A stretch of DNA of 64,000 nucleotides from Haloarcula salina. GTDB taxonomy: Archaea; Halobacteriota; Halobacteria; Halobacteriales; Haloarculaceae. The notes below the pieces were generated by a model, which searched no databases, was not told where the DNA came from, and saw nothing but the letters and a program-made list of their open reading frames with translations. The position numbers and the translations under genes were made by a program. Location: NCBI RefSeq assembly GCF_010119195.1, contig NZ_WRXL01000001.1, positions 496,001 through 560,000 on the forward strand, given 5' to 3'. This document shows positions 1 to 64,000 of this stretch, in pieces (position 1 is the stretch's first letter; each line of letters begins with the position of its first letter).

Positions 1-851
1 GCCGAAAAGGCGACGTGAGCGCCGCGTGGCTCCTGGGCCGCATCAAGTTCCGCGGGGAGCGAGACATCCTCAACGGCGAGATCCTCGGCTACTTCGACGG
101 CGGTTTCGGCCGACTGCTCGACGCGCTCGTCGACGCCGTCGGACGCGAAAACATCGAGACCGGCACGCGCGTGACCGACATCGAGACGAGCGGCGGGCGC
201 GTCTCGTCGCTGACGGCGACCGACGGCGCGGACTCGACCACCCACGACGTGGACAGCGTCGTCGTGGCGACCATGCCCGACGTTCTGGAGGGGCTGACCG
301 GCTACGCCTGCGACATCGACTTCCAGGGGACGGTGTGTTCGGTCATCAGCATGGACGAGTCGCTGCTCGACACGTACTGGCTGAACATCGCCGACGACGC
401 GCCGTTCGGTGCGCTCATCGAGCACACGAACTTCGTCTCGACGGAGCGCTACGGCGGCGAGCACCTGCTGTACGTGGCCCGATACATCCAGGACGAGTCC
501 GAAGACGTCTGGCAGCAGACCGACGATGAAGTGGCCGAGACGTGGTTCAGCGGCATCGAAGCCCTGTTCCCGCAGTTCGACCGCGGGGCCGTCAACTGGA
601 TTCGGACGGCCCGAAACCCACGGACTGCGCCGGTGTACGAGCGTGGCTATCTAGACATGGTCGTCCCCTACGACCTCGGCGACGCCGTCGCCGACGGCCT
701 GTACTACGCCGGCATGGCCTCGCGCGCCCAGTACCCCGAGCGCTCGCTCAACGGCGGCGTCGTCGCCGGCTTCGAGTGCGCCGACCGCATCGACGGCCGC
801 GACATTGAGGTCGACCGTCCGAACGCCCCGGCGTCGGAATCGGCCGACTGA
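1..851 (+). CDS. FAD-dependent amine-oxidase-type oxidoreductase, 5' partial
   Basis: The reading frame is open from base 3, so the gene begins before the window; about 280 C-terminal residues are present. The end carries the pattern YYAGM..ERSLNGGVVAG, which resembles the C-terminal FAD-contacting segment of the amine oxidase / protoporphyrinogen oxidase / phytoene desaturase superfamily. A middle VVVATMPDVL segment fits the Rossmann part of these flavoproteins. The N-terminal GxGxxG dinucleotide motif lies outside the window. The substrate cannot be told from this fragment; haloarchaea use such proteins in carotenoid, heme-like and surface-sugar chemistry. The family call is fairly sure and the function is open. 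Confidence 0.75.
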   Translation, partial: RKGDVSAAWLLGRIKFRGERDILNGEILGYFDGGFGRLLDALVDAVGRENIETGTRVTDIETSGGRVSSLTATDGADSTTHDVDSVVVATMPDVLEGLTGYACDIDFQGTVCSVISMDESLLDTYWLNIADDAPFGALIEHTNFVSTERYGGEHLLYVARYIQDESEDVWQQTDDEVAETWFSGIEALFPQFDRGAVNWIRTARNPRTAPVYERGYLDMVVPYDLGDAVADGLYYAGMASRAQYPERSLNGGVVAGFECADRIDGRDIEVDRPNAPASESAD

Positions 852-1252
852 CCGCTCCATAGTATTGCACTCGTCTACGTGTGGCCTCCGAATACGTACC
901 ACTATATATCAATACGCTAATTATCGTCAGACATATGTTAATGCATAAGTAAGTTTTATGATCCAACCACTCCTTGAGCCTACTGTATCGTATCGCGCGT
1001 ACGGTACAGCAAGAACTGGAGTCCTCGGCAGTGGACTCCGATCGGCCGGCCACACCTACCGGGTCACGAGGCCGTGTCGGCCGCGGACCGTGTGAGAGGG
1101 ACTCGCTGGGGGGCGAGGACCGCTCAGAACGCGACGTGGGTCCACACCGCGCGCCGACGTTTCAGGGGTGGGGTTCGTCCGCTCTTCGTTTCAGACTGGG
1201 TACAGCCGCGTGTGGTGATCTGTCGGGCGGCCGCGCGACGCGCAGTCCGGAG
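852..1252. other. Gene-free stretch with AT-rich promoter-like segment and stem-loops
   Basis: I find no convincing protein gene in these 401 bases. Bases 890-970 are unusually AT-rich for this genome, with TATA-like elements near 901-909 (CTATATAT) and 953-960 (GTTTTATG). They are followed by strong inverted repeats at 983-1083, listed separately. A TTG-started frame from 974 runs on into the antisense of the next gene and is most likely a shadow. The segment may hold a small RNA gene, a decayed gene, or the joint terminator region of its two neighbours, which converge on it. Confidence 0.6.
983..1083 (+). other. Three consecutive inverted repeats; possible structured RNA
   Basis: Stem-loop 1 has arms CTGTATCGTA (983-992) and TACGGTACAG (1000-1009): ten pairs, one of them G-T, around a 7-base loop. 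Stem-loop 2 has arms GGAGTCC (1018-1024) and GGACTCC (1033-1039): seven perfect pairs. Stem-loop 3 pairs 1043-1047 and 1052-1055 with 1079-1083 and 1074-1077. A TATA-like GTTTTATG at 953-960 would place a transcript start near 981-985, at the first stem. A small RNA or an operator plus terminator are both possible. GC-rich DNA makes chance hairpins common, so only the first two stems weigh much. Confidence 0.3.
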
Positions 1253-1858
1253 TCAGTCGCCCGCCGCGTTCTCCACGTCGTCGTCGTCGATCACCGGCGC
1301 GTCCGCCGGACTCACGTCGTCGGGTTCTTCCCCGCCGCCGACGACGAGGTCGCCGTCCTCGGTTTCGACGTAGACATCATCCGCGAAGCCGCCGACCGCG
1401 TGGGGGTGTTCCGGGTCGTCCAGTTTCTCCGGCGTCGACGGGGCTTCGGCGACGCCGTCGGCGGGCCGGAACGAACCGAGCGGGTCGTCGATGGTGATAC
1501 CGTGGATCTCGAAGAAGTCCGCGTAGCGCTCGTAGTGCGCTTCGAGTTCCCCGGCCGGGAACTCCATCATCTCCGTCCAGCCGTGGTTGTAGAAGTCGAA
1601 GTTCGCCTGGATGTGCGTGATCTCGCGGGCCTCGGCCTCGGAGTAGTCCGCCCGGAGTGCGGCCACGTAGGTGTCCATCGTCGCGTCGAAGAAGTCGTCG
1701 AGGTGGTCGCGGCGCTCCTCCCGACGGTCCTCGTCGGCCTTCCCGAGGAAGATCTTGGTGTGGAGTTTCACCAGCCCGTAGTTGGCCACCGACCGAACGC
1801 CCGGCGTCGTCAGCGCCTTCTTGCTCGCCCAGTGTCGCGGGTTCTGGTATAGCTTCAT
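1253..1858 (-). CDS. Haloarchaeal conserved protein (DUF6149-like)
   Basis: A 201-residue acidic soluble protein that I recognise as the haloarchaeal DUF6149 type. Hallmarks are KIFLGKADED near the N-terminus, then THIQANFDFYNHGWTEMMEFP, with a conserved block ending at DPLGSF. The last 60 residues are low-complexity, rich in Asp, Glu and Pro. No catalytic motif or membrane segment is visible and the function is unknown. I chose the ATG at 1858 (MKLYQNPRHW) over the upstream ATG at 1891 because family similarity starts here. It is divergent from the oxidoreductase at 1991. Confidence 0.85.
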   Translation of the reverse strand: MKLYQNPRHWASKKALTTPGVRSVANYGLVKLHTKIFLGKADEDRREERRDHLDDFFDATMDTYVAALRADYSEAEAREITHIQANFDFYNHGWTEMMEFPAGELEAHYERYADFFEIHGITIDDPLGSFRPADGVAEAPSTPEKLDDPEHPHAVGGFADDVYVETEDGDLVVGGGEEPDDVSPADAPVIDDDDVENAAGD

Positions 1859-1990
1859 CTCGTCGGCGAATACGGGCTGCAGCGCCTTCAAAGACCCGAC
1901 TACCGGTCGATTTCGGCCCGTTTACCGGAGATCTCGCAAACGATACGCAGATAGCAATCCACTTTAAGGCCGATTTCGTACCGTCCGTAC

Positions 1991-3241
1991 ATGAGCACGT
2001 CGCACGTGATAATCGGTGACGGCATCGCGGGTGCGTCCGCGGCCGAAACGATCCGGGAAGCGGACCCGGATGCGTCCGTGACAGTCCTCACAGACGAGGG
2101 CGAGGCACTGTACAACCGGATTCTGATCAAAGAGTTCGCCAAGGGCAAACTCCCCGAAGCGCCGATCTCCATCCACGAGCCGGAGTGGTACGAGGAGCGC
2201 GACATCGACCTCCAGCTGAACACGCACGTGACGGACATCGACCCCGACGCCCACGAGGTCAACACCCACGAGGGCGACACCTACGAGTACGACAAGCTGC
2301 TCGTCGCGACGGGCGGGACGCCGGCACAGCTCCCGGTCGACAACAGCGACGCCGACGGGGTCCACCACTTCTGGACGTTCCAGGACGCGCGCGGCATCCG
2401 CGAGCACGCCGACGAGGCCGACCAGGGCATCATCGTTGGGGCGGGCCTGCTCGGGATCGACCTCGCCGCGGTCTGTGCTGCACAGGGCATCGACGCGAAG
2501 TACCTGATGCGCGGGAACCGCTGGTGGCGCTACGCGCTCTCGGAGGACGGCGCGGCGATCATCCACGAGGCCCTCGAAGAGAACGGCGTCGAGCCGGTGT
2601 TCGAGTCCGGCGTCGACCACTTCGAGGTCGACGACGACGGCGCGGTCACGGGCGCGGTCGACCCCGACGGCAACCACTACGACGGCGAATGGGCCGGCGT
2701 CGCCATCGGCCTGGACTTCAACACGGAGTTCCTCGCCGGGAGCGGCCTCGAACTCGACGACGGCGTCGTCGTCGACGAGTACATGCAGACCAACGTCGAG
2801 GACATCTACGCCGCGGGCGACCTCACCCAGTTCTACGACACCATCCTCGACTCCCAGGCCCAGAACGGCGCGTGGGGCTCGGCCAAGGAGCAGGGCTCGG
2901 TCGCCGGGACCAACATGGTCGCCGACGCCGAGGAGAAGGAGTTCCGCTGGGTCTCCTCGTACTCCATCACGCACTTCGACTTCCCCTTCCTCTCCTTTGG
3001 CCACCCGGCGCGGGGCGACGACGAGGCCGAGCGGAAGTACTCCGACAGCGAGTGGCGACGGCTCGCCTTCGAGAACGGCCAGCTCATCGGCGGCGTGCTG
3101 ATCGGCGACCTCTCTCAGCAGTCGAAGTTCAAGCAGCTCATCCGCGAGGAGCGCCAGGTCGCGGACAAGAAGGAGCTGCTGCTGGAGAAGGACGTGGACC
3201 TCGAAGAAGTGAAGGCCCAGACGACGGCCCCTGCCGAGTAG
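1991..3241 (+). CDS. NAD(P)/FAD-dependent oxidoreductase (NirB/rubredoxin-reductase-like)
   Basis: A 416-residue flavoprotein. The N-terminus VIIGDGIAGASAAETI is the FAD-binding Rossmann motif. A second nucleotide-binding motif, IIVGAGLLGIDLA, lies near residue 150, and the FAD-closing IYAAGDLTQF near residue 275. This layout matches the class of NAD(P)H-dependent pyridine nucleotide oxidoreductases that includes the NirB N-terminal domain and rubredoxin/ferredoxin reductases. No redox-active Cys pair is visible, so a disulfide reductase is unlikely. The electron acceptor is unknown. A TATA-like CTTTAAGG about 25 bases upstream points to a leaderless mRNA starting at this ATG. Confidence 0.88.
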   Translation: MSTSHVIIGDGIAGASAAETIREADPDASVTVLTDEGEALYNRILIKEFAKGKLPEAPISIHEPEWYEERDIDLQLNTHVTDIDPDAHEVNTHEGDTYEYDKLLVATGGTPAQLPVDNSDADGVHHFWTFQDARGIREHADEADQGIIVGAGLLGIDLAAVCAAQGIDAKYLMRGNRWWRYALSEDGAAIIHEALEENGVEPVFESGVDHFEVDDDGAVTGAVDPDGNHYDGEWAGVAIGLDFNTEFLAGSGLELDDGVVVDEYMQTNVEDIYAAGDLTQFYDTILDSQAQNGAWGSAKEQGSVAGTNMVADAEEKEFRWVSSYSITHFDFPFLSFGHPARGDDEAERKYSDSEWRRLAFENGQLIGGVLIGDLSQQSKFKQLIREERQVADKKELLLEKDVDLEEVKAQTTAPAE

Positions 3242-3286
3242 CGTTCGCGGGCGGACCTTTTTCGCGCTGCGTGACGCAATTCGGGT

Positions 3287-3499
3287 ATGTTTCGCGCCCT
3301 CCGAAAGCGGCTGGCACGGATCCTTGGTCGCGAGAGCGACGGCGATAGCGACGACGACGACGGCGCGTTCGCCGGCTCTGTCCTCGACTGGTCGACGAAC
3401 TACGCACACGGTTCGAGCGACGGCGAGGGAGCCCGCGAACTGGCCGCACTCCGGGAGAAAGCCGAGACGCTCGAAGACCAGGACCGACGGCGGCAGTAG
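3287..3499 (+). CDS. Small acidic haloarchaeal hypothetical protein
   Basis: A 70-residue protein with a basic N-terminus (MFRALRKRLARILGR), then a run of Asp/Ser, then a conserved-looking core AGSVLDWSTNYAHG, and a charged helical end. I recognise the type only as a short haloarchaeal conserved protein without known role. The basic amphipathic start could lie on a membrane surface, which is a guess. A CCTTTTTCG element about 27 bases upstream fits a leaderless start. Confidence 0.65.
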   Translation: MFRALRKRLARILGRESDGDSDDDDGAFAGSVLDWSTNYAHGSSDGEGARELAALREKAETLEDQDRRRQ

Positions 3500-3547
3500 C
3501 GGGCCGGGAACGACGCGCTTTTTTCGACCTGGGGCGGAGTGTCGTGC

Positions 3548-3958
3548 ATGGACGGCGGCAGCGGCGACATGACCCTCGCGTTCGACCTCGACGCCCTCAA
3601 GCAACTGGCGTACCCCGACAGCGTGTTCAACGACGCGCGCCAGTGGTCCGAGTACGTCGGCGTCATCTCCGAACAGCCCACGTACGTCGTGACGAACTTC
3701 ACCCGGAAACACCGGATCCGACAGGACTTCTTCTCCGGCCCGCGCGGGCGCGAGGAGAGCCTGGAGAACGTCAAAGAGCAGTTCGACACGGACCGGCACG
3801 TGTTCGTCGGCACCGACGAAGCGGACGCCGACCTTGCCGAGCGGGCCGGCTGGGAGTACCTCGCGGTCGAGGACGCCGCCGAGGCCGCCGAGTGGGAACT
3901 CGGCGAGCCGGAGGCCCCGACCGAATCGAGCGACGAGGACCGCGACGACTGGCCCTGA
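3548..3958 (+). CDS. Haloarchaeal conserved protein (DUF7124-like)
   Basis: A protein of about 136 residues with the conserved core TYVVTNFTRKHRIRQDFFSG and DRHVFVGTDEAD, followed by an acidic tail. I recall this type as the haloarchaeal family DUF7124; the name is less certain than the conservation. No enzyme motif is evident; the alternating strands and helices suggest a small alpha/beta fold. Start choice: the ATG at 3548 sits about 25 bases after CTTTTTTCG; an in-frame ATG at 3569 (MTLAFDL) is an equally plausible start for the conserved part. Confidence 0.75.
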   Translation: MDGGSGDMTLAFDLDALKQLAYPDSVFNDARQWSEYVGVISEQPTYVVTNFTRKHRIRQDFFSGPRGREESLENVKEQFDTDRHVFVGTDEADADLAERAGWEYLAVEDAAEAAEWELGEPEAPTESSDEDRDDWP

Positions 3959-4034
3959 CAACCACGGCGGCGGCGTGCGGTTCCGTAGCAAGCTACCGCC
4001 CATTTTTATCAGTTCTCCCGTCGGGCAGACAGAC

Positions 4035-4856
4035 ATGGCCCTCCAGATCGGTGACGCGCTGCGGAACGGTTTCGACGACCTCCTCAGCGAAGACGGCGTC
4101 CTCGTCACGGGCGTCTTCCTGTTGTTCCTGCTCGCCAACCAGTTCGCCAGCGCGACGTTCACGCGCGCTCTGTTCAGTTCCTTCGGCCCGAGCGGCGGCC
4201 CGCCCGGCGCCGGGGCCGGGGTTTCGAGCCTCGTCGGTCCCTTCAGCCTCGACCTGGCGCTCCCGATCGCCGCGGTACTCGCCGTCGTGTTCATGCTCGT
4301 TGGTCAGCTCGTCCGGTTCTGGGGGATCCGGCTGTTCGCCGGTCCCGACGAGATCCGCTCGGACGACGCGCGAGAGCGAGCGGTCATGGCGGTGGTCCTC
4401 GGCGGCGGCGTCGCCGTCGGCCTGTTCGCCCTCTCGATGAGTTCCAACGTGCTCGGGCAGGTGTTCAGCCCCATTCTCGCCGGTATCGCCGGCCTCGCGG
4501 CGGGCATCCTCTCGCTCGTCCTCAACGTCGTCCTCGTGTATCTCCGGCAGGCCATCGCGCTGTCCGACGGCGGCTACGTCGACACGGTGACCCACAGCCT
4601 CGCCCGATTCATGGACGCGCCGGCGCAGATCCTCGTCCTGCTGTTCGTCCTGTTCCTCGTCGGGATCGTCGCGGCGATTCCCGCGATCGCCTCCGTGCTC
4701 TCGATCGTGTTCCCGGGAACGGCCGGCCTCCCCGACCGGTCGCTCCTCCAGATCGCGTCGGTCGTGCTGCAAGCCCCGGTGTCGGCGTTCAGCCTGGCCG
4801 TGGTGACCGACGCCTACGTGCAGGTGCGCGCGGACGGGGCCGAGGACGAGTTCTAA
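4035..4856 (+). CDS. Multi-pass membrane protein, paralogue 1 of a tandem pair
   Basis: A 273-residue, very hydrophobic protein with about six membrane segments. An amphipathic N-terminal helix (MALQIGDALRNGFDDLL) precedes the first one. A Gly/Pro-rich loop follows TM1. The next gene starts with the same MxLQIGxAxxxGxDxLLSExG pattern and a similar TM layout, so the two are tandem duplicates. This resembles haloarchaeal DUF4013/DUF7847-type membrane proteins of unknown role. The start is supported by a TTTTTAT element at 4003-4009, 26-32 bases upstream. Confidence 0.75.
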   Translation: MALQIGDALRNGFDDLLSEDGVLVTGVFLLFLLANQFASATFTRALFSSFGPSGGPPGAGAGVSSLVGPFSLDLALPIAAVLAVVFMLVGQLVRFWGIRLFAGPDEIRSDDARERAVMAVVLGGGVAVGLFALSMSSNVLGQVFSPILAGIAGLAAGILSLVLNVVLVYLRQAIALSDGGYVDTVTHSLARFMDAPAQILVLLFVLFLVGIVAAIPAIASVLSIVFPGTAGLPDRSLLQIASVVLQAPVSAFSLAVVTDAYVQVRADGAEDEF

Positions 4857-4972
4857 GCCAACGGCGCGTCTTCGGAGGTCCCCGAACGGCGCTTGCTCCA
4901 CGCCGGACGCGCACGTGATTGCCTGGCATTCCCTCACCCGGTTTTATTTCGCTACGTCGCGCGAGTGTGTCT

Positions 4973-5752
4973 GTGTCCCTCCAAATCGGTCGTGCCTTCC
5001 AAGACGGTATCGACGAGTTACTGAGCGAGCGCGGCGCGATGTTCGCCGGCGCGTTCGTCCTCCTGGGACTGCTCAACGCAGTCGTGTGGGCGTCACTCTC
5101 GCAGAGACTCATCGAACTGTTCATCGAACAGCTCCCAGAGGGGATGCAGGTGAGCCAGGCCGCGACGGCCGGAAACGCGTCGCTGGCGCTAGACGTTCCC
5201 CTCGCGGTCGCCGGCGTCGCCGCGCTGGTCCTCTTCGTCGCCGGCGAGGCGCTGAACATCGTCGCGGTCCGCGCGTTCGCCAGCGGCGACCGGGACCCGA
5301 TCCCAGACGACGTGACGCGCCGGCTCGGTCGCACCGTCGGCGTCGCCATCGTCGCGGGGATCCTCGTCGCCATCGCCGTGGTGATCGGGTTCCTGTTGCT
5401 GATCATCCCAGGGCTGGTGATCGCGCTGCTGTTCTTCTTCGTTCGACAGGAGGTCGCCCTGAACGACAGCGGCGTCTTCGAGTCCCTTGCCAACAGTATC
5501 AGCGTCGTCGGCGACAACCTCCTGGCGACGGTGGTCATCGCGGTGATCCTGGCGGCGATCGGAATCGCGGTCAGCCTCGTGTTAGGGGCGCTCCCGCTTC
5601 CGCTGCCACCGGTCGTCTCGACGACCGTCACCACCGTGCTCTCGAGCGTCGTCGGCGTCTTCGGACTCGCTGTAACCACGGTCGCCTACCTCCAGGCGAC
5701 CGACGAGACCGACGGCTTCTCCGAGGGGACGGAGCCAGCGAGCGGGTTCTGA
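4973..5752 (+). CDS. Multi-pass membrane protein, paralogue 2 of a tandem pair
   Basis: A 259-residue polytopic membrane protein, paralogous to the gene just upstream: same N-terminal amphipathic helix (SLQIGRAFQDGIDELL) and about six TM segments, including an IPGLVIALLFFF stretch. I use GTG 4973 because it aligns with the paralogue's MALQIG; GTG 4967 is the alternative. A TTTTAT element at 4942-4947 fits either as a leaderless start. The function is unknown; the separate promoter suggests the two copies can be expressed independently. Confidence 0.72.
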   Translation: MSLQIGRAFQDGIDELLSERGAMFAGAFVLLGLLNAVVWASLSQRLIELFIEQLPEGMQVSQAATAGNASLALDVPLAVAGVAALVLFVAGEALNIVAVRAFASGDRDPIPDDVTRRLGRTVGVAIVAGILVAIAVVIGFLLLIIPGLVIALLFFFVRQEVALNDSGVFESLANSISVVGDNLLATVVIAVILAAIGIAVSLVLGALPLPLPPVVSTTVTTVLSSVVGVFGLAVTTVAYLQATDETDGFSEGTEPASGF

Positions 5753-5807
5753 GCCCGTCTCGACTCGTATCGCGGCCTTTAACCGCGCGAGCACCCAACG
5801 ACGGCCA

Positions 5808-6341
5808 ATGGCAGAACCGCGCGTGCCCGGCGGACGCGAGTCCGAACTCGACCTCCCCTGTGGCGAACGCGTCGACACCCACGACCTCCATCTCGGGATG
5901 CGGGAGTTCGAGTGCGCCTGCGGCGGGACCCACGCCGTGGTGCTCGACCCGCACCCGCTGGCACGGTTCGTCCCCGAGTTCCTCACCGAGGTGCTCCAGG
6001 CGACCATCGAGACCAGCGACGACTACGAGGAGTTCACGACGGTCCACCTGATGGGCGTCGTCATGGAGGAGTTCCCCGACGCCGTCGTCGCCGCCGACAC
6101 GAGCGAGGACGGCAACGTCGGCTTCTCGCTGGCGTGGGTGAGCGACTTCGACTCCCGGCGACTCCACGAGATCGTGGTCGAACTGGTCGTCGAGCTGATG
6201 GAACACGCCGTGAGCCACGCCGAGGACGACGACGTGATGGGGGAGTTCGAAGAGCAGATGCTCCAGTTCGACGTGGCGGCCTTCGTCGAGCAGTACCGCC
6301 GCGAACGCGACTTCGACGGCCGCAACGACACCGCGATATAG
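5808..6341 (+). CDS. Haloarchaeal conserved protein (DUF5815-like)
   Basis: A 177-residue acidic protein matching what I know as DUF5815. The N-terminal part holds LPCGERVDTHDLHLGMREFECACG, split by its Cys residues (C, then CxC) into a possible small metal-binding unit. The rest is helical, with a repeated hydrophobic HEIVVELVVELMEHA segment. No catalytic motif is recognised. The gene stands alone on the plus strand with a TATA-like CCTTTAACC upstream. The function is unknown. Confidence 0.85.
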   Translation: MAEPRVPGGRESELDLPCGERVDTHDLHLGMREFECACGGTHAVVLDPHPLARFVPEFLTEVLQATIETSDDYEEFTTVHLMGVVMEEFPDAVVAADTSEDGNVGFSLAWVSDFDSRRLHEIVVELVVELMEHAVSHAEDDDVMGEFEEQMLQFDVAAFVEQYRRERDFDGRNDTAI

Positions 6342-6449
6342 GGCCGCCGACCGAGACAGCGACCGTCGTTCGGGGGACGGCGACAGACAACGACCCCGTC
6401 GTCGTCCGACATCCCCCACTGCGTCGCCGTCCCCGGATTTTCCGAAATC

Positions 6450-6475
6450 TGCCGTCTGACTGCTGTCTGACGGCA
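6450..6475. promoter_or_regulatory. Inverted and direct repeat abutting the TATA element of a small HTH gene
   Basis: Perfect 7-bp arms TGCCGTC (6450-6456) and GACGGCA (6469-6475) enclose 12 bases. Inside, GTCTGAC occurs twice with an 11-base period, about one helical turn. The right arm touches the TATA-like ATTATA at 6475-6480. The gene downstream encodes a small winged-helix-like protein, so autoregulation is an attractive but untested reading. Confidence 0.5.
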
Positions 6476-6506
6476 TTATATGGGGAATCAGGTAGTGACT
6501 GTGTGT

Positions 6507-6737
6507 ATGGCTATGCGCGACGGCGAGTTCGAGCGCATCCTGACGGTGCTCGACGAGGCCGACGCGGACGGGTCGTTGACGGCCAGCGAGATTCTCGACC
6601 TGCTCGCCGAACACGACGAGGACTTCGACAGCGCCCACCGGGTCGCGACGATACTCGGTCGCCGCGCCCAGACCGGCGAGGTCGAAGTCATCCGGGAACA
6701 GCCCTACCGCTACCGCGTCTCCGACAGCGGAAACTGA
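6507..6737 (+). CDS. Small winged-helix-like haloarchaeal protein
   Basis: A 76-residue acidic protein. Its layout of helices (FERILTVLDEA, TASEILDLLAEH, SAHRVATILGRRAQ) followed by a basic strand (VEVIREQPYRYRV) resembles a winged-helix DNA-binding fold. ATG 6507 is chosen because it lies about 27 bases after the TATA-like ATTATA; ATG 6480 overlaps that element and would lengthen the protein by nine residues. No partner domain is present. It may be a transcription factor or a small DNA-associated protein. Confidence 0.65.
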   Translation: MAMRDGEFERILTVLDEADADGSLTASEILDLLAEHDEDFDSAHRVATILGRRAQTGEVEVIREQPYRYRVSDSGN

Positions 6738-6826
6738 GCCGCCGGGATCCGTTGCCGGCGGTGTCCGGCCCGACGGCCGGACCGGTCGGGCCGGGAGTGA
6801 GACGCATACCCGTGTGACGGAGCCAC

Positions 6827-6853
6827 ATTACGATATTCGAAATTCGGCTTCGA
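6827..6853 (+). promoter_or_regulatory. Shared carA/carB upstream element, carB copy
   Basis: This 27-bp element reads ATTACGA, then TTCGAA, seven bases, then TTCGAG, and is almost the same as the element upstream of carA (12237-12263). The two TTCGAA-like hexamers are centred 13 bp apart. The carB TATA-like TTATTA lies at 6876-6881, and the start codon at 6906 fits a leaderless mRNA. The divergent Lrp/AsnC gene beside carA is the obvious candidate binder. The repeat is seen; the binding is inferred. Confidence 0.65.
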
Positions 6854-6905
6854 GCTTCGCATTGTTTCGCCGGGCTTATTACGATGTGCGGACTCCGCAG
6901 GAACA

Positions 6906-9900
6906 ATGACAGCGGACGAGGACCGTACGATCCTGCTTATCGGTAGCGGCCCGATCAAGATCGGTCAGGCGGCCGAGTTCGACTACTCCGGCGCACAGGC
7001 GTGTCGCGCACTCCAGGAGGAGGGCGCCCGCGTCGTGCTCGTGAACTCGAACCCGGCGACGATCATGACCGACCCCGAGATGGCCGACAAGGTGTACCTC
7101 GAACCCATCAACACCGAGGCCATCTCCGAGATCATCCGGAAGGAGAAGCCGGACGGCGTCATCGCCGGCCTGGGCGGCCAGACCGGACTCAACGTCACGG
7201 CCGAACTCGCCGAGGAGGGCGTCCTCGAGGAGTACGACGTGGACGTGATGGGGACGCCGCTCGACACCATCTACGCGACGGAGGACCGCGACCTGTTCCG
7301 CCAGCGCATGGAGAACATCGGCGAGCCGGTCCCCCGCTCGACGACGATCACGCTCGACGAGGGCGAGAGCGTCACGGACCTCGACGAGGACTCGCTCGTG
7401 GACCGGGTCGAAGCGGCCGTCGACGAGGTCGGCGGGCTCCCGGTCATCGCGCGCACGACGTACACCCTGGGCGGCTCCGGCTCCGGCGTCGTCGACGAGA
7501 TGGACGAGCTCCTCGAGCGCGTCCGCAAGGGCCTGCGCCTCTCGCGCAACAGCGAGGTGCTCATCACCGAGTCCATCGAGGGCTGGGTCGAACTGGAGTA
7601 CGAGGTGATGCGCGACGCCGACGACTCGTGTATCATCATCTGCAACATGGAGAACATCGACCCGATGGGCATCCACACGGGGGAGTCCACGGTCGTCACG
7701 CCCTCGCAGGTCATCCCGGACGAGGGCCACCAGAAGATGCGCGACTCGGCGCTGAAGGTCATCCGCGAGCTCGGCATCGAGGGCGGCTGTAACATCCAAC
7801 ACGCCTGGCGCGACGACGGCACGCCCGGCGGCGAGTACCGCGTCGTCGAGGTCAACCCGCGCGTCTCTCGCTCCTCCGCGCTGGCCTCGAAGGCGACGGG
7901 TTACCCCATCGCCCGCGTGACCGCGAAGGTCGCACTCGGCAAGCGCCTCCACGAGATCGACAACGAGATCACGGGCGAGACGACGGCGGCGTTCGAGCCC
8001 GCAATCGACTACGTCGTGACGAAGGTGCCGCGCTGGCCCATCGACAAGTTCCAGGACACCGAGTTCGAGCTCTCGACCGCGATGAAGTCCACGGGCGAGG
8101 CGATGTCCATCGGCCGGACCTTCCCTGAGAGCCTGCTGAAGGCGCTTCGCTCCTCGGAGTACAACCCGGCCGTCGACTTCGACGAGATCGGCGACGACGA
8201 GCTCGAATCGCGGTACCTCGAACGCGCGAGTCCCGACCGCCCCTACGCTATCTTCGAGGCGTTCACGCGCGGGTACACGGTCGACGGGATCGTCGAACTG
8301 ACCGACATCCACCGGTGGTACGTCGAGCGGTTCAAGGAGGTCGCCGACGCCGCAGAGGCCGCGCGCAACGGCGACTACGAGACCGCCGCCCAGGCCGGCT
8401 TCACCGATCAGGAGATCACCGCCCTCGCCGGCGGCGAGTTCAACGACACGCACGTCTCCTGGCTCCCGGCCGACCTGGACGACGACAGCGGCGACGAGGC
8501 GGAAGTCGAGGCCGCCACCGACGGGTCTGGGGTAACCGTCGACACCGTCGAAACCGATACCACCGACCGCGACTTCAAACTGGTCGACACCTGTGCGGGC
8601 GAATTCGAGGCGACGACGCCGTACTACTACTCGACGCGCGACCCGGTCTCGGGCATCGACCGCAACGAACTCCAGATCGACCCCGACGTCGAGAGCGTCG
8701 TCGTGGTCGGCGGTGGCCCCATCCGCATCGGGCAGGGCGTGGAGTTCGACTACTGCTCGGTCCACGCCGTCCGCGCGCTGGAGGAACTGGGCATCGAGGC
8801 CCACGTCGTCAACAACAACCCCGAGACGGTGTCGACCGACTACGACACCTCCGACGGCCTGTTCTTCGAGCCGGTGACCGCCGAGGAGGTCGCCGACGTG
8901 ATCGAGGCGACCAACGCCGACGGCGTGATGGTCCAGTTCGGCGGCCAGACCTCCGTCGACATCGGCCACCCGCTCGAACAGGAACTCGAGCGCCGCGACC
9001 TCGACTGCGAGATCATGGGGACCTCCGTCGACGCGATGGACCTCGCCGAGGACCGCGACCGCTTCAACAAGCTGATGGACGAACTCGGCATCTCACAGGC
9101 CGAGGGCGGGTCCGCGACCTCCAAGGAGGAGGCCCTCGAACTGGCCCACGACATCGGCTACCCCGTCCTCGTGCGCCCGAGCTACGTGCTCGGCGGCCGC
9201 GCGATGGACGTTGTGTACAACGACGACGACCTCGAGACGTACATCGAGGAGGCCGTCCGCGTCTCGCCGGACAAGCCCATCCTCGTCGACGAGTTCCTCG
9301 CCGACGCCGTCGAACTCGACGTCGACGCCGTCGCCGACGAGGACGACGTGCTGATCGGCGGCGTGATGGAGCACGTCGAGACCGCCGGCGTCCACTCCGG
9401 CGACTCGGCGTGCATGATTCCGCCGCGCTCCCAAGAGATCAAGGACGTGATGCCGCGCATCCGCGAGGTCGTCGAGGATATCGCCGACGCGCTCGACACC
9501 GTCGGCCTGCTGAACGTCCAGCTCGCCGTCCGCGACGGCGAGGTGTACGTCCTCGAAGCGAATCCGCGCTCCTCGCGCACCGTCCCGTTCATCTCGAAGA
9601 CCGCCGGCGTCCCGATCGCGAAGATCGCCGCGAAGGTCATGGCCGGCGCGTCGCTCGACGAACTCGACATCAAGGAGCAGATCCCCGACCAGGTGTCCGT
9701 CAAGGAGGTCGTCCTGCCGTTCGACCGCCTGCCGGGCTCCGACCCGCGCCTCGGCCCGGAGATGAAGTCCACCGGCGAGGTCATGGGCACTGCCGGCTCC
9801 TTCGGGAAGGCCTACCAGAAGGCCCAGATGTGCGTCGGCAAGCCCATCCCGCTCTCGGGCACCGCCATCGTCGACCTCCCGATCCTCGGATTCGAGGAGC

Positions 9901-10157
9901 ACTTCGACGTGCAGGACTTCGACGACTACGAGGACACCGAGGCCATCATCGAGGCCATTCAGGGCGGCGAGATCGACCTCGTCGTCTCCCGCGACCGCGA
10001 CGTGCTGGAGGCCTGCGTCGAGGAGACGGTGACGTACTTCTCGACCCGCGAGAGCGCCGAGGCCGCGCTCGAGGCGATCAACTCCGCCGACCAGCCCCTC
10101 TCCGTCCAGGCCATCGACGAGCGCCCCAAGACACAGCGCGAGTGGGGCTCTGAGTAG
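6906..10157 (+). CDS. carB: Carbamoyl-phosphate synthase large subunit
   Basis: A 1083-residue protein of normal family length. It makes carbamoyl phosphate from bicarbonate, two ATP and the ammonia supplied by CarA, feeding pyrimidine and arginine synthesis. The two homologous halves are clear. The first starts LIGSGPIKIGQAAEFDYSG and has the ATP-grasp loop LGGSGSG near residue 187 and EVNPRVSRSSALASKATGYP near 313. The second has VVVGGGPIRIGQGVEFDYC, YVLGGRAMDVVY near 758 and EANPRSSRTVPFISKTAG near 882. A short acidic linker joins them, and an allosteric MGS-like end closes the protein. carA is 1 kb downstream on the other strand rather than in an operon. Confidence 0.98.
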   Translation: MTADEDRTILLIGSGPIKIGQAAEFDYSGAQACRALQEEGARVVLVNSNPATIMTDPEMADKVYLEPINTEAISEIIRKEKPDGVIAGLGGQTGLNVTAELAEEGVLEEYDVDVMGTPLDTIYATEDRDLFRQRMENIGEPVPRSTTITLDEGESVTDLDEDSLVDRVEAAVDEVGGLPVIARTTYTLGGSGSGVVDEMDELLERVRKGLRLSRNSEVLITESIEGWVELEYEVMRDADDSCIIICNMENIDPMGIHTGESTVVTPSQVIPDEGHQKMRDSALKVIRELGIEGGCNIQHAWRDDGTPGGEYRVVEVNPRVSRSSALASKATGYPIARVTAKVALGKRLHEIDNEITGETTAAFEPAIDYVVTKVPRWPIDKFQDTEFELSTAMKSTGEAMSIGRTFPESLLKALRSSEYNPAVDFDEIGDDELESRYLERASPDRPYAIFEAFTRGYTVDGIVELTDIHRWYVERFKEVADAAEAARNGDYETAAQAGFTDQEITALAGGEFNDTHVSWLPADLDDDSGDEAEVEAATDGSGVTVDTVETDTTDRDFKLVDTCAGEFEATTPYYYSTRDPVSGIDRNELQIDPDVESVVVVGGGPIRIGQGVEFDYCSVHAVRALEELGIEAHVVNNNPETVSTDYDTSDGLFFEPVTAEEVADVIEATNADGVMVQFGGQTSVDIGHPLEQELERRDLDCEIMGTSVDAMDLAEDRDRFNKLMDELGISQAEGGSATSKEEALELAHDIGYPVLVRPSYVLGGRAMDVVYNDDDLETYIEEAVRVSPDKPILVDEFLADAVELDVDAVADEDDVLIGGVMEHVETAGVHSGDSACMIPPRSQEIKDVMPRIREVVEDIADALDTVGLLNVQLAVRDGEVYVLEANPRSSRTVPFISKTAGVPIAKIAAKVMAGASLDELDIKEQIPDQVSVKEVVLPFDRLPGSDPRLGPEMKSTGEVMGTAGSFGKAYQKAQMCVGKPIPLSGTAIVDLPILGFEEHFDVQDFDDYEDTEAIIEAIQGGEIDLVVSRDRDVLEACVEETVTYFSTRESAEAALEAINSADQPLSVQAIDERPKTQREWGSE

Positions 10158-10235
10158 CACGACCGAACCGTAGCGATCGCGGTCACTTCTTTCGCTCTAG
10201 GCACCAGGAGCGACTGGTACTGCCGCGACGGGCCG

Positions 10236-10256
10236 TTCGAAGTTCGTGTTTCGAAT
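10236..10256. promoter_or_regulatory. Third TTCGAA-pair site, upstream of the PH-like gene
   Basis: The sequence TTCGAAG, five bases, GTTTCGAAT resembles the carA/carB elements but has one more spacer base between the two hexamers. It lies about 165 bp before the next gene. It could be a weaker site for the same regulator. The similarity is limited to the hexamers and may be chance. Confidence 0.3.
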
Positions 10257-10421
10257 CGTGACGTGAAGCGGGCGTCTCGTTGTCGTCTTCAACGGAATTC
10301 GTCCACAATTCATTACTCACTACCCTGTGAGGCGAAAAACACCACGTTCGTAATTCACTTACCTGCCGCTGTCACAGTAGGGGTATGCATCACGCTGTGA
10401 CCGTCGCCACTAACGCGAGCG

Positions 10422-11045
10422 ATGAGTGACGGGAACGTCGCGGACAGGGCGTTCACGCTCGCCGAGATGACGTCCAGCGACTCGGTGACGATGGAGGTCC
10501 TCGCCGGCCGCGAGGGTCGCTTCTCCCAGTCGCCGCCGCTCACCGAACCGCCGGTGACCTACCTCGACGTGGGGGAAGCGCCGGCGTACGTCCTGACGAA
10601 CGGAAAGCGGGGCATCGGCCTCGGAACCAAGCGAAAGACCGTCTCGCCGGACGGCGACCGCCGGACCGTCGTCCTCGTCACCGGCCGCCGGACCCTCTGT
10701 CTCGTCGGGAAGCACGACGAGGACGAGGTCATCTCCGTCCCGCACGAGGCCGTCGCCGACGTGTCCTACAAGACCGGGCTCCGCGCTCACCGACTCGCGC
10801 TCAGGACCCCCCGAAAGATGTTCCACTGCTGGGTCCACCGCAAGACCGACGAATCGGTGCTCGAAGCCGTCGCGGCGTTCATCGAGGAGCGACAGACCGA
10901 CGCGCCGGAGTCCATCGACGGCGGCGACGACGCCAACCGCGTCATGTACCGCGGCCGCCCCGTCGCGCCACAGGAACCGACGCCAGAACCCGAGGAGAAG
11001 CAGACCCGATACTACCGCGGCCAGCCGATCGACGACGACGAGTAA
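10422..11045 (+). CDS. Haloarchaeal protein with PH-like domain
   Basis: A 207-residue protein whose middle part (about residues 45-155) is a chain of short beta strands (APAYVLTNGKRGIGLGTKRK, TVVLVTGRRTLCLVG, DEVISVPHEAVADVSYKTG, HRLALRT) ending in a helix. This is the pattern of bacterial/archaeal PH-like domains. The C-terminus is a disordered acidic tail in which YRGRPV and YRGQPI occur as short repeats. No membrane segment or enzyme motif is visible. It lies between carB and carA. The molecular role is unknown. Confidence 0.7.
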   Translation: MSDGNVADRAFTLAEMTSSDSVTMEVLAGREGRFSQSPPLTEPPVTYLDVGEAPAYVLTNGKRGIGLGTKRKTVSPDGDRRTVVLVTGRRTLCLVGKHDEDEVISVPHEAVADVSYKTGLRAHRLALRTPRKMFHCWVHRKTDESVLEAVAAFIEERQTDAPESIDGGDDANRVMYRGRPVAPQEPTPEPEEKQTRYYRGQPIDDDE

Positions 11046-11149
11046 AGGATATTCTCTTCGCTCAACGACTCAGCGCTCGCGGCTGCGCCGCTCGCAATTC
11101 CGAGGGCCGCTCCCGTCGGTTGCGCCCCCTCGCTTCGCTCGGGCTCTCC

Positions 11150-12196
11150 CTACTCCCCGGTCATCGCCAGCACGTCGTCGAAGAAGCCGAGCGAGTCGTG
11201 CGGGCCCGGGTTGGCCTCGGGATGGTACTGACGGGTGATGATGTCGAGGTCGTCGTTCTCCAGCCCCTCGGGGGTATCGTCGTTGACGTTGATCTGCGTC
11301 ACGTCCAGCTTCTCGCCGGGGTCGGCGACGGTGTAGCCGTGGTTCTGGGTCGTCATCACGACCTGATTGGTGCGGAGGTCGCGCACGGGCTGATTGACGC
11401 CGCGGTGGCCGAACTCCATCTTCTCGGTCTCGCCGCCGAGCGCGTTGGCGACGACCTGCTGGCCGAGGCAGATGCCCGCCAGCGGCACGTCGCCGACGTA
11501 CGTCTCGACGAGTTCGCCGGCCTGTTCGAAGTTCTGGGGGTCGCCGGGGCCGTTCGAGATGAACAGCAGGTCCGGGTCGACGGCGGCCACGTCGTCCTCG
11601 CTCGCGTCGTAGGGGAAGACGTGGACCGTCGCGTCGCGCTCGACCAGCGAGTCGACGATGGAGCCCTTCGCGCCGCAGTCGACGAGCGCGACGGTCGCGC
11701 CGTCGCCGCCCTCGTTGTAGGACTCCACGTCGTCGACGGAGACCTGCGCGCCGATGTCCGTGTGGTCGGACATGTGCTTGCACTCGTGGAGTTCGTCGAG
11801 CGCGTCCTGCTCGCTCACGTCGGGACCGGCGGCGACGCCGCACTTCATCGCCCCCTCGTCGCGGATCTCGGTGACGATGTCGCGCGTGTCGAGGTGGTCG
11901 ACGGCGGGGACGCCCTCGGATTCGAGCCACTCGGCCACGTCGTCGGTCATCTCGCGAGCGACGGCCGCGCGCGGATGGACGCGGTCGGACTCGAAGCGCT
12001 CCTCTCGGACGCCGTAGTTGCCGATGAGCGGGTACGAGAACGTCAGGACCTGCTCCTCGTAGGACGGGTCGGTGAGACTCTCCTCGTAGCCGGTGTAGGC
12101 CGTTGTGAATACCAGTTCGCCGCGAGCGGTGCCGGGAGCGCGTGCGCGCGCCTCGATGACGCGGTCACCCTCCAGCGCCACGTATGCGTCAGCCAT
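11150..12196 (-). CDS. carA: Carbamoyl-phosphate synthase small (glutaminase) subunit
   Basis: A 348-residue protein. It hydrolyses glutamine and hands ammonia to CarB. The N-terminal CarA domain begins with ADAYVALEGDRVIEARA. The class I glutamine amidotransferase domain holds the nucleophile Cys243 in AGICLGQQ, with a downstream HRGVNQPV and the His/Glu pair in YHPEANPGP near the C-terminus. The promoter is divergent from the Lrp-type regulator: TATA-like CTTATGG at 12223-12229 on the minus strand, then a leaderless start. The shared car element lies directly upstream of that TATA. Confidence 0.97.
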   Translation of the reverse strand: MADAYVALEGDRVIEARARAPGTARGELVFTTAYTGYEESLTDPSYEEQVLTFSYPLIGNYGVREERFESDRVHPRAAVAREMTDDVAEWLESEGVPAVDHLDTRDIVTEIRDEGAMKCGVAAGPDVSEQDALDELHECKHMSDHTDIGAQVSVDDVESYNEGGDGATVALVDCGAKGSIVDSLVERDATVHVFPYDASEDDVAAVDPDLLFISNGPGDPQNFEQAGELVETYVGDVPLAGICLGQQVVANALGGETEKMEFGHRGVNQPVRDLRTNQVVMTTQNHGYTVADPGEKLDVTQINVNDDTPEGLENDDLDIITRQYHPEANPGPHDSLGFFDDVLAMTGE

Positions 12197-12236
12197 TACG
12201 AGATGCGTATACTTTTGTGGGCCATAAGGGTTGCTT

Positions 12237-12263
12237 TCGAAGCCGAGTTTCGAATTTCGTAAT
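12237..12263 (-). promoter_or_regulatory. Shared carA/carB upstream element, carA copy
   Basis: On the minus strand this 27-bp element matches the carB copy (6827-6853) at all but about two positions. Both read ATTACGA, A or T, ATTCGAAA, C or T, TCGGCTTCGA. It sits between carA and the divergent Lrp/AsnC gene, about 7 bp from the carA TATA but over 30 bp from the regulator's start codon. It could therefore control both. The carB copy is about 15 bp farther from its TATA. Confidence 0.7.
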
Positions 12264-12298
12264 CCTCAAGTCGGGACCGGGAGTATCCTCGCATCTCG

Positions 12299-12712
12299 AT
12301 GGACGACCTCGACAGAGAGATACTCTCGATCCTCCGCCGGGACTCCCGAACGCCCTACACGGAGATCGCCGACCAGGTCGGAACGTCGGAGGGAACAGTG
12401 CGAAACCGGGTCGAACAGCTCGTCGAGGACGGCGTCATCGAACGCTTTACCGTCGCGACGCGGACCGGCAACGTCAAAGCGATGATCGAAGTCGGCGTCG
12501 ACGTGAACGTCGACACCAGCGCCGTCACCGACCGCATCGCCGAGTGGCAGGAGGTCGACTTCGTCTGGCAGGTCTCCGGTGAGGAGGACATCGTGGTCGT
12601 CGTCGACGCCGCCGACACCGACGCCGTCAACGGACTCATCACGAAGGCCCGGGAGCTAGAGGAGGTCGTGGGGACGAAGACGAGGCTGATCTTGGACGAG
12701 CGAGTGGGGTGA
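12299..12712 (+). CDS. Lrp/AsnC-family transcriptional regulator
   Basis: A 137-residue protein. The N-terminal AsnC-type helix-turn-helix covers MDDLDREILSILRRDSRTPY through EGTVRNRVEQLVEDGVIERF (about residues 1-50). A ferredoxin-like ligand/oligomer domain follows. Such proteins bind DNA as dimers or higher oligomers and often sense amino acids. The Halobacterium homologue trh3 also lies beside carA, as far as I recall, so control of the car genes is likely. The gene's last nine codons and stop (12683-12712) are repeated twice more just downstream. Confidence 0.92.
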   Translation: MDDLDREILSILRRDSRTPYTEIADQVGTSEGTVRNRVEQLVEDGVIERFTVATRTGNVKAMIEVGVDVNVDTSAVTDRIAEWQEVDFVWQVSGEEDIVVVVDAADTDAVNGLITKARELEEVVGTKTRLILDERVG

Positions 12713-12870
12713 GCGACAGCGAACCCACTCGGTGAACCGATATTTGCCGAGTGAGGCTAATATTGGACGAACGCGTCGGCTGAGCGCAGGCGAAGCGACG
12801 CGCAGAACCGATATTTGCCGAGTGAGGTTGATTTTGGACGAACGCGTCGGCTGAGCGCAGGCGAAGCGAC
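12683..12870 (+). repeat. 71-bp tandem repeat of the lrp 3' end, about 2.65 copies
   Basis: Copies start at 12683, 12754 and 12825, an exact 71-base period; the third stops at 12870. Each copy begins with codons for RLILDERVG and a stop. The first copy is the true gene end; the other two lie after the stop codon. Codons differ only synonymously (CTG/CTA/TTG, ATC/ATA/ATT, GAG/GAA, CGA/CGC, GTG/GTC, GGG/GGC). Copy 1 has a hairpin with arms 12701-12708 and 12724-12731, and copy 2 has one at 12772-12778 and 12796-12802. The arms carry two compensating base changes, and the stop codon lies in the loop. Copy 3 has lost the outer right arm. Confidence 0.95.
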
Positions 12871-12920
12871 AATCTATCCGCGTGGCTGACATTCATGGTC
12901 GTCGCCCCGGTACGGAGGGT

Positions 12921-13796
12921 ATGCAGGTCACGGACCCGTTTTCGGGGGACCTCGCCTCGACGTACGCGCAGCTCGCGGAGGACGGCGCGGAGTTCCTCGT
13001 CGTGGGGGCGGTCCTCTATTTCCTGGGTCGGTTACTCCTCGTTCCGGCCATCCGCTGGGGACTGGAACGGTCGAAGATCGACCAGACGCTCGAGAGCGCG
13101 CTGGGAAGCGTAAGTCACCTCGTCGTCGTCGTCCTCGCGGTGGTCGTCGCCGCGAGCGTCGCGGGGTTCCAGGGGACCCTCGCCGGCTCGACGCTCGTCG
13201 CGGCCGGCGTGACGATCGCCGTCGGACTGGCCGCCCAGGACGTGCTGGGGAACTTCGTCTCGGGCGTGTTCATCGTCACCGACCCGGACCTGAACGTCGG
13301 CGACACCATCGAGTGGAACGGCAAGCGCGGCGTCGTCGTCGACATCGACCTCCGGGTGACGCGCGTCCGGACGCCCGACAACGAGCGGATCATCGTCCCG
13401 AACACCGACCTGGCGACGAGCGCGGTGACCAACCGGACCTCGACGGGACCGATCGGGATCTCGTACAACTTCGGCGTCGGCTACGACGCCGACCTCGACG
13501 AGGTGGAGGCCATCATCAGGAGCGTCGCCCGCGACATCGACCACGTCGCCGAGAAGCCGGAACCGGTGGTCGGGGTCGACGAACTCGCCGACACCGCCGT
13601 CCTGGTGACCGGGCGCATCTGGATTCCGAACAACCGTCGGAACCGATTACCGAGCGTCCACTCGTCGTTCGTCCGCGGCGTCCACGAGGCCTGCCGCGCC
13701 GAGGGCATCGACCTCAGCGAGACGAGACAGCACGCGGTCTCGGGCGACCTCGCGGTCCACGACCCCGCGGAGACGGTCGACGAGCGGTCTCCGTGA
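12921..13796 (+). CDS. MscS-family mechanosensitive channel
   Basis: A 291-residue small-conductance channel. About three TM helices come first (FLVVGAVLYFLGRLLLVPAI and two more). The pore-lining and beta-domain hallmark follows: GLAAQDVLGNFVSGVFIVTDPDLNVGDTIEW split around residue 115, then the beta domain with TRVRTPDNERIIVPNTD. It releases solutes on hypo-osmotic shock, fitting a halophile. ATG 12921 is preferred: the upstream GTG at 12882 lies just past the tandem repeat and adds an unlike N-terminus. Confidence 0.9.
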   Translation: MQVTDPFSGDLASTYAQLAEDGAEFLVVGAVLYFLGRLLLVPAIRWGLERSKIDQTLESALGSVSHLVVVVLAVVVAASVAGFQGTLAGSTLVAAGVTIAVGLAAQDVLGNFVSGVFIVTDPDLNVGDTIEWNGKRGVVVDIDLRVTRVRTPDNERIIVPNTDLATSAVTNRTSTGPIGISYNFGVGYDADLDEVEAIIRSVARDIDHVAEKPEPVVGVDELADTAVLVTGRIWIPNNRRNRLPSVHSSFVRGVHEACRAEGIDLSETRQHAVSGDLAVHDPAETVDERSP

Positions 13797-13947
13797 AGAG
13801 TGCGCCCGATCCGGTCCCGGGTGGGCCACCGGCGAGCGACTCTCGGCGTGCCGACGCCGCGAGGTCGACGACACGCTCGCACGAATCGCACCAGTACGGG
13901 GCGAAAAACGTCCGTACGTTTATATTGATAGATAAGATGGCAAGTAT

Positions 13948-15048
13948 ATGGACGAGAAACGGTTCGTCGTCGCCCTCTTCGGTCTCCTGGTCGCCGTCGT
14001 CGTCGGGTTCCTCGCGTTCCGGTTCATCGCCGCGTTCACCGTCTCGGTGTTCCTCTACTACTCGACGCGGCGGTACTACGGCTCGCTTCGGCGGCTCAAG
14101 CTCCCCGCGCGGGTACGGGCGGTCGTCGTCATGGCGTCGCTCGCGCTCCCGCTGCTGTTGATCGTGAGCTACGCGACCGTGTTGCTCATCGTACAGGCCC
14201 GGCAGTTCGTCACCGAGTACGCCCTCATCGACGTGGCCGCGACGCACGTCAGCTGGCTCGACGGAGCGGAGTCCGTCCCTGACTTCACCGTCGAGGGGCT
14301 GTACACCGCGTATCAGTCGGGACAGCTCTCGCCGTTCGTCACGTTCCTCAGCGAGAACGCCATCGTCTTGACCTCCGTCGCCTCGTCGTTCGTCCTCAAT
14401 CTGTTCGTCACGACCATCGTCACGTACTACCTCCTGCTCGACGGGCGTCGCATCCGCGAGTGGCTGCTCCGGTTCGACGACGACGCCATCATCCGCGAGT
14501 ACCTCGAGGCCGTCGACGCGGAACTCGAAGCGGTCCTGTTCGGGAACCTCCTGAACGTGGTCGCCATCTCGCTCATCGCCATCGCGGCGTTCTCCGGGTA
14601 CAACGCGGTCGCGCCCGCGGCCGTCGAGGTCCCGTATCCGGCCCTGGCCGGCGCGCTGACGGGCATCGCCAGCCTGATTCCCGTCGTCGGGATGAAGGTG
14701 GTCTACCTCCCGCTGACCGGGATCGCGGCGCTGCCGGTGCTGCTCGACGGCGAGTCCGCGCTGCTGGTGTACGTGCTCGGCCTCCTGCTCGTCGCCGTCG
14801 TCGTCGTCGACACCGTCCCCGACCTGGTGCTGCGGCCGCTCCTCAGTGGCGAGGACACGCACGTCGGGCTCCTGATGCTCGCGTACACGCTCGGGCCGGT
14901 CGTGCTGGGGTTCTACGGGCTGTTCTTCGCTCCGATACTGCTCGTCGTGGGACTGACGTTCGCGAACACCGCGTTACCGCGACTCCTCGGGGCCGACGAG
15001 CCCGAGACGCTGGCGTCGAACCAGATGCGACTCGACGACTTCCGATAG
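13948..15048 (+). CDS. AI-2E family transporter (PerM/TqsA type)
   Basis: A 366-residue membrane protein with about eight TM segments. Features typical of this family are two N-terminal TMs, an extracellular segment of about 70 residues, and the C-terminal half with ALTGIASLIPVVG and LVLRPLLSGEDTHVGLLMLA. Family members export small molecules or act as antiporters; the substrate here is unknown. A TATA-like GTTTATATTG at 13918-13927 supports a leaderless start at this ATG. Confidence 0.88.
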   Translation: MDEKRFVVALFGLLVAVVVGFLAFRFIAAFTVSVFLYYSTRRYYGSLRRLKLPARVRAVVVMASLALPLLLIVSYATVLLIVQARQFVTEYALIDVAATHVSWLDGAESVPDFTVEGLYTAYQSGQLSPFVTFLSENAIVLTSVASSFVLNLFVTTIVTYYLLLDGRRIREWLLRFDDDAIIREYLEAVDAELEAVLFGNLLNVVAISLIAIAAFSGYNAVAPAAVEVPYPALAGALTGIASLIPVVGMKVVYLPLTGIAALPVLLDGESALLVYVLGLLLVAVVVVDTVPDLVLRPLLSGEDTHVGLLMLAYTLGPVVLGFYGLFFAPILLVVGLTFANTALPRLLGADEPETLASNQMRLDDFR

Positions 15049-15051
15049 CCG

Positions 15052-17460
15052 TCAGCTCGTCTCGCCGGTCAGGCCGTCGAGCAGGTGAATCGCGCCGTGT
15101 TTGTCCAGCGGATCGTTGGCGTTGCCGCAGTGGGGCGACTGCACGCAGGCCGGACAGCCGTCGGCGCAGTCGCACGAGCGTAGCATCGACAGCGTCGTGT
15201 CCAGCAGCGGTCCGATGTCGCGGTACCCGGCACGCGTCAGGCCGATGCCGCCGGGATAGCCGTCGTAGACGAATATCGTCGGCTCGCCGGTGTGAGGGTG
15301 GTGCGGCGTCGAGAGGCCGCCGATGTCGCCGCGGTCACAGAGGTACTCGAAGGGGAACATCGAAATCGCGGCGTGCTCGGCGGCGTGGATCGACCCGGGG
15401 AAGTCGCCGGTCCCACCGCCGTCGGTGGCCGCGTCGCCGGAACGACTGTCGCCAACGCCGCGGCTGCCTTCAGGTCCGTACTCGCCGCGGCGAATCTGAG
15501 CCGTCAGTTCAGACGGGACGGTGTGGTACAGCGCCTTGGTCTCCAGCGTCGTCTCGGGCAGGTCCAGCGCGCGCTGGCCGAGCACCTCCCCCGAGGAGCC
15601 GTCGCGGCGCTCGTACCCGGTGATCTGCTTGCGCATCGTCACCGACGCGAAGCGGACCGGCACGTCCTCGCGGGCCGGCAGTCGCCGCTCGTCGAGGTCG
15701 GCCTCGACGGTGATGGTCTTGTCGTGCAGGACGCGCGTGAAGTAGTCCGCCCACGTCCGGGACAGTTCGGCGACACCGGTGGCGAGGTCCAGATCGGTCA
15801 CCTCGTAGCGCCGACCCTGGTGGTGGTAGATCGCGCCGGGGTGGGCGTCGCGCAGCGCGTCCTCGAACGGGAGCGTCGCGATCACGTCGCCCTTCGCCAC
15901 CAGTTTCACCTCGCGGTCGTCGACCGTCCGGAGGTTCATCTCGTGGTGCGGGCTGCCGGTGCCGAGCCAGCGGATGCCCTGGTCGGTCTGGCGGCGGTCG
16001 AGCGCGCCCGCCGATTCCAGGTCCGCGACCACGTCGGGAAACCGCTCACCGAAGTGTCGGTCGTCGTCGGGCGAGAGCCAGTTCTCGCAGGCCGCCGCGT
16101 GGACGTGGTCGGGGAGCAACTGCTCGTTCTCCGGGTTCGTCACGGCCTGTTCGGCCCCGGTCTCGAACAGCGCGTCGGGATTGCGCAGGACGTACTGATC
16201 CAGCTGGTCCTCGCCGCCGACGAGCGCGACGAGCGCCGGATCGGTCCCGCGGCCGGCCCGCCCGGCCTGCTGGAACGCCCGCATCCGCGTGCCGGGGTAC
16301 CCGTCGAGCAGGACGGCGTCCAGCCCGCCCACGTCGACGCCGAGTTCGAGCGCGCTGGTCGACCAGACGCCCCGGAGGTCGCCGGACTGGAGGCCCCGTT
16401 CCAGTTCGCGGCGGCGCTCGTCGGTCAGCGCGGCCTGGTACGCCCCGACGGCGTCCGCGAGGTCGTGTTCGCCGCGGTCGCGGAGTTCGTCGGCGCTGTC
16501 GCTCGCGTAGCGCTCCGCGGTCTGGCGCGAGCCGGCGAAGACGACCGTCTGGAGCCCCCGCGCCACGAGGTCGACGAACAGCCGCTTGGTCTCGACGTGG
16601 TTCGACCGCCGCCGGCCGCTGCCCCAGCCCTCGCCCTCGTACTCGGGCGGGTTCCACAGCAGCCAGTGGCGCGGGCCGCTGGCGCTCGCGTCCGCGTCGA
16701 CCAGTGCGAACGACGCCTCCGACTGGCCGGTGACGGCCGCGGCGTGTTCGACGGGATTTCCGATAGTGGCGGAACAGCAGATCCACTCCGGGCCGTCCTG
16801 GGTGCCGCTGTCGCTGCCCGCGTCGAAGCGCTCCGCGACCCGCTGGAGGCGGCGCATCACGAGCGAGACGTGGCTACCGAAGACGCCGCGGTAGCCGTGG
16901 ACCTCGTCGATCACGACGGTTTCGAGGCGCTGGAAGAACCAGTCCCACAGGCGATAGGCGTGGGGCAGGATGCCGTAGTGGAGCATGTCCGGCGTCGTCA
17001 GCAGGACCGTCGGCTGGCGCTCCCGGATGGCCTCCTTTTCGGACTTGGACTGGCGGCCGGTGTACTGCGCGACCGAGACGCCGGAGGCGAAGCCCAGGCC
17101 CCGCGCCAGCTCGGAGAGCGTCTCGGTCTGATCGTTGATGAGCGCGACCTGCGGCGCGACGTACAGCGCCGTCGCGCGCCGGTCGAGCGCGCGCTCGAAC
17201 GCGGGGACGGTGTAGGCGAGGCTCTTGCCGCTCGCCGTCTCGGTCGCGAGCACGACGTTCTCGCCGCTGCGGACGGCCTCGATGGCCGCGACCTGGTGGG
17301 CGTAGAGGTCCTCGATGCCCCCGTCGGCGAGCACGCCGGCGAGGCGGTCGTCGACGTCGCAGTCGGCCGTCCGCGCGGATCGCCCGGGGACCGTCCGCTC
17401 GTCGACGATCTGGCCCTCGTAGTACGGGCGCTCGCGGAGCCACGCGATGGTGTCGTCCAC
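15052..17460 (-). CDS. DEAD/DEAH-box helicase with DUF1998 zinc domain
   Basis: An 802-residue superfamily 2 helicase of the MrfA/Hrq1 kind, likely in DNA repair. Motif I ATETASGKS is near residue 73 and the DEVH box (VVIDEVHGYRG) near residue 183. SATIGNP (motif III) and QQAGRAGRG (motif VI) follow. The C-terminal DUF1998 part ends with a Cys cluster (SCDCADGCPACVQSPHC) that should bind a metal. The start is a GTG (VDDTIAWLRERP); the frame remains open upstream but without similarity. It is tail-to-tail with the AI-2E transporter, 3 bp apart. Confidence 0.93.
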   Translation of the reverse strand: MDDTIAWLRERPYYEGQIVDERTVPGRSARTADCDVDDRLAGVLADGGIEDLYAHQVAAIEAVRSGENVVLATETASGKSLAYTVPAFERALDRRATALYVAPQVALINDQTETLSELARGLGFASGVSVAQYTGRQSKSEKEAIRERQPTVLLTTPDMLHYGILPHAYRLWDWFFQRLETVVIDEVHGYRGVFGSHVSLVMRRLQRVAERFDAGSDSGTQDGPEWICCSATIGNPVEHAAAVTGQSEASFALVDADASASGPRHWLLWNPPEYEGEGWGSGRRRSNHVETKRLFVDLVARGLQTVVFAGSRQTAERYASDSADELRDRGEHDLADAVGAYQAALTDERRRELERGLQSGDLRGVWSTSALELGVDVGGLDAVLLDGYPGTRMRAFQQAGRAGRGTDPALVALVGGEDQLDQYVLRNPDALFETGAEQAVTNPENEQLLPDHVHAAACENWLSPDDDRHFGERFPDVVADLESAGALDRRQTDQGIRWLGTGSPHHEMNLRTVDDREVKLVAKGDVIATLPFEDALRDAHPGAIYHHQGRRYEVTDLDLATGVAELSRTWADYFTRVLHDKTITVEADLDERRLPAREDVPVRFASVTMRKQITGYERRDGSSGEVLGQRALDLPETTLETKALYHTVPSELTAQIRRGEYGPEGSRGVGDSRSGDAATDGGGTGDFPGSIHAAEHAAISMFPFEYLCDRGDIGGLSTPHHPHTGEPTIFVYDGYPGGIGLTRAGYRDIGPLLDTTLSMLRSCDCADGCPACVQSPHCGNANDPLDKHGAIHLLDGLTGETS

Positions 17461-17534
17461 GGGCGGGCTACGGGGACAGGAGGTATCGGTGTTGCTGTTT
17501 TTCGGCTCGAAGCCGTCCGGGGAACGACACCCGT

Positions 17535-18815
17535 TCAGTCGGTCGAGGACTGACCGAGGGGCGCGGCCGCGTCCGTCTCGACGGGTGGCGGCAGGGTCGC
17601 GACTGCCGCCGGAAGCGCGGCCAGCGGCACCGTGTCGCCGACGAGTCCGGATGGGGCGTCGTCGGGACCGTCTCTCCCGTCGGTCTCGACGCCCAGACGG
17701 ACGCGACCGGCCTCGACCACGGGCGCGTTCCCGTCGCCGACCGCCCCCGCGACCACGACGGCGTCGGCGGCCCGGGCGAGGGCGACCGCGCGCTCGCGGG
17801 CCGTATCGTCGACGCCGGCGAAGGCCGGAACCGTCACCGCCTCGCAGTCGAGGTCGGCGGCCCGCTCGGCGGCCGCGTCGCCGGCCGGAACGACCCCCAC
17901 GCTCACCCGGCAGTCGGCACCGACCAGGCTCGCGAGCGCGTCGGCCGCCGGCGCGCCGGTCCCAACGACGTGGACCTGCCGGTCGACCGCCTCCCGCTCG
18001 GCCAGCGGCGTCACCAGCGGTGCGTCGGTGCCCGGTTGGGTCGTCACCAGCGTCTCCGCGTCGAACGCGTCCCGGAGCGTGTCGCTGGTGAGCACGTCGC
18101 TCGGACGGCCCGCCGCGCGGACCGCGCCGTCGGCGAGCAACACCAGTTCGTCGCAGTACCGCGCCGCCAGATTGAGGTCGTGGATGGCGGCGACGGCCGT
18201 CTTCCCGTCGGCGACGAGCGAGCGGACCAGTTCGAGCGTTCGGACGGCGTGGTTGATGTCCAAGTTCGCCGTCGGCTCGTCGAGCAGGAGGACGGGCGTC
18301 TCCTGGGCCAGCGCCCGTGCCAGCAGGACGCGCTGGCGCTCGCCGCCGGAAAGCGATGTGAACGGCCGGTCGGCGAACCGGTCGACGCTCGCGCGCTCCA
18401 TCGCCGTCTCGACGGCGGTGTGGTCGCACTCACCCATCCGGTCGAAGCGCCCGAGATGGGGCGTCCGCCCCATCTCCACGGTCTGTCTGACGGTGAAGTC
18501 GAAAGAGAGGTCGGTGCCCTGGGGCGTGCTCGCGACGAGGCGGCCGACCGCCTTCGCCGAGCGGTCAGCCACCGGTTCGCCGTCGACGCGGACTGTCCCG
18601 CCGTCCGGTTCCAGCGTCCCCTTCACCGTCCGCAGGACCGTCGTCTTGCCCGCGCCGTTGGGACCGACGAGTCCGACGAGGGTCCCGCGCTCCACGTCGA
18701 AATCGACCCCCGAGAGCACGCGCTGGTCGCCGAAGGTCACCGAGAGGTCGGCCACGTCGAGCATCGGCCCGCGGCGGTCCGGCGCCGGGTCCGCGTCGTC
18801 ACCGGCCCCGCTCAC
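17535..18815 (-). CDS. btuD: Cobalamin ABC transporter ATPase with C-terminal extension
   Basis: This is the ATP-binding subunit of the vitamin B12 importer. The Walker A GPNGAGKTT is near residue 51, LSGGERQRVLLARAL near 155 and Walker B LLLDEPTANLD just after. After the ATPase, a further 165 residues look like a separate Rossmann-like domain (HVVGTGAPAADAL, DAVVVAGAVGDG). GTG 18815 is chosen because it overlaps the btuC stop (GTGA), implying translational coupling; ATG 18764 is the alternative and gives 409 residues. Because btuC is FecCD-type, iron-siderophore import cannot be fully excluded. Confidence 0.88.
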   Translation of the reverse strand: MSGAGDDADPAPDRRGPMLDVADLSVTFGDQRVLSGVDFDVERGTLVGLVGPNGAGKTTVLRTVKGTLEPDGGTVRVDGEPVADRSAKAVGRLVASTPQGTDLSFDFTVRQTVEMGRTPHLGRFDRMGECDHTAVETAMERASVDRFADRPFTSLSGGERQRVLLARALAQETPVLLLDEPTANLDINHAVRTLELVRSLVADGKTAVAAIHDLNLAARYCDELVLLADGAVRAAGRPSDVLTSDTLRDAFDAETLVTTQPGTDAPLVTPLAEREAVDRQVHVVGTGAPAADALASLVGADCRVSVGVVPAGDAAAERAADLDCEAVTVPAFAGVDDTARERAVALARAADAVVVAGAVGDGNAPVVEAGRVRLGVETDGRDGPDDAPSGLVGDTVPLAALPAAVATLPPPVETDAAAPLGQSSTD

Positions 18816-19882
18816 AGCTCTCGCACCTCCCGCTTGCGGAGCAGGTACAGGAAGAAGGGCGCGCCCAGCGCGGCGGTGACGATGCCGACGGGGACCTCGG
18901 CGCTGCCCGAGCGCGCGAGCGTGTCCGTCGCGACGAGAAAGGAGGCCCCCGCGAGCGCCGCCGTCGGGAGCAGGATCCGGTGGTCCGGGCCGACGAGCAG
19001 GCGCATGACGTGGGGGACGATGAGGCCGACGAAGCCGATGATCCCGGCGACGGCGACGCCGGCGGCCGTGACGACCGACGACAGCGCGAGCAGGACCCGC
19101 TTGGTCCGCTCGACCTCGATGCCGAGGCTCTGGGCGTCCTCCTCGCCCAGCAGCATGACGTTCAGGTCGCGGGCGTAGGCCAGCAGGACGACGAACGGCA
19201 CGGCGACGAGGAGGACGCTGCTGGCCACCTCCGGCCACGACGCGCCCTTGAGGTGGCCCATCAGCCAGAACAGCGCCTGGCGGATGCTCTCGCCGCTTTG
19301 CAGGAGGAGAAAGGAGACGACCGCGCCGAGGAACGTCTGGACGGCCACGCCGGCGAGCAGCAGCGTCGCCACGGGCGTCTCGCCGTTGCGCGTCGCGATG
19401 AGGTAGACGCCGAAGGCGGCGAGAATCGCCCCCGCGAAGGCCGCGCCGCGCAGGCCGAGGCCGAGGGGAATCGCGACCGGCGCGACGATGTACCCGACCG
19501 CGCCGACCGCCGCGCCGGAGGAGACGCCGATGATGGAGGGGTCGGCCATCGGATTCCGGAAGATTCCCTGCATGATCGTGCCCGCCGCGGCGAGCGAGAA
19601 GCCGACCACCGCGCCGAGCAGGATGCGAGGCAGGCGGACCTTCATGACGATCTGCGTCTGGAGGTCGGTGACCGGATAGGCGAACAGGCGAGTCGTGGAC
19701 ACGTCGAGCGCGAGGCCGGAGAGGGAGACGCCGGTCGGGACCGCGACGGCGTTGAGCAGCACCTTCGCGACCGCACCCGGGGGAATCCAAACCGGGCCGA
19801 TTCCGGCGCTCACCGTCACCACGGCACAGAGGACGGCGGTGAGGCCGGCCGACCACCCGACGGTACGCCCCGCGAAACGCAT
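18812..19882 (-). CDS. btuC: Cobalamin ABC transporter permease (FecCD family)
   Basis: A 356-residue permease with about ten TM segments. FecCD hallmarks are visible: RLPRILLGAVVGFSLAAAG, then GIFRNPMADPSIIGVSSGAA, GLIVPHVMRLLVGPDHR and a C-terminal GIVTAALGAPFFLYLL. It forms the membrane channel with BtuD and receives substrate from BtuF, encoded divergently. The start codon lies 58 bp from the btuF start, and the two share one AT-rich core promoter region. Confidence 0.9.
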   Translation of the reverse strand: MRFAGRTVGWSAGLTAVLCAVVTVSAGIGPVWIPPGAVAKVLLNAVAVPTGVSLSGLALDVSTTRLFAYPVTDLQTQIVMKVRLPRILLGAVVGFSLAAAGTIMQGIFRNPMADPSIIGVSSGAAVGAVGYIVAPVAIPLGLGLRGAAFAGAILAAFGVYLIATRNGETPVATLLLAGVAVQTFLGAVVSFLLLQSGESIRQALFWLMGHLKGASWPEVASSVLLVAVPFVVLLAYARDLNVMLLGEEDAQSLGIEVERTKRVLLALSSVVTAAGVAVAGIIGFVGLIVPHVMRLLVGPDHRILLPTAALAGASFLVATDTLARSGSAEVPVGIVTAALGAPFFLYLLRKREVREL

Positions 19883-19940
19883 GTGTGAAACCCCACTTGC
19901 AGTAGGTAAGTATTTATTGCTCCTGACGCCCGCCTACAGT
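19883..19940. promoter_or_regulatory. Shared bidirectional core promoter of btuCD and btuF
   Basis: Only 58 bases separate the two divergent start codons. The single AT-rich block AAGTATTTATTGC (19908-19920) reads as a TATA element in both directions. It lies about 26-30 bases from each ATG, as in leaderless haloarchaeal promoters. The two transcripts may therefore compete for, or be co-regulated by, one TBP/TFB site. No B12 riboswitch-like structure fits in this space. Confidence 0.55.
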
Positions 19941-21089
19941 ATGTCACGACTCTCGCCCGCGGTTGTCGGACTCTTGCTCGTCGTCTCGCTCGTCGGCGTC
20001 GCTCCGGCGTCGGCGACGACCGCCGCCCAGTCGGGTGACTGCGCGTTCCCGGTGACGCTGACAGACGCGACCGGGACCGAGGTCACCATCGAGGAGCGCC
20101 CCGAACGCGTCACGACGACGAACCCCTCGGCCGCCCAGACGATGTGGGAGGTCGGCGGCCGGTCCCAGGTCGTCGGACTGACGCAGTACGCCAGCTATCT
20201 GGATGGGGCCGAGAGCCGAACCAACGTCTCGGCCAGTTTCGGCGTCAGCGTCGAGAAGGTCGTCGGCACACAGCCGGACCTCGTGCTCGCGCCGAACGCC
20301 AGCGCCGGCGACGTGGAGGCGCTCCGACAGGCCGGCCTGACGGTGTATCACTTCCGCGCCGCGACGACCGTCGCGGACATCCGCGAGAAGACGACGACCA
20401 CCGGCCGGCTGACCGGGAACTGCGAGGGCGCGGCCGAGGCCAACGCCTGGATGGACGCGAACGTCGAGGCCGTCGGCGCGGTGACCGCCGACGTCGAGGA
20501 CCGTCCGACGGCGCTGTACCCGCTCGGGAGCGGCTACGTGGCCGCCGGGAACACGTTCATCAGTTCGCTCATCGAACTCGCGGGAGTGGAGAACGTCGCC
20601 GCGCGCAACCACACTGGCTACCCGCAGCTCAGCGACGAAGTGATTCTGCAACTGGACCCCGAGGTGCTGTTCGTCACCGAGAACTCGGCCGACATCGCCA
20701 GCACGGAGCCCTACGCCAGCACCACCGCCGGCGAGCGGAACGCGACGGTGTTCCTGGAGGTTCGAGACCTCAATCAGCCCGCGCCCCGGAGCGTGGTCAA
20801 CGTCGCGCACAACGCCACTGCACAGCTGTATCCGGACCGCTACGACGCCGACAGTTACGTTCCCCGGTCGGCCGTCGCGGTGACGCCGACCGAGACGGAG
20901 GCCGGCGGCGTGACGGGAACGGCGACGGGCACCCCGACCCAGACGAGCGAGCCGACGCCCGCGGACCACACGCCGAGCAGCGACCAGCCCACGACCGACG
21001 CCAGCGGCCCCGGATTCACTGCCACCGCGGCGCTCGCGGCCCTGGTCGCCCTCGTCTGCGCGCTGGGCGTCCGACGGCGGGAGGACTAG
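19941..21089 (+). CDS. btuF: Cobalamin ABC transporter substrate-binding protein, PGF-CTERM-like anchor
   Basis: A 382-residue exported protein. The signal peptide VGLLLVVSLVGVAPASA spans about residues 9-25. The periplasmic-binding fold follows (RVTTTNPSAAQTMWEVGG, QPDLVLAPN, DPEVLFVTEN). A Thr/Pro/Ser-rich linker comes next, near residues 318-355, and then GPGF, a hydrophobic helix and a basic RRRED tail. That end matches the PGF-CTERM archaeosortase signal, so lipid anchoring outside the cell is expected. It delivers corrinoids to BtuCD. Confidence 0.88.
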   Translation: MSRLSPAVVGLLLVVSLVGVAPASATTAAQSGDCAFPVTLTDATGTEVTIEERPERVTTTNPSAAQTMWEVGGRSQVVGLTQYASYLDGAESRTNVSASFGVSVEKVVGTQPDLVLAPNASAGDVEALRQAGLTVYHFRAATTVADIREKTTTTGRLTGNCEGAAEANAWMDANVEAVGAVTADVEDRPTALYPLGSGYVAAGNTFISSLIELAGVENVAARNHTGYPQLSDEVILQLDPEVLFVTENSADIASTEPYASTTAGERNATVFLEVRDLNQPAPRSVVNVAHNATAQLYPDRYDADSYVPRSAVAVTPTETEAGGVTGTATGTPTQTSEPTPADHTPSSDQPTTDASGPGFTATAALAALVALVCALGVRRRED

Positions 21090-21090
21090 C

Positions 21091-21834
21091 GTGGACAAGC
21101 AGGCCATCCGAGAACGGGTGTGGGACGCGCTGGAGGAGCGCGGCGTCGCCCGCTTCCCGTTCCCGCCCCACGATCGGATTCCGAACTTCGAGGGGGCGGG
21201 GACGGCCGCCGAGCGCCTGACCGAGACGCCGGTCTGGGACGCGGCGGAGACGGTGAAGGCGAACCCCGACGCGCCGCAGTTGCCCGTCCGACGGGCGGCG
21301 CTCCGGGCAGGCAAGACGGTGTACATGGCCGTGCCGCGCCTGCGAGACGAGCGGTGTTTCTACGAGCTTGACCCCGAGGAACTGGACAACGTGGAGGCCG
21401 CGCCGGCGGTGTCGAACGTCGCCGACCACGCGCGCCAGGTCGGCCCCGAGGCCGTCGGGTCCGTCGACCTCGTCGTCTCGGGGTCGGTCGCGGTCACCGA
21501 GAACGGCGCACGCGTCGGGAAGGGCGAGGGGTACAGCGACCTCGAATACGCCGTGCTCCGCGAGTTGGGCCTCGTCACCGAGGACACGCCGGTCGCGACG
21601 ACGGTCCACGAGCTGCAGGTCGTCGGCGGACCCGAGGGCGTCGTCGACGCGACCGCCCCGGTCGACGCTCACGACGTGCCGATGGACTGGGTGGTCACGC
21701 CCGAGCGCGCCGTCGCGACGGAGACGCCACACGCGCGGCCGACGGGCGTCGACTGGGACGCGCTCGCCGACGACCGGATCGCCGAGATGCCGGTCCTGGC
21801 CGTCCGTCGACCGAACCGTCGGGAGGACGAGTGA
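21091..21834 (+). CDS. 5-formyltetrahydrofolate cyclo-ligase family protein
   Basis: A 247-residue protein. It resembles the 5-formyl-THF cyclo-ligase family, which converts 5-formyl-THF to 5,10-methenyl-THF with ATP. Recognisable pieces are [21 protein letters not shown] and the phosphate-loop region [14 protein letters not shown], the counterpart of GKGGGYYD. It starts with GTG one base after the btuF stop, so it is probably co-transcribed. Haloarchaeal members may have diverged in substrate, so the exact reaction is less sure than the family. Confidence 0.85.
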
Positions 21835-21916
21835 GGCGCGGGGTTGGCCGAATCGGACGGCGACCGCGGATTGAATCGGTCAGTAGTGCTTTATGTACTC
21901 ACACGGTAATGTGGGC

Positions 21917-23836
21917 ATGGATTCTCCCGTGACGACCGGGACTCAGCGCGAGGGAGGCCAGCGGCTCGGTCCGCTGCATGTCGTCTACGTGGACAGCGAC
22001 GACGGCGACGCGTCCGAGGTTCGCACGACGCTTTCGGCGGCCGACGACGAGTTCGACGTGAGAGTGTGTGAGACCGCTGACGACGCGCTCTCGGCGCTCG
22101 AAGACGGCGCCGTCGACTGCGTCGTCAGCGAGTACCAGCTGCCGGACCGGGACGGCGTGGCGCTGTTGCGAGCGATCCGGGACAGCCGCCCGACGCTCCC
22201 GTTCCTCCTCTTTACCGACGACGGGGACGAGCGCGTCGCCAGCGACGCCATCTCCGCCGGCGTCACGGACTACCTGACGAAGACGCCGCTCGCTGAGCAG
22301 ACGGCGGTGCTCCGCCAGCGAATCGCCGCCGCGGTGTCGGAGCGCCACGCGGAGACGCGCATCCTCGACCGCATGACGGACGCGTTCTTCGCGCTGAACG
22401 AGGACTGGGAGTTCACCTACCTCAACGACCGCGGTCGGCAGGTCATCGCGGACGCGGCCGAGATAGCGACCGAGGACGACGACCTGCTCGGACGCGACAT
22501 CTGGGAGGCGATTCCCTCGGCGGTCGGGACGGAGTTCCACGAGCAGTACCACCGGGCGATGCGCGAGCAGGAGGCGGTCTCCTTCGAGGCGTACTACGAC
22601 CCGCTCGGGACGTGGTTCGAGGTGAACGCCTACCCGTCGGCGTCGGGGCTGTCGGTGTACTTCCGGGACGTCACCGAGCGCCGCGAGCACGAGCGCGAAC
22701 TCGGACAGCGCGAGGAAACGCTCAGGGAGACGTACCGCGTCGTCTCGCGGAAGGACCTGGACCTCGAAGCGAAGGTCGAGCGGTTGCTCGACATCGGTCG
22801 CGAGGCCCTCGGGACCGACATCGCCGCCCTCTCGCGTATCGAGGGCGACACCTACGTCTTCGAGATCGTCCGGGACCCGACGGGCGAGACGGAGGCCGGC
22901 GACACCGTCCCGCTGGCGGCGACCAACTGCGAGCGGGCGGTCGTCGAAGAGGAGACGCTCGTGCTCGCCGACATCGCGTCGGACGCGCCGGACCTGACCG
23001 AGCGCGCCGGGTTCACCGAGATGGGCATCACCTGCTATCTCGGGACGCCGGTCGTCGTCGACGGCGAGGTGTACGGCACCTTCTGCTTCTACGACACGGA
23101 GCCCCGCGAGCCGTTCACGGACTGGGAGGTCACGCTCGTCGAACTGATGGGCAACTGGGTCAGCTACGAGCGCGAACGCGAGCGCCACCGCGAGGAACTC
23201 ACACGCGAGCGAAACCGCCTCGAGGACTTCGCAAACGTCGTCAGCCACGACCTCCGGAACCCGCTCAACGTCGCCTTCGGCCGGCTCGAACTCATCGCCG
23301 CCGAGTACGACGGGGACACCGAGCACGTCGCCGCGGCCCGGCGCGCGCTCGAACGGATGGACGAACTCATCGAAGACGTGCTCGCGCTGGCCCGCGGCGG
23401 CGACAGGGTCGTCGACGCCTCGGCGGTGGCGCTCGACGACGTCGTCACGGCCGCCTGGGACACCGTGGAATCGGGCGACGCGACGCTCGCCCTGGTGGAC
23501 GAAGACGCGCGGCTCACGGGCGACGCGACGCGGCTCCAGCAACTGCTCGAGAACCTCTTTCGCAACGCTCTCGAACACGGCGGCGAGTCCGTCACCGTCC
23601 GCGTCGGCGCGCTCCCGAACGGCCGGGGCTTCTTCGTCGAAGACGACGGACCGGGCCTCTCGGAAGACGACCGCGAGCAGGTGTTCGAGCGCGGCTACAC
23701 CACGAGCGACGACGGCACCGGCTTCGGCCTCGCCATCGTCAAGCAGATCGCAGAGGCCCACGGCGGCGACGTCGCGGTGACCGAGAGCGAGGCAGGCGGC
23801 GCGCGCTTCGAGGTGACCGGGATTCCGGCCGGGTGA
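21917..23836 (+). CDS. Sensor histidine kinase with receiver, PAS and GAF domains
   Basis: A soluble protein of 639 residues. Order: receiver-like domain (about 20-135), PAS domain (about 145-260), GAF domain (about 290-425), HisKA with the phospho-His in NVVSHDLRNPLN, and HATPase_c (NLFRNALEHGG, VEDDGPGLSEDD, TGFGLAIVKQIAEAHGG). In the receiver the usual phospho-acceptor Asp is replaced by Glu72 (CVVSEYQLP). ATG 21917 is chosen because it lies about 25 bases after the TATA-like CTTTATG (21889-21895); ATG 21893 overlaps that element. No response regulator is adjacent. Confidence 0.9.
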   Translation: MDSPVTTGTQREGGQRLGPLHVVYVDSDDGDASEVRTTLSAADDEFDVRVCETADDALSALEDGAVDCVVSEYQLPDRDGVALLRAIRDSRPTLPFLLFTDDGDERVASDAISAGVTDYLTKTPLAEQTAVLRQRIAAAVSERHAETRILDRMTDAFFALNEDWEFTYLNDRGRQVIADAAEIATEDDDLLGRDIWEAIPSAVGTEFHEQYHRAMREQEAVSFEAYYDPLGTWFEVNAYPSASGLSVYFRDVTERREHERELGQREETLRETYRVVSRKDLDLEAKVERLLDIGREALGTDIAALSRIEGDTYVFEIVRDPTGETEAGDTVPLAATNCERAVVEEETLVLADIASDAPDLTERAGFTEMGITCYLGTPVVVDGEVYGTFCFYDTEPREPFTDWEVTLVELMGNWVSYERERERHREELTRERNRLEDFANVVSHDLRNPLNVAFGRLELIAAEYDGDTEHVAAARRALERMDELIEDVLALARGGDRVVDASAVALDDVVTAAWDTVESGDATLALVDEDARLTGDATRLQQLLENLFRNALEHGGESVTVRVGALPNGRGFFVEDDGPGLSEDDREQVFERGYTTSDDGTGFGLAIVKQIAEAHGGDVAVTESEAGGARFEVTGIPAG

Positions 23837-23842
23837 GCGCCG

Positions 23843-25249
23843 TCAGGACTCCAGTTCGGCCACGCAGTCCCGGATCAGGCCGTCGACGTTCTCGGGCAGC
23901 GTCGGGTGGTAGGCACGGTCCGGCAGGTCGCGCACGTCGAGACCGAGTTCGACGACCATCTGGAACGTCTTGGCGAAGCTGTCGGCGTGGTAGTGCATCC
24001 CCTGCCAGCCCAGCACCGTCCCGTCGTCGGCGTCGACGACGAGCTTGCCCAGCCCCTCGGGCACGTCCTTGGACTTGAACACGCCGTCGTCGCTGGCCTG
24101 GCGCGTCGCGGTCACCACGTCGTAGCCCGCCTCTCTCGCGGTCTGTTCGTTGTGCCCGACGCGGGCGAACGGGTAGACCCCGAGCCCGGAGAAGATGACG
24201 TGGTGGTGGACGTTCTCGTACTCCTGGGGCGTCGCGCCGGCCTCCTGACGGAGGATGTTCTCGGCGGCGGTGAAGCCCTGCTCCTTGGCGACGTGGAGGA
24301 TCGGCTCCTTGCCGTTCACGTCGCCGACGGCGTAGACGTGGTCGGCGTCGCGGGTCTGCATCGTGTCGCGCGCCCAGTCGCCCTCCGCGGAGACGGACGT
24401 GTTCTCCAGGCCCAGCCCCTCGACGGTCGGGCGGCGGCCGGTGAACAGGAACAGCTGGTCGGCCTCGAAGGCCTCCTCGCCCCCGTCGTCGTACTCGACG
24501 GTGAGGCGGACGCCGCCGTCCTCGGTCGCTTCGAGTGCCTTCTCGTGGCAGTTCGTCGGAATCGTCACGTCCCAGTTGTCCTCGTAGATGTCGAGGGCCT
24601 CGTCGCCGAAGGCCGGGTCGGCCTCGTCGATGGGGCGGTCGTCGTGTTCGACCACGGTGAGCTCCATCCCGCCGGCCTCGGCGAGGTACGGGACCATCTC
24701 CATCCCGATGTAACCGAAGCCCATCACGATGCCGGAGTCGGGGAGTTCGGTGGCGTCGAGCACGTCGGCGCTCGACATGAAGTCGACGTCGCCGATGCCC
24801 GGCGTGTCCGGGACGTTCAGACTGGAGCCGGTGGCGACGACGACGTAGTCCGCCTCGTACTCCTCGCCGCCCGCGCGGACGGTGTGGTCGTCGACGAACG
24901 TCGCGGTGTCGTGGACGAATTCCACGTCCTCGCGCTCGGCCATCTCGTGGATGGACTCTCGACGGTAGCCGGCCCACTCCAGTACGTGGTCGTCCTTGCG
25001 CTCGACGACGGCCTCCAGGTCGACGTCCGGCACGTCGCCGACGAGGCGCTCGTCGTGGCGCGCCTGGAAGCGGTGGGCCCCGGCGGAGAGGACCTCTTTC
25101 GACGGCATGCACCCGCGGAGGATACAGAGCCCGCCGCCGGGGTCGCCGTCGTCGATGAGCGTGAGTTCGATGTCCTCTTCGTCGACGAGTTCGCCGGCGA
25201 CGGCGGCGCCCGCGCTGCCGTACGCGCCGATGATGACGACGTGAGTCAT
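23843..25249 (-). CDS. Dihydrolipoamide-dehydrogenase-like flavoprotein disulfide reductase
   Basis: A 468-residue FAD/NAD protein. The FAD motif IIGAYGSAGAAVAGEL is at the N-terminus. The redox-active disulfide is CILRGC, a C-x4-C in the place of the family's CLNxGC. The NAD-binding part is VMGFGYIGMEMVPYLAEAGG, FAD-closing is VYAVGDVNG, and the C-terminal active-site His/Glu lies in YHPTLPE. All catalytic elements are present. No 2-oxoacid dehydrogenase E1/E2 genes are nearby, so the thiol substrate is unknown. ATG 25249 is chosen for its match to family N-termini. Confidence 0.85.
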   Translation of the reverse strand: MTHVVIIGAYGSAGAAVAGELVDEEDIELTLIDDGDPGGGLCILRGCMPSKEVLSAGAHRFQARHDERLVGDVPDVDLEAVVERKDDHVLEWAGYRRESIHEMAEREDVEFVHDTATFVDDHTVRAGGEEYEADYVVVATGSSLNVPDTPGIGDVDFMSSADVLDATELPDSGIVMGFGYIGMEMVPYLAEAGGMELTVVEHDDRPIDEADPAFGDEALDIYEDNWDVTIPTNCHEKALEATEDGGVRLTVEYDDGGEEAFEADQLFLFTGRRPTVEGLGLENTSVSAEGDWARDTMQTRDADHVYAVGDVNGKEPILHVAKEQGFTAAENILRQEAGATPQEYENVHHHVIFSGLGVYPFARVGHNEQTAREAGYDVVTATRQASDDGVFKSKDVPEGLGKLVVDADDGTVLGWQGMHYHADSFAKTFQMVVELGLDVRDLPDRAYHPTLPENVDGLIRDCVAELES

Positions 25250-25353
25250 ATCGAGGGCTAGGGCGACGCCGCGGGATAAAGGCTTCAATGCCGTGTTCGG
25301 GACGGACACGACCGGCGCGCGGAAGCGAGCGGCCCTGTCGGCCCCACCCCGTC

Positions 25354-27870
25354 TCAGTCGTCGCCGTCGATCGGTTCCGGCCGGCGGGTCTCGCCGAACG
25401 AGAACAGGTCACCGAACAGGCCCTGCGCGTTGAGCAAGCGATCCCAGACGACCAGTACCGAGGGGAGCACCAGCAGGGACGAGAGGAAGGCGTAGGCGAT
25501 TGACAGCGCCGTCAGGATGCCGAACTGTCCGATGGCGGGGAACACCGCCAGCGCGAGGACGCCGATGCCGAACACCGTCGTGAGCATGCTGCTGAACAGC
25601 GCGCCGCCGGTCCCGCGGACCGTGCGGTCCAGCGCCGTTTCGAGATCGTTCTCGGCGTACTCGTCGGCGAAGCGGTGCGTGACGTGGACCGAGTAGTCCA
25701 CACCCAGCCCGATGGTGATGGCGAGCATCGTCGCCGTGAGCGCGTTGAACGGAATCGCGAGTACGCGCATGGTGCCGGCCAGCCACGCCACCGTGACGAC
25801 GACCGGGACGACGTTGGCGAGGCCGAGCGACGGCCGTCCCTCCAGGACGTAGTAGATCAGGACCAGGAACATCGACGCCCCGGCCAGGGCGATGGCCAGC
25901 GACTGGATGGCCGACTCGAAGATGAGGTCGGCCACGGCCTGGAAGACGACGATCGACCCGGTCGCGGTGGCCTGATAGCGGAAGTCGTCGGCCACGTTGC
26001 GGGTGTCGGCTGCCACCGCGGAGTCGCTCGCGTCGGACTCGACGGTGTAGACGACGCGCGCGCTCCGGTAGTCCTCGGAGAGGTAGTTCAGCGTCCGCTC
26101 GCGGGAGGAGGAATCGAGCAGGTACTCGTAGATCGTTTCGAGGTTGTCGTCGGGGACGCCGTTGTCGTTCCGGTCGTTTCGCTCGACGAGCCGGCGGAAC
26201 TCGGGGTCGCTCTCGGCCCGATCCTGAATGACCGTCACGATGGATGTCGAGTCGGCCCGACCGTCCTCGCGGACGAACGACTCGGGCGGGTCGTCGCCGG
26301 CGCGATACATCTGTTCGAGCGCCGAGTCCTGGCGCATCGGCCCCTCGACGTACACCGTCGCCTGGCTCGACTGCGTCGTGGCGAAGTTGTCCTCCAGGTA
26401 GTTCAACACCCCCGTGACGGTGTAGTCGCTCGGGGCGAACGGCTCGGGGAGCGCCTCGACGAAGTCGGGGTTGTCCTCGGGCGGGAGGAAGTCCTCCTGC
26501 GTGAACGACGTGGAGACGCCGGTGGCGTAGTAGCCCGCGCCCGCGGTCGTGACCAGGATGATCAGCAGGAAGACGACCGGCGTCCGCTGGGCGATGACCA
26601 CGCCGCCGCGCAGGACGCCCCCGAGGGCCGACCCCTCGGAACCGAGCGGGCTCTCGCTGAACGTCGGGATGGGGTAGCGCTGGCGGAGGCGGTCCAGTTC
26701 CACCTTCGCGGCCGGCAGGAAGACCCCGAAGATGAAGAACGTGAACGTGATCCCGACCGAGGCGACGTAGCCGAAGTCCTGGATCGGCGGCAGCGAACTG
26801 GTGAGGTTGGCCGCGAAGCCGATGACGGTCGTCCCGGTGACGATGAAGAACGCGACGAGCAGCTGGTCGGTCGTGATCCGCATCGAGGTCGCGACGGACT
26901 CGCCCTCAGCCCGCTCTTCGCGGTAGCGGTTGACCGCGTGGATGCCGAAGTCGATCCCGACCGCGAGCAACAGCGGCGGGACGGCGATGAGCATCTGCGA
27001 GAAGGGGATCCCGGCGAGCCCCATGAAGCCGAACGTCCAGATGACGGTCATGAACAGCGCGAACAGTCCGAGCGCCATGTCCGCGAGGTCGCGGTAGGCG
27101 ATCATCAGGAACAGGAGGATGAACAGCACGGCGGCGGGAACGGTGAGGATGAGCGAGTCGACGACGACGCTCGAGAACTCCTCGGCGACGATCCCGCTCC
27201 CGAAGACCGTGATGCTCCCGTGGGCCGCGGACTGGATGGTGAAGTCGGCCTGTTTCTGGATGCTCGTCAGCGGACTGGAGCCACCCTGGCCCGACCCCGA
27301 CGAGATCCCTGCCGGAACCTCGTGAGTGACCACGCCGATGGTCGCCGAGGCCGAGGCCGACCGTCGGTTGAAGTCGGTGCTCAGCAACGACGTGAACCGC
27401 GGGCTCTCCTCGGCGGCACTTCTGACGGCGGCGTCGATCTCGCTACTCGTCGCGGACTCGACGGCGTCGATCTGTTGTGCGGTCGTCGACGCGTCTGGAT
27501 CGAGCTGCTGGGCGACGATGCTGGCCGCGCTCGACGTTGATGTGACCCGGAGACTCGCGTGTTGCTCGACGCGGTGCTGGGATTCGAGCATCCGCAACAG
27601 CGCCGGCTTCGAGAGGACGTTGGTCTCTCGCTGGATGAGCTGTGTGCTCCCGGTGTCCGGCGAGAACGTCGGAGAGAACTCCTCGTTGACGCGAGTGAAC
27701 GCCTCCTCGGCCGGGAGGTCCGTCGTGAACTGCGACGTGCCGGCGTTGGTCGAGACGCTCCCGAGGCCGGCGCTGAACACCACCGTCACGAGCAGGAAGG
27801 TGACGACCACCCTCCGCGAGTCGTTGACGATGCGGTCGTCGGCCCAGTCGATGTAGCGCTGGTAGTCCAT
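25354..27870 (-). CDS. RND superfamily exporter (MMPL/HAE-3 type)
   Basis: An 838-residue transporter with about twelve TM helices in two repeated halves and two large external loops. The conserved TM motifs GIDFGIHAVNRYREE and GLGVDYSVHVTHRF are placed symmetrically and are typical of proton-driven RND permeases. It likely exports hydrophobic compounds or lipids. The start codon lies 3 bp after the stop of the upstream CARDB protein, so the two form an operon. It is probably controlled by the TetR protein encoded divergently. Confidence 0.92.
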   Translation of the reverse strand: MDYQRYIDWADDRIVNDSRRVVVTFLLVTVVFSAGLGSVSTNAGTSQFTTDLPAEEAFTRVNEEFSPTFSPDTGSTQLIQRETNVLSKPALLRMLESQHRVEQHASLRVTSTSSAASIVAQQLDPDASTTAQQIDAVESATSSEIDAAVRSAAEESPRFTSLLSTDFNRRSASASATIGVVTHEVPAGISSGSGQGGSSPLTSIQKQADFTIQSAAHGSITVFGSGIVAEEFSSVVVDSLILTVPAAVLFILLFLMIAYRDLADMALGLFALFMTVIWTFGFMGLAGIPFSQMLIAVPPLLLAVGIDFGIHAVNRYREERAEGESVATSMRITTDQLLVAFFIVTGTTVIGFAANLTSSLPPIQDFGYVASVGITFTFFIFGVFLPAAKVELDRLRQRYPIPTFSESPLGSEGSALGGVLRGGVVIAQRTPVVFLLIILVTTAGAGYYATGVSTSFTQEDFLPPEDNPDFVEALPEPFAPSDYTVTGVLNYLEDNFATTQSSQATVYVEGPMRQDSALEQMYRAGDDPPESFVREDGRADSTSIVTVIQDRAESDPEFRRLVERNDRNDNGVPDDNLETIYEYLLDSSSRERTLNYLSEDYRSARVVYTVESDASDSAVAADTRNVADDFRYQATATGSIVVFQAVADLIFESAIQSLAIALAGASMFLVLIYYVLEGRPSLGLANVVPVVVTVAWLAGTMRVLAIPFNALTATMLAITIGLGVDYSVHVTHRFADEYAENDLETALDRTVRGTGGALFSSMLTTVFGIGVLALAVFPAIGQFGILTALSIAYAFLSSLLVLPSVLVVWDRLLNAQGLFGDLFSFGETRRPEPIDGDD

Positions 27871-27873
27871 GCG

Positions 27874-29799
27874 TCAGCGGAACCTGAAGTAGCCGCCGAT
27901 AGCGAGGACGGCGACGATGGCGACGCCGATGATCGCGGTCAGCGGGGTGCCGCCACCGCCGGTGTTGGTCACGGAGATGGGGAGCCGGTACGTATCAGAC
28001 ACCGGCGTATCGCCGTCGGGCTCCTCGTACTGGAAGTCGACCGAGACGGGGTAGTCCTTGGTCATCGCGCCCCCGCTGGCGCTGATGCCGAACTCGATGG
28101 TCGCGGACTCGCCCGGTTCGAGGGCGTTGACGAACGCCTGGTCGTCGGAGACAGAGATCGGCGACTCGGCGAACAGTTTCGCCTCGATGTTGGTCAGCGT
28201 CTCGTTGGCCCGGTTCGTGATGGTCACGTCGAACGTGCCGGAGCCGCCGACGTTGACGGACGCGTTGGTCGTCTGAAGGTCGAACTCGTCGGCGCTTCCG
28301 TCGATCGACTGCTGGATCTCGATGGTGTCACTCTCGCGCCTGTCGCCCTCGCGGTTGCGGTAGTTGGCGACGAAGTCGAACTGTCGGGGGCCGGCGTTGG
28401 CGTTGTCGGACACGTCGGCGTCGAAGGAGACGGTCGCCGACTCGCCCGGTTCGAGGTTCCCGACGGCGTACTGAGTCACTTTCGGCGAGATGTTCCGATG
28501 ATCGCTCGTCCAGTGGAGGACGACGTTGCGCACCGTCTGGTCGCCCGTGTTCGTCAGTGAGGCTTCGAGCGTCCCGTCGTCGCCGGCCTGCAGCGTCGAC
28601 TGAACGTTTCCGAGGGCGAACGACTGCTCGGGTTCGGGCATGATGCCGAGCGTGAGGTCGTCGTCGACGCCGCTGTCACCCTCCGGGTCGTCGTAGCTGA
28701 CGGACGCCGACAGGGTGTAGCTCCGGGTCCTCGCGTCGTCCGCCGCGTCGGCGTCGACGCTGACGGTGCGGGTCTCACCGGGTTCCCACGCGCCGACGAA
28801 CTGCGATGTGGACTCGGCCTCACCGAACGTGATGGCGCTGCTCTGTGAGGTGACCGTCACGGACGCGTCGGAAACGGCGATGGGACCGTCGTTACGGATC
28901 GTCACGTTGTACGTCCCCGAGTCGCCGACCGACACGTCGCTGTCAGTCGCCTCGACGACGAAGCGCTGCTCGCGGTCGGGCGTGACACCGATGGAGGTGG
29001 CTGCGGACTGCTTGCGGACGCCGTCGGTGTCGTCGAAGGCGACCGAGAGGTCGAACTTGTAGGGTTCGGAGCGGGCTTGCTCGGACGTCTGGACGCGGTA
29101 GCGGAGGGTCCGCTGTTCGCCGGACTCCCACGTGTCGACGTACCGGGAGCTAGTGGTGTCGCCGCCGACGGTGAGTTCGGAGTTCGTCGATTCGAGCGTC
29201 ACCGCGGCCTCGCTTGCGGCCTTCTTGCCGGTGTTCTCGACGGTGACGGCGACCGTTCCGGTCGATCCCACCCGCGCCCCGGAGTCGACGGACACGACGT
29301 CGAACGCCGCGTCGTCGTCGATTTCGAGGTCGAGTTCGATCCGCTCGGTGGCGGTCTCTTCCTCACGCGTGCCGTCGTTCTCGGAGATGTAGTCCGTGTA
29401 CTCGTACTTGACGACGACGGGCACCGTGTAGGTCCCGGGCTTGGCGTCGTCTTTGACGCTGATGTCGAAGGAGATGGGCTCGGTCTTGCCCACGGGGACG
29501 GAGCCGACGGCCTGCTTGTTGGTCGTCACCGTGATCGGCGCGTCGCCGTCGTTGACGTTGACAGTCGTGCCACGCGCTGTCGTCACCTCGCTGGTGGTGA
29601 CGGACTGCGAGGACGGGCCGGAGTCGACCGTCCCGCTGTTGACGAGGACGACGTCGAGCGTCGTCTCCTCGCCGGGCGCGACGGTGTTGTCGACGAAGGT
29701 TGCATCGAAGTCGGGACTGCCGGTGACGGCGGCGAGCGCGGTCCCTGATCCGAGGAGCATTGCGACGACTGCCAGCGTGGCGATGGTGCGTAGTTTCAT
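27874..29799 (-). CDS. Exported CARDB/NEW3-repeat protein (COG1361-like), RND partner
   Basis: A 641-residue surface protein. The signal peptide (TIATLAVVAMLLGSGTALA) ends near residue 23. The body has four to five repeats of about 100-130 residues, each with a block like GDSGTYNVTIRNDGP and then WEPGETRTVSVDADAADDA; these are CARDB/NEW3-like beta domains. One C-terminal TM (IIGVAIVAVLAIGGYF) anchors it. Haloarchaeal RND exporters often have such a neighbour, so it may be an external partner. ATG 29799 is used because the signal peptide starts there. Confidence 0.85.
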   Translation of the reverse strand: MKLRTIATLAVVAMLLGSGTALAAVTGSPDFDATFVDNTVAPGEETTLDVVLVNSGTVDSGPSSQSVTTSEVTTARGTTVNVNDGDAPITVTTNKQAVGSVPVGKTEPISFDISVKDDAKPGTYTVPVVVKYEYTDYISENDGTREEETATERIELDLEIDDDAAFDVVSVDSGARVGSTGTVAVTVENTGKKAASEAAVTLESTNSELTVGGDTTSSRYVDTWESGEQRTLRYRVQTSEQARSEPYKFDLSVAFDDTDGVRKQSAATSIGVTPDREQRFVVEATDSDVSVGDSGTYNVTIRNDGPIAVSDASVTVTSQSSAITFGEAESTSQFVGAWEPGETRTVSVDADAADDARTRSYTLSASVSYDDPEGDSGVDDDLTLGIMPEPEQSFALGNVQSTLQAGDDGTLEASLTNTGDQTVRNVVLHWTSDHRNISPKVTQYAVGNLEPGESATVSFDADVSDNANAGPRQFDFVANYRNREGDRRESDTIEIQQSIDGSADEFDLQTTNASVNVGGSGTFDVTITNRANETLTNIEAKLFAESPISVSDDQAFVNALEPGESATIEFGISASGGAMTKDYPVSVDFQYEEPDGDTPVSDTYRLPISVTNTGGGGTPLTAIIGVAIVAVLAIGGYFRFR

Positions 29800-29913
29800 G
29801 CGTGGGGACACAGGCGGTTTCGGGGACGGTTCGGGTGTTCCATGATTGTGAAGCGGTGATTCAGCCGGTACGTCGGTCACCGGAACGGTCACGGATTCGA
29901 CCACCCCCGTGCG

Positions 29914-29929
29914 GACCGAACGCTACTCC
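29914..29929. promoter_or_regulatory. Possible TetR half-operator
   Basis: GACCGAACG (29914-29922) matches one half of the two operators listed next, but its second half is degenerate. It lies about 22 bp from operator 1 on the RND side. It may be a weak extra site or chance. Confidence 0.25.
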
Positions 29930-29942
29930 GGCACTGTACGTC

Positions 29943-29958
29943 GAACGAACGTTCGGTC
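29943..29958. promoter_or_regulatory. TetR operator 1 (RND-operon side)
   Basis: GAACGAACGTTCGGTC is nearly palindromic around AACGTT and differs at three positions from the core of operator 2. It lies just downstream of a TATA-like GATAGA on the minus strand, near 29959-29966. This is the place where a repressor would block the exporter operon. The site is seen; the regulator assignment is inferred from position. Confidence 0.6.
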
Positions 29959-30004
29959 ATCTATCAACGTTGTGGTTCGCACACAGTAGGAAGGCATATA
30001 CGTA

Positions 30005-30024
30005 CCGACCGAATATTCGGTCGG
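30005..30024. promoter_or_regulatory. TetR operator 2, perfect 20-bp palindrome
   Basis: CCGACCGAATATTCGGTCGG is a perfect 20-bp palindrome. It lies between the TATA-like CATATA (29995-30000) and the start codon at 30026, so binding would block transcription of the TetR gene itself. Its centre is 64 bp from that of operator 1. This is the usual autorepression layout of TetR regulators. Confidence 0.75.
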
Positions 30025-30025
30025 G

Positions 30026-30661
30026 ATGAGTGATCGTATTCCGTTCGCCGGGGATCCGGAAGACTCCCACGAAGCGATAATGCGGGCCACGTTCTGTGCC
30101 CTGCAGGAATACGGGTACGCCGGACTGTCGATTCAGCGAATCGCGGACGAGGCCGATCTCAGCAAGTCCACGTTCTATCACCACTTCGACGGGAAGGAAG
30201 ACCTCCTGCTGTCGTTCCAGGAGTTCATGCTGGCGCAGTTCGATCGGATCGTTCAGCTCGAATCGACCGGTGACCCGGAACAGGATCTCAAGACGTTCCT
30301 CGGTCTCATCCTCGACGATCTCCCCGATTACGGCGAGATGCCCGAAAAGGACGCGGTGCTCCGGTCGCTCGTCGAGCTTCGCGCCCAGGCCGTCCACAAC
30401 GCCGAGTTCCGCGAGAAGTACGCGGAGACGGACGAGCAGTTCGCAAAGCGGTTCGAGGGGCTCATCCGCGACGGGATCGAGCAGGGCGAGTTCGCCGACG
30501 TCGATCCGGAGCGAACGTCGCAGATGCTGCTGACGATCCTGCACGGGGCCATCCTCCAGCACGCGACGCGGGACGACGACCCGGCCGTCGAGATCCGCGA
30601 GACCATCGACGAGTACATCGAACAGCACCTCGTCGTCGAGGACGTGGCCGGTGACGCCTGA
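30026..30661 (+). CDS. TetR/AcrR-family transcriptional regulator
   Basis: A 211-residue protein. The N-terminal TetR helix-turn-helix is clear (LSIQRIADEADLSKSTFYHHFDGKEDLL split around residue 45). The C-terminal helical domain, which should bind a ligand and form the dimer, is variable. It is divergent from the CARDB-RND operon with two palindromic sites between them. It therefore likely represses both itself and the exporter until an exported compound is bound. Confidence 0.92.
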   Translation: MSDRIPFAGDPEDSHEAIMRATFCALQEYGYAGLSIQRIADEADLSKSTFYHHFDGKEDLLLSFQEFMLAQFDRIVQLESTGDPEQDLKTFLGLILDDLPDYGEMPEKDAVLRSLVELRAQAVHNAEFREKYAETDEQFAKRFEGLIRDGIEQGEFADVDPERTSQMLLTILHGAILQHATRDDDPAVEIRETIDEYIEQHLVVEDVAGDA

Positions 30662-30721
30662 GCCGAGTTTCTGCGCGTATTGCCGTCGTGCTCCCGGATG
30701 GACGAGGACCCCGCCTCTTAC

Positions 30722-31300
30722 TCAGACGGATCCCGGGCTGATCGAGCGGTGCGTCTCAACGAGTTCCTCGAAGTCGTCGTGTTCGGTTTCGAGGACCGCT
30801 CCGAGCTCCGCGGCGCGCTCTTTGAGCGCCGTGTACTCCGCGCTGGATTCGAGCTGGCGCGCCGACTTCTCTCGCTCCAGCACCGCGAGCTTCGACGTGA
30901 TCTCGAAGAACTCGTCGAGCCGGTCGTCCTCGCCAGGTCGGTCGAGGTGCTGTTCGAGCGCCGCGACCAGCGTCGACTGCTCGACCGGCTTCTGGAGGTA
31001 GTCGTCGAAGGCCATCTCCAGAATGTTCAGGTCGGGGTCGACGGCGGTCAGCATGATCACCACGCCGTCGTAGCCGCGCTCGCGGAGGCGCGCAAGCACC
31101 TCGTCGCCGTGTACGTCCGGCATCCGGCGATCGAGGAGGATCGCGTCGAACTCCGGACCCGCGGTGTCGAGCGCCGCCGCGCCGCCGTAGACGACGGTCG
31201 TCTCGTAGTGGTGGCCGAGCTTCAGCGCCTGGGTGTCGGCGACGTCGTGCTCGTCGTCCACGACGAGGACGTGAGGGTGACCGGATCTGGCTCGTGACAC
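30722..31300 (-). CDS. HalX-domain response regulator
   Basis: A 192-residue protein. The receiver domain (about 10-120) has the acidic pair in VLVVDDEHD, the phospho-acceptor Asp in AILLDRRMP and the Lys in DYLQKPV. The haloarchaeal HalX domain follows, a coiled helical segment (FEITSKLAVLEREKSARQL). There is no DNA-binding domain. The start is GTG 31300 (SRARSGHPHVLVVDD). A second HalX regulator is at 62835. No kinase is adjacent, but a PAS-containing membrane protein is divergent from it. Confidence 0.9.
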   Translation of the reverse strand: MSRARSGHPHVLVVDDEHDVADTQALKLGHHYETTVVYGGAAALDTAGPEFDAILLDRRMPDVHGDEVLARLRERGYDGVVIMLTAVDPDLNILEMAFDDYLQKPVEQSTLVAALEQHLDRPGEDDRLDEFFEITSKLAVLEREKSARQLESSAEYTALKERAAELGAVLETEHDDFEELVETHRSISPGSV

Positions 31301-31390
31301 GTCACCGCGATTAGGGCGTTCGCGCGTATATGTCTTATCAGCGAGCCGTTCTCGAAAAGTGTTAACCGGTAGCCCACAGAGACTCAACCG

Positions 31391-32005
31391 ATGGATGGAG
31401 AGTCGGGGGGAACCGGGAGTGGAACGCACCGCCTCGGGAGTCTTGCGGCCGCGGTCGGGTGGATCGGTGCGGGAGCGATCTTCGTCGCGACGGTCGCGTT
31501 GGTCGTCCAGTCAGTCGCCGGGCTGGCGATCACCCAGGAGGTCACCGTCGGTCTCGGTCTCGCCATGGGCGGTGGCCTCGGCGGCGTCTCCTATCTCATC
31601 GCTACCGACGACGGCGAGACCGCCGACGGGACCGTGACGGTGTCATCTGATGACGACGACGACGCGACACCGGACCCACAGCCGGCCGACCTCTTCGATG
31701 GGCACCCGGACCCGGTCCTGTACTTCGCCGACGAGGGGCACGGGCCGGTGGTGCGGGCGGCGAACGACGCCTTCGGGAGCGCGTTCGACGTGCCGGCCGA
31801 CCGGGTCGGTGGGACCGCCCTCTCCGAAGCGCTCCTCGTGGCCGGCATCGACGAAGTGGACGCCGAGACGGTTCGCGACGAGCCCCTCGACACCGTCGTG
31901 CTCTCGACGGCTCCGGACCAGCCGACGCGCTTTCGCCTGCGCACCGTCGGCGAGTCCTCGACCGGCTACCTCCTGTTGACGCCGGTCGGTGGGGCCGCCG
32001 ACTGA
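31391..32005 (+). CDS. Membrane protein with PAS-like domain, no kinase
   Basis: A 204-residue protein. Two TM helices come first (about residues 18-40 and 50-68), then a short acidic linker and a PAS-like domain starting DLFDGHPDPVLYFAD and continuing VVRAANDAFGSAF. It ends without HisKA or HATPase domains, so it is not a kinase by itself. It may be a truncated sensor or a sensing partner of a separate kinase. The start codon is 90 bp from that of the divergent HalX regulator. Confidence 0.65.
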   Translation: MDGESGGTGSGTHRLGSLAAAVGWIGAGAIFVATVALVVQSVAGLAITQEVTVGLGLAMGGGLGGVSYLIATDDGETADGTVTVSSDDDDDATPDPQPADLFDGHPDPVLYFADEGHGPVVRAANDAFGSAFDVPADRVGGTALSEALLVAGIDEVDAETVRDEPLDTVVLSTAPDQPTRFRLRTVGESSTGYLLLTPVGGAAD

Positions 32006-32048
32006 GCGTGTCGGAGCGGGCGCGTGGCTGTAGCGGGGCGGTAGCGTA

Positions 32049-32069
32049 ACGGAACTTTAAAGATTCCGT
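32049..32069. promoter_or_regulatory. Palindrome covering the TATA element of a small membrane gene
   Basis: Arms ACGGAA (32049-32054) and TTCCGT (32064-32069) flank CTTTAAAG, which is itself palindromic and holds the TATA-like TTTAAA. One extra base lies after the core. A protein bound here would compete directly with TBP. The gene start at 32092 is 31-37 bases downstream of the TATA. Confidence 0.5.
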
Positions 32070-32091
32070 CAGAGCGAGATTCTGGATAGGA

Positions 32092-32379
32092 ATGCTCGCG
32101 CCACCGCTGCAAGTCATCGACAGCTTCCTGCTGAACTACACCATCGGTGATGTCCTGTTACTCGGATTCGTGGGCGGCCTCGTGGCCATTCTCCCGCAAC
32201 GATCGCTCCGGATGCTCGGGCTTCACACCGTCGCGCTCGGCGCGCTGCTCTTGATCACGCCGACGTCGGCCATGGAGCCGAACGCCGGGAGCGTCCTCGC
32301 GTCCGCGTTCCAGTACAAGGTGTTCGGTATCGTCCTGCTCGTGCTCGCACCCGTGCTGTTCGCCGTCGGCCGCCGTTAG
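32092..32379 (+). CDS. Small three-helix membrane protein
   Basis: A 95-residue hydrophobic protein with about three TM helices (VLLLGFVGGLVAILP, LGLHTVALGALLLITP, KVFGIVLLVLAPVLFAVG). It is a conserved-looking haloarchaeal type without a known role. Its 3' end overlaps that of nadK on the opposite strand by 4 bp. The palindrome over its TATA suggests tight control. Confidence 0.7.
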   Translation: MLAPPLQVIDSFLLNYTIGDVLLLGFVGGLVAILPQRSLRMLGLHTVALGALLLITPTSAMEPNAGSVLASAFQYKVFGIVLLVLAPVLFAVGRR

Positions 32380-33227
32380 GCCAGTTTGTCCAGCGCGGTG
32401 AAGAAATCCAGCGGTGGACCGGCGAGGCGGACCGGTTCGCTCGCACGCGAGAGCGTCACCTTGGCGGGTGGCGAGACGTCTTTTCGGACCCGCCCGTCGC
32501 TGACGACGACGCCGCTGTCGGCGTCGGCGAGTTCGACCGTGACCTCGCTGTCCACGTCGACGACGAGCGGCCGCGTCCCCGCCTCGTCGGCCATCCCCGT
32601 GACGACCAGCCCGGACACGTCGGGGTGGACGAGCGGCCCGCCCTCGCTGAGGTTGTACGCCGTCGAACCGGTCGGCGTCGCCACGAGCACCCCGTCGGCG
32701 TGCCCGCTGGCGTACAGCGAGTCGTCGACGTAGACGTCGACGGTCGCGCCGCCGCCGTGGCCCCGGCGCGTCCCCTGCACCACGACCTCGTTCAACGCCG
32801 GTGCGAGTGACCAATCATCGCCGCTGGCCCGGATCCGCGGCATGGCACGCGTCCGGGCGCTCCCGGTCTTCTGGATATGTTCGACCTCGGCGACGACCGT
32901 CTCGACGGCCTCCTCGGGAGCGATGGCGTTCAGGAAGCCGACCTCGCCGAGGTTCACGCCCATGAGCGGCGTCGACCCGGCCCCGCGAGCGGCGTAGAGG
33001 AACGTGCCGTCCCCGCCGATGCTCACGACGAGGTCGCAGTCGGCCATCTCCTCGACGGGCGCGGCGTCGGGGGACGAGGCGTCCCACGCCTCGTGGTCGT
33101 CCGCATCCCTGGCGGTCGTCTCGTCGACGACGACTGCTGCGGACGTGGCTCGCAGCCGGTCCGACAGCGTGCTCGCGAGCGACATGGCCCGGTCGTTGTC
33201 GCGCTGGGCGACGATACCGACAGTCAT
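32376..33227 (-). CDS. nadK: NAD kinase
   Basis: A 283-residue protein that phosphorylates NAD to NADP. The family hallmark GGDGTFL is present (VVSIGGDGTFLYAARG, about residues 65-80), followed by GVNLGEVGFL and, near the C-terminus, the TPTGSTAYNLSEGGP motif. ATG 33227 is supported by a minus-strand TATA-like GGTTTATGTG at 33251-33260, consistent with a leaderless start. Confidence 0.95.
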   Translation of the reverse strand: MTVGIVAQRDNDRAMSLASTLSDRLRATSAAVVVDETTARDADDHEAWDASSPDAAPVEEMADCDLVVSIGGDGTFLYAARGAGSTPLMGVNLGEVGFLNAIAPEEAVETVVAEVEHIQKTGSARTRAMPRIRASGDDWSLAPALNEVVVQGTRRGHGGGATVDVYVDDSLYASGHADGVLVATPTGSTAYNLSEGGPLVHPDVSGLVVTGMADEAGTRPLVVDVDSEVTVELADADSGVVVSDGRVRKDVSPPAKVTLSRASEPVRLAGPPLDFFTALDKLA

Positions 33228-33333
33228 CGTCCGGGGCTTTCCGCCGGGCGCACATAAACCTACCACGACGGCAATTATATCCGTCCGCACGAGTATTCGA
33301 CCTCATGGGCCGTTCGCGTCGGGGGCAGGGCGT

Positions 33334-34359
33334 ATGAGCGAGGAAGACACGTCAGACGACGACTGGTTCGAGAGCGCGCTCGACGAAGAGTCCGCGTCGA
33401 GCGACGACCCGGGAGACGTGGACGAACCGGCGACGGCCGACTCGCCGGACGCGGTCGACGACGAGACCGAACCGGGCAGTCCGTTCGAGGGCGACGCAGA
33501 CAGTCCCTTCAGCGACAGCGAAGACGGCAGTCCCTTCGACGACGAAGGAGACGGCAGCGACGGCGGCGGTGGGCTCTTCGACGACGACTTCGCCAGCGCG
33601 TTCGAGGCCGCTGGCGGAGGCGGGAGCGATGGCGGCGGTGATTTCGAAGAGGAGTTCGACTCCGACATCCCGCGGGTCGACATCGGTATCGAGGGACTCG
33701 ACCAGATGATACAGGGCGGGATCCCCGAGCGCCACCTCATCGTCACCGTCGGCTCGGCCGGGACCGGCAAGACCACCTTCGGACTACAGTTCCTCCATCA
33801 CGGCCTCCAGAACGGCGAAAGTGCGGTGTTTCTCACTCTCGAGCAGTCACACGAAGCGATCATGGACACTGCGAGCGACCGCGACTGGAACTTCGAGGAG
33901 TACGAGAGAAACGGCCAGCTGGCGGTCGTGGACCTCGACCCGGTGGAGATGGCAAACAGCCTCGACAACATCCGCGGCGAGCTCCCGTCGCTCATCGAGG
34001 ACTTCGGCGCGGACCGCCTGGTGCTCGACTCCGTCTCGCTGCTGGAGATGATGTACGACGACCAGGCGCGACGGCGGACCGAGGTGTTCGATTTCACCCG
34101 CGCGCTGAAGCGGGCCGGCGTGACGACGATGCTCGTCTCCGAGGCCAGCGAGGACAACCCCTACGCGTCCAGACACGGCATCATCGAGTACCTGACCGAC
34201 GCCGTGTTCATCCTCCAGTACGTCCGCACCGAGACGAGCGAGACGCGTCTCGCCGTCGAAATTCTGAAGATCCGAAACGCGAACCACTCGCGAGAGACCA
34301 AACCCTACGAGATCACGAACGACGGCATCTCGGTCTACCAGCAGGCGAACATCTTCTAG
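33334..34359 (+). CDS. KaiC-like RecA-fold ATPase with disordered acidic N-terminus
   Basis: A 341-residue protein. The first 110 residues are acidic and low-complexity, with SPF repeated three times (GSPFEGD, DSPFSDS, GSPFDDE). A single KaiC/RecA domain follows: Walker A GSAGTGKTT near residue 152, Walker B RLVLDSVSLLEM and a catalytic Glu in TLEQSHE. Single-domain KaiC-like proteins of archaea act in signalling rather than recombination; the partner here is unknown. A TATA-like AATTATAT at 33273-33280 leaves a 30-base 5' UTR. Confidence 0.87.
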   Translation: MSEEDTSDDDWFESALDEESASSDDPGDVDEPATADSPDAVDDETEPGSPFEGDADSPFSDSEDGSPFDDEGDGSDGGGGLFDDDFASAFEAAGGGGSDGGGDFEEEFDSDIPRVDIGIEGLDQMIQGGIPERHLIVTVGSAGTGKTTFGLQFLHHGLQNGESAVFLTLEQSHEAIMDTASDRDWNFEEYERNGQLAVVDLDPVEMANSLDNIRGELPSLIEDFGADRLVLDSVSLLEMMYDDQARRRTEVFDFTRALKRAGVTTMLVSEASEDNPYASRHGIIEYLTDAVFILQYVRTETSETRLAVEILKIRNANHSRETKPYEITNDGISVYQQANIF

Positions 34360-35069
34360 ACCGGGGCCGTCCCGACCGACTCCGCCTCCTCGCCGTCTTC
34401 CAGTGCGGCTTTGTAGCCGCTGGCCCAGAGGTCCGTCGCGACGACCGCCACGTAGAACGTGGCGAACGCCGTGAGGACGCCCGCGATGAGCGAGCCGACG
34501 AACGGGATGACGTTGAACAGGTTCACCGCGATGTTGGCCCCGACGAACAGCACGACCGAGACCAGCCACGCCGTCGCGTACTCCGAGGAGAGCGCGAGCT
34601 GGCGGAGCGTGCCGATGTCGAACGCCGCGCTCAGGTCGCCCGTGACCGAGAAGTGGACGACGGCCGCGACCGCGACGTAGCCGAACACGAGCGAGAGCAC
34701 GGCCGAGATGAGCAGGCCGCCGAGGAGACCGGCCATCCCCGCACCGACGCCCGCGCGGGTCCCGGTCATGATGGAGATGAGGCTGCCGCCGACGACGACC
34801 GCCGCGACGATGCCGGGGATGAGCATGTACACCGCGCCGATGACCCAGGCCTTGATGCCGTCGACGAACAGGTCGCCCCAGTCGTCGAACTCGGGCGGTT
34901 GCGTCGCCCCCGCTACCCGCTCGTTGATCGCCCTGACGATGTACCCGTACACCGGCAAGATCGGGATGAAGAACACCCCGAGCAGCGTCAGGACGCCGCC
35001 GATGACGACGGTCGTCAGCCAGTCCTCGTCCTCCATGGGATAGCGCAGCGAGTCACCTATCGAATCCAT
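34356..35069 (-). CDS. DUF4013 membrane protein
   Basis: A 237-residue polytopic protein. It has the DUF4013 pattern: an N-terminal SIGDSLRYPMEDEDWLTTV amphipathic segment, then paired TM helices, PILPVYGYIVRAI, and PPEFDDWGDLFVDGIKAW before the remaining four or so TMs. The function of the family is unknown. Its stop codon overlaps that of the KaiC-like gene by 4 bp (convergent). ATG 35069 is chosen over 35084 because the conserved segment begins there. Confidence 0.85.
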   Translation of the reverse strand: MDSIGDSLRYPMEDEDWLTTVVIGGVLTLLGVFFIPILPVYGYIVRAINERVAGATQPPEFDDWGDLFVDGIKAWVIGAVYMLIPGIVAAVVVGGSLISIMTGTRAGVGAGMAGLLGGLLISAVLSLVFGYVAVAAVVHFSVTGDLSAAFDIGTLRQLALSSEYATAWLVSVVLFVGANIAVNLFNVIPFVGSLIAGVLTAFATFYVAVVATDLWASGYKAALEDGEEAESVGTAPV

Positions 35070-35231
35070 GGTATGTTTTGACACAACGAGGGCGTTTAGT
35101 TACAGACTCCCTGTCGAGACGTTTGGTCGGCTTACCGCGGGACGGGAGGCAGTCGAAACGAGCCGCGACGCCGGTCGGGTTCGCCGGGGTCCCCGGAAAC
35201 AATTAAACCACGACCGGGTGACAGGTGAGAC

Positions 35232-35675
35232 ATGGTACTGCTCGTCCCCTTCGACGGGTCCGATCTCTCACGAACGGCGCTGGAGCGTGCGACCGAGTTC
35301 GCGACCTACCGGAACGAAGACGTGCTCGCACTGACGGTGATTCCCGACGAACCGGAGTACGCCCTGGAGCGGGGCTGGGTCGACGCGAACGACCCGTTCG
35401 ACATCGAGGCCATCGCGAATCGGATGGCCGAGCAGGTGAAGTCCGTCGCGCCCGAGGCCTCGTTCCGCCACGAGGTCCCCGAAGACGTGAGTTCGATGGC
35501 CTCCATCACGACCGACGTCGTTCGGACGATCCGGCAGATCGCGAACGAGGTCGACGCGTCGATCGTGTTCGTCGGGAGCGAGAACGCCGGTCGGGTCTCG
35601 TCGCCGGTCTCGAGCGTCGGCTCACCGGTCTCCGAGGACCCGCAGTACGACGTTCACATCGTCAGGCACGCGTAA
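35232..35675 (+). CDS. Universal stress protein (UspA family)
   Basis: A 147-residue USP-fold protein. It starts MVLLVPFDGSDLSRTALERA, the USP N-terminal strand and helix, and continues with VDASIVFVGSENAGRVSSPVSSVG, the place of the nucleotide-binding G-2x-G-9x-G region. That glycine motif is only partly kept, so ATP binding is uncertain. It is tail-to-tail with another USP gene with no base between the stop codons. A TATA-like ACAATTAAAC lies about 28 bases upstream. Confidence 0.88.
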   Translation: MVLLVPFDGSDLSRTALERATEFATYRNEDVLALTVIPDEPEYALERGWVDANDPFDIEAIANRMAEQVKSVAPEASFRHEVPEDVSSMASITTDVVRTIRQIANEVDASIVFVGSENAGRVSSPVSSVGSPVSEDPQYDVHIVRHA

Positions 35676-36107
35676 TTATCTGACGACGGTCACGGGAACG
35701 GACGCGCGCCGAACCACGATCTCGGCGACGCTGCCCAGCAGGATACGGGACATGCCGGCGCGACCGTGGCTGCCCATGACGATCTGGTCGATGTCGTTGT
35801 CCTCGGCGTAGTCGACGATCACCTGCGTCGGCCGCCCCACTTCGAGGACGCGCTCGACGGTCTCGACGCCGGCCTCGGTCGCCGCCGCTTCCAGGTCGTC
35901 GAACAGCGACTCGGCGGCGGCCTCCTGCTGTTCGTACCACTCCTCGGAGAACGAGGGGATCGACGCCTCGGCGCTATAGCCGGCCTCCGCGGGGTTGATG
36001 ACGTGCAGGAGGACGAGCGTCGCGTCCGGATACTCTTCGGCGGCGAACGAACAGGCGTCGGACGCCTGCTCGGAACTGTCCACGGCGACGAGTATTCGCT
36101 TACCCAT
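35676..36107 (-). CDS. Universal stress protein (UspA family)
   Basis: A 143-residue USP. It has the start KRILVAVDSSEQASDACSFA and the full ATP-binding motif near the end (MGSHGRAGMSRILLGSVAEIVVRRA, split by G-2x-G-9x-GS). It is therefore likely a nucleotide-binding member. ATG 36107 (MGKRILVAV) is preferred over 36122. The stop codon abuts that of the convergent USP gene. Confidence 0.93.
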   Translation of the reverse strand: MGKRILVAVDSSEQASDACSFAAEEYPDATLVLLHVINPAEAGYSAEASIPSFSEEWYEQQEAAAESLFDDLEAAATEAGVETVERVLEVGRPTQVIVDYAEDNDIDQIVMGSHGRAGMSRILLGSVAEIVVRRASVPVTVVR

Positions 36108-36221
36108 ACCAACACATCCCACGGCAGGCGTGTTGAATCTTCGGCCGCGGGAGAACCGACCGACGGCGAGCCAGCATCCGGGGTCGACCGGCGGACCGAC
36201 GGCGAGCGGTGAGAGTCGCGA

Positions 36222-38066
36222 TCAGTCCCGCCCGTGCCGGGTCACGCAGGTCGAGAGGCCGATGAGTTCCACCGGCTCGGAGTTGTCGGGCGAGTAGACG
36301 ACGCGCTGGCCCTTCTCCATGTAGGGGACCTTCGATTCGAGGTTGCTCGGGATGTTCACGGCCTTGATCGCGTCCTCGTCGCCCAGATTGAGGACCATCG
36401 TCGTGTTGATCTGCTTGAAGACCGGATCGGCGATGTCCTGGGGGTCCTGCGTGATGAGGTACAGCCCCAGGCGCTCCTTCCGGCCCTGTTTGGCGGCCTC
36501 GGTGAACTTCCCGATGACCTTCCGGGCCTGGACGCTGTCGGCGTCGGTGAGGAAGTTGTGGGCCTCGTCCATCCCGAGGACGAGCGGCGTCTCCTTGATA
36601 CGGTCGTAGGTGGGATCGTTCGAGAGCTTCTCGTCGATGAGCAGGCTGGAGACGGCCAGCACGATAGTCGAGGCCGTCCGGGAGTCCGTGATGTGGTACG
36701 TCGGGATCACCGTCAGGCCGCCGTCGCGGACGAACTGCGAGATCTGGTCGGTGATTGGGCGGGCGTCCTGGTCGAAGACGGCCCCGAAGCCCTGGACGCG
36801 GCGCTTGATGGCGTCGAAGGTGGCCTCGTGCACGTCGCCGGCCTCGTCGAGTTCCTCCCGCAGCGCCGGGTCGCCGAGGAAGCTTCGGAACTGCTCGTAG
36901 GTGCCGCCGTCACCGTACTCGTGTCTGAATCGTGGGAGGAGCGTGTTCACGAGCGCGCCGTACTGGTTGTCGTTCAGGCTGGAACCGGCGATCAGCCAGG
37001 GGTTGTCGTACACCAGCGAGAACGGGACGGTGAACTCCACCTGCTCGGCGCGGTGGTGGCTGACGTTGTAGTCGGCCCCGGCCACCTTCGGGACGAAGGC
37101 GATGGTGTCGTCGTAGCCGCCGTAGGCGACGCCCTCGCGCTCGCAGCGCCGTTCGAACTCGTCGGTCGTCGCGGGGTTGTCGTCGTGCATCTGGGCGTAC
37201 TCGTCCTGCGGGTCGAACTGGACGACGGCGAGTTCGGGCGTCCGCCCGTCGCCCATCTCGTAGGTCCGGCCGAGGTACTGCCGGAGGACGTTCTTCGAGC
37301 TGTGGGTCTTGCCGGACCCGGTCCCGCCGGCGACGAGCGTGTGGCGGAAGACGAGCGGGTCGCCGGCCTCGTAGTCGTCTTTCAGCCGGTAGTCGATGGT
37401 CGGCGGTTCGGCGGCGGTGCGGACCTTCTCGCCGCCGACGGAGAGGTGGCCGAGGAAGACGCCGTCCTCGGGCATCTTCAGCCCGGTCTTGATCTCGGAC
37501 TTGTCGGTGGCCTCGCGGACCACGGTCTCCGGCTTGGGCACCCGGTCGGTCATCCGGCGCTTGAGGTCGCCGCCGTCGCTGTAGAGGACCGCGACCGGCT
37601 CCAGTTCCGCGATGAACTTGAAGTCCCGCTCGTCGATGCCCCGCTCGCGCATCGCGCGCCGAGCGTGGATCTCGGTCGCGTCGTCGGCCCGGAACTCCTG
37701 GGCGTACTCCAGGGACGTGATGCGACAGAACAGCCGCTCCCCGTCGGGATACGGCACGAGCAGGTACTTCCCGATGCGGACCCGCGAGCGGTTCCGCGCG
37801 GTGACGTAGGCCCGCAGGACGCACTCGTCGTCCTCCTCGCTGATGCGGAGACCGTCGGACGCCGAGAGGACGCCGAGGCCGCTGTCCGCGCCGGCCGGGT
37901 CGACGTCGATCTCCTCGAAGTCGTCGGTGGACTGCGGCGCCTCTGTCCGCGGTTCCTCGTCGTCGGCAACGGCGTCTGTCGACGCCTCGTCGACCGTCTC
38001 GGCCGCGTCGCCCGCGCCGTCGTCATCGTCGCCGTCGAAATCGGTGAAATCCCCGAGGTCGGACAT
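36222..38066 (-). CDS. herA: HerA-like ATPase (DUF87/FtsK-HerA fold)
   Basis: A 614-residue protein. After about 80 acidic low-complexity residues comes a HAS-barrel-like region. The ATPase core has Walker A GGTGSGKTH near residue 247 and Walker B GMDEAHNFL near 497. HerA forms hexameric rings that move DNA and works with the nuclease NurA in end resection. A NurA gene lies 2 kb away (40058). An EEP-type nuclease gene is directly divergent, 87 bp off. The exact HerA orthology, as against a related DUF87 ATPase, is likely but not proven. Confidence 0.82.
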   Translation of the reverse strand: MSDLGDFTDFDGDDDDGAGDAAETVDEASTDAVADDEEPRTEAPQSTDDFEEIDVDPAGADSGLGVLSASDGLRISEEDDECVLRAYVTARNRSRVRIGKYLLVPYPDGERLFCRITSLEYAQEFRADDATEIHARRAMRERGIDERDFKFIAELEPVAVLYSDGGDLKRRMTDRVPKPETVVREATDKSEIKTGLKMPEDGVFLGHLSVGGEKVRTAAEPPTIDYRLKDDYEAGDPLVFRHTLVAGGTGSGKTHSSKNVLRQYLGRTYEMGDGRTPELAVVQFDPQDEYAQMHDDNPATTDEFERRCEREGVAYGGYDDTIAFVPKVAGADYNVSHHRAEQVEFTVPFSLVYDNPWLIAGSSLNDNQYGALVNTLLPRFRHEYGDGGTYEQFRSFLGDPALREELDEAGDVHEATFDAIKRRVQGFGAVFDQDARPITDQISQFVRDGGLTVIPTYHITDSRTASTIVLAVSSLLIDEKLSNDPTYDRIKETPLVLGMDEAHNFLTDADSVQARKVIGKFTEAAKQGRKERLGLYLITQDPQDIADPVFKQINTTMVLNLGDEDAIKAVNIPSNLESKVPYMEKGQRVVYSPDNSEPVELIGLSTCVTRHGRD

Positions 38067-38153
38067 ACGACAGACGAAGACAGCCGGGGATTAACACCTT
38101 TCCCCACCGCGGCGAAAGTGAAGCCTTACCCATCCGGGTGTCGACGAGCGAGT

Positions 38154-38945
38154 ATGAAGCGGACGCGGGTGATGTCGTACAACGTTCGGTACGACACCGC
38201 CGGGGACGGACTGGACGCGTGGCCGCATCGACGACGACTGGTGGCGTCAATCGTTCGCTATCACGACCCGGACGTGGTCGGCATCCAGGAGGCGATGGCT
38301 CACCAGCTTCGGGAACTGGAGTCGCTACTGCCGGACTACGAGTGGGTGGGCGACCCGCGCGACAGCGTCGACGCCGGCGGCGAGCACACGGCCGTCGGCT
38401 ACCGGACCGAGCGCTTCGCCTGCGAGGAGACGGACACCTTCTGGCTCTCCGAGCAACCGAGCGAGCCCAGCAGCGTCGGCTGGGACGCGAGCTACCCGCG
38501 GGTGGCGACCTGGGCGCGGCTTCGGGACCGAGACACCGACGAGCCGCTCCTGTGTCTGAACACCCACCTCGACCACACCGGCGAGCGGGCGCGGGTCGAG
38601 GGCATCGACCTCGTCCTCGACCGACTCGACGAGGTCGTCGGCGACGCCCCGGCCGTGGTGATCGGCGACTTCAACTGCGTCGTCGGCGAGCCGGCCCACG
38701 AGCGCGCGGAGGGGCACGCGCTCCCGGACGGGCGTGCGCTCGAAGACGCCCGCGACGCGGCCGCCGCGACCCACGGCCCGACGACGAGCCGGACGGACTT
38801 CCACGATCTGCTCCCGGAGATGGGCATCGACCACGTGTTCGTCAGCGGGGACCTCTCGGTCGCCACGCGGGCGGTGCTCGCCGACCGCGACGACGACCAC
38901 TACGGCTCGGACCACCTGCCCGTCGTCGTCGACGTCGACCGCTGA
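38154..38945 (+). CDS. Endonuclease/exonuclease/phosphatase family protein
   Basis: A 263-residue metal-dependent phosphoesterase of the EEP fold. Hallmarks: RVMSYNVRYD, GIQEAM (metal-binding Glu), NTHLDHTGERAR, VVIGDFNCVVGEP (catalytic Asp/Asn) and the final GSDHLPVVV. The substrate may be DNA, RNA, a lipid or a nucleotide; the motifs do not decide this. Divergence from herA makes a DNA role attractive, but that is inference. Confidence 0.9.
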   Translation: MKRTRVMSYNVRYDTAGDGLDAWPHRRRLVASIVRYHDPDVVGIQEAMAHQLRELESLLPDYEWVGDPRDSVDAGGEHTAVGYRTERFACEETDTFWLSEQPSEPSSVGWDASYPRVATWARLRDRDTDEPLLCLNTHLDHTGERARVEGIDLVLDRLDEVVGDAPAVVIGDFNCVVGEPAHERAEGHALPDGRALEDARDAAAATHGPTTSRTDFHDLLPEMGIDHVFVSGDLSVATRAVLADRDDDHYGSDHLPVVVDVDR

Positions 38946-38987
38946 GGCGGGGAGAGTCTTTTGCCGGTGGGGCGCGTATCGTCCGAT

Positions 38988-39323
38988 ATGTTGCTTATTC
39001 GGGGGACGGCCGGCGGGACGGCCCTGACCGGGACCCTGTACGAGCCGGGCGAGGAACCGCCCGAGTTCAGCGGCGCGCCGGACGAGGGGACGCCGTACGT
39101 CTGGGTCTGCGACGCCTTCTACGAGGTCGAGAGCGGCGGGCAGGTCCAGGCCATCGGCGACCGCGAACTGCGCATCGCCTTCGAGTCGCCCATGCCGCGC
39201 GGATTCGAGACGCGGGACGCGGCCATCGAGGCGGCCAAAGAGCACATCCGGACGCAGTTCGCCCGCGTCGGCGTCGCCGGCGACTCGGTCACCGTCTCCG
39301 TCCAGCGGGCCGAGGAGGCGTGA
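38988..39323 (+). CDS. Haloarchaeal conserved protein (DUF7113-like)
   Basis: A 111-residue protein with the conserved stretch DAFYEVESGGQVQAIGDREL, then RIAFESPMPRGFETRDAAIEAAKEH (split here). It is likely a small alpha/beta protein with a final helix for oligomerisation. I recall the family as DUF7113, with moderate certainty. The function is unknown. ATG 38988 (MLLIRGTAGG) is chosen from family resemblance; the open frame upstream has no likeness. Confidence 0.75.
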   Translation: MLLIRGTAGGTALTGTLYEPGEEPPEFSGAPDEGTPYVWVCDAFYEVESGGQVQAIGDRELRIAFESPMPRGFETRDAAIEAAKEHIRTQFARVGVAGDSVTVSVQRAEEA

Positions 39324-39400
39324 GTCGGGAAGTGGCCCCAAGTTGCTGGGTCAGCGACTGACCACCTGTTTATACCACGCCGACGGTCCAACCGCCGGCC

Positions 39401-39751
39401 GTGGCCGAGGACCCATCCCCAACGGAGGTGTTCGCCCTCCTCGACGACGAGTACGCGCGCTCGCTCCTTGCCGCCACGAGCCACGAACCCATGACAGCGA
39501 CAGCACTCAGCGACGACTGCGAGATGTCCAGATCGACCGTCTACCGTCGCCTCGACGCGCTCGAGGACTGCGGTCTCGTCGCCGCGAGGACGGAACTCGC
39601 GGACGACGGCCACCACGCGACCGTCTACGAGGCGCGGATGGACGAACTCACTGTTCGACTCACCGACGGCGCGTTCGACATCACCCTCGCCGTTGAGTCG
39701 ACGACACACGAGTTCGCCGACGCCCTGGTAGACCTCTGGGAGGGGCTCTGA
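39401..39751 (+). CDS. Winged helix-turn-helix regulator
   Basis: A 116-residue protein starting at GTG. The winged-helix core (FALLDDEYARSLLAATSHEP, ATALSDDCEMSRSTVYRRLD, GLVAARTEL and YEARMDELTV) is of the ArsR/HTH-type seen widely in haloarchaea. The stop overlaps the next start by one base (TGATG), so it is translated together with the small membrane protein that follows. The pair probably forms a regulatory unit. Confidence 0.85.
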   Translation: MAEDPSPTEVFALLDDEYARSLLAATSHEPMTATALSDDCEMSRSTVYRRLDALEDCGLVAARTELADDGHHATVYEARMDELTVRLTDGAFDITLAVESTTHEFADALVDLWEGL

Positions 39752-40053
39752 TGCAGTTCGCCGGACTCTCCGCCGAGACGTGGACCACCGTGAAAATCGC
39801 CATCCACCTCGTACAGACGGGACTCGGCCTGTTTATCGCCGCCCTCGCGTTCGTCGGTTACCGTCGCCGACACACGCGCTCGATGCTCGCGCTGGCCGTC
39901 GGCATCAGCCTCCTCACCTTCGTCTCGTACCTCGTCACGCTCGCGACGGTCCGTGTCGTCCCCGCCGTCGTCGTCCCTATCCCGAGCACGCTGACCGAGA
40001 GCCTCGGACTGCTGGCGATCCTCTACGCCATCGTTCTGGCACGGGACGGCTGA
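39751..40053 (+). CDS. Small membrane protein paired with HTH regulator (DUF7521-like)
   Basis: A 100-residue protein with three TM helices (IHLVQTGLGLFIAALAFVGY, SMLALAVGISLLTFVSYLVT and a C-terminal LGLLAILYAIVLA). It is coupled by a 1-base overlap to the winged-helix gene. I recall this HTH plus small membrane protein arrangement as common in haloarchaea (DUF7521). It may sense a membrane signal for the regulator. Confidence 0.75.
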   Translation: MQFAGLSAETWTTVKIAIHLVQTGLGLFIAALAFVGYRRRHTRSMLALAVGISLLTFVSYLVTLATVRVVPAVVVPIPSTLTESLGLLAILYAIVLARDG

Positions 40054-40057
40054 GGTC

Positions 40058-41308
40058 TCAGAACGTCTCTTCGACCGCGCCCCAGCGGATGTCGTTGAAC
40101 TCCCGGTCGCGGTCGGTGTCGAACTCCCGCTCGATGCGGCGGGTGAGTTCCTCGCTGCCCTGGCGGTCGATCTTCGCCAGTTCGTCGGCCTTCGCGACGG
40201 CCAGCGGCGGCCCCTGCTCGGCGGCCACGTCGTGGAGGACCTGGCGCGTGAGCTTCGCCCGCCGGTCGGGGTCCTTCGTGAACGCGTACGGCGCTTCCAC
40301 GCGGAAGACGAGGTCCGACCGCGGGTCGTAACAGACGAAGAAGGTCACCTCGTAGGCCTCGGGATCGAGCGAGCGCTCGATGCCCAGCGCGGACCCCTCG
40401 ACGGACATGATGCCGTCGGTGCCGGCCCGCGACCGGAACCAGTTCGTCGCGGTCAGGCAGTCGGTGTGGCGGTCGCCGTCGTCGTCTCGGCGCTCCAGGA
40501 TCCGTCGGAAGAAGGCGGCATCGGTGACCCACGGCGCGTTCGTCGTTCGCCGTAGCGCCCGGGTGAGCGCCTTGGTCGAGGAGTTCTTGACGAACCCGAC
40601 GAGCGGCACGTCGCGCTCGACGAACCGCTCGATGAGTTCGACGTAGTTGCCGACGACCGTCTTCGGGCGGTCGTCCTCGGCGAGCAGGTCGGCCAGTTCG
40701 GTGTCGCGGTCCGCCCAGCGGAGGACGCCGGTCGGGTAGATGGGGCCGTCGAGGACGAACAGGTCGTCGACCACGTCCGCGTTGGTGAGCGCGTGCTGGC
40801 TCTCCGCGAGGTACAGCGCCAGCGCGTGGACGACCCGCTGCTCGTAGCGGTCGACCTGGGGCACGTCGAGGACGCGCCGCATCGCGTAGCCGCGGTCGCC
40901 GCCCTGCCAGTCGCCGTCGAAGCCCAGCGTCGCGTCGTTGGAGTGGACCGCCATGATGATCGTCCGGCCGCGGTGAAGTTCCACGTCGGAGGGGACCGCG
41001 CTCATCGCCGCCTGGGCCACGTCGATGACCAGCCCGTTCTTGAACGTCGTGGGGTTGATCGTCCCCGAGTCCAGGCCGTGCTGGCTCGGAAACGGCGGGT
41101 CGGCCAGCGCCACGTCCTCGATGGTGACCTTGCGGCGGCGCTGCTCGCCCATCGGTTCCAGTACTTTCGCGCCGTCGTGCCACAGCGGGTCGAGGAACTC
41201 CTCCCAGACCGTCTCGGCTGCCGCGTCCTGGTCGCTCGTCTCGACGGTCTGGCGCACCTGCCCGGCTAACTGCGCGATGCCGTCGACGTGGACCGGGTCC
41301 AGTGTCAT
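40058..41308 (-). CDS. nurA: NurA-domain DNA nuclease
   Basis: A 416-residue protein with the NurA layout: VIDVAQAAMSAVPSD with an early Asp, VLDGPIYPTG in the middle, GFVKNSSTKALT, and a C-terminal YEVTFFVCYDPRSDLVFRVEAPY. NurA is a Mn-dependent 5'-3' nuclease acting with HerA in double-strand-break end resection. Here herA lies 2 kb away on the same strand, with five plus-strand features between. ATG 41308 (MTLDPVHVDG) is preferred over longer starts without similarity. Confidence 0.88.
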   Translation of the reverse strand: MTLDPVHVDGIAQLAGQVRQTVETSDQDAAAETVWEEFLDPLWHDGAKVLEPMGEQRRRKVTIEDVALADPPFPSQHGLDSGTINPTTFKNGLVIDVAQAAMSAVPSDVELHRGRTIIMAVHSNDATLGFDGDWQGGDRGYAMRRVLDVPQVDRYEQRVVHALALYLAESQHALTNADVVDDLFVLDGPIYPTGVLRWADRDTELADLLAEDDRPKTVVGNYVELIERFVERDVPLVGFVKNSSTKALTRALRRTTNAPWVTDAAFFRRILERRDDDGDRHTDCLTATNWFRSRAGTDGIMSVEGSALGIERSLDPEAYEVTFFVCYDPRSDLVFRVEAPYAFTKDPDRRAKLTRQVLHDVAAEQGPPLAVAKADELAKIDRQGSEELTRRIEREFDTDRDREFNDIRWGAVEETF

Positions 41309-41439
41309 GCCCGTGGGTTCGCCGGGACGGGCATAACTCTGGTGGGGCGCCACAACAGTTAGGAGCGTGCTGGCGCAAGCCGTCTCCATGTCGAGCAACT
41401 CGGCGGCGAGACGAGAATGGGAGTCGGACCGGGACCACG

Positions 41440-42357
41440 ATGGTCCTCGTTGACGCGCTCCTGATCGGCGTCGCCGTCGTCGGCCTGTGGGTCGGGGCCG
41501 ACCAGTTCGTGGCCGGGGCCGCACGCACGGCGCGCCGCCTCGGCGTGCCGGGCCTGGTGGTCGGCCTCACCGTCGTCGCCTTCGGCACGTCGGCCCCCGA
41601 GTTCGTCGTCACCGTCGACGCCGCCCTCGTCGGACGCGCGGACGTCTCCGTCGCCAACGTCGTCGGCTCGAACGTCCTTAACCTCGGGTTCATCCTCGGC
41701 GGCGTCGCGCTCGTTCAGGCGCTCGCCACCACGCGGACGCTCGTGCGCCGGGACGCGACCCTGCTCGTCGGGTCGACCGCGCTCCTGCTGGGGTTCGTTG
41801 CCGACGGCCGCCTGGGCCGGATCGAGGGCGCGGTCCTGTTCGCCTCGCTGCTCGCCTATCTCGGCTACCTCGTCCGCGCCGGTAACGGCGGGTCGGCGGC
41901 GGACGGTGAAGGGTCGTTTCACTGGCCAGATATCGGCCGACTGGTCGGCGGCCTGGCGGTCGTGATCGGTGCCGGGCACCTGCTCGTCGCCTCGGCGGTC
42001 GACATCGCCGGGAGCGTCGGCGTCTCGGAGTGGGTCATCGGACTCACGGTCGTCGCGGCGGGGACCTCGCTCCCGGAGTTCGCCACCTCGCTCGCGGCGG
42101 CCAGGCGGGGTCGGACCGGTATCTCGACGGGGAACCTCCTCGGAAGCTGCATCTTCAACGTCCTCGGCGTGCTGGGACTGGCGGCCGTCGTCCGCCCGCT
42201 CCCGGTCGGGTCGAGCGGGGTCGAAGGGACCGCATGGCTCCTCGGGACGGTCGTGCTCGTCGCGGTCGTCGCCCACACCGAGTCCGTCGTCTCGCGCGTC
42301 GAGGGCGCGCTGCTGGTCGCGCTCAACGCGGCGAACTGGCTGCTGAATCTGGCGTGA
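41440..42357 (+). CDS. CaCA-family cation antiporter (YrbG type)
   Basis: A 305-residue membrane protein with two inverted halves. The alpha-repeat motifs GLTVVAFGTSAPEFVVTVDA (N-half) and GLTVVAAGTSLPEFATSLAA (C-half) are present, each with the ion-binding Glu. Each is followed by N-containing helices (VGSNVLNLGFILGG; LGSCIFNVLGVLG). It exchanges Ca2+ or K+ for Na+ or H+, which suits ion control in a halophile. About ten TMs. Confidence 0.93.
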   Translation: MVLVDALLIGVAVVGLWVGADQFVAGAARTARRLGVPGLVVGLTVVAFGTSAPEFVVTVDAALVGRADVSVANVVGSNVLNLGFILGGVALVQALATTRTLVRRDATLLVGSTALLLGFVADGRLGRIEGAVLFASLLAYLGYLVRAGNGGSAADGEGSFHWPDIGRLVGGLAVVIGAGHLLVASAVDIAGSVGVSEWVIGLTVVAAGTSLPEFATSLAAARRGRTGISTGNLLGSCIFNVLGVLGLAAVVRPLPVGSSGVEGTAWLLGTVVLVAVVAHTESVVSRVEGALLVALNAANWLLNLA

Positions 42358-42750
42358 TCACTCCTTGCCGGACTCCTCGCGGAGGAGGCGCTCGATGGCC
42401 TCGGCGATCTCCTCGTAGGACTGCATCGTCAGGCCGTCCGTGGTGATGAGCACGCCCTGGCGCTCGGTCGTGGCGCGCAGCAGGTAGCCGTTGGAGAACG
42501 CGCGGACGGTGAAGCGGTAGTCGCCCAGTTCGGAGTCCTGATAGGCGTTCTTCGTCTGCTTGTACCCCTGCCACTCGTGGCCGACGAAGTCGTTGAGGTC
42601 GGCGTCCTGTTCGAGGTCGTCCCGCAGGTAGAGCTGTTCGAAGTTCGCACGTGTGAAATAGGTCACTGACCGGAGGGAATCGCCCGTCGCCGTTCGGGCC
42701 GTCGTGACGATTGCGTCGGCCAGGTCGTCCGAGAGAATGTTCCGAGTCAT
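42358..42750 (-). CDS. Haloarchaeal conserved hypothetical protein (DUF7522-like)
   Basis: A 130-residue acidic protein with the recognisable stretch RSVTYFTRANFEQLYLRDDL and strands YRFTVRAFSNGYLLRATT. It is alpha/beta, soluble and without catalytic motif. I recall similar short haloarchaeal proteins (DUF7522), with moderate certainty. Its stop is adjacent to that of the convergent antiporter gene. Confidence 0.75.
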   Translation of the reverse strand: MTRNILSDDLADAIVTTARTATGDSLRSVTYFTRANFEQLYLRDDLEQDADLNDFVGHEWQGYKQTKNAYQDSELGDYRFTVRAFSNGYLLRATTERQGVLITTDGLTMQSYEEIAEAIERLLREESGKE

Positions 42751-42945
42751 ACGCGAGACGAGACGGGCCAGCCTCTTAACAACACGGTCCGCACCAACCC
42801 CCAGACGGAGCCAGTGTGGCGAGACCTGCTATCGGTCGTCTCGACCGGGGCCGGTGTCGCTTGCGTGTGCGCGAACTCGCATCATCGACCGTGGCGTTCG
42901 CGACTGACCGACAGTGTATTAGGCCGCTCGCGTCACTCGTCGGAC

Positions 42946-44505
42946 ATGGAAGTCGGGCTCATCATTCTCGACGGCTGGGGACTGAACCCGGATGAGGGCG
43001 TCCGGGACGCGGTCGCCGCCGCCGACACGCCGAACTTCGACCGGTACTGGGACGCGGGCGCGCACTCGACGCTGGAGACCCACGGCCGCCGGGTCGGCCT
43101 CCCGGAGGGCCAGATGGGCAACTCCGAAGTCGGCCACCTCAACATCGGGGCCGGCCGCGTCGTCAAGCAGGACTCCGCGCGCGTCAGCGACAGCATCGCC
43201 CGCTCGCGCGGCGAATCACCGGCCGACGACGACGCCCGGGACCCCCCCTTCTTCGAGAACGAGACGGTCCTGTCGGCCTTCGAGTACGCGGAGGACCACG
43301 GCGGCCGCGTCCACTTCATGGGGCTGGTCTCCGACGGCGGCGTCCACTCCTACCAGGACCATCTCCACGCGCTCATCGAACTCGCCGGCGAGCGCGGGAC
43401 CGACGCCGTCTCCCACGCCTTCACCGACGGTCGAGACACCTCGCCGACCGGCGGCGAGGACTACCTCGCCGACCTCGAGGCCCACGCCGAGGAACACGGC
43501 ACGGGCCACGTCGCCACCGTCTGCGGGCGCTACTACGCGATGGACCGCGACCAGAACTGGGAGCGCACGCGCCGGACCTACGACGCCATCGTCCACCGCG
43601 AGGGCGATCACCACGCCGACGACGCCGTCGCGGCCGCCACGGAGTCCTACGCCCGCGACACCACCGACGAGTTCGTCGAACCGACCACGGTCGGCGACCA
43701 CGACGGCCTCGCGGACGGCGACGCGGTGATCTTCTTCAACTTCCGCTCGGACCGCGCCCGACAGCTCACCCGGATGCTCGGCGACATCCGGCTGGACGAC
43801 TGGGGAGCCGACACCGAGCCGCCGGACACCCGCCTCGTGACGATGACCGAGTACGACGAGACGTTCGACCTCCCGGTCGCGTTCCCGCCGAACCAGCCCG
43901 AGGACGTGCTGGGCGAGGTGCTCGCCGACGCCGGCCGTACCCAGCTCCGCATGGCCGAGACGGAGAAGTACCCCCACGTGACGTACTTCCTCAACGGCGG
44001 TCGCGAGGTGGCCTTCGAGGGCGAGAGCCGCGAGATCGTCGACAGTCCCGACGTGGCGACCTACGACCTCCAGCCGGAGATGAGCGCGCCGGAGCTGACC
44101 GACACAGCCATCGCGTTCGTCGAGGACGAGGACCCCGACGCGCTGGTGCTGAACTACGCGAACCCGGACATGGTGGGCCACACCGGCGACTTCGACGCGG
44201 CCGTGACCGCCGTCGAGGCCGTGGACGCGCAACTCGGCCGTCTCGTGGACGCGATTCAGACCGCCGGCGGACACGTGCTGCTCTGCGCCGACCACGGCAA
44301 CGCCGACGACATGGGGACCGAAGACGACCCCCACACGGCCCACACGACCAATCCCGTGCCGTTCGTCTACCTCTCGCCCGACGGCACGGCGGCCGGACGA
44401 ACGGCCCGCGACGGCGGAACGCTCGCCGACCTCGCGCCGACGCTGCTCGCGCTCGCGGGCATCGAGCAGCCGGCGGCGATGACCGGCACGCCGCTCTTAG
44501 AGTAG
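42946..44505 (+). CDS. gpmI: 2,3-bisphosphoglycerate-independent phosphoglycerate mutase
   Basis: A 519-residue protein of normal family length that interconverts 3- and 2-phosphoglycerate. It has the alkaline-phosphatase-type start LIILDGWGLNP and the catalytic Ser in GQMGNSEVGHLNIGAGR. Metal ligands follow in GRDTSPTGG, ANPDMVGHTGDF and ADHGNADDM. A TATA-like GTGTATTAGG near 42914-42923 supports the start. Confidence 0.97.
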   Translation: MEVGLIILDGWGLNPDEGVRDAVAAADTPNFDRYWDAGAHSTLETHGRRVGLPEGQMGNSEVGHLNIGAGRVVKQDSARVSDSIARSRGESPADDDARDPPFFENETVLSAFEYAEDHGGRVHFMGLVSDGGVHSYQDHLHALIELAGERGTDAVSHAFTDGRDTSPTGGEDYLADLEAHAEEHGTGHVATVCGRYYAMDRDQNWERTRRTYDAIVHREGDHHADDAVAAATESYARDTTDEFVEPTTVGDHDGLADGDAVIFFNFRSDRARQLTRMLGDIRLDDWGADTEPPDTRLVTMTEYDETFDLPVAFPPNQPEDVLGEVLADAGRTQLRMAETEKYPHVTYFLNGGREVAFEGESREIVDSPDVATYDLQPEMSAPELTDTAIAFVEDEDPDALVLNYANPDMVGHTGDFDAAVTAVEAVDAQLGRLVDAIQTAGGHVLLCADHGNADDMGTEDDPHTAHTTNPVPFVYLSPDGTAAGRTARDGGTLADLAPTLLALAGIEQPAAMTGTPLLE

Positions 44506-44526
44506 CGTCGGGCGACGACAGCGACT

Positions 44527-45243
44527 TCACGCGTCGTCGAGCAGGTCGAGATACCGCGGCGGCACGCCGTCGGTCGTGTACGTCCCGGTCCCACGCTTGG
44601 CGACGCGGAGACCGTCCGCCCCCATCGCCGCGGCGTCGACGGCGAACACCACCGGGTCGTCGGCGTGGCGGCGGCCGACCGCCTCGGCCTCGTCGACCGA
44701 CCCGGAGAGGTGGACCGTCTGACGCGACATCGGTTCGAGGCCGCCGTCGCGGATGGACGCGACGTTCCGCGGCGCGGTCCCGTGATACAGCGTCTCGGGG
44801 ACCGGGGCGGCCGTCGCGCCGAGGGACACGTCGACGGAGTGGCCGTACGCGGCGCGGATCCGGTCGTCTGTCGTCGCCGCAGCCGGGTCCGCTGTTTCCC
44901 CGCTCGGGTCCGCCGTCTCTGCGACCCAGTCCGCCGTCTCTCCGCCGGTCCGCTCGAAGCGCCCCTTCGGGTCGGTGGCGACGACGCCCGCGAGCGCGTC
45001 GGCGTCGGCCCAGTCATACCGTCGCGCGACGGCGTCTGCGAGCGCCGGGAAGGGGGTCCAGCCCGACGAATCGAGTTCGATGCCCGCGTCGTCGGGGAAG
45101 TGCCTGAGCGCGCCGGAGACGAACTTCGAGAGCCGTCGCCGGCGCTCGCCCTCGAGGACGTGCGCGCCGGGCGCGTCGCAGGTCGGACACGCCGCGCCCT
45201 CGAAGAAGCCGTGGTCCGGACAGCGGCGGATCGCGTCTGGCAT
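44527..45243 (-). CDS. kptA: RNA 2'-phosphotransferase (KptA/Tpt1)
   Basis: A 238-residue protein. It removes a 2'-phosphate from RNA using NAD+. The N-terminus has a zinc-ribbon-like CPDHGFFEGAACPTC, as in archaeal members. The KptA core has LSKFVSGALRHFP (Arg/His), LYHGTAPRN and VHLSGSVDEA. Between the two core lobes sits a low-complexity insert with ETAD three times (around residues 102-121). Such insertions are unusual for the family but lie where a loop is expected. Confidence 0.93.
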   Translation of the reverse strand: MPDAIRRCPDHGFFEGAACPTCDAPGAHVLEGERRRRLSKFVSGALRHFPDDAGIELDSSGWTPFPALADAVARRYDWADADALAGVVATDPKGRFERTGGETADWVAETADPSGETADPAAATTDDRIRAAYGHSVDVSLGATAAPVPETLYHGTAPRNVASIRDGGLEPMSRQTVHLSGSVDEAEAVGRRHADDPVVFAVDAAAMGADGLRVAKRGTGTYTTDGVPPRYLDLLDDA

Positions 45244-45382
45244 CGCCGGTGCTCCGTCGCGGCGGGCCTAAAGAGTCACGCGTCGTTCGGCGGCGACGGC
45301 GGTGGTTCGATTATCGGCCTGAGCAATCATGTGTAAATTCCGAGTGTTTTCAAGTGGGTACGGCCGTCACAGGTCCGTAGGG

Positions 45383-46117
45383 ATGGCGTCGCCCACTGAT
45401 CTCGATCTCGACGACGACCGCTCCGACGTGTACCGCTTCGTGGAGCGGAACGGCCCGGTCGCGCCGGCCGACGTGGCCGAGACCCTCGGCATCGACCCGG
45501 AGCGCTTCCAGCACCAGGTTTCGATACTCAAGCGCGACGACCTGGTCGAGACGACGGACGACGGGAGGCTCACGGTCGCGCTCCACCACGGGGAGGCGGC
45601 CGAGCACTACGAGGCCGGCGTCCGCTACGAGATCCGGCCGTCCCGGCCGGCGGACCTCTCGGGCGTCGTGGGGACGATTCGGGAAGTGACGAGCGGGGAG
45701 TCGTACGTCGTCGCCGGCGGCGTCGCCGAGCAGTTGGCCTACGAGGACACGCTGGTCCGCTGGTGTCCGACGCGCTGTCGCGTGGTGTTCGTCGCGACGG
45801 TCAGGGACGACGTGGTCGGCTGGGTCCACGTCGCGATGTCGGAGGTCGAGGAACTCGCGTCGACGGCCGAACTCAGCCTGGGCGTGATGGAAACCTACCG
45901 CCGCCACGGTATCGGGAGCCACCTCCTCGCACGGGGGGTCGAGTGGGCCGCCAGCCGCGGCTGTCGGAAGGTGTACAACAGCCTGCCGGCCACGAACGAG
46001 CGCGCCGTCGAGTTCCTGACGGAGGCCGACTGGACGGTCGAGGCCGTCCGCGCTGACCACTACGAGATCCGAGGGGAACTGGTCGACGAGGTGATGCTGG
46101 CCCGTCGGCTGGACTGA
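45383..46117 (+). CDS. GNAT acetyltransferase with N-terminal winged helix
   Basis: A 244-residue protein. Residues 8-65 form a winged-helix-like unit (DVYRFVERNGPVAPADVAETL, HQVSILKRDDLVETT). The GNAT domain follows, with the acetyl-CoA loop RRHGIGSHLLARG and the C-terminal TNERAVEFLTEADW. The two-domain layout could mean a DNA- or RNA-guided acetylase, or one domain may only help dimerisation. The substrate is unknown. ATG 45383 is chosen; the upstream in-frame TTG adds nothing conserved. Confidence 0.85.
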   Translation: MASPTDLDLDDDRSDVYRFVERNGPVAPADVAETLGIDPERFQHQVSILKRDDLVETTDDGRLTVALHHGEAAEHYEAGVRYEIRPSRPADLSGVVGTIREVTSGESYVVAGGVAEQLAYEDTLVRWCPTRCRVVFVATVRDDVVGWVHVAMSEVEELASTAELSLGVMETYRRHGIGSHLLARGVEWAASRGCRKVYNSLPATNERAVEFLTEADWTVEAVRADHYEIRGELVDEVMLARRLD

Positions 46118-46202
46118 GGCGGACCGTCGGCAAGAGGTCCCGCGTGGCGAGCCCGTCGAGACCGCCCTGTGGCTTTATCATCGCTACCAGACAAGTGCCG
46201 AC

Positions 46203-46694
46203 ATGACAGTTGACGAACTGGACGACTACGGGATGCTCCAGATGGACGGCGAGGACATCGAACGGACCCTCGAACGGAAGAGCGTCGGCGTGCTCGGCCT
46301 CCCGACCGGCTCCGTGCCGCTACTGCGCCCGCTCAGTTTCTGGTACGACGGCGAGTCCGCGCTCTACTTCGTGTACGTGCTCGGTGCCGACAGCCAGAAG
46401 GTGACGGTAAGCGATCAGGCGGACGTCGCGGGGTTTCTCGTCTACGACATCGAAACGACGTTCAACTGGCGCAGCGTCCTGCTGACGGGCACGGTCGAGC
46501 GAGTTCCCGACGGCGAACGCGCGGCGATCGAAGAGCGGATTGACACCGACTGGAAGCCCGACCTGTTCGAACGGGCGGCCGAATCGGAGGCGACGGCGCT
46601 GTACCGGTTCCAGATCCAGGACCGGAGCGGCATCAAGCAGCTCGAACGCCCGCCCGAACTCGGAACCGAATCCTCGACGAGTCGGCCGGACTGA
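46203..46694 (+). CDS. Pyridoxamine 5'-phosphate oxidase family protein
   Basis: A 163-residue split-barrel flavin-binding-fold protein. Strands fitting the family are KSVGVLGLPTGSVPLLRPLSFWY, SALYFVYVLGADSQK and WRSVLLTGTVERVP. Haloarchaea have many such proteins, which bind FMN or F420 and reduce small molecules or detoxify heme; which applies here is unknown. A TATA-like CTTTATCATC is about 28 bases before the ATG. Confidence 0.85.
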   Translation: MTVDELDDYGMLQMDGEDIERTLERKSVGVLGLPTGSVPLLRPLSFWYDGESALYFVYVLGADSQKVTVSDQADVAGFLVYDIETTFNWRSVLLTGTVERVPDGERAAIEERIDTDWKPDLFERAAESEATALYRFQIQDRSGIKQLERPPELGTESSTSRPD

Positions 46695-46701
46695 CCGCGG
46701 C

Positions 46702-47523
46702 TCAGCCCGTTCGGAAGGAGAGATCGAGCGTCGGCGCGGAGTGGGTCAGCGACCCCATCGAGAGCACGTCGACGCCGGTCTCGGCGTAGGCCGGCACGTC
46801 CGCGACGGTGATGCCGCCGCTTGCCTCGGTGAGCGCGTCGGCGTCGGCCGCCGCCACGAGGTCGACGGCCCGCTCGGTCTCGGCGGGCGTCATGTTGTCG
46901 AGCAGGACGATGTCAGCACCGGCCGCGGCGGCCCGCGGCGCGTCTACCGGAGTTTCGACTTCCACGTCGATCTTCGTGGCGAACGAGGCCCGCTCGCGGA
47001 AGTGCTCGACAGCGTCGACCAGTCCCATCTCCGCGACGTGGTTGTCCTTGACCATCACCATGTGCGAGAGGTCGAGGCGGTGGGTGTCGCCGCCCCCGGC
47101 GGCCACCGCGCGCTTCTCGACGCCGCGCAGGCCGGGCGTGGTCTTTCGCGTGCCGGCGATTCGCGGCGGTGACCCGGTGTCGGCCGACGCCGCGGCGTCG
47201 ACGGCGGCGCGGGTCTTCGTTGCGACGCCGGAGGCGTGGCCGGTGACGTTCACGGCGACGCGCTCGCCCCGGAGCACTGCTTTCGCCGCCCCCTCGACGC
47301 GGAGGACGACGCCGCCGGCGTCGATGCGGTCCCCGGCGTCGACCGGCGTCTCGACGGCGCAGTCGAGATACTCGAAGACGGCCGTGGCCGCGTCGAGGCC
47401 GGCGACGACGCCGGATTCTTTGGCGACCAGCCGCCCCGTCGTCTCGCCGGGCACGTCGTTGGTCACGTCGTGGTGGCCCACGTCCTCGCGGAGCCATCGC
47501 TCCACGTCGGCGTCGGTGAGCAT
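46702..47523 (-). CDS. nadC: Nicotinate-nucleotide pyrophosphorylase (carboxylating)
   Basis: A 273-residue protein; third step of the de novo NAD path (quinolinate + PRPP to nicotinate mononucleotide). The N-terminus REDVGHHDVTNDV is typical. RIAGTRKTTPGLRGVEKRA carries the phosphate-binding Arg/Lys residues, followed by KDNHVAEMG and ADIVLLDNMTP. The start overlaps the nadB stop by one base (TGATG). Last gene of nadABC. Confidence 0.97.
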   Translation of the reverse strand: MLTDADVERWLREDVGHHDVTNDVPGETTGRLVAKESGVVAGLDAATAVFEYLDCAVETPVDAGDRIDAGGVVLRVEGAAKAVLRGERVAVNVTGHASGVATKTRAAVDAAASADTGSPPRIAGTRKTTPGLRGVEKRAVAAGGGDTHRLDLSHMVMVKDNHVAEMGLVDAVEHFRERASFATKIDVEVETPVDAPRAAAAGADIVLLDNMTPAETERAVDLVAAADADALTEASGGITVADVPAYAETGVDVLSMGSLTHSAPTLDLSFRTG

Positions 47524-49043
47524 CAGTCCGCCATCTGCTCCCGGCGCTCGTCGCGCTCGTCGGAGACGAGGTTGTGCGTACCGACGCTCTCGTCGTTCTC
47601 GGCGGCGTGGCGTGCGACCAGCAGGGCCGTGACGCTCGCGTTGCGGAGTTCGTACAGCGACCGGCTGGTCCGCGTGCGCACGTAGGCGTCGACCTCGCCC
47701 TTGAGCCGGCGGAGCACGGCCATCGCGCGCCGGAGGTCGTCGGGGTCGCGCTCCACGCCGACGTACTCGTCCATCACCCGGGTCAGCCGGTGGAACTTGT
47801 CGCTGGCGAAGCGGTCCGGCAGGTCCGGGTCGCGCTCCAGCAGGTCCGGGGCTTCGATGGGGTCGGGGTCGTTGCCGGCGGCGTCCGCGCCGGCGCGCAG
47901 CCCCCAGACCAGCCCTTCCAGTAAGGACGTGCTGGCGAGGCGGTTCGCGCCGTGGACGCCCGTTCGCGCGCACTCGCCGACGGCGTAGAGGCGGTCGAGC
48001 GTCGTCCGCCCGCGGTCGTCGACGCTGACGCCGCCACAGAGGAAGTGCTCGGCGGGGGCGACCGGGATGCCCTCGGTCCAGTCGACGTCGTGCTCCTCGC
48101 AACGCTGGGCGAGGTCCGGGAACTCCGCGGCGAAATCGAGCGGCGAGACGTCCAGCGTGACCTCGCCGGTGGCCTCGCGTTCGCTTTTGACGGCGCGGGC
48201 GACCACGTCGCGGGGCGCGAGTTCGGCGTCCGCGTGGTAGTCGGGCATGAACCGCTCGCCCTCACCGTTGCGGAGCAGGCCCCCCTCGCCGCGGACGGCC
48301 TCGCTGACGAGGAAGGCAACGTCGCCGCCGTCCTCCGTTACACACGCCGTCGGGTGGAACTGCACGTACTCCATGTCCTCGACCTCGGCCCCGGCCAGCG
48401 CGGCCATCGCGACGCCGTCGCCGGTCGTGTTCTCGGGGTTCGTCGTCCGCGGGTAGAGGTCGCCGATGCCGCCCGTCGCCAGCACGACGCTGCCGGCGAA
48501 GCACGGTTCGACGGCCCCGTCGGATTCGAGCATCGCGCCGTGGACGCGGCCCTCGTGGCGGATCAGTTCGAGGGCGGCGGTGTCGTCGCGAATCTCCACG
48601 TCCTCGCGGCCGTCGAGGTAGTTCAGGAACGGGACGTGGACGTGCTTGCCCGTCGATGCGTCCACGTGGAGGATGCGGTCCTCGCTGTGGGCCGCCTCGC
48701 GGGTGAAATCATGACCGGAGCCGTTCTGATCAAATTCGACGTCGAGCGTCTCCAGTAGCACGTCCTCGACGGCCTCGTTGGCGTTCTCGACGAGCACGCC
48801 GACGGCGTCGGGGTCGGCGGTCCCGTCGGAGGCGGCGACGATGTCGCGCTTGAACTGCTCGGGGTCGTCGCGGGAGACGGCGATGCCGCCCTGCGCCCAC
48901 CACGAGGAGGCCCCCTCGGGCCGCGTGGCCTTCGTGGCGAGCGTCACCTCGTCGCCGGCGCGCGCGGCGGCCAGCGCGGCCGCCAGCCCGGCGATGCCGG
49001 AGCCGACGACCAGCACGTCCGCCGTGAGAGCGTCGTCCGTCAT
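47523..49043 (-). CDS. nadB: L-aspartate oxidase
   Basis: A 506-residue FAD enzyme making iminoaspartate for NadA. The FAD motif VVGSGIAGLAAALAAA is at the N-terminus; the succinate-dehydrogenase-like flavoprotein core has SSWWAQGGIAVS, HAADE-position variants, QFHPTA and GECARTGVHGANRLASTSLLEG. The C-terminal helical domain ends near MAD. The ATG lies 2 bp after the nadA stop, so the three nad genes form one transcript. Confidence 0.96.
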   Translation of the reverse strand: MTDDALTADVLVVGSGIAGLAAALAAARAGDEVTLATKATRPEGASSWWAQGGIAVSRDDPEQFKRDIVAASDGTADPDAVGVLVENANEAVEDVLLETLDVEFDQNGSGHDFTREAAHSEDRILHVDASTGKHVHVPFLNYLDGREDVEIRDDTAALELIRHEGRVHGAMLESDGAVEPCFAGSVVLATGGIGDLYPRTTNPENTTGDGVAMAALAGAEVEDMEYVQFHPTACVTEDGGDVAFLVSEAVRGEGGLLRNGEGERFMPDYHADAELAPRDVVARAVKSEREATGEVTLDVSPLDFAAEFPDLAQRCEEHDVDWTEGIPVAPAEHFLCGGVSVDDRGRTTLDRLYAVGECARTGVHGANRLASTSLLEGLVWGLRAGADAAGNDPDPIEAPDLLERDPDLPDRFASDKFHRLTRVMDEYVGVERDPDDLRRAMAVLRRLKGEVDAYVRTRTSRSLYELRNASVTALLVARHAAENDESVGTHNLVSDERDERREQMAD

Positions 49044-49045
49044 GG

Positions 49046-50167
49046 TCAGATCTCCAGCATCCGGTCGAGCGCGACCCGTGCGAGGTCCTTCTCCTCGGGC
49101 GCGACCTCGATGACGTTGCGCTCGCGGCCCGCGACCAGTTCTTCGAGGACCCACGCGAGGTAGTTCGGGTCGATCTGGCGCATCGCGTTGCAGTCCATGC
49201 AGGCGTCGCCACAGAGCGGCAGGACGTTCACCTCGGGATGCCACCGCTGGAGGTGGTGCGTGAGGTGGATCTCGGTGCCGATGGCCCACGTGTCGCCGGG
49301 CTCCGCGTTCGCGACGGTCTGGCAGATGTCGGCGGTCGAGCCGGCCCTGTCGGCGGCCTCGACGACCTCGCGGCGGCACTCGGGATGGACGATGACGTTC
49401 GCCTCGGGGTGATCGGCGCGGACCTGCTCGACGTGGTCGGTCCGGAACCGCTCGTGGACCTGGCAGTAGCCCTCCCAGAGGATCACGTCGTTCTCGACGG
49501 CGGCCTCGGCGTCGGTCCCCTCGGCGTCCCAGGGGTCCCACTCGACGGTCTCGTCGGCCATGCCGAGCCGGTGGGCCGTGTTCTCGCCGAGGTGCTTGTC
49601 GGGCAGGAACAGGACCTTGTCGCCCTTCTCGAAGGCGTACTCGAACGCCTTGTGGGCGTTCGAGGAGGTGCAGACGAGGCCGCCCTGCTCGGCGCAGAAG
49701 GCCTTCAGGTCGGCGTAGCTGTTCATGTACGTGATGGGGATGATCTCCTCGTCGGTCGCGGCGGTGAGTTCCGCCCACGCCGCGTCGACCTGGAGCGCCT
49801 CGGCCATGCCGGCCATCGGGCAGGACGCCTCCATCGACGGGAGGATGACGCTCTGGTCGTCGTCGGTGATGATATCGGCGGACTCGGCCATGAACGTCAC
49901 GCCGCCGAAGACGACGTACTCGGCGTCGGACTCGGCGGCCTCCTTCGAGAGCTGGTAGGAGTCCCCGATGAAGTCGGCGTGCTCGACGATCTCCCGGCGC
50001 TGGTAGTTGTGGCCGAGGATGACCACGTCGTCGCCGAGTTCGTCGAGCGCCGACTCGATGCGCTCCGTTCGCTCGTTTTCCTCCAGTTCCCGGTATTCGG
50101 GGGGAAGCTGTTCGAGGTTGTCGTACTTGAAGAGACTCAGGTCCGTTTCGAACGCTGCCATTTCCAT
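49046..50167 (-). CDS. nadA: Quinolinate synthase
   Basis: A 373-residue [4Fe-4S] enzyme that condenses iminoaspartate and dihydroxyacetone phosphate to quinolinate. Family motifs are VILGHNYQRREIVEHAD, FMAESADI, SCPMAGM and the Cys-containing HPECRREV and LCGDACMDCNAM. The start is one of GTG 50176, ATG 50167 or ATG 50161; 50167 is used. Upstream, a minus-strand TATA-like GATAAAATC (50226-50234) leads the operon. Confidence 0.96.
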   Translation of the reverse strand: MEMAAFETDLSLFKYDNLEQLPPEYRELEENERTERIESALDELGDDVVILGHNYQRREIVEHADFIGDSYQLSKEAAESDAEYVVFGGVTFMAESADIITDDDQSVILPSMEASCPMAGMAEALQVDAAWAELTAATDEEIIPITYMNSYADLKAFCAEQGGLVCTSSNAHKAFEYAFEKGDKVLFLPDKHLGENTAHRLGMADETVEWDPWDAEGTDAEAAVENDVILWEGYCQVHERFRTDHVEQVRADHPEANVIVHPECRREVVEAADRAGSTADICQTVANAEPGDTWAIGTEIHLTHHLQRWHPEVNVLPLCGDACMDCNAMRQIDPNYLAWVLEELVAGRERNVIEVAPEEKDLARVALDRMLEI

Positions 50168-50197
50168 TTCGGGCACGATGTATCCACCTGTGAGTAC

Positions 50198-50234
50198 ACT
50201 AGCCTTCGGACTAGGATGTTGAAAAGATTTTATC
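50198..50234 (-). promoter_or_regulatory. nadABC promoter with repeated ACTAG near the start site
   Basis: The minus-strand TATA-like GATAAAATC (50226-50234) predicts a start near 50203. Around that point ACTAG occurs at 50198-50202 and again at 50210-50214, 12 bases apart, each holding the palindrome CTAG. This could be a site for a repressor of NAD synthesis. The repeats are seen; any binding protein is unknown. Confidence 0.4.
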
Positions 50235-50392
50235 TTCAATGGTGCCCCGTGGAGAATATCGGAGTCGGTATCGAGTACATTGTTCGTACATGGTACGGTT
50301 TGACAACCGACAGTTCCGGGGAACCGACCCCGATCGCCCGAGGTCCGCGGCGGAGCAAACGTTATTGTTGAATAATCTAAATATGTTTGTGT

Positions 50393-50812
50393 ATGACACG
50401 CATACTCAAAGCCTCCGGCTTCCTCGGACTGGCGGTGATGATGACCGTGGGCATGTACCAGTTCGTTCTCCTGTCGGGCGGGAGTTCGGTCCCTGGGTGG
50501 ATGACCGGCGGGCACGCGCACCTGGGAGTCCTGTCGATTCTGGCCATCGTGATGGGCTTCGCCGTTCCGGCGCTCGACGTGACGGGCACCCTCAGGACGG
50601 CCGTCACTGGGCTGTACGTCGCCGGCCAGTGGGGAGTCCCCGGCATCGTCTGGCTGGGCGAGGGCGCGGGGCTGACGCTCCTCCTGCCGACCGGGTTCCT
50701 CTGGGGCGGCTGTCTCATCGCGTCCATGCTCATCATGTTCTACGTGACGGTCACGGGGGAGAGCGGGCGCACGGAGAGCGGACCGGCCGGAACGCCGGCG
50801 GCCGATGACTGA
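50393..50812 (+). CDS. Small membrane protein
   Basis: A 139-residue protein with about four TM helices (GFLGLAVMMTVGMYQFVLL, HLGVLSILAIVMGFAVPALD, a middle pair and LIASMLIMFYVTV). His44 and the WGVPGIVWLGEGAG segment are striking, but no family is recognised. A gas- or redox-related membrane role is only a guess. The ATG follows GTTATTG by about 30 bases; the upstream frame begins with a rare TTG. Confidence 0.7.
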   Translation: MTRILKASGFLGLAVMMTVGMYQFVLLSGGSSVPGWMTGGHAHLGVLSILAIVMGFAVPALDVTGTLRTAVTGLYVAGQWGVPGIVWLGEGAGLTLLLPTGFLWGGCLIASMLIMFYVTVTGESGRTESGPAGTPAADD

Positions 50813-50862
50813 GACGGAGCGCAAGAGCAACTGTTAGGGGGGCGGCCCGCTACCGGCCCTGT

Positions 50863-52080
50863 ATGACCGACGCTGACGCCGCCGACCTCGCACAGCGGGT
50901 CCGCGAGGGCGACCTGCGGCTCTACGAACTGGAGGACCACGCCGACGCCGACACCGCCGCCGCGGCCCGGAGACACCTGCTCGCCGAGGAGACCGGAACC
51001 GACCTCGGGGCGGTCGGCGACTACGCCTTCGACGCCGCCGACGCCGAGAGCAACGTCGAGAACATGATCGGCGCTGCGCAGGTCCCGATGGGCGTCGTCG
51101 GCCCCCTGCCCGTCGACGGCGGGGCCGCCTCGGGCGAGCACCACCTGCCGCTCGCGACCACCGAGGGCGCGCTGCTGGCCTCGGTCAACCGCGGCGTCTC
51201 GACCATCCGGAACGCCGGCGGCGCGACCGCTCGGGTCCTCAAGTCGGGGATGACCCGCGCGCCGGTGTTCAAGGTCGAGGACGTGGCCGCCGCCGGCGAG
51301 GTGTCGGCCTGGGTGCGCGAACACGTCGACGACCTCGCCGAGGCCGCCGAATCCACGACGAGCCACGGCGAGCTACAGGACGTGACGCCGTACGTCGTCG
51401 GCGACAACGTCTTCCTGCGCTTCGACTACGACACCAAGGACGCGATGGGGATGAACATGGCCACCATCGCCACGGAGGCCGCCTGCGAGGTCGTGGAGGC
51501 CGAGACGCCCGCCGACCTCGTCGCGCTGTCGGGCAACCTCTGCTCGGACAAGAAGCCCGCCGCCATCAACGCCGTCGAGGGCCGGGGCCGCACCGTCGCG
51601 GCCGACGTGCTCGTCCCCCACGAGCAGGTCGAGGAACGGCTGGACACGACCACCGAGGCCATCGTCGAGGCCAACACCCGCAAGAACCTCGTCGGCTCGG
51701 CGAAGGCGGGCGCACTCGGCTTCAACGCCCACGCCGCGAACGTCGTCGCCGCCGCCTTCCTCGCGCTCGGTCAAGACATCGCGCAGGTCGTCGAGGGGAG
51801 CAACGCCATCACGACCGTCGACGCCCGCGAGGACGGACTGTACGCCTCCGTCACCATCGCCTCGCTCGAAGTCGGGACCGTGGGCGGCGGGACGAAGCTC
51901 CCCACGCAGGCCGAAGCGCTCGACGTACTGGGGTACGCCGGTGGCGGCGACCCCGCCGGGAGCAACGCCGACGCGCTCGCGGAGGTCATCGCCGCCGCGG
52001 CGCTGGCCGGCGAACTCTCACTGCTCGCGGCGCTGTCCTCGCGGCACCTCTCCTCGGCACACGCCGAACTCGGTCGGTGA
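50863..52080 (+). CDS. hmgA: 3-hydroxy-3-methylglutaryl-CoA reductase (NADPH, class I)
   Basis: A 405-residue enzyme producing mevalonate for archaeal lipids; the classic statin and mevinolin target in haloarchaea. Motifs: ENMIGAAQVPMGVVGPLPV, the catalytic Glu in TTEGALLASVNRG, the Asp in RFDYDTKDAMGMNM, Lys in DKKPAAINA, and GTVGGGTKLPTQ with a His near the C-terminus. No N-terminal membrane domain, as in archaea. Confidence 0.98.
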   Translation: MTDADAADLAQRVREGDLRLYELEDHADADTAAAARRHLLAEETGTDLGAVGDYAFDAADAESNVENMIGAAQVPMGVVGPLPVDGGAASGEHHLPLATTEGALLASVNRGVSTIRNAGGATARVLKSGMTRAPVFKVEDVAAAGEVSAWVREHVDDLAEAAESTTSHGELQDVTPYVVGDNVFLRFDYDTKDAMGMNMATIATEAACEVVEAETPADLVALSGNLCSDKKPAAINAVEGRGRTVAADVLVPHEQVEERLDTTTEAIVEANTRKNLVGSAKAGALGFNAHAANVVAAAFLALGQDIAQVVEGSNAITTVDAREDGLYASVTIASLEVGTVGGGTKLPTQAEALDVLGYAGGGDPAGSNADALAEVIAAAALAGELSLLAALSSRHLSSAHAELGR

Positions 52081-52099
52081 GCGCGGGCCGCGACGCCGA

Positions 52100-52438
52100 C
52101 TACGCCGCGCCGTTCTCGCCCGACCGCGCCGCGCGGATCGACATCGCGAAGCACGCCAGCCCGTAGACGGCGGCCACCGCGTACAGCCGCCTGTCGAGGT
52201 TCAGCAGGACGACAAGCCCGAACAGCCCCCAGACGCCGGCGAATCCCACGTGACGCCACCAGTAGCGCGGGTCCGGTCGGTGGGTCGCGAGCGCGGCGTT
52301 GGTCCCCGAGAGCGCGAAGGCCGCGAACGGGAGCAGGGGAAGGCCGGCCACCTCGAACGGCCCGAAGAGGAAGAGCACGACGACGACGCCGAGTAGGGCG
52401 GTGTCCAGCGCCCGGAGCCGCGAACCCTGGTCTGTCAT
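52100..52438 (-). CDS. Small membrane protein
   Basis: A 112-residue protein with about four TM helices (LLGVVVVLFLFGPFEVAGLP, FAAFALSGTNAALA, VGFAGVWGLFGLVVLLN, LYAVAAVYGLACFAMSI). It looks like other short haloarchaeal membrane proteins and has no recognised motif. ATG 52438 is used since the preceding frame has no likeness. Confidence 0.65.
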   Translation of the reverse strand: MTDQGSRLRALDTALLGVVVVLFLFGPFEVAGLPLLPFAAFALSGTNAALATHRPDPRYWWRHVGFAGVWGLFGLVVLLNLDRRLYAVAAVYGLACFAMSIRAARSGENGAA

Positions 52439-52496
52439 CGGCGGGAAGTCGACCTCGGAGCGAATAAATCTGTCTCGGCTGCGGCGGCGAAAGCCA

Positions 52497-53021
52497 TCAT
52501 AGGCGTCGGTACTGGCCCCGGTTCTCTGAGAGGTCGCCGGCCCGGACGAGTTTCGCCAGGGCGCGCTCGGTGTAGGACGCCGGAACGCCGCGCTCCTCGG
52601 CGTAGGCGACGACGGCCGACTCGGTCGGCTCGTCGAGGTCGCGCACCGCCGCCAGTACCGTTTCCTTCCGACTCGACCCGCTCGTGGCACCCCGTTCGGC
52701 GCGCTCGGCGGCCGCGGACACGGCGTCGGCGTCGACCCCCGAGGCTTCGAGGTAGGTCTCGTCGTCGACGCCCGCGTCGTCTAGCTGGCCCTCCATCTCC
52801 GCGTAGGAGTCCAGTTCGGCGAAGGCGTCGCCCTGGCCCTGCCGGTTCGCGAGCATCGAGGCCCTGACCTCGCGGGCGTGGGCCTCGTCGTCCGTCTCGA
52901 CGAACTTCCGGCGCTTCGCGTGCTTCCGGCGCGTCCCACAGCGCGGGCACTGGGTCGTCTCGGGCCGCCCCTCCGTGACCCACAGCGCGCTGCACTCGCT
53001 ACAGCCGACCACCGCGTACAT
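52497..53021 (-). CDS. Zinc-ribbon plus winged-helix protein (DUF5817-like)
   Basis: A 174-residue protein. The N-terminus has two CxxC pairs (VVGCSECSALW and QCPRCGTRRK), a zinc ribbon. A helical middle part follows, and then a winged-helix-like C-terminus (KETVLAAVRDLDEPTESAVVAYA, SYTERALAKLVRAGDL). I recognise it as DUF5817. It likely binds nucleic acid, but the role is unknown. Confidence 0.88.
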   Translation of the reverse strand: MYAVVGCSECSALWVTEGRPETTQCPRCGTRRKHAKRRKFVETDDEAHAREVRASMLANRQGQGDAFAELDSYAEMEGQLDDAGVDDETYLEASGVDADAVSAAAERAERGATSGSSRKETVLAAVRDLDEPTESAVVAYAEERGVPASYTERALAKLVRAGDLSENRGQYRRL

Positions 53022-53113
53022 GCTACCCGCTCGGGCCGCACGCGTAGTGAATCCACCGACGACCGATGCCGGGGGACGAAGGCTTAGGTGCGGCGGCCGA
53101 GACAGGTCCGGCC

Positions 53114-53452
53114 ATGGAAGAAGTCCCACAGGCGGCCTGCGAGACCGTCGAAGCGGTCGAGGGAGTCCACCTGACACAGCTGGCCGTCGGCGAGCGCATG
53201 AGCGTCCAGCAGTTCCACATCGAGCCCGGGGCCGCAGTTCCCGAGCACAGTCACCACCACGAGCAGGTGGGGTACGTCGCGAAGGGGACGTTCACCTTCC
53301 ACGTCGACGGCGAGGAGTACGTCATCGGTCCGGGCGACTCCTACGTCATCCCGGGCGGCGAGCCCCACGAGGCCCGGAACGACGGCGAGGAACCGGTCAG
53401 CGGCATCGACGTGTTCAGCCCGCCCCGGGCGAACCCGGACTGGCAGGACTGA
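53114..53452 (+). CDS. Cupin-domain protein
   Basis: A 112-residue single-domain cupin. Motif 1 is EHSHHHEQVGYVAKGTFTF, with the metal-binding His residues and Glu; motif 2 is GPGDSYVIPGGEPHEA. It probably binds a metal ion. The activity of small cupins cannot be told from sequence. ATG 53114 is used; the upstream ATG at 53066 lies within the adjacent divergent gene's promoter area. Confidence 0.88.
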   Translation: MEEVPQAACETVEAVEGVHLTQLAVGERMSVQQFHIEPGAAVPEHSHHHEQVGYVAKGTFTFHVDGEEYVIGPGDSYVIPGGEPHEARNDGEEPVSGIDVFSPPRANPDWQD

Positions 53453-53531
53453 GTCGGTCGGGCCGCCGGCCGTCGGGTGACTCCGGTGACGATGGCGGGA
53501 GTTAATACGTATGCAGAACTGGGTACCTGAT

Positions 53532-53606
53532 ATGCTGCGGACAGCCTCGCTGCTCTCACGACCGACGCCGACTGGTCTCGTCGCCACGGGGGGAGACGAT
53601 GAGTGA
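53532..53606 (+). CDS. Possible 24-residue leader peptide coupled to a stress protein
   Basis: A short frame (MLRTASLLSRPT... ending GGDDE) starts where a leaderless transcript would begin, about 27 bases after the TATA-like TTAATA (53502-53507). Its stop codon overlaps the next gene's start in the string ATGAGTGA, and its last codons carry a strong Shine-Dalgarno-like GGGGGGAG. Translational coupling of the stress-protein gene is therefore plausible. It could also be simple untranslated leader. Confidence 0.35.
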   Translation: MLRTASLLSRPTPTGLVATGGDDE

Positions 53607-54036
53607 CCTCCTGGAGAACGTCCTGCTCCCGGTCGCGAGCGAGGAAGACGCGCGCACCTCCGCGCGAGCCCTCACCGGCCACGACTACGGGACGGTGACC
53701 GTCGTCCACGTCGTCGAGAAGGCCGACGGCGCGCCCGACAAGGCGGGCGTCGAACAGCGCGAACAGGCGGCCGAGGAGATGTTCGAAGCCGCTCGGGCCG
53801 TGCTTGGCGACGTGGAGACCGACGTGCTGTACGGCTCCGACGTGGCCGAGACGATCTTCGACGCCGCCGCCGAACGGAACAGTTCGGCCATCGTCGTCAC
53901 GCCGCGCGGCGGGAACCGGTTCGTGCAGCTCATCACCGGCGACGTGGCGCTGCACCTCGTGACCGACACGGACCGACCCGTCGTGGTACTGCCCGACGAC
54001 GAGACCGACACAGACCCACCGGACACCGATGAGTGA
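53599..54036 (+). CDS. Universal stress protein, partner of the permease
   Basis: A 145-residue USP-fold protein (NVLLPVASEEDARTSARAL, TVTVVHVVEKADG, SSAIVVTPRGGNRFVQLITGDVA). The usual ATP-loop glycines are only partly kept. GGGGGGAG just before the ATG is one of few clear Shine-Dalgarno sites in the window. Its end overlaps the start of the APC permease by 8 bp, so the two are translated together. A regulatory role on the permease is likely. Confidence 0.88.
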   Translation: MSDLLENVLLPVASEEDARTSARALTGHDYGTVTVVHVVEKADGAPDKAGVEQREQAAEEMFEAARAVLGDVETDVLYGSDVAETIFDAAAERNSSAIVVTPRGGNRFVQLITGDVALHLVTDTDRPVVVLPDDETDTDPPDTDE

Positions 54037-56260
54037 CGGCGAACTCGCGAAGGACATCGGCCCGCTCGCGGCGCTGACCATCGGCGTCGGGACGATGATC
54101 GGGGCCGGCATCTTCGTCCTGCCGCGGACGGCCATCAGCCAGGCCGGGTCGTTCGCCATCGTGGCGTTCACGGTCGGCGGGGCGATCGCGCTCCTGACGG
54201 CGTTCTCGGCCAGCGAACTCGGGACGGCCATGCCCAAGTCCGGCGGGGCCTACTACTACGTCAACCACGCGCTCGGCCCCATGTTCGGCTCCATCGCCGG
54301 CTGGGCGAACTGGCTCGGACTGGCCTTCGCCTCAGCGTTCTACATGGTCGGCTTCGGCCAGTACATCCAGCAGATCTTCGGGCTCTCGACCGCCGTCGGT
54401 GTCGGGCCGATCTCGCTCGACCCGGTGAAGCTCATCGCGCTCGGCGGGGCCGCGCTGTTCATCGCGGTCAACTACATCGGCGCGAAAGAGACCGGGCGGC
54501 TCCAGAACGTCATCGTCGTCATCCTCGTCGGAATCCTGGCCGTGTTCACCATCTACGGCGGCCTGCAAGCCGATCCGTCGAATCTCCCGCCGACGGCCGG
54601 GTTTAGCGATACGATGGCAGTCACCGGCATCATCTTCGTCTCCTATCTCGGCTTCGTCCAGATCACGAGCGTCGCCGAGGAGATACAGAACCCCGGCGTC
54701 AATCTCCCGCGAGCGGTCATCGGGAGCGTGCTGCTGGTGACGGCGATTTACGCGCTGGTTTTGCTGACGATGGCAGCCGCCGTCGAACCGGGGTTCATCA
54801 ACGGACTGCCGACCGAACAGATCGCCGTCGTCGAAGTCGCCCGGATACTGCTCGGGCCAGTGGGGGCCATCGCAATGTTGCTCGGCGGCCTGCTGGCGAC
54901 GGCCTCCTCGGCGAACGCCTCGATTCTCGCCTCCTCGCGAATCAACTTCGCGATGGGACGAGACGGCATCGTCAGCGAGTCCCTCAACGAGATTCATCCG
55001 CGCTTTGCGACCCCGTACCGCTCGATCGCGGTGACGGGCGGGCTCATCCTGCTGTTCATCGCCGCGGGGACCGTCGAGACGCTGGCCTCGATGGGGAGCG
55101 TGCTTCATCTGATAATATACGGGCTGTTGAACGTCGGACTCATCGTGATGCGCGAGGGCGAACCCGCCGAGTACGACCCGGACTACACCGTGCCGCTGTA
55201 CCCAGTGGTCCCGATTCTGGGGACGCTAACGTCGCTGGGCCTCATCGTGTTCCTCCCGCCGGTGGCTATCGGTCTGAGTGGGGCCCTGGTCGTGGGGGCC
55301 GTCCTGTGGTACTTCGTCTATGCACGCTCGCGGGCCACGAAGGAGGGGATCCTCTCGCAGTTCATCCTCTCGCGGTCCGACGAGATGCCCGACGCGGCGG
55401 TCAACGCCGCGACCGGCGTCCAGCCGGACGGCGGGAACTACCGCGTGATGGTCCCCCTCGCGAACCCCGAGCACGAGACGGATCTCATCACGCTGGCCAG
55501 CGCGGTCGCCAAACAGCGCGGCGGAACGGTCGTCGCGACCCACATCGTCTCCGTTCCCGACCAGACCGCGCTCGCGGGCGCGGCCGAGCGCGCCGACGAG
55601 ATCGACGAGACCTCGGAGCGCCTGCTGGCGAGCGCGAAGGAAGACGCGAAGACGTTCGGCGTCGACGTGGAGACGAGAACCATCATCTCCCACAAGTCCT
55701 TCGAGGCCATCTTCGACGCGGCCAAGTCCCACGACGCGGACCTCGTCGTGATGGGCTGGGGCCCGGACTCCCACGGCTCGCCCGGGCGGGCCGAGTCGGC
55801 GATGGACGAACTGACCGAGGCGGTTCCGTGTGACTTCCTCGTCATGCGCGACCGCGGGTTCGACCCCTCGCGCATCCTCCTGCCGACCGCCGGCGGCCCG
55901 GACTCGGATCTCACGGCCTCCATCGCGAAGCTGCTCCAGGCCGAGTACGACTCCGAGGTGACCCTGCTCAACGTCGCGGACGAGGGCGAGCGCGACGACG
56001 CCGAGGCGTTCCTCGAAGCGTGGGCCGACGAGCACGGGCTCGCCGACGCGACGCTCCGCATCGAGACGGGCGACGTGGAGACGGCCATCGAGTCGGCCGC
56101 CGAGGACGCGACGCTCCTGTTCGTGGGCGCGACCGAGGAGGGACTCCTGCGACGGCTCGTCGGCGGTTCCATCGTCCTCGACGTCGTCGACGACGTGGAG
56201 TGCACCGTGGTCCTCGGCGAGAAACACCGCCACCGAGGCCTGCTCGAGCGCCTGTTCTGA
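54029..56260 (+). CDS. APC-family amino-acid permease with two universal-stress domains
   Basis: A 743-residue fusion. Residues 1-430 are an APC permease with about twelve TMs, starting with IGVGTMIGAGIFVLPRTAI, with SGGAYYYVNHALG and the GLLATASSANASILASSR segment. About 290 further residues form two USP domains (YRVMVPLANPEHE and SRILLPTAGGPDS), the second ending in a nucleotide-loop-like LRRLVGGSIV. Such CAT-type transporters are probably tuned by the bound nucleotide. The substrate is likely a cationic or neutral amino acid. Confidence 0.92.
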   Translation: MSDGELAKDIGPLAALTIGVGTMIGAGIFVLPRTAISQAGSFAIVAFTVGGAIALLTAFSASELGTAMPKSGGAYYYVNHALGPMFGSIAGWANWLGLAFASAFYMVGFGQYIQQIFGLSTAVGVGPISLDPVKLIALGGAALFIAVNYIGAKETGRLQNVIVVILVGILAVFTIYGGLQADPSNLPPTAGFSDTMAVTGIIFVSYLGFVQITSVAEEIQNPGVNLPRAVIGSVLLVTAIYALVLLTMAAAVEPGFINGLPTEQIAVVEVARILLGPVGAIAMLLGGLLATASSANASILASSRINFAMGRDGIVSESLNEIHPRFATPYRSIAVTGGLILLFIAAGTVETLASMGSVLHLIIYGLLNVGLIVMREGEPAEYDPDYTVPLYPVVPILGTLTSLGLIVFLPPVAIGLSGALVVGAVLWYFVYARSRATKEGILSQFILSRSDEMPDAAVNAATGVQPDGGNYRVMVPLANPEHETDLITLASAVAKQRGGTVVATHIVSVPDQTALAGAAERADEIDETSERLLASAKEDAKTFGVDVETRTIISHKSFEAIFDAAKSHDADLVVMGWGPDSHGSPGRAESAMDELTEAVPCDFLVMRDRGFDPSRILLPTAGGPDSDLTASIAKLLQAEYDSEVTLLNVADEGERDDAEAFLEAWADEHGLADATLRIETGDVETAIESAAEDATLLFVGATEEGLLRRLVGGSIVLDVVDDVECTVVLGEKHRHRGLLERLF

Positions 56261-56415
56261 GCGGTCAGCGGGCCGGTCGCGATCCCAGCGCAAACACCTC
56301 GATCCTCGCCGTTCCACGCCTACAATGGTCGAAACCGGCAGACAGAGGCCGAGAGCGAGAAGGTAACTCGAACGATACTATTACGTGTCGACTGGGGTAA
56401 TCAGTTGCCAGACGA

Positions 56416-58749
56416 ATGGTCGAGCACACACGAACGCTAGACTTCAAGATCGCGTTCGCGATCGGGCTGGGGACGATGATCGCCGCCGGGATCTTCTCCC
56501 TGTCGGGCACTGCCGTCGCAGCCATCGGGTCGAGCGCCGTCATCGCGTTCGTCATCGCCGCCGTCATCGCGGGGGTCACCGCCGCCGCGTACTCCGAGTT
56601 CGCATCCGTCTACTCCGAGAACGGCGGCGGCTACCTCTTCTGTTCGCGGACATTCGAGGACCGGGACCTGCTGACGTACAGCATCGGGATGTCGCTGTTT
56701 CTCGGTTACACCGGCACGACGGCGTTCTACCTCGCGACGATGGACGAGTGGGTCGTCCGCTTTATCCTCCCCGAATCGCTGCACTTCCTGCCACACGGGA
56801 CCGCCGGCGTGGCGACGGCGCTCCTGCTCGGGATCCTCAACGCCCGCGGGACGGAGGAGAGCGGGAGCTTCCAGCTCATCGTCACGGGCGCGAAGGTCGC
56901 CGTCCTGCTCGCGTTCATCGGCGGCGCGTTCGCCTTCCGCGGGCCCTCGGCGGCCGTGGGGAAGTTCGCCGGAAACTTCGGCGGCGGCCCGGTCGACATC
57001 CTCGCCATCTCCGCACTGGCGTTCATCACGTTCTTCGGCTTCTCGGCAATCGCGGCCAGCGCGGGCGAGATCATCAAACCGAAGCGGACCGTCCCGCGCG
57101 CCATCGCCGCGAGCATCCTCACGGTGACGGTCCTCTACGCGTTCGTCATCATCGCGATGGTGAACTCGCCGGTCCCCGCAGAAATCATCGCTCAGGAGGG
57201 CGAGACGGCGATGGGCCGCGTCGCCGCCTCGTTCCTCGGGAGCATCGGTGAGAGCCTCATCGTCGCGGGCGCCATCTTCTCGATGGTGTCGGCCTCGAAC
57301 GCGTCGATCCTCGCCGCGAGCAGCATCGGCTCGCTGATGGGGACCCGCGGACAGGCCCCGCGGCGGTTCTCGCGCATCCACCCGGACTACGGGACGCCGT
57401 CCTGGAGCGTGGCCACCGCGACGGCGACCATCGTCGCGCTCATCGTGTTCTTCATCGCGCTGTTCCCCGCCGAGGGCGGTCTACTCGACGGCCTCGGCCT
57501 CCATCTCGGGCTGAACGCCCTGACCGGCTTCGCGACGCTGAATCTCCTCTTGCCGCTGGCCGTCGTCAACGTCGCGCTCATCTACTCCCGACGGCGGTTC
57601 CCGGACATCACGCGCGGCTTCCGCGTCCCCGGCGTCCCGGTCGTCCCGGTGATCGGCGTGCTCGCGAACCTCGGCCTCATCTACAACCTCCCGCCGAAAG
57701 GCGTCGTGACCGGGCTGGTGCTGACGGGCGCGATGGTCGTCGCGTACCTCGCCTGGGGCGGTGCGCCGGAGACAGAGGACCTGCTCCGCGAGGTGGTCCC
57801 GGAGACGCCGGCGTCGAGCGCGGCGGACGGGAGCGAGGGCGAAGCGGCCGCCGAGACCGGCGGCTTCCGCGTCCTCGTCCCTATCGCGCGGCCGGACCGC
57901 GCCGTCCGCTACGTCGAACTCGCGGCGGCGCTCGCGAAGGTGTCCGACGAGGACCCGATCGTCCACGTCCTCAACGTGACCCAGGTGCCCGACCAGACGC
58001 CCTGGGAGTCCGTTCAGGAGACGGCGAAGGCTCGCACCGAACGCATCCGGTCGGAACTGGACGAGAACGACTACGGTGCCGAACTGCACATCGAAGGACA
58101 CACCTGCCGTGACGTGGCCTTCGACATCCTGCAGACGGCGCGAGACGACGACGCCGATCTCGTCCTCATGGGCTACCCCGAGCGCCATCAGGACGTGACC
58201 GAGACCGTCGAGCGCGAAGCCCCCTGCGACGTGTTCTTCGCCGACAAGACCACGTCCGCGGACGACCTCGACGTCATCAACATCGGTGCGGGCGGCGGCC
58301 CGCACCACCAGGCCGTGCTCCCGCTCGTGAACGCGCTCGGCCAGCAGGGGAGCGAACTCCATCTCATCAACGTCAGCACCGAAGACGAGGGGACGAACGA
58401 GGCCTCCGGGACGACGCTCGACGCGCTCGAAGGCGTCGAGACGACGCAGGTCCACAACGTCCGGGCCGGCTCAGTCGCCGACGGCCTCGTGGAGACCGCG
58501 GCGGAGAACGGCGGCGTGCTGGTCATCGGCGCGTCGCGGGACCGCTGGCTCAGACAGGCGCTGTTCGGGAGCACGCCGGACGAGGTCATCGCACTCGCCG
58601 CCGAGCGAGACGTTCCGGTCCTCGTCTACGCCAGCCAGACAGGCGTCTCCGGCCGGCTGAGCGAGCGGCTGTTCCCGGTCGCGCGGTACCTCAGAAAACG
58701 GCTGTCGCGGTCCGGTCCGCAGCAGGGGTCGAGTCCCGACTGGAACTGA
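56416..58749 (+). CDS. APC-family amino-acid permease with two universal-stress domains, second copy
   Basis: A 777-residue paralogue of the previous gene. APC core: FAIGLGTMIAAGIFSLSG, SENGGGYLFCSRTF, SALAFITFFGFSAIAASAGE, about twelve TMs. The C-terminal USP pair begins FRVLVPIARPDRAVRYVEL and DVINIGAGGGPHHQ, and closes with LVIGASRDRWLRQALFGSTPDEV, a good ATP-loop match. It has its own intergenic region (56261-56415), so it may be expressed separately. The two permeases may differ in substrate or in regulation. Confidence 0.92.
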   Translation: MVEHTRTLDFKIAFAIGLGTMIAAGIFSLSGTAVAAIGSSAVIAFVIAAVIAGVTAAAYSEFASVYSENGGGYLFCSRTFEDRDLLTYSIGMSLFLGYTGTTAFYLATMDEWVVRFILPESLHFLPHGTAGVATALLLGILNARGTEESGSFQLIVTGAKVAVLLAFIGGAFAFRGPSAAVGKFAGNFGGGPVDILAISALAFITFFGFSAIAASAGEIIKPKRTVPRAIAASILTVTVLYAFVIIAMVNSPVPAEIIAQEGETAMGRVAASFLGSIGESLIVAGAIFSMVSASNASILAASSIGSLMGTRGQAPRRFSRIHPDYGTPSWSVATATATIVALIVFFIALFPAEGGLLDGLGLHLGLNALTGFATLNLLLPLAVVNVALIYSRRRFPDITRGFRVPGVPVVPVIGVLANLGLIYNLPPKGVVTGLVLTGAMVVAYLAWGGAPETEDLLREVVPETPASSAADGSEGEAAAETGGFRVLVPIARPDRAVRYVELAAALAKVSDEDPIVHVLNVTQVPDQTPWESVQETAKARTERIRSELDENDYGAELHIEGHTCRDVAFDILQTARDDDADLVLMGYPERHQDVTETVEREAPCDVFFADKTTSADDLDVINIGAGGGPHHQAVLPLVNALGQQGSELHLINVSTEDEGTNEASGTTLDALEGVETTQVHNVRAGSVADGLVETAAENGGVLVIGASRDRWLRQALFGSTPDEVIALAAERDVPVLVYASQTGVSGRLSERLFPVARYLRKRLSRSGPQQGSSPDWN

Positions 58750-58771
58750 CTTCGTCTCGTCGCTGACGGCC

Positions 58772-59320
58772 TTATCGGTGGATTTCGACGGATTCGAGCA
58801 GCATCTCCTTGTTCGGGGCGTCCCGCGGGTCGGTGTCGACGCCGCCGATCTCCTCGACCACGTCCATCCCGTCGGTTACCTGTCCGAAGACGGCGTGCTT
58901 GCCGTCGAGATGAGGCGTGGCGTCGAGCGTGATGAAGAACTGCGAGCCGTTGGTGTTCGGGCCGCTGTTGGCCATGCTGAGGACGCCCGGGCCGTCGTGG
59001 GTGAGGTCGTCGTGGAACTCGTCGTCGAAGGAGTAGCCGGGGCCGCCGCGGCCGGTCCCGGTCGGGTCGCCCATCTGGATCATGAAGTCGTCGATGACGC
59101 GGTGGATCTCGACGTCGGTGTACAGCGGATCGATCCGCTTCTCGCCGGACTCGGGGTCGGCCCACGCACCGGTTCCCGGACCGACGTCGGTCCCGTCGTA
59201 GTCGTCTGCTCCCTCGGCCAGGCCCACGAAGTTCTCGACGGTCGTCGGCGCGCGCTCGTCGTACAGTTCCACCTCGATGTCGCCCGCTGTCGTGTGCAGG
59301 GTCGCGGTCAGATCGCTCAT
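58772..59320 (-). CDS. Cyclophilin-type peptidyl-prolyl isomerase
   Basis: A 182-residue cytoplasmic cyclophilin. It has [24 protein letters not shown], the catalytic Arg and Phe region [18 protein letters not shown], and [29 protein letters not shown] (split). It speeds Pro isomerisation during folding. ATG 59320 is preferred over a longer start at 59377 because the family begins here. Confidence 0.96.
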
Positions 59321-59486
59321 ACCCGTCCGGAGGATTGCCCGGCAGAAAAGCCTGCCCACTACGCGCCCACCGGACAAGGGTTCTTGTACCGGGGCGGGGC
59401 CAGCGCCGCCGTGTCCTGAACGCCACCGCGCGGCGGCGAGCGGGAGTCCGACGCACCGCCGCGCGCCCGAGCGCGTCGGCTGTTCG

Positions 59487-60422
59487 CTACTGCGTGAGAT
59501 GCGACAGCAGCAGATCCGTCACCCGCTCGGGCGCGTCGGCCTGCACCCAGTGGCTCGCCTCGGGGAGCCGCTCGACCCGGCAGTCAGGCACCCAGCGGTC
59601 CAGGCCCTCCGTGAGCGAGACGCTCAGGGCGTCGTCGCGCTCGCCCCAGACGAGCAGCGTCGGCGCGTCGACCGGGAGGTCGCCGACGCCGCCTCGCGTG
59701 ACTGTCAGCCACGCGTTGCGCTGGGCGATCGATCGGTAGTAGTTGAGTGCGGCCGTCAGCGCGCCCGGCCGGCCCAGCGCGCGCTTGTACCGAGCCACGT
59801 CGGTGTCGGTAAACGCGTCGGATCGGGTCGGCCCCGTCCTGAGCAGTCGCTCCAGCAGCGCGAAGTCCCGCGCCCGCATCGCCGCCTCCGGCAGCGCCGG
59901 GAGCTGCGCGACGCCCACGTACCACGAGCGGAGCACCTGCGTCGGCGAGGTCCGCAGCGCCCGCTCGTAGGCGGAGGGGTGCGGCGCGTTCAGCGCCGCG
60001 AGCCGGTCGACGACGTCGGGTCGGTCGATAGCCGCCTGCCAGGCGATCAGTCCGCCCCAGTCGTGTCCGACCACGTGTGCGCGGTCGCGATCAAACGCCG
60101 CAACGAGGTCCGCCACGTCGCCGACCAGTTCGTCGAGGTGATAGGCGTCGACGCCGGACGGCTTCTCGGAGCAGTTGTAGCCGCGGAGGTCCGGCGCGAT
60201 CACGCGGTATCCCGCCGCCGCCAGCGCCGGGAGCTGGTGGCGCCAGGCGTACCAGAACTCGGGAAATCCGTGGAGCAGGAGCACCAGCGGGCCGTCTTTC
60301 GGTCCGGCGGTGACGGCGTGCAAGCGAACGCCGTCGGCGTCGACCCAGCCGTGGGCGCCCGGCGTGTCAGCCGCGGAGACGGTCCAGTCGGTCGCGTCGT
60401 CGCGCTCGCCGGGCGGTTCCAT
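59487..60422 (-). CDS. Alpha/beta hydrolase, epoxide-hydrolase-like
   Basis: A 311-residue alpha/beta hydrolase. [22 protein letters not shown] and [13 protein letters not shown] are typical of the epoxide hydrolase group. The nucleophile is the Asp in [15 protein letters not shown], and the late His is in [12 protein letters not shown]. Asp as nucleophile fits epoxide hydrolase or haloalkane dehalogenase rather than an esterase; the oxyanion HGFP also fits the former. The substrate is unknown. Confidence 0.88.
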
Positions 60423-60488
60423 CGCTCCGTAGTTGGTCCGCCGACGGAAAACGGTGCGGGTCGATTCGCTTCGCGACTGGCTGATCCG

Positions 60489-61574
60489 TCAGAACGACCG
60501 GAGCGCGTCGAGCGTGTCGGCGGCGCTGCCGTCGTCGATAGCCGCGCGGGCCTGGTCAAGTCCGTCCTGAATGCTGTCGGCGTCCTCGCGGGCGTAGCTG
60601 CGGAGCGCGGCGTTGAGCGCCACGGCGTCCGCGAAGCCGTCGTCGCGGTCGCCGGCCACGACGGCCTCGGTGATCTCGGCGGACTGCGCGGCCACCTCCT
60701 CGACGCCGAGGTCCTCGCTCTCGATGTCCATGCCGTAGTCGCCGGTCCGGATCTCGAAGTCGGCGATGTCGTCATCGTCGGCGTCGTCGCCCTCGACGGG
60801 CCACTCGGCGACGATGGTCTCGCCGGGGCGCACGTCGTCGTAGCCCTCCATCCCCTGGAAGAACAGCGCTCGCTCGACCGACGTGGTCTCTGACTCTTTC
60901 AGGGTACGGACCATCTTCTTCGCGAAGGCGAGGTGGTAGAAGCTCCCGAGGTGGACGCTGGCGTTCGCGGGGTTCGCGAGCGTCTCGACGGTGTTGACGA
61001 ACGTCCGGACGCCCATGTTGTCACGGCGGTCGAACAGGGCGTCGATACCGGGGTTGAACGCGGGCTGGTAGTAGAAGCCGAAGCCGACGTCGTCGACCAT
61101 GTCGGCGCTCTCCTGCGGGTCGAGTTCGGTCCGGACGCCGAGTTCGTCGAGGACGTGCTTGTAGGCGTCCTGCTTCTGTGTCGGGACGCGGTCGCCGGAG
61201 TGGACGACGATCGGCGTGCCCGCCGCGGCGGCGACGACGCCCGCGGCGACCCCGAGGATGGCAGAGCGCCCCTTCCCGTCGTAGTTGGCTCCGCAGTCGA
61301 CGGGGTCGGCGTCGGGTTCGGCCGTCGCGACCGACTCCTCGGCCATCACGTCGACGTACGCGCCGAGTTCCTCCGGGTTGTTTCGCTTCCAGCGGTTGGC
61401 GAGCCAGAACGAGCCCAGCGTCGTGTGGTCCGGTTCGCCGCCGAGGATTCGCTGAAACGCCTCCCGGGCCTGGTCGCGGGTCATGTCGTCGGCCGACTTC
61501 GGTCCCGAGCCGACGACTTCCGTCACGAGTCGTTTGAGCGGCCATTCGCCGTATTCCCGGGTCGCTTGTGCCAT
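60489..61574 (-). CDS. TrpD2-like glycosyltransferase family 3 protein
   Basis: A 361-residue protein of the anthranilate phosphoribosyltransferase fold: an N-terminal helical domain (SADDMTRDQAREAFQRILGGE, FWLANRWK), then CGANYDGKGRSAILGVAA where TrpD has its GTGGD loop. That loop is changed, as in the TrpD2/YbiB branch, some members of which bind nucleic acid instead of making tryptophan. No other trp genes are near. I therefore do not call it trpD. Confidence 0.85.
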   Translation of the reverse strand: MAQATREYGEWPLKRLVTEVVGSGPKSADDMTRDQAREAFQRILGGEPDHTTLGSFWLANRWKRNNPEELGAYVDVMAEESVATAEPDADPVDCGANYDGKGRSAILGVAAGVVAAAAGTPIVVHSGDRVPTQKQDAYKHVLDELGVRTELDPQESADMVDDVGFGFYYQPAFNPGIDALFDRRDNMGVRTFVNTVETLANPANASVHLGSFYHLAFAKKMVRTLKESETTSVERALFFQGMEGYDDVRPGETIVAEWPVEGDDADDDDIADFEIRTGDYGMDIESEDLGVEEVAAQSAEITEAVVAGDRDDGFADAVALNAALRSYAREDADSIQDGLDQARAAIDDGSAADTLDALRSF

Positions 61575-61683
61575 GCGAACGCGTTCGGGCGCGAGTCCAA
61601 AAGCCCCTGCGTTTCGTTCTCAATTTGCGGGAACTGGCCCGTCTCCCGAAAGGGATACACCGTTTGCTTCCTAACGGAGACCA

Positions 61684-62754
61684 ATGAGCCTCCAGTCGGG
61701 CGACTGGCGCGAGCGCATCGACGAGGTAGACGCCGCCCTCATCGACGAGTTCCAGAGCGGGTTCCCGATCGAGGAGCGACCGTTCGAGGCCGTCGGCGAC
61801 GCGCTCGGCGTGTCCGGCGACGAGGCGCTCGACCGGGTCGAACGGCTCCGCGACGACGGCGTCTTCCGTCGGTTCGGTCCGGTTCTCAATCCGCCGGTCA
61901 TCGGGTCCTCGACGCTCGCGGCCGTCAGCGCGCCCGAGGACCGCTTCGACGAGATCGCCGAGGTGATAAACGGGTACCGGCAGGTCAACCACAACTACGC
62001 CCGCGACCACGAGTGGAACATGTGGTTCGTCGTCACCGCGGGGTCCAGACAGCGCCGCGACGAGATCCTGGCAGACATCGAGGCGCGGACGGGGTGTTCG
62101 GTGCTCGTCCTCCCGATGCTGACCGACTACTACATCGACCTGGAGTTCCCGGTCGTGAACGGCGACCGGTTCGCCCGGGAGACGGGCGCGGGACGTAGCG
62201 AGCGTGCGAGCGAGCGCCTGGGCCAGACTGACGCGAGCGCCACGCGCATCAGCGAGGACGCGGCCGCGGACCTCTCGGCACTCGACAGGCGGCTCGTGCT
62301 CGAAATCCAGGGCGGGTTCCCGCTGGTGGCGACCCCGTATCGCGAGGTGGCCGAGGCCGTCGACGCGGACGTCGCCGACGTACTGTCCGCCATCGAACGG
62401 CTCCAGCGCACTCACTGCATCAAGCGCATCGGCTGCGTCGTCAACCACATCGCGACCGGGTTCGACAGCAACTGCATGGTCGTCTGGGACGTGCCCGACG
62501 GCGCGCTCGACGACCGCGGCGAGGCCGTGGGCGAACTCCCGTACGTGACGCTTTGCTATCACCGCCCCCGGCGACCGGAACAGGGCTGGTCGTACAATCT
62601 GTTCACGATGATTCACGGGCGCGAAACGGCCGCCGTCGACGAGAAGATCGACGAACTCGCCGGCGAGTATCTCCCATACGACCACGACAGACTGTACTCG
62701 ACAAAGACGCTCAAACAGACCGGGGCACGCTACGACGACATCGTCGGTCAGTAG
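61684..62754 (+). CDS. ahbAB: Siroheme decarboxylase, AhbA-AhbB fusion
   Basis: A 356-residue protein made of two Lrp/AsnC-like halves. Each has a helix-turn-helix-like start (FQSGFPIEERPFEAVGDALG; IQGGFPLVATPYREVAEAV) and a ferredoxin-like domain. The N-half has NHNYARDHEWNMWFVVTAG and the C-half has CYHRPRR and WSYNLFTMIHG, hallmarks of AhbA and AhbB, which turn siroheme into 12,18-didecarboxysiroheme in the alternative heme path. A linker of about 28 residues joins the halves. Misannotation as an Lrp regulator is easy. A GGAGA lies just before the start. Confidence 0.9.
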   Translation: MSLQSGDWRERIDEVDAALIDEFQSGFPIEERPFEAVGDALGVSGDEALDRVERLRDDGVFRRFGPVLNPPVIGSSTLAAVSAPEDRFDEIAEVINGYRQVNHNYARDHEWNMWFVVTAGSRQRRDEILADIEARTGCSVLVLPMLTDYYIDLEFPVVNGDRFARETGAGRSERASERLGQTDASATRISEDAAADLSALDRRLVLEIQGGFPLVATPYREVAEAVDADVADVLSAIERLQRTHCIKRIGCVVNHIATGFDSNCMVVWDVPDGALDDRGEAVGELPYVTLCYHRPRRPEQGWSYNLFTMIHGRETAAVDEKIDELAGEYLPYDHDRLYSTKTLKQTGARYDDIVGQ

Positions 62755-62834
62755 CTATACCTTGCTAAATCAGGCTACACGGCCGCCGTAACCCCCGGAA
62801 CCCTTTTCTTATTCTACCCGGAACGTGGTAATCA

Positions 62835-63440
62835 ATGTCACAGAGTCGGCGAGCGAACGTCCTCGTGGTCGACGACGAGTCCGACGTGGCCGACACGTAT
62901 GCGCGACAACTGCGCGAACGGTACACGGTCGAGACGGCCTACAGCGGCGAGGAGGCCCTCGAACGGCTGAATCCGTCCGTCGACGTCGTCTTGCTCGACC
63001 GACGGATGCCCGACCGCACCGGGGACGAGGTTCTGTCGGCGATTCGCGACGACCGATACGATGCGCGCGTCGCGATGGTCACCGCCGTGGAGCCGGACTT
63101 CGACATCATCGAGATGCCCTTCGACGACTACGTCGTCAAGCCGGTGACGGAGGCCGACCTCGTCGAGACGGTCGAGCGCCTGACGCGCTACGCCGACTAC
63201 GAGGAGCGGCTGCGCGAGTGTTACTCGCTGACTGCGAAGTACGCCGCCCTGCAGTCCTCGAAACCGGACGCGGCCCTCGAAGAGAGCGAGGAGTTCGCGG
63301 ACCTCGAAGCCGAACTGACGGCGGTCCGATCAGAGCTAGACGAAATTAGCGCGTCGTTCGACGCGACCGACTTCGAGGCGCTGTTCCGGGAGTTCGAGAC
63401 CGACGACGGGAGCGGTGGCGCGACCGACCACACGACGTAG
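62835..63440 (+). CDS. HalX-domain response regulator
   Basis: A 201-residue protein with a receiver domain (VLVVDDESDVADTY, phospho-Asp in DVVLLDRRMPD, Lys in DYVVKPV) and a C-terminal HalX coiled segment (YSLTAKYAALQSSKPDAALE). It is clearly paralogous to the gene at 30722. There is no DNA-binding domain, so it acts through partners. TATA-like TTTCTTATT (62803-62812) gives a leaderless start. Confidence 0.92.
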   Translation: MSQSRRANVLVVDDESDVADTYARQLRERYTVETAYSGEEALERLNPSVDVVLLDRRMPDRTGDEVLSAIRDDRYDARVAMVTAVEPDFDIIEMPFDDYVVKPVTEADLVETVERLTRYADYEERLRECYSLTAKYAALQSSKPDAALEESEEFADLEAELTAVRSELDEISASFDATDFEALFREFETDDGSGGATDHTT

Positions 63441-63548
63441 GCCGGGTCGGCATCCAATGGTCGCGCCGGGCGACGATACGGACTGCGGTCCGCGTGAGGG
63501 GCTGTCCCTTTCGAAAGCACTAACCGAGTCTCTTCCATAGGAAGGCCA

Positions 63549-64000
63549 ATGAGTCAACAACTCCCGGACGTGCAGGCGTCGAGTCCGGACGTAACGGTCG
63601 GCCTCAATCGCGTCGGTGTGACGGGCGTCGAGAAGCTCGTCAAGCTGGGGCGTCGCGACCGCGACCCGATCGTGCTCATGGCGGAGTTCGAAGTGTTCGT
63701 CGACCTGCCCTCCTGGCGGAAGGGCGCGGACATGTCCCGCAACATGGAGGTCATCGACGAGACGCTCGAGACCGCCGTCGCCGAGGAGGCCTACCGGGTC
63801 GAAGACGTGTGCGGCGACGCCGCCGAACTCCTGCTCGAGAAACACGACTACACGACGAAAGCGGAAGTTCGGATGGAAGCCGAGTACGTCACCCACGAGA
63901 AGACCCCCGAGTCGGGGATGGCCACCCAGTCGACGGCCGACATCATCGCCTCGGCGACCGCGACCGAAGACGGGACGAGCGAGGAGATCGGCGCTCGCGT
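63549..64000 (+). CDS. mptA: GTP cyclohydrolase MptA (FolE2 type), 3' partial
   Basis: The first 150 residues are in the window; the gene runs past the end. It matches the archaeal MptA/FolE2 family (COG1469): [43 protein letters not shown] (split) and [22 protein letters not shown]. The enzyme starts pterin synthesis from GTP, toward tetrahydrofolate or methanopterin-like cofactors. The catalytic His/Cys residues are not all in view. Confidence 0.93.

Follow-up and report, generated by a model that had tools for sequence, protein, structure and literature searches.

The 3' end of lrp, which encodes an Lrp/AsnC-family regulator, is followed in Haloarcula salina and in other haloarchaea by a short array of further copies of the same gene end. 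Comparative evidence supports reading the downstream copies as former functional lrp ends that were retired and stacked by repeated replacement of the end of the gene, as the initial annotation of this DNA had supposed for copies 2 and 3. The window analyzed here is a stretch of 64,000 nucleotides of the H. salina genome. As judged by sequence comparison across haloarchaea, the arrays are characterized by an exclusive location at lrp, an exchange of the gene end at a sharp boundary, displaced old ends, a polarity of decay and hairpins whose arms covary. We think it probable, if with some reservation, that coding-free hairpin cassettes insert site-specifically after the sequence ACGAGG in lrp, bringing a replacement end with them.

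Copies of the lrp 3' end in the window and in other haloarchaea

Three copies of the lrp 3' end, starting at 12683, 12754 and 12825, follow one another at a spacing of 71 bp, as seen both in the sequence and in the repeat listing [Table 1]. Each encodes RLILDERVG followed by a stop codon, and only the first is translated. The last 10 codons of lrp, a gene divergent from carA, make up the 5' half of unit 1. In line with the initial annotation, all differences between the copies in this 30-base segment are synonymous and none is nonsynonymous; its count of six affected codons also held, but the variable sites number seven rather than the "eight or so" it gave. Copies 2 and 3 each depart from copy 1 at 6 of 30 bases, for a total of 12 synonymous and 0 nonsynonymous changes; the binomial probability of this split is approximately 4e-7 if the changes are independent and truly larger given that several of them are common to copies 2 and 3. 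The core was found nowhere else in the 3.8-Mb genome, even with three mismatches allowed, and such a match arose in 8 of 1020 trials with shuffled downstream sequence; the array is thus not a product of chance. A sequencing or assembly artefact was rejected as well, the same layout occurring in many independently sequenced genomes.

Table 1. Features of the lrp locus, with positions in the window
Feature	Position	Strand	Basis or remark
lrp, Lrp/AsnC-family regulator, 137 aa	12299..12712	+	ORF; AsnC/Lrp domains; orthologues in carA-lrp context in Haloarcula genomes with flanks
Putative target-side flank ACGAAGACGAGG inside lrp	12674..12685	+	Exchanged segment starts directly 3' of the flank (synonymous-divergence step)
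Unit 1: functional lrp end (12683-12712) and 41-nt spacer (3' arm, tail GAGTG)	12683..12753	+	One hairpin
Unit 1, upper stem 5' arm CGAGTGGG, within lrp coding sequence	12701..12708	+	Pairs with 12724-12731
Unit 1, upper stem 3' arm CCCACTCG	12724..12731	+	Folding
Unit 1, lower stem 3' arm, ends GCC; inverted match to core start (GGCTGATCTTGG)	12737..12748	+
Unit/unit junction GCCGAGTGAGG	12746..12756, again 12817-12827	+	Conserved in most Haloarcula arrays
Unit 2: retired lrp end (RLILDERVG*, 12754-12783, 6 synonymous differences from copy 1) and 41-nt spacer	12754..12824	+
Unit 3, truncated: retired lrp end (12825-12854) and first 16 nt of spacer; lower stem lost	12825..12870	+
mscS-type channel gene, downstream of the array	12882..13796	+	Gene at this position varies among Haloarcula species

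Arrays of two to four units of 54-127 bp, located only directly 3' of lrp, are present in 14 of the 32 Haloarcula species, in five other genera of the family and in one genome of another family (G195). In the 14 Haloarcula species the second copy starts 61-126 bp after the first, and some have a third. Outside this genus, four copies were counted in genomes G131 and G327, three in G137, G242, G196 and G442, and two in G089, G439 and Halosimplex salinum (G414). Copy number, whose variation the initial annotation had proposed to look for, ranges from one to four between species. No close core pair, as defined by the pattern used, was detected in any further genome among 392 of the order. The core pattern occurs in the 32 Haloarcula species genomes only at the lrp end, and core and junction patterns run against whole genomes of the genus and family matched nowhere else; a dispersed REP or MITE family was rejected, the units lying at the lrp end only. 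Of the 3956 ORF ends covered in about 1 Mb of neighboring DNA, only those of lrp show end duplication systematically.

The gene found 3' of lrp is strongly variable within Haloarcula (window 12882-13796; loci L061-L091): in some species mscS follows at once, and others have inserts, up to 10 kb long, that contain transporter, AIR-synthase-like, GMC oxidoreductase or histidine kinase genes. In Haloarcula mannanilytica (G023, locus L072), the carA-lrp segment lies in the opposite orientation to its neighbors, with mscS beyond carA, a gene X beyond lrp, and one breakpoint close 3' of the lrp-end array. In a genome of another family (G127; locus L103, G127:C135, 4600-6788), a 2.2-kb segment separates lrp from a second lrp 3'-end copy of approximately 104 bp that is joined to a small ORF. 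This is a gene-end duplication of greater extent at lrp; the genes of the 2.2-kb segment, named from sequence only, are PHP-like and diacylglycerol-kinase-like.

Downstream copies were collected by nucleotide similarity to the first copy of the same genome only, a search without bias to synonymous change. The comparison of synonymous and nonsynonymous change that the initial annotation had suggested was run on a lineage subset and yielded 77 synonymous and 8 nonsynonymous differences between copy 2 and its own copy 1, against a neutral expectation of 29% synonymous (p approximately 1e-32 for copy 2, an indicative value as shared ancestry is only partly removed). Copies 3 and beyond gave 40 synonymous and 19 nonsynonymous differences in the lineage subset; copies adjacent to lrp are thus almost entirely compatible with coding, and those farther from the gene are more decayed. 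Copies 1 and 2 differ at up to 11 of 30 bases, mostly synonymously; a target duplication of the CRISPR or casposon type was rejected because the repeats are this far from identical. Downstream units were also found to match the lrp ends of other species, an outcome that the initial annotation had listed as support: copy 2 of G005 equals the functional end of G047, that of G023 is exactly the functional end of G018 and G019, and that of Halosimplex G414 is one base from functional ends elsewhere. Identical units, or nonsynonymous changes at the neutral rate, had been named beforehand as outcomes contrary to this reading. Neither is general, and pure recent duplication was rejected as a general account, but the units of G137, G020, G007 and G242 do look like simple recent duplications.

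Exchange of the gene end

Among pairs of species with lrp bodies at least 96% identical, eight have exchanged ends and six have ends that are alike. Synonymous differences per codon in the eight exchanged pairs amount to 0.06-0.10 up to codon 126, 0.17 over the next three codons and 0.53 over the last nine, whereas the last nine codons of the six other pairs show 0.07, as the body does. The step in divergence falls at the Arg codon of ACG-AAG-ACG-AGG, with no trail of donor changes upstream. This codon, which precedes the exchanged segment (window 12683-12685), is AGR in 21 of 23 multi-copy genomes versus 17 of 28 single-copy genomes (p=0.02), CGN being commoner in the latter (11 of 28), as if AGG were perhaps part of the target site.

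Several groups of genomes retain the displaced ends. The lrp bodies of G196, G131 and G089 are 98% identical and their copies 2 identical, while the first copy of G089 is 8-9 of 27 bases off those of the other two. G004 and G018, whose bodies are 97% identical, differ at 7 of 27 end bases, and copy 2 of G004 is G018-like. In G041 and G001 a shared pair of unit lineages is found, together with the spacers, in reversed order, and in G196, G414 and G023 the first two copies are different as whole units, again including spacers. The displaced ends and the swap in order indicate that a new unit was placed between lrp and the old end, several times independently. As in the scar of an att site, the gene end is reconstituted and the old end duplicated on the far side; as in the mobile ORFs of fungal mitochondria, a foreign functional terminus stands ahead of a displaced native terminus.

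The divergent ends might instead reflect a mutation hot spot at the hairpin, where replication would stall, template switching and error-prone repair would introduce changes, templated correction would match the arms and slippage would duplicate the unit. This explanation, already disfavored and in our view very improbable, accommodates the strong hairpins, the matched changes in both arms and the constant spacing of the tandem copies. It does not, however, predict that ends are either body-like (0.07) or wholly different (0.53) without gradual divergence, that G089 and G131 share a conserved untranslated copy 2 but have different translated copies 1, or that the pattern in copy 2 stays synonymous-only.

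We propose that the lrp 3' end in haloarchaea may serve as the insertion site of a tiny DNA cassette, 54-127 bp long and coding-free. Each cassette would carry a substitute lrp end (R-L-I-L-D/N-E-R-V/L-G-stop) followed by a loop and by a 3' arm able to pair with this end, which would allow one strand to fold into a long hairpin. Upon insertion after ACGAGG, the incoming cassette would provide lrp with a new synonymous end, silent for the protein, and push the old end and its own hairpin one unit downstream, where it would be untranslated and decay slowly. Repeated insertion would generate a polarized stack, with the newest unit at lrp and the oldest and most degraded farthest from it; local duplication and deletion between units would also alter copy number. 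A recombinase acting in trans, most likely a tyrosine recombinase, would recognize either the folded strand or the junction with its palindromic arms on both sides of GAGTGAG. That the units are foreign DNA inserted site-specifically, and that they are mobile at all, is what we infer from these comparisons. Among the observations that count against the cassette model, some arrays are plain tandem duplicates, and the units are clade-typical in their residues, which follow their own clade (V, L or W; for instance DEWLG, read both in G442 and in G443, its sister with a single copy), so that any transfer would be short-range and may also have proceeded by homologous recombination between relatives.

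The main rival to the cassette model, which we regard as rather unlikely, dispenses with dedicated mobility and invokes unequal crossing-over and slippage on an old tandem array, combined with homologous recombination with related haloarchaea as the source of foreign units; the repeats would provide the homology, and selection would leave only functional first copies. The identical or near-identical tandem units of G137, G020, G007 and G242 and the match of units to the clade of their host agree with this scenario, and deletion between units could give both the single-copy genomes and hybrid ends (e.g. G021). Against it, the exchanged tract begins at a sharp boundary with no donor SNPs upstream, and the whole-unit differences seen in G196, G414 and G023 are not of a kind that slippage could create, while homologous recombination would need repeated independent cuts at very short homology.

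Hairpin structure of the units and the search for a recombinase

Most units, taken from core to core, fold as one long hairpin in which the lrp coding end forms the 5' arm and the 3' arm covaries with it, a property that the initial annotation had not mentioned. From a GGC/GCC foot, the hairpin proceeds through a lower stem made of the Leu-Ile-Leu codons, an internal loop and an upper stem made of the Arg-Val-Gly codons to an apical loop beginning close to the stop codon. The hairpin of unit 1 has a folding energy of -30.4 kcal/mol as RNA (z=-4.2) and that of unit 2 of -31.9 kcal/mol (z=-5.1). RNAalifold found no consensus structure on a MAFFT alignment of the units because the spacers do not align; spacers were therefore permuted among the 37 units, and arm covariation was measured on minimum-energy folds. 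The summed energy with own spacers was -1212, versus a permuted mean of -948 (sd 20), with 0 of 5000 permutations as low, and for 31 of the 37 units the own spacer gave a better fold than the average foreign spacer did. Several pair types occur in the stems at third codon positions, and the upper stems of unit 1 (CGAGTGGG/CCCACTCG) and unit 2 (CGCGTCG/CGACGCG) represent compensatory changes within the window. The units of G001, G002 and G089 are longer, with extra sequence in the apical loop. We note that scattered intergenic hairpins with the loop GGTGAGCGNNAGCGAACC (locus L156 of G002 near 1810; also G005, G008, G015 and G019) have the apical loop of some lrp units; in about 620 kb, 10 such hairpins were counted versus 6 in a Markov control, a number near the control. 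A BLAST lead at another G002 locus was rejected as a further unit, being an intergenic hairpin that shares the apical loop only.

A stable covarying stem-loop starting in the coding end would also be expected of a functional RNA or terminator at the end of the lrp mRNA, retained in multiple copies for its own function without being mobile. We deem this the least probable of the explanations considered, as more than half of the Haloarcula genomes are single-copy, often without a clean hairpin after lrp, a covariance-model search of the unit against Rfam gave no match up to E=5, and an RNA function leaves unexplained the foreign first units that stand ahead of retired ends.

Unit/unit junctions, such as GGATTCGCC-GAGTGAG-GGCTAATCC, have palindromic arms, the left half inside lrp being without visible symmetry. 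Arms around approximately 7 bp (GAGTGAG) are also the layout of a tyrosine-recombinase core site, and this likeness is among the points in favor of the units being scars of full-size integrative elements (a provirus or plasmid with integrase) that used the lrp end as att site and later lost their body. Such an origin would have precedents in gene-end replacement at att sites, which is classical (e14 in icd; PMC6379469), and in the AsnC-family regulator gene reported as att site of the archaeal element NitGar-E6 (cited in PMC8371274). We nevertheless consider it decidedly unlikely. No core pair enclosing an integrase-bearing element was found in 392 genomes of the order, the only distant pair being that of G127 (2.2 kb, two ordinary-looking genes), and random loss of a body should not yield a covarying hairpin of similar length every time.

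Between two lrp ends, no element body with an integrase was found, the spacers being only 24-97 nt long, and no endonuclease ORF is present in the units (127 bp at most). Integrases of the PF00589 family are present in all 32 Haloarcula genomes, and none among the matches listed for these genomes adjoins lrp. No recombinase gene was recognized in seven inserts 3' of lrp (G007, G044, G002, G009, G016, G020 and G045), the ORFs of which look ordinary and, named from their sequences only, include ABC transporter, AIR-synthase-like, GMC oxidoreductase and histidine kinase genes. Searches of IMG/VR viral contigs returned no match to the core pattern and seven to the junction pattern, all of them in unrelated contigs and attributable to chance; a BLAST search of plasmids and phages with the array gave chance-level matches only, and no Lrp protein was found on plasmids. 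These negative results, from which neither a donor nor a free form of the unit emerged, also count against the cassette model, as does the failure to recognize a recombinase gene in the seven inserts or an integrase next to lrp among the matches listed.

Significance and relation to known systems

If the cassette model is true, haloarchaea of this family harbor a unit of mobility or exchange that is much smaller than any integrative element and has a single chromosomal gene end as its home, and thereby a simple system for finding the responsible recombinase. The 3' end of a core gene may then have a history apart from that of the gene body, which calls for caution, and stacks of successively retired ends would provide material for studying exchange between species. 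Why an integration site would sit in a protein gene with synonymous positions matched to a hairpin arm would likewise become testable. No earlier account of lrp-end arrays, including lrp-end repeats in Haloarcula, was found in the literature searched.

The hairpin elements of REP/RAYT and IS200/IS605 systems, which are tagged palindromes (PMC3733652), resemble the lrp units in being short hairpins with a conserved short tag beside the stem foot, but they are dispersed through genomes whereas lrp units occur at one locus only. Archaeal integron attC arrays and CALINs (PMC9668308) likewise consist of arrays of recombination-like sites of diverse sequence and conserved fold, with units lacking a neighboring integrase, and the structure-conserved single-strand hairpin typical of attC sites is found in lrp units. 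The attC sites, however, have terminal boxes GTTRRRY/RYYYAAC with a G|TT crossover, while lrp junctions are without such boxes and read GCCGAGTGAGGCT or similar; integrons moreover carry gene cassettes, of which lrp units have none, the site overlapping the end of a host gene instead.

Attachment sites of archaeal tyrosine recombinases are site-specific and mostly located at gene ends, and an AsnC-family regulator gene is used by NitGar-E6 (reviewed in PMC8371274), making a target of the lrp type plausible. Common to both are the gene-end target and the AsnC-family gene; dyad symmetry, expected at the core of such sites, is visible at the unit/unit junctions and not in the left half inside lrp. 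The NitGar-E6 case, likened here by its description, is from Thaumarchaeota, and the lrp site differs in having neither element body nor integrase. Integration of prophage e14 into icd of E. coli provides the gene with a new 3' end, while the former end persists as a duplicate on the opposite side of the element (PMC6379469). This replacement of the 3' end of a protein-coding gene, with the old end left as a duplicate, is shared with lrp. Unlike the lrp units, e14 is a prophage with one 163-bp duplicate and has no hairpin cassette or stack of gene ends.

The lrp units work most closely, by analogy, like the mobile ORFs of fungal mitochondria, homing-endonuclease elements that replace the C-termini of genes such as atp6 in Allomyces and atp6, atp9, cox2 and nad3 in Glomus (PMC3630166). 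These elements bring in a foreign C-terminal end in frame and displace the native end, which matches close relatives, downstream; a terminus in Glomus atp6 that agrees with that of its relative differs from it only synonymously (PMC3630166). The foreign in-frame C-terminal end and the native end displaced downstream constitute the likeness to lrp. Both e14-type att sites and mobile ORFs are nevertheless defined by a feature that the lrp units do not have, namely an element body with its integrase or endonuclease. Whereas the fungal elements include an endonuclease ORF and affect several mitochondrial genes, the lrp units are 54-127 bp long, code only for the gene end, form a hairpin, occur in arrays and affect one gene, in archaea. 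The lrp-end cassettes stand a fair chance of forming a class distinct from those already described. More tentatively, this could be a new class of minimal gene-free cassettes that are recognized by their folded structure, moved in trans, and persist by providing the host gene with a working end, their insertions being silent for the protein and the retired ends forming a time-ordered archive.
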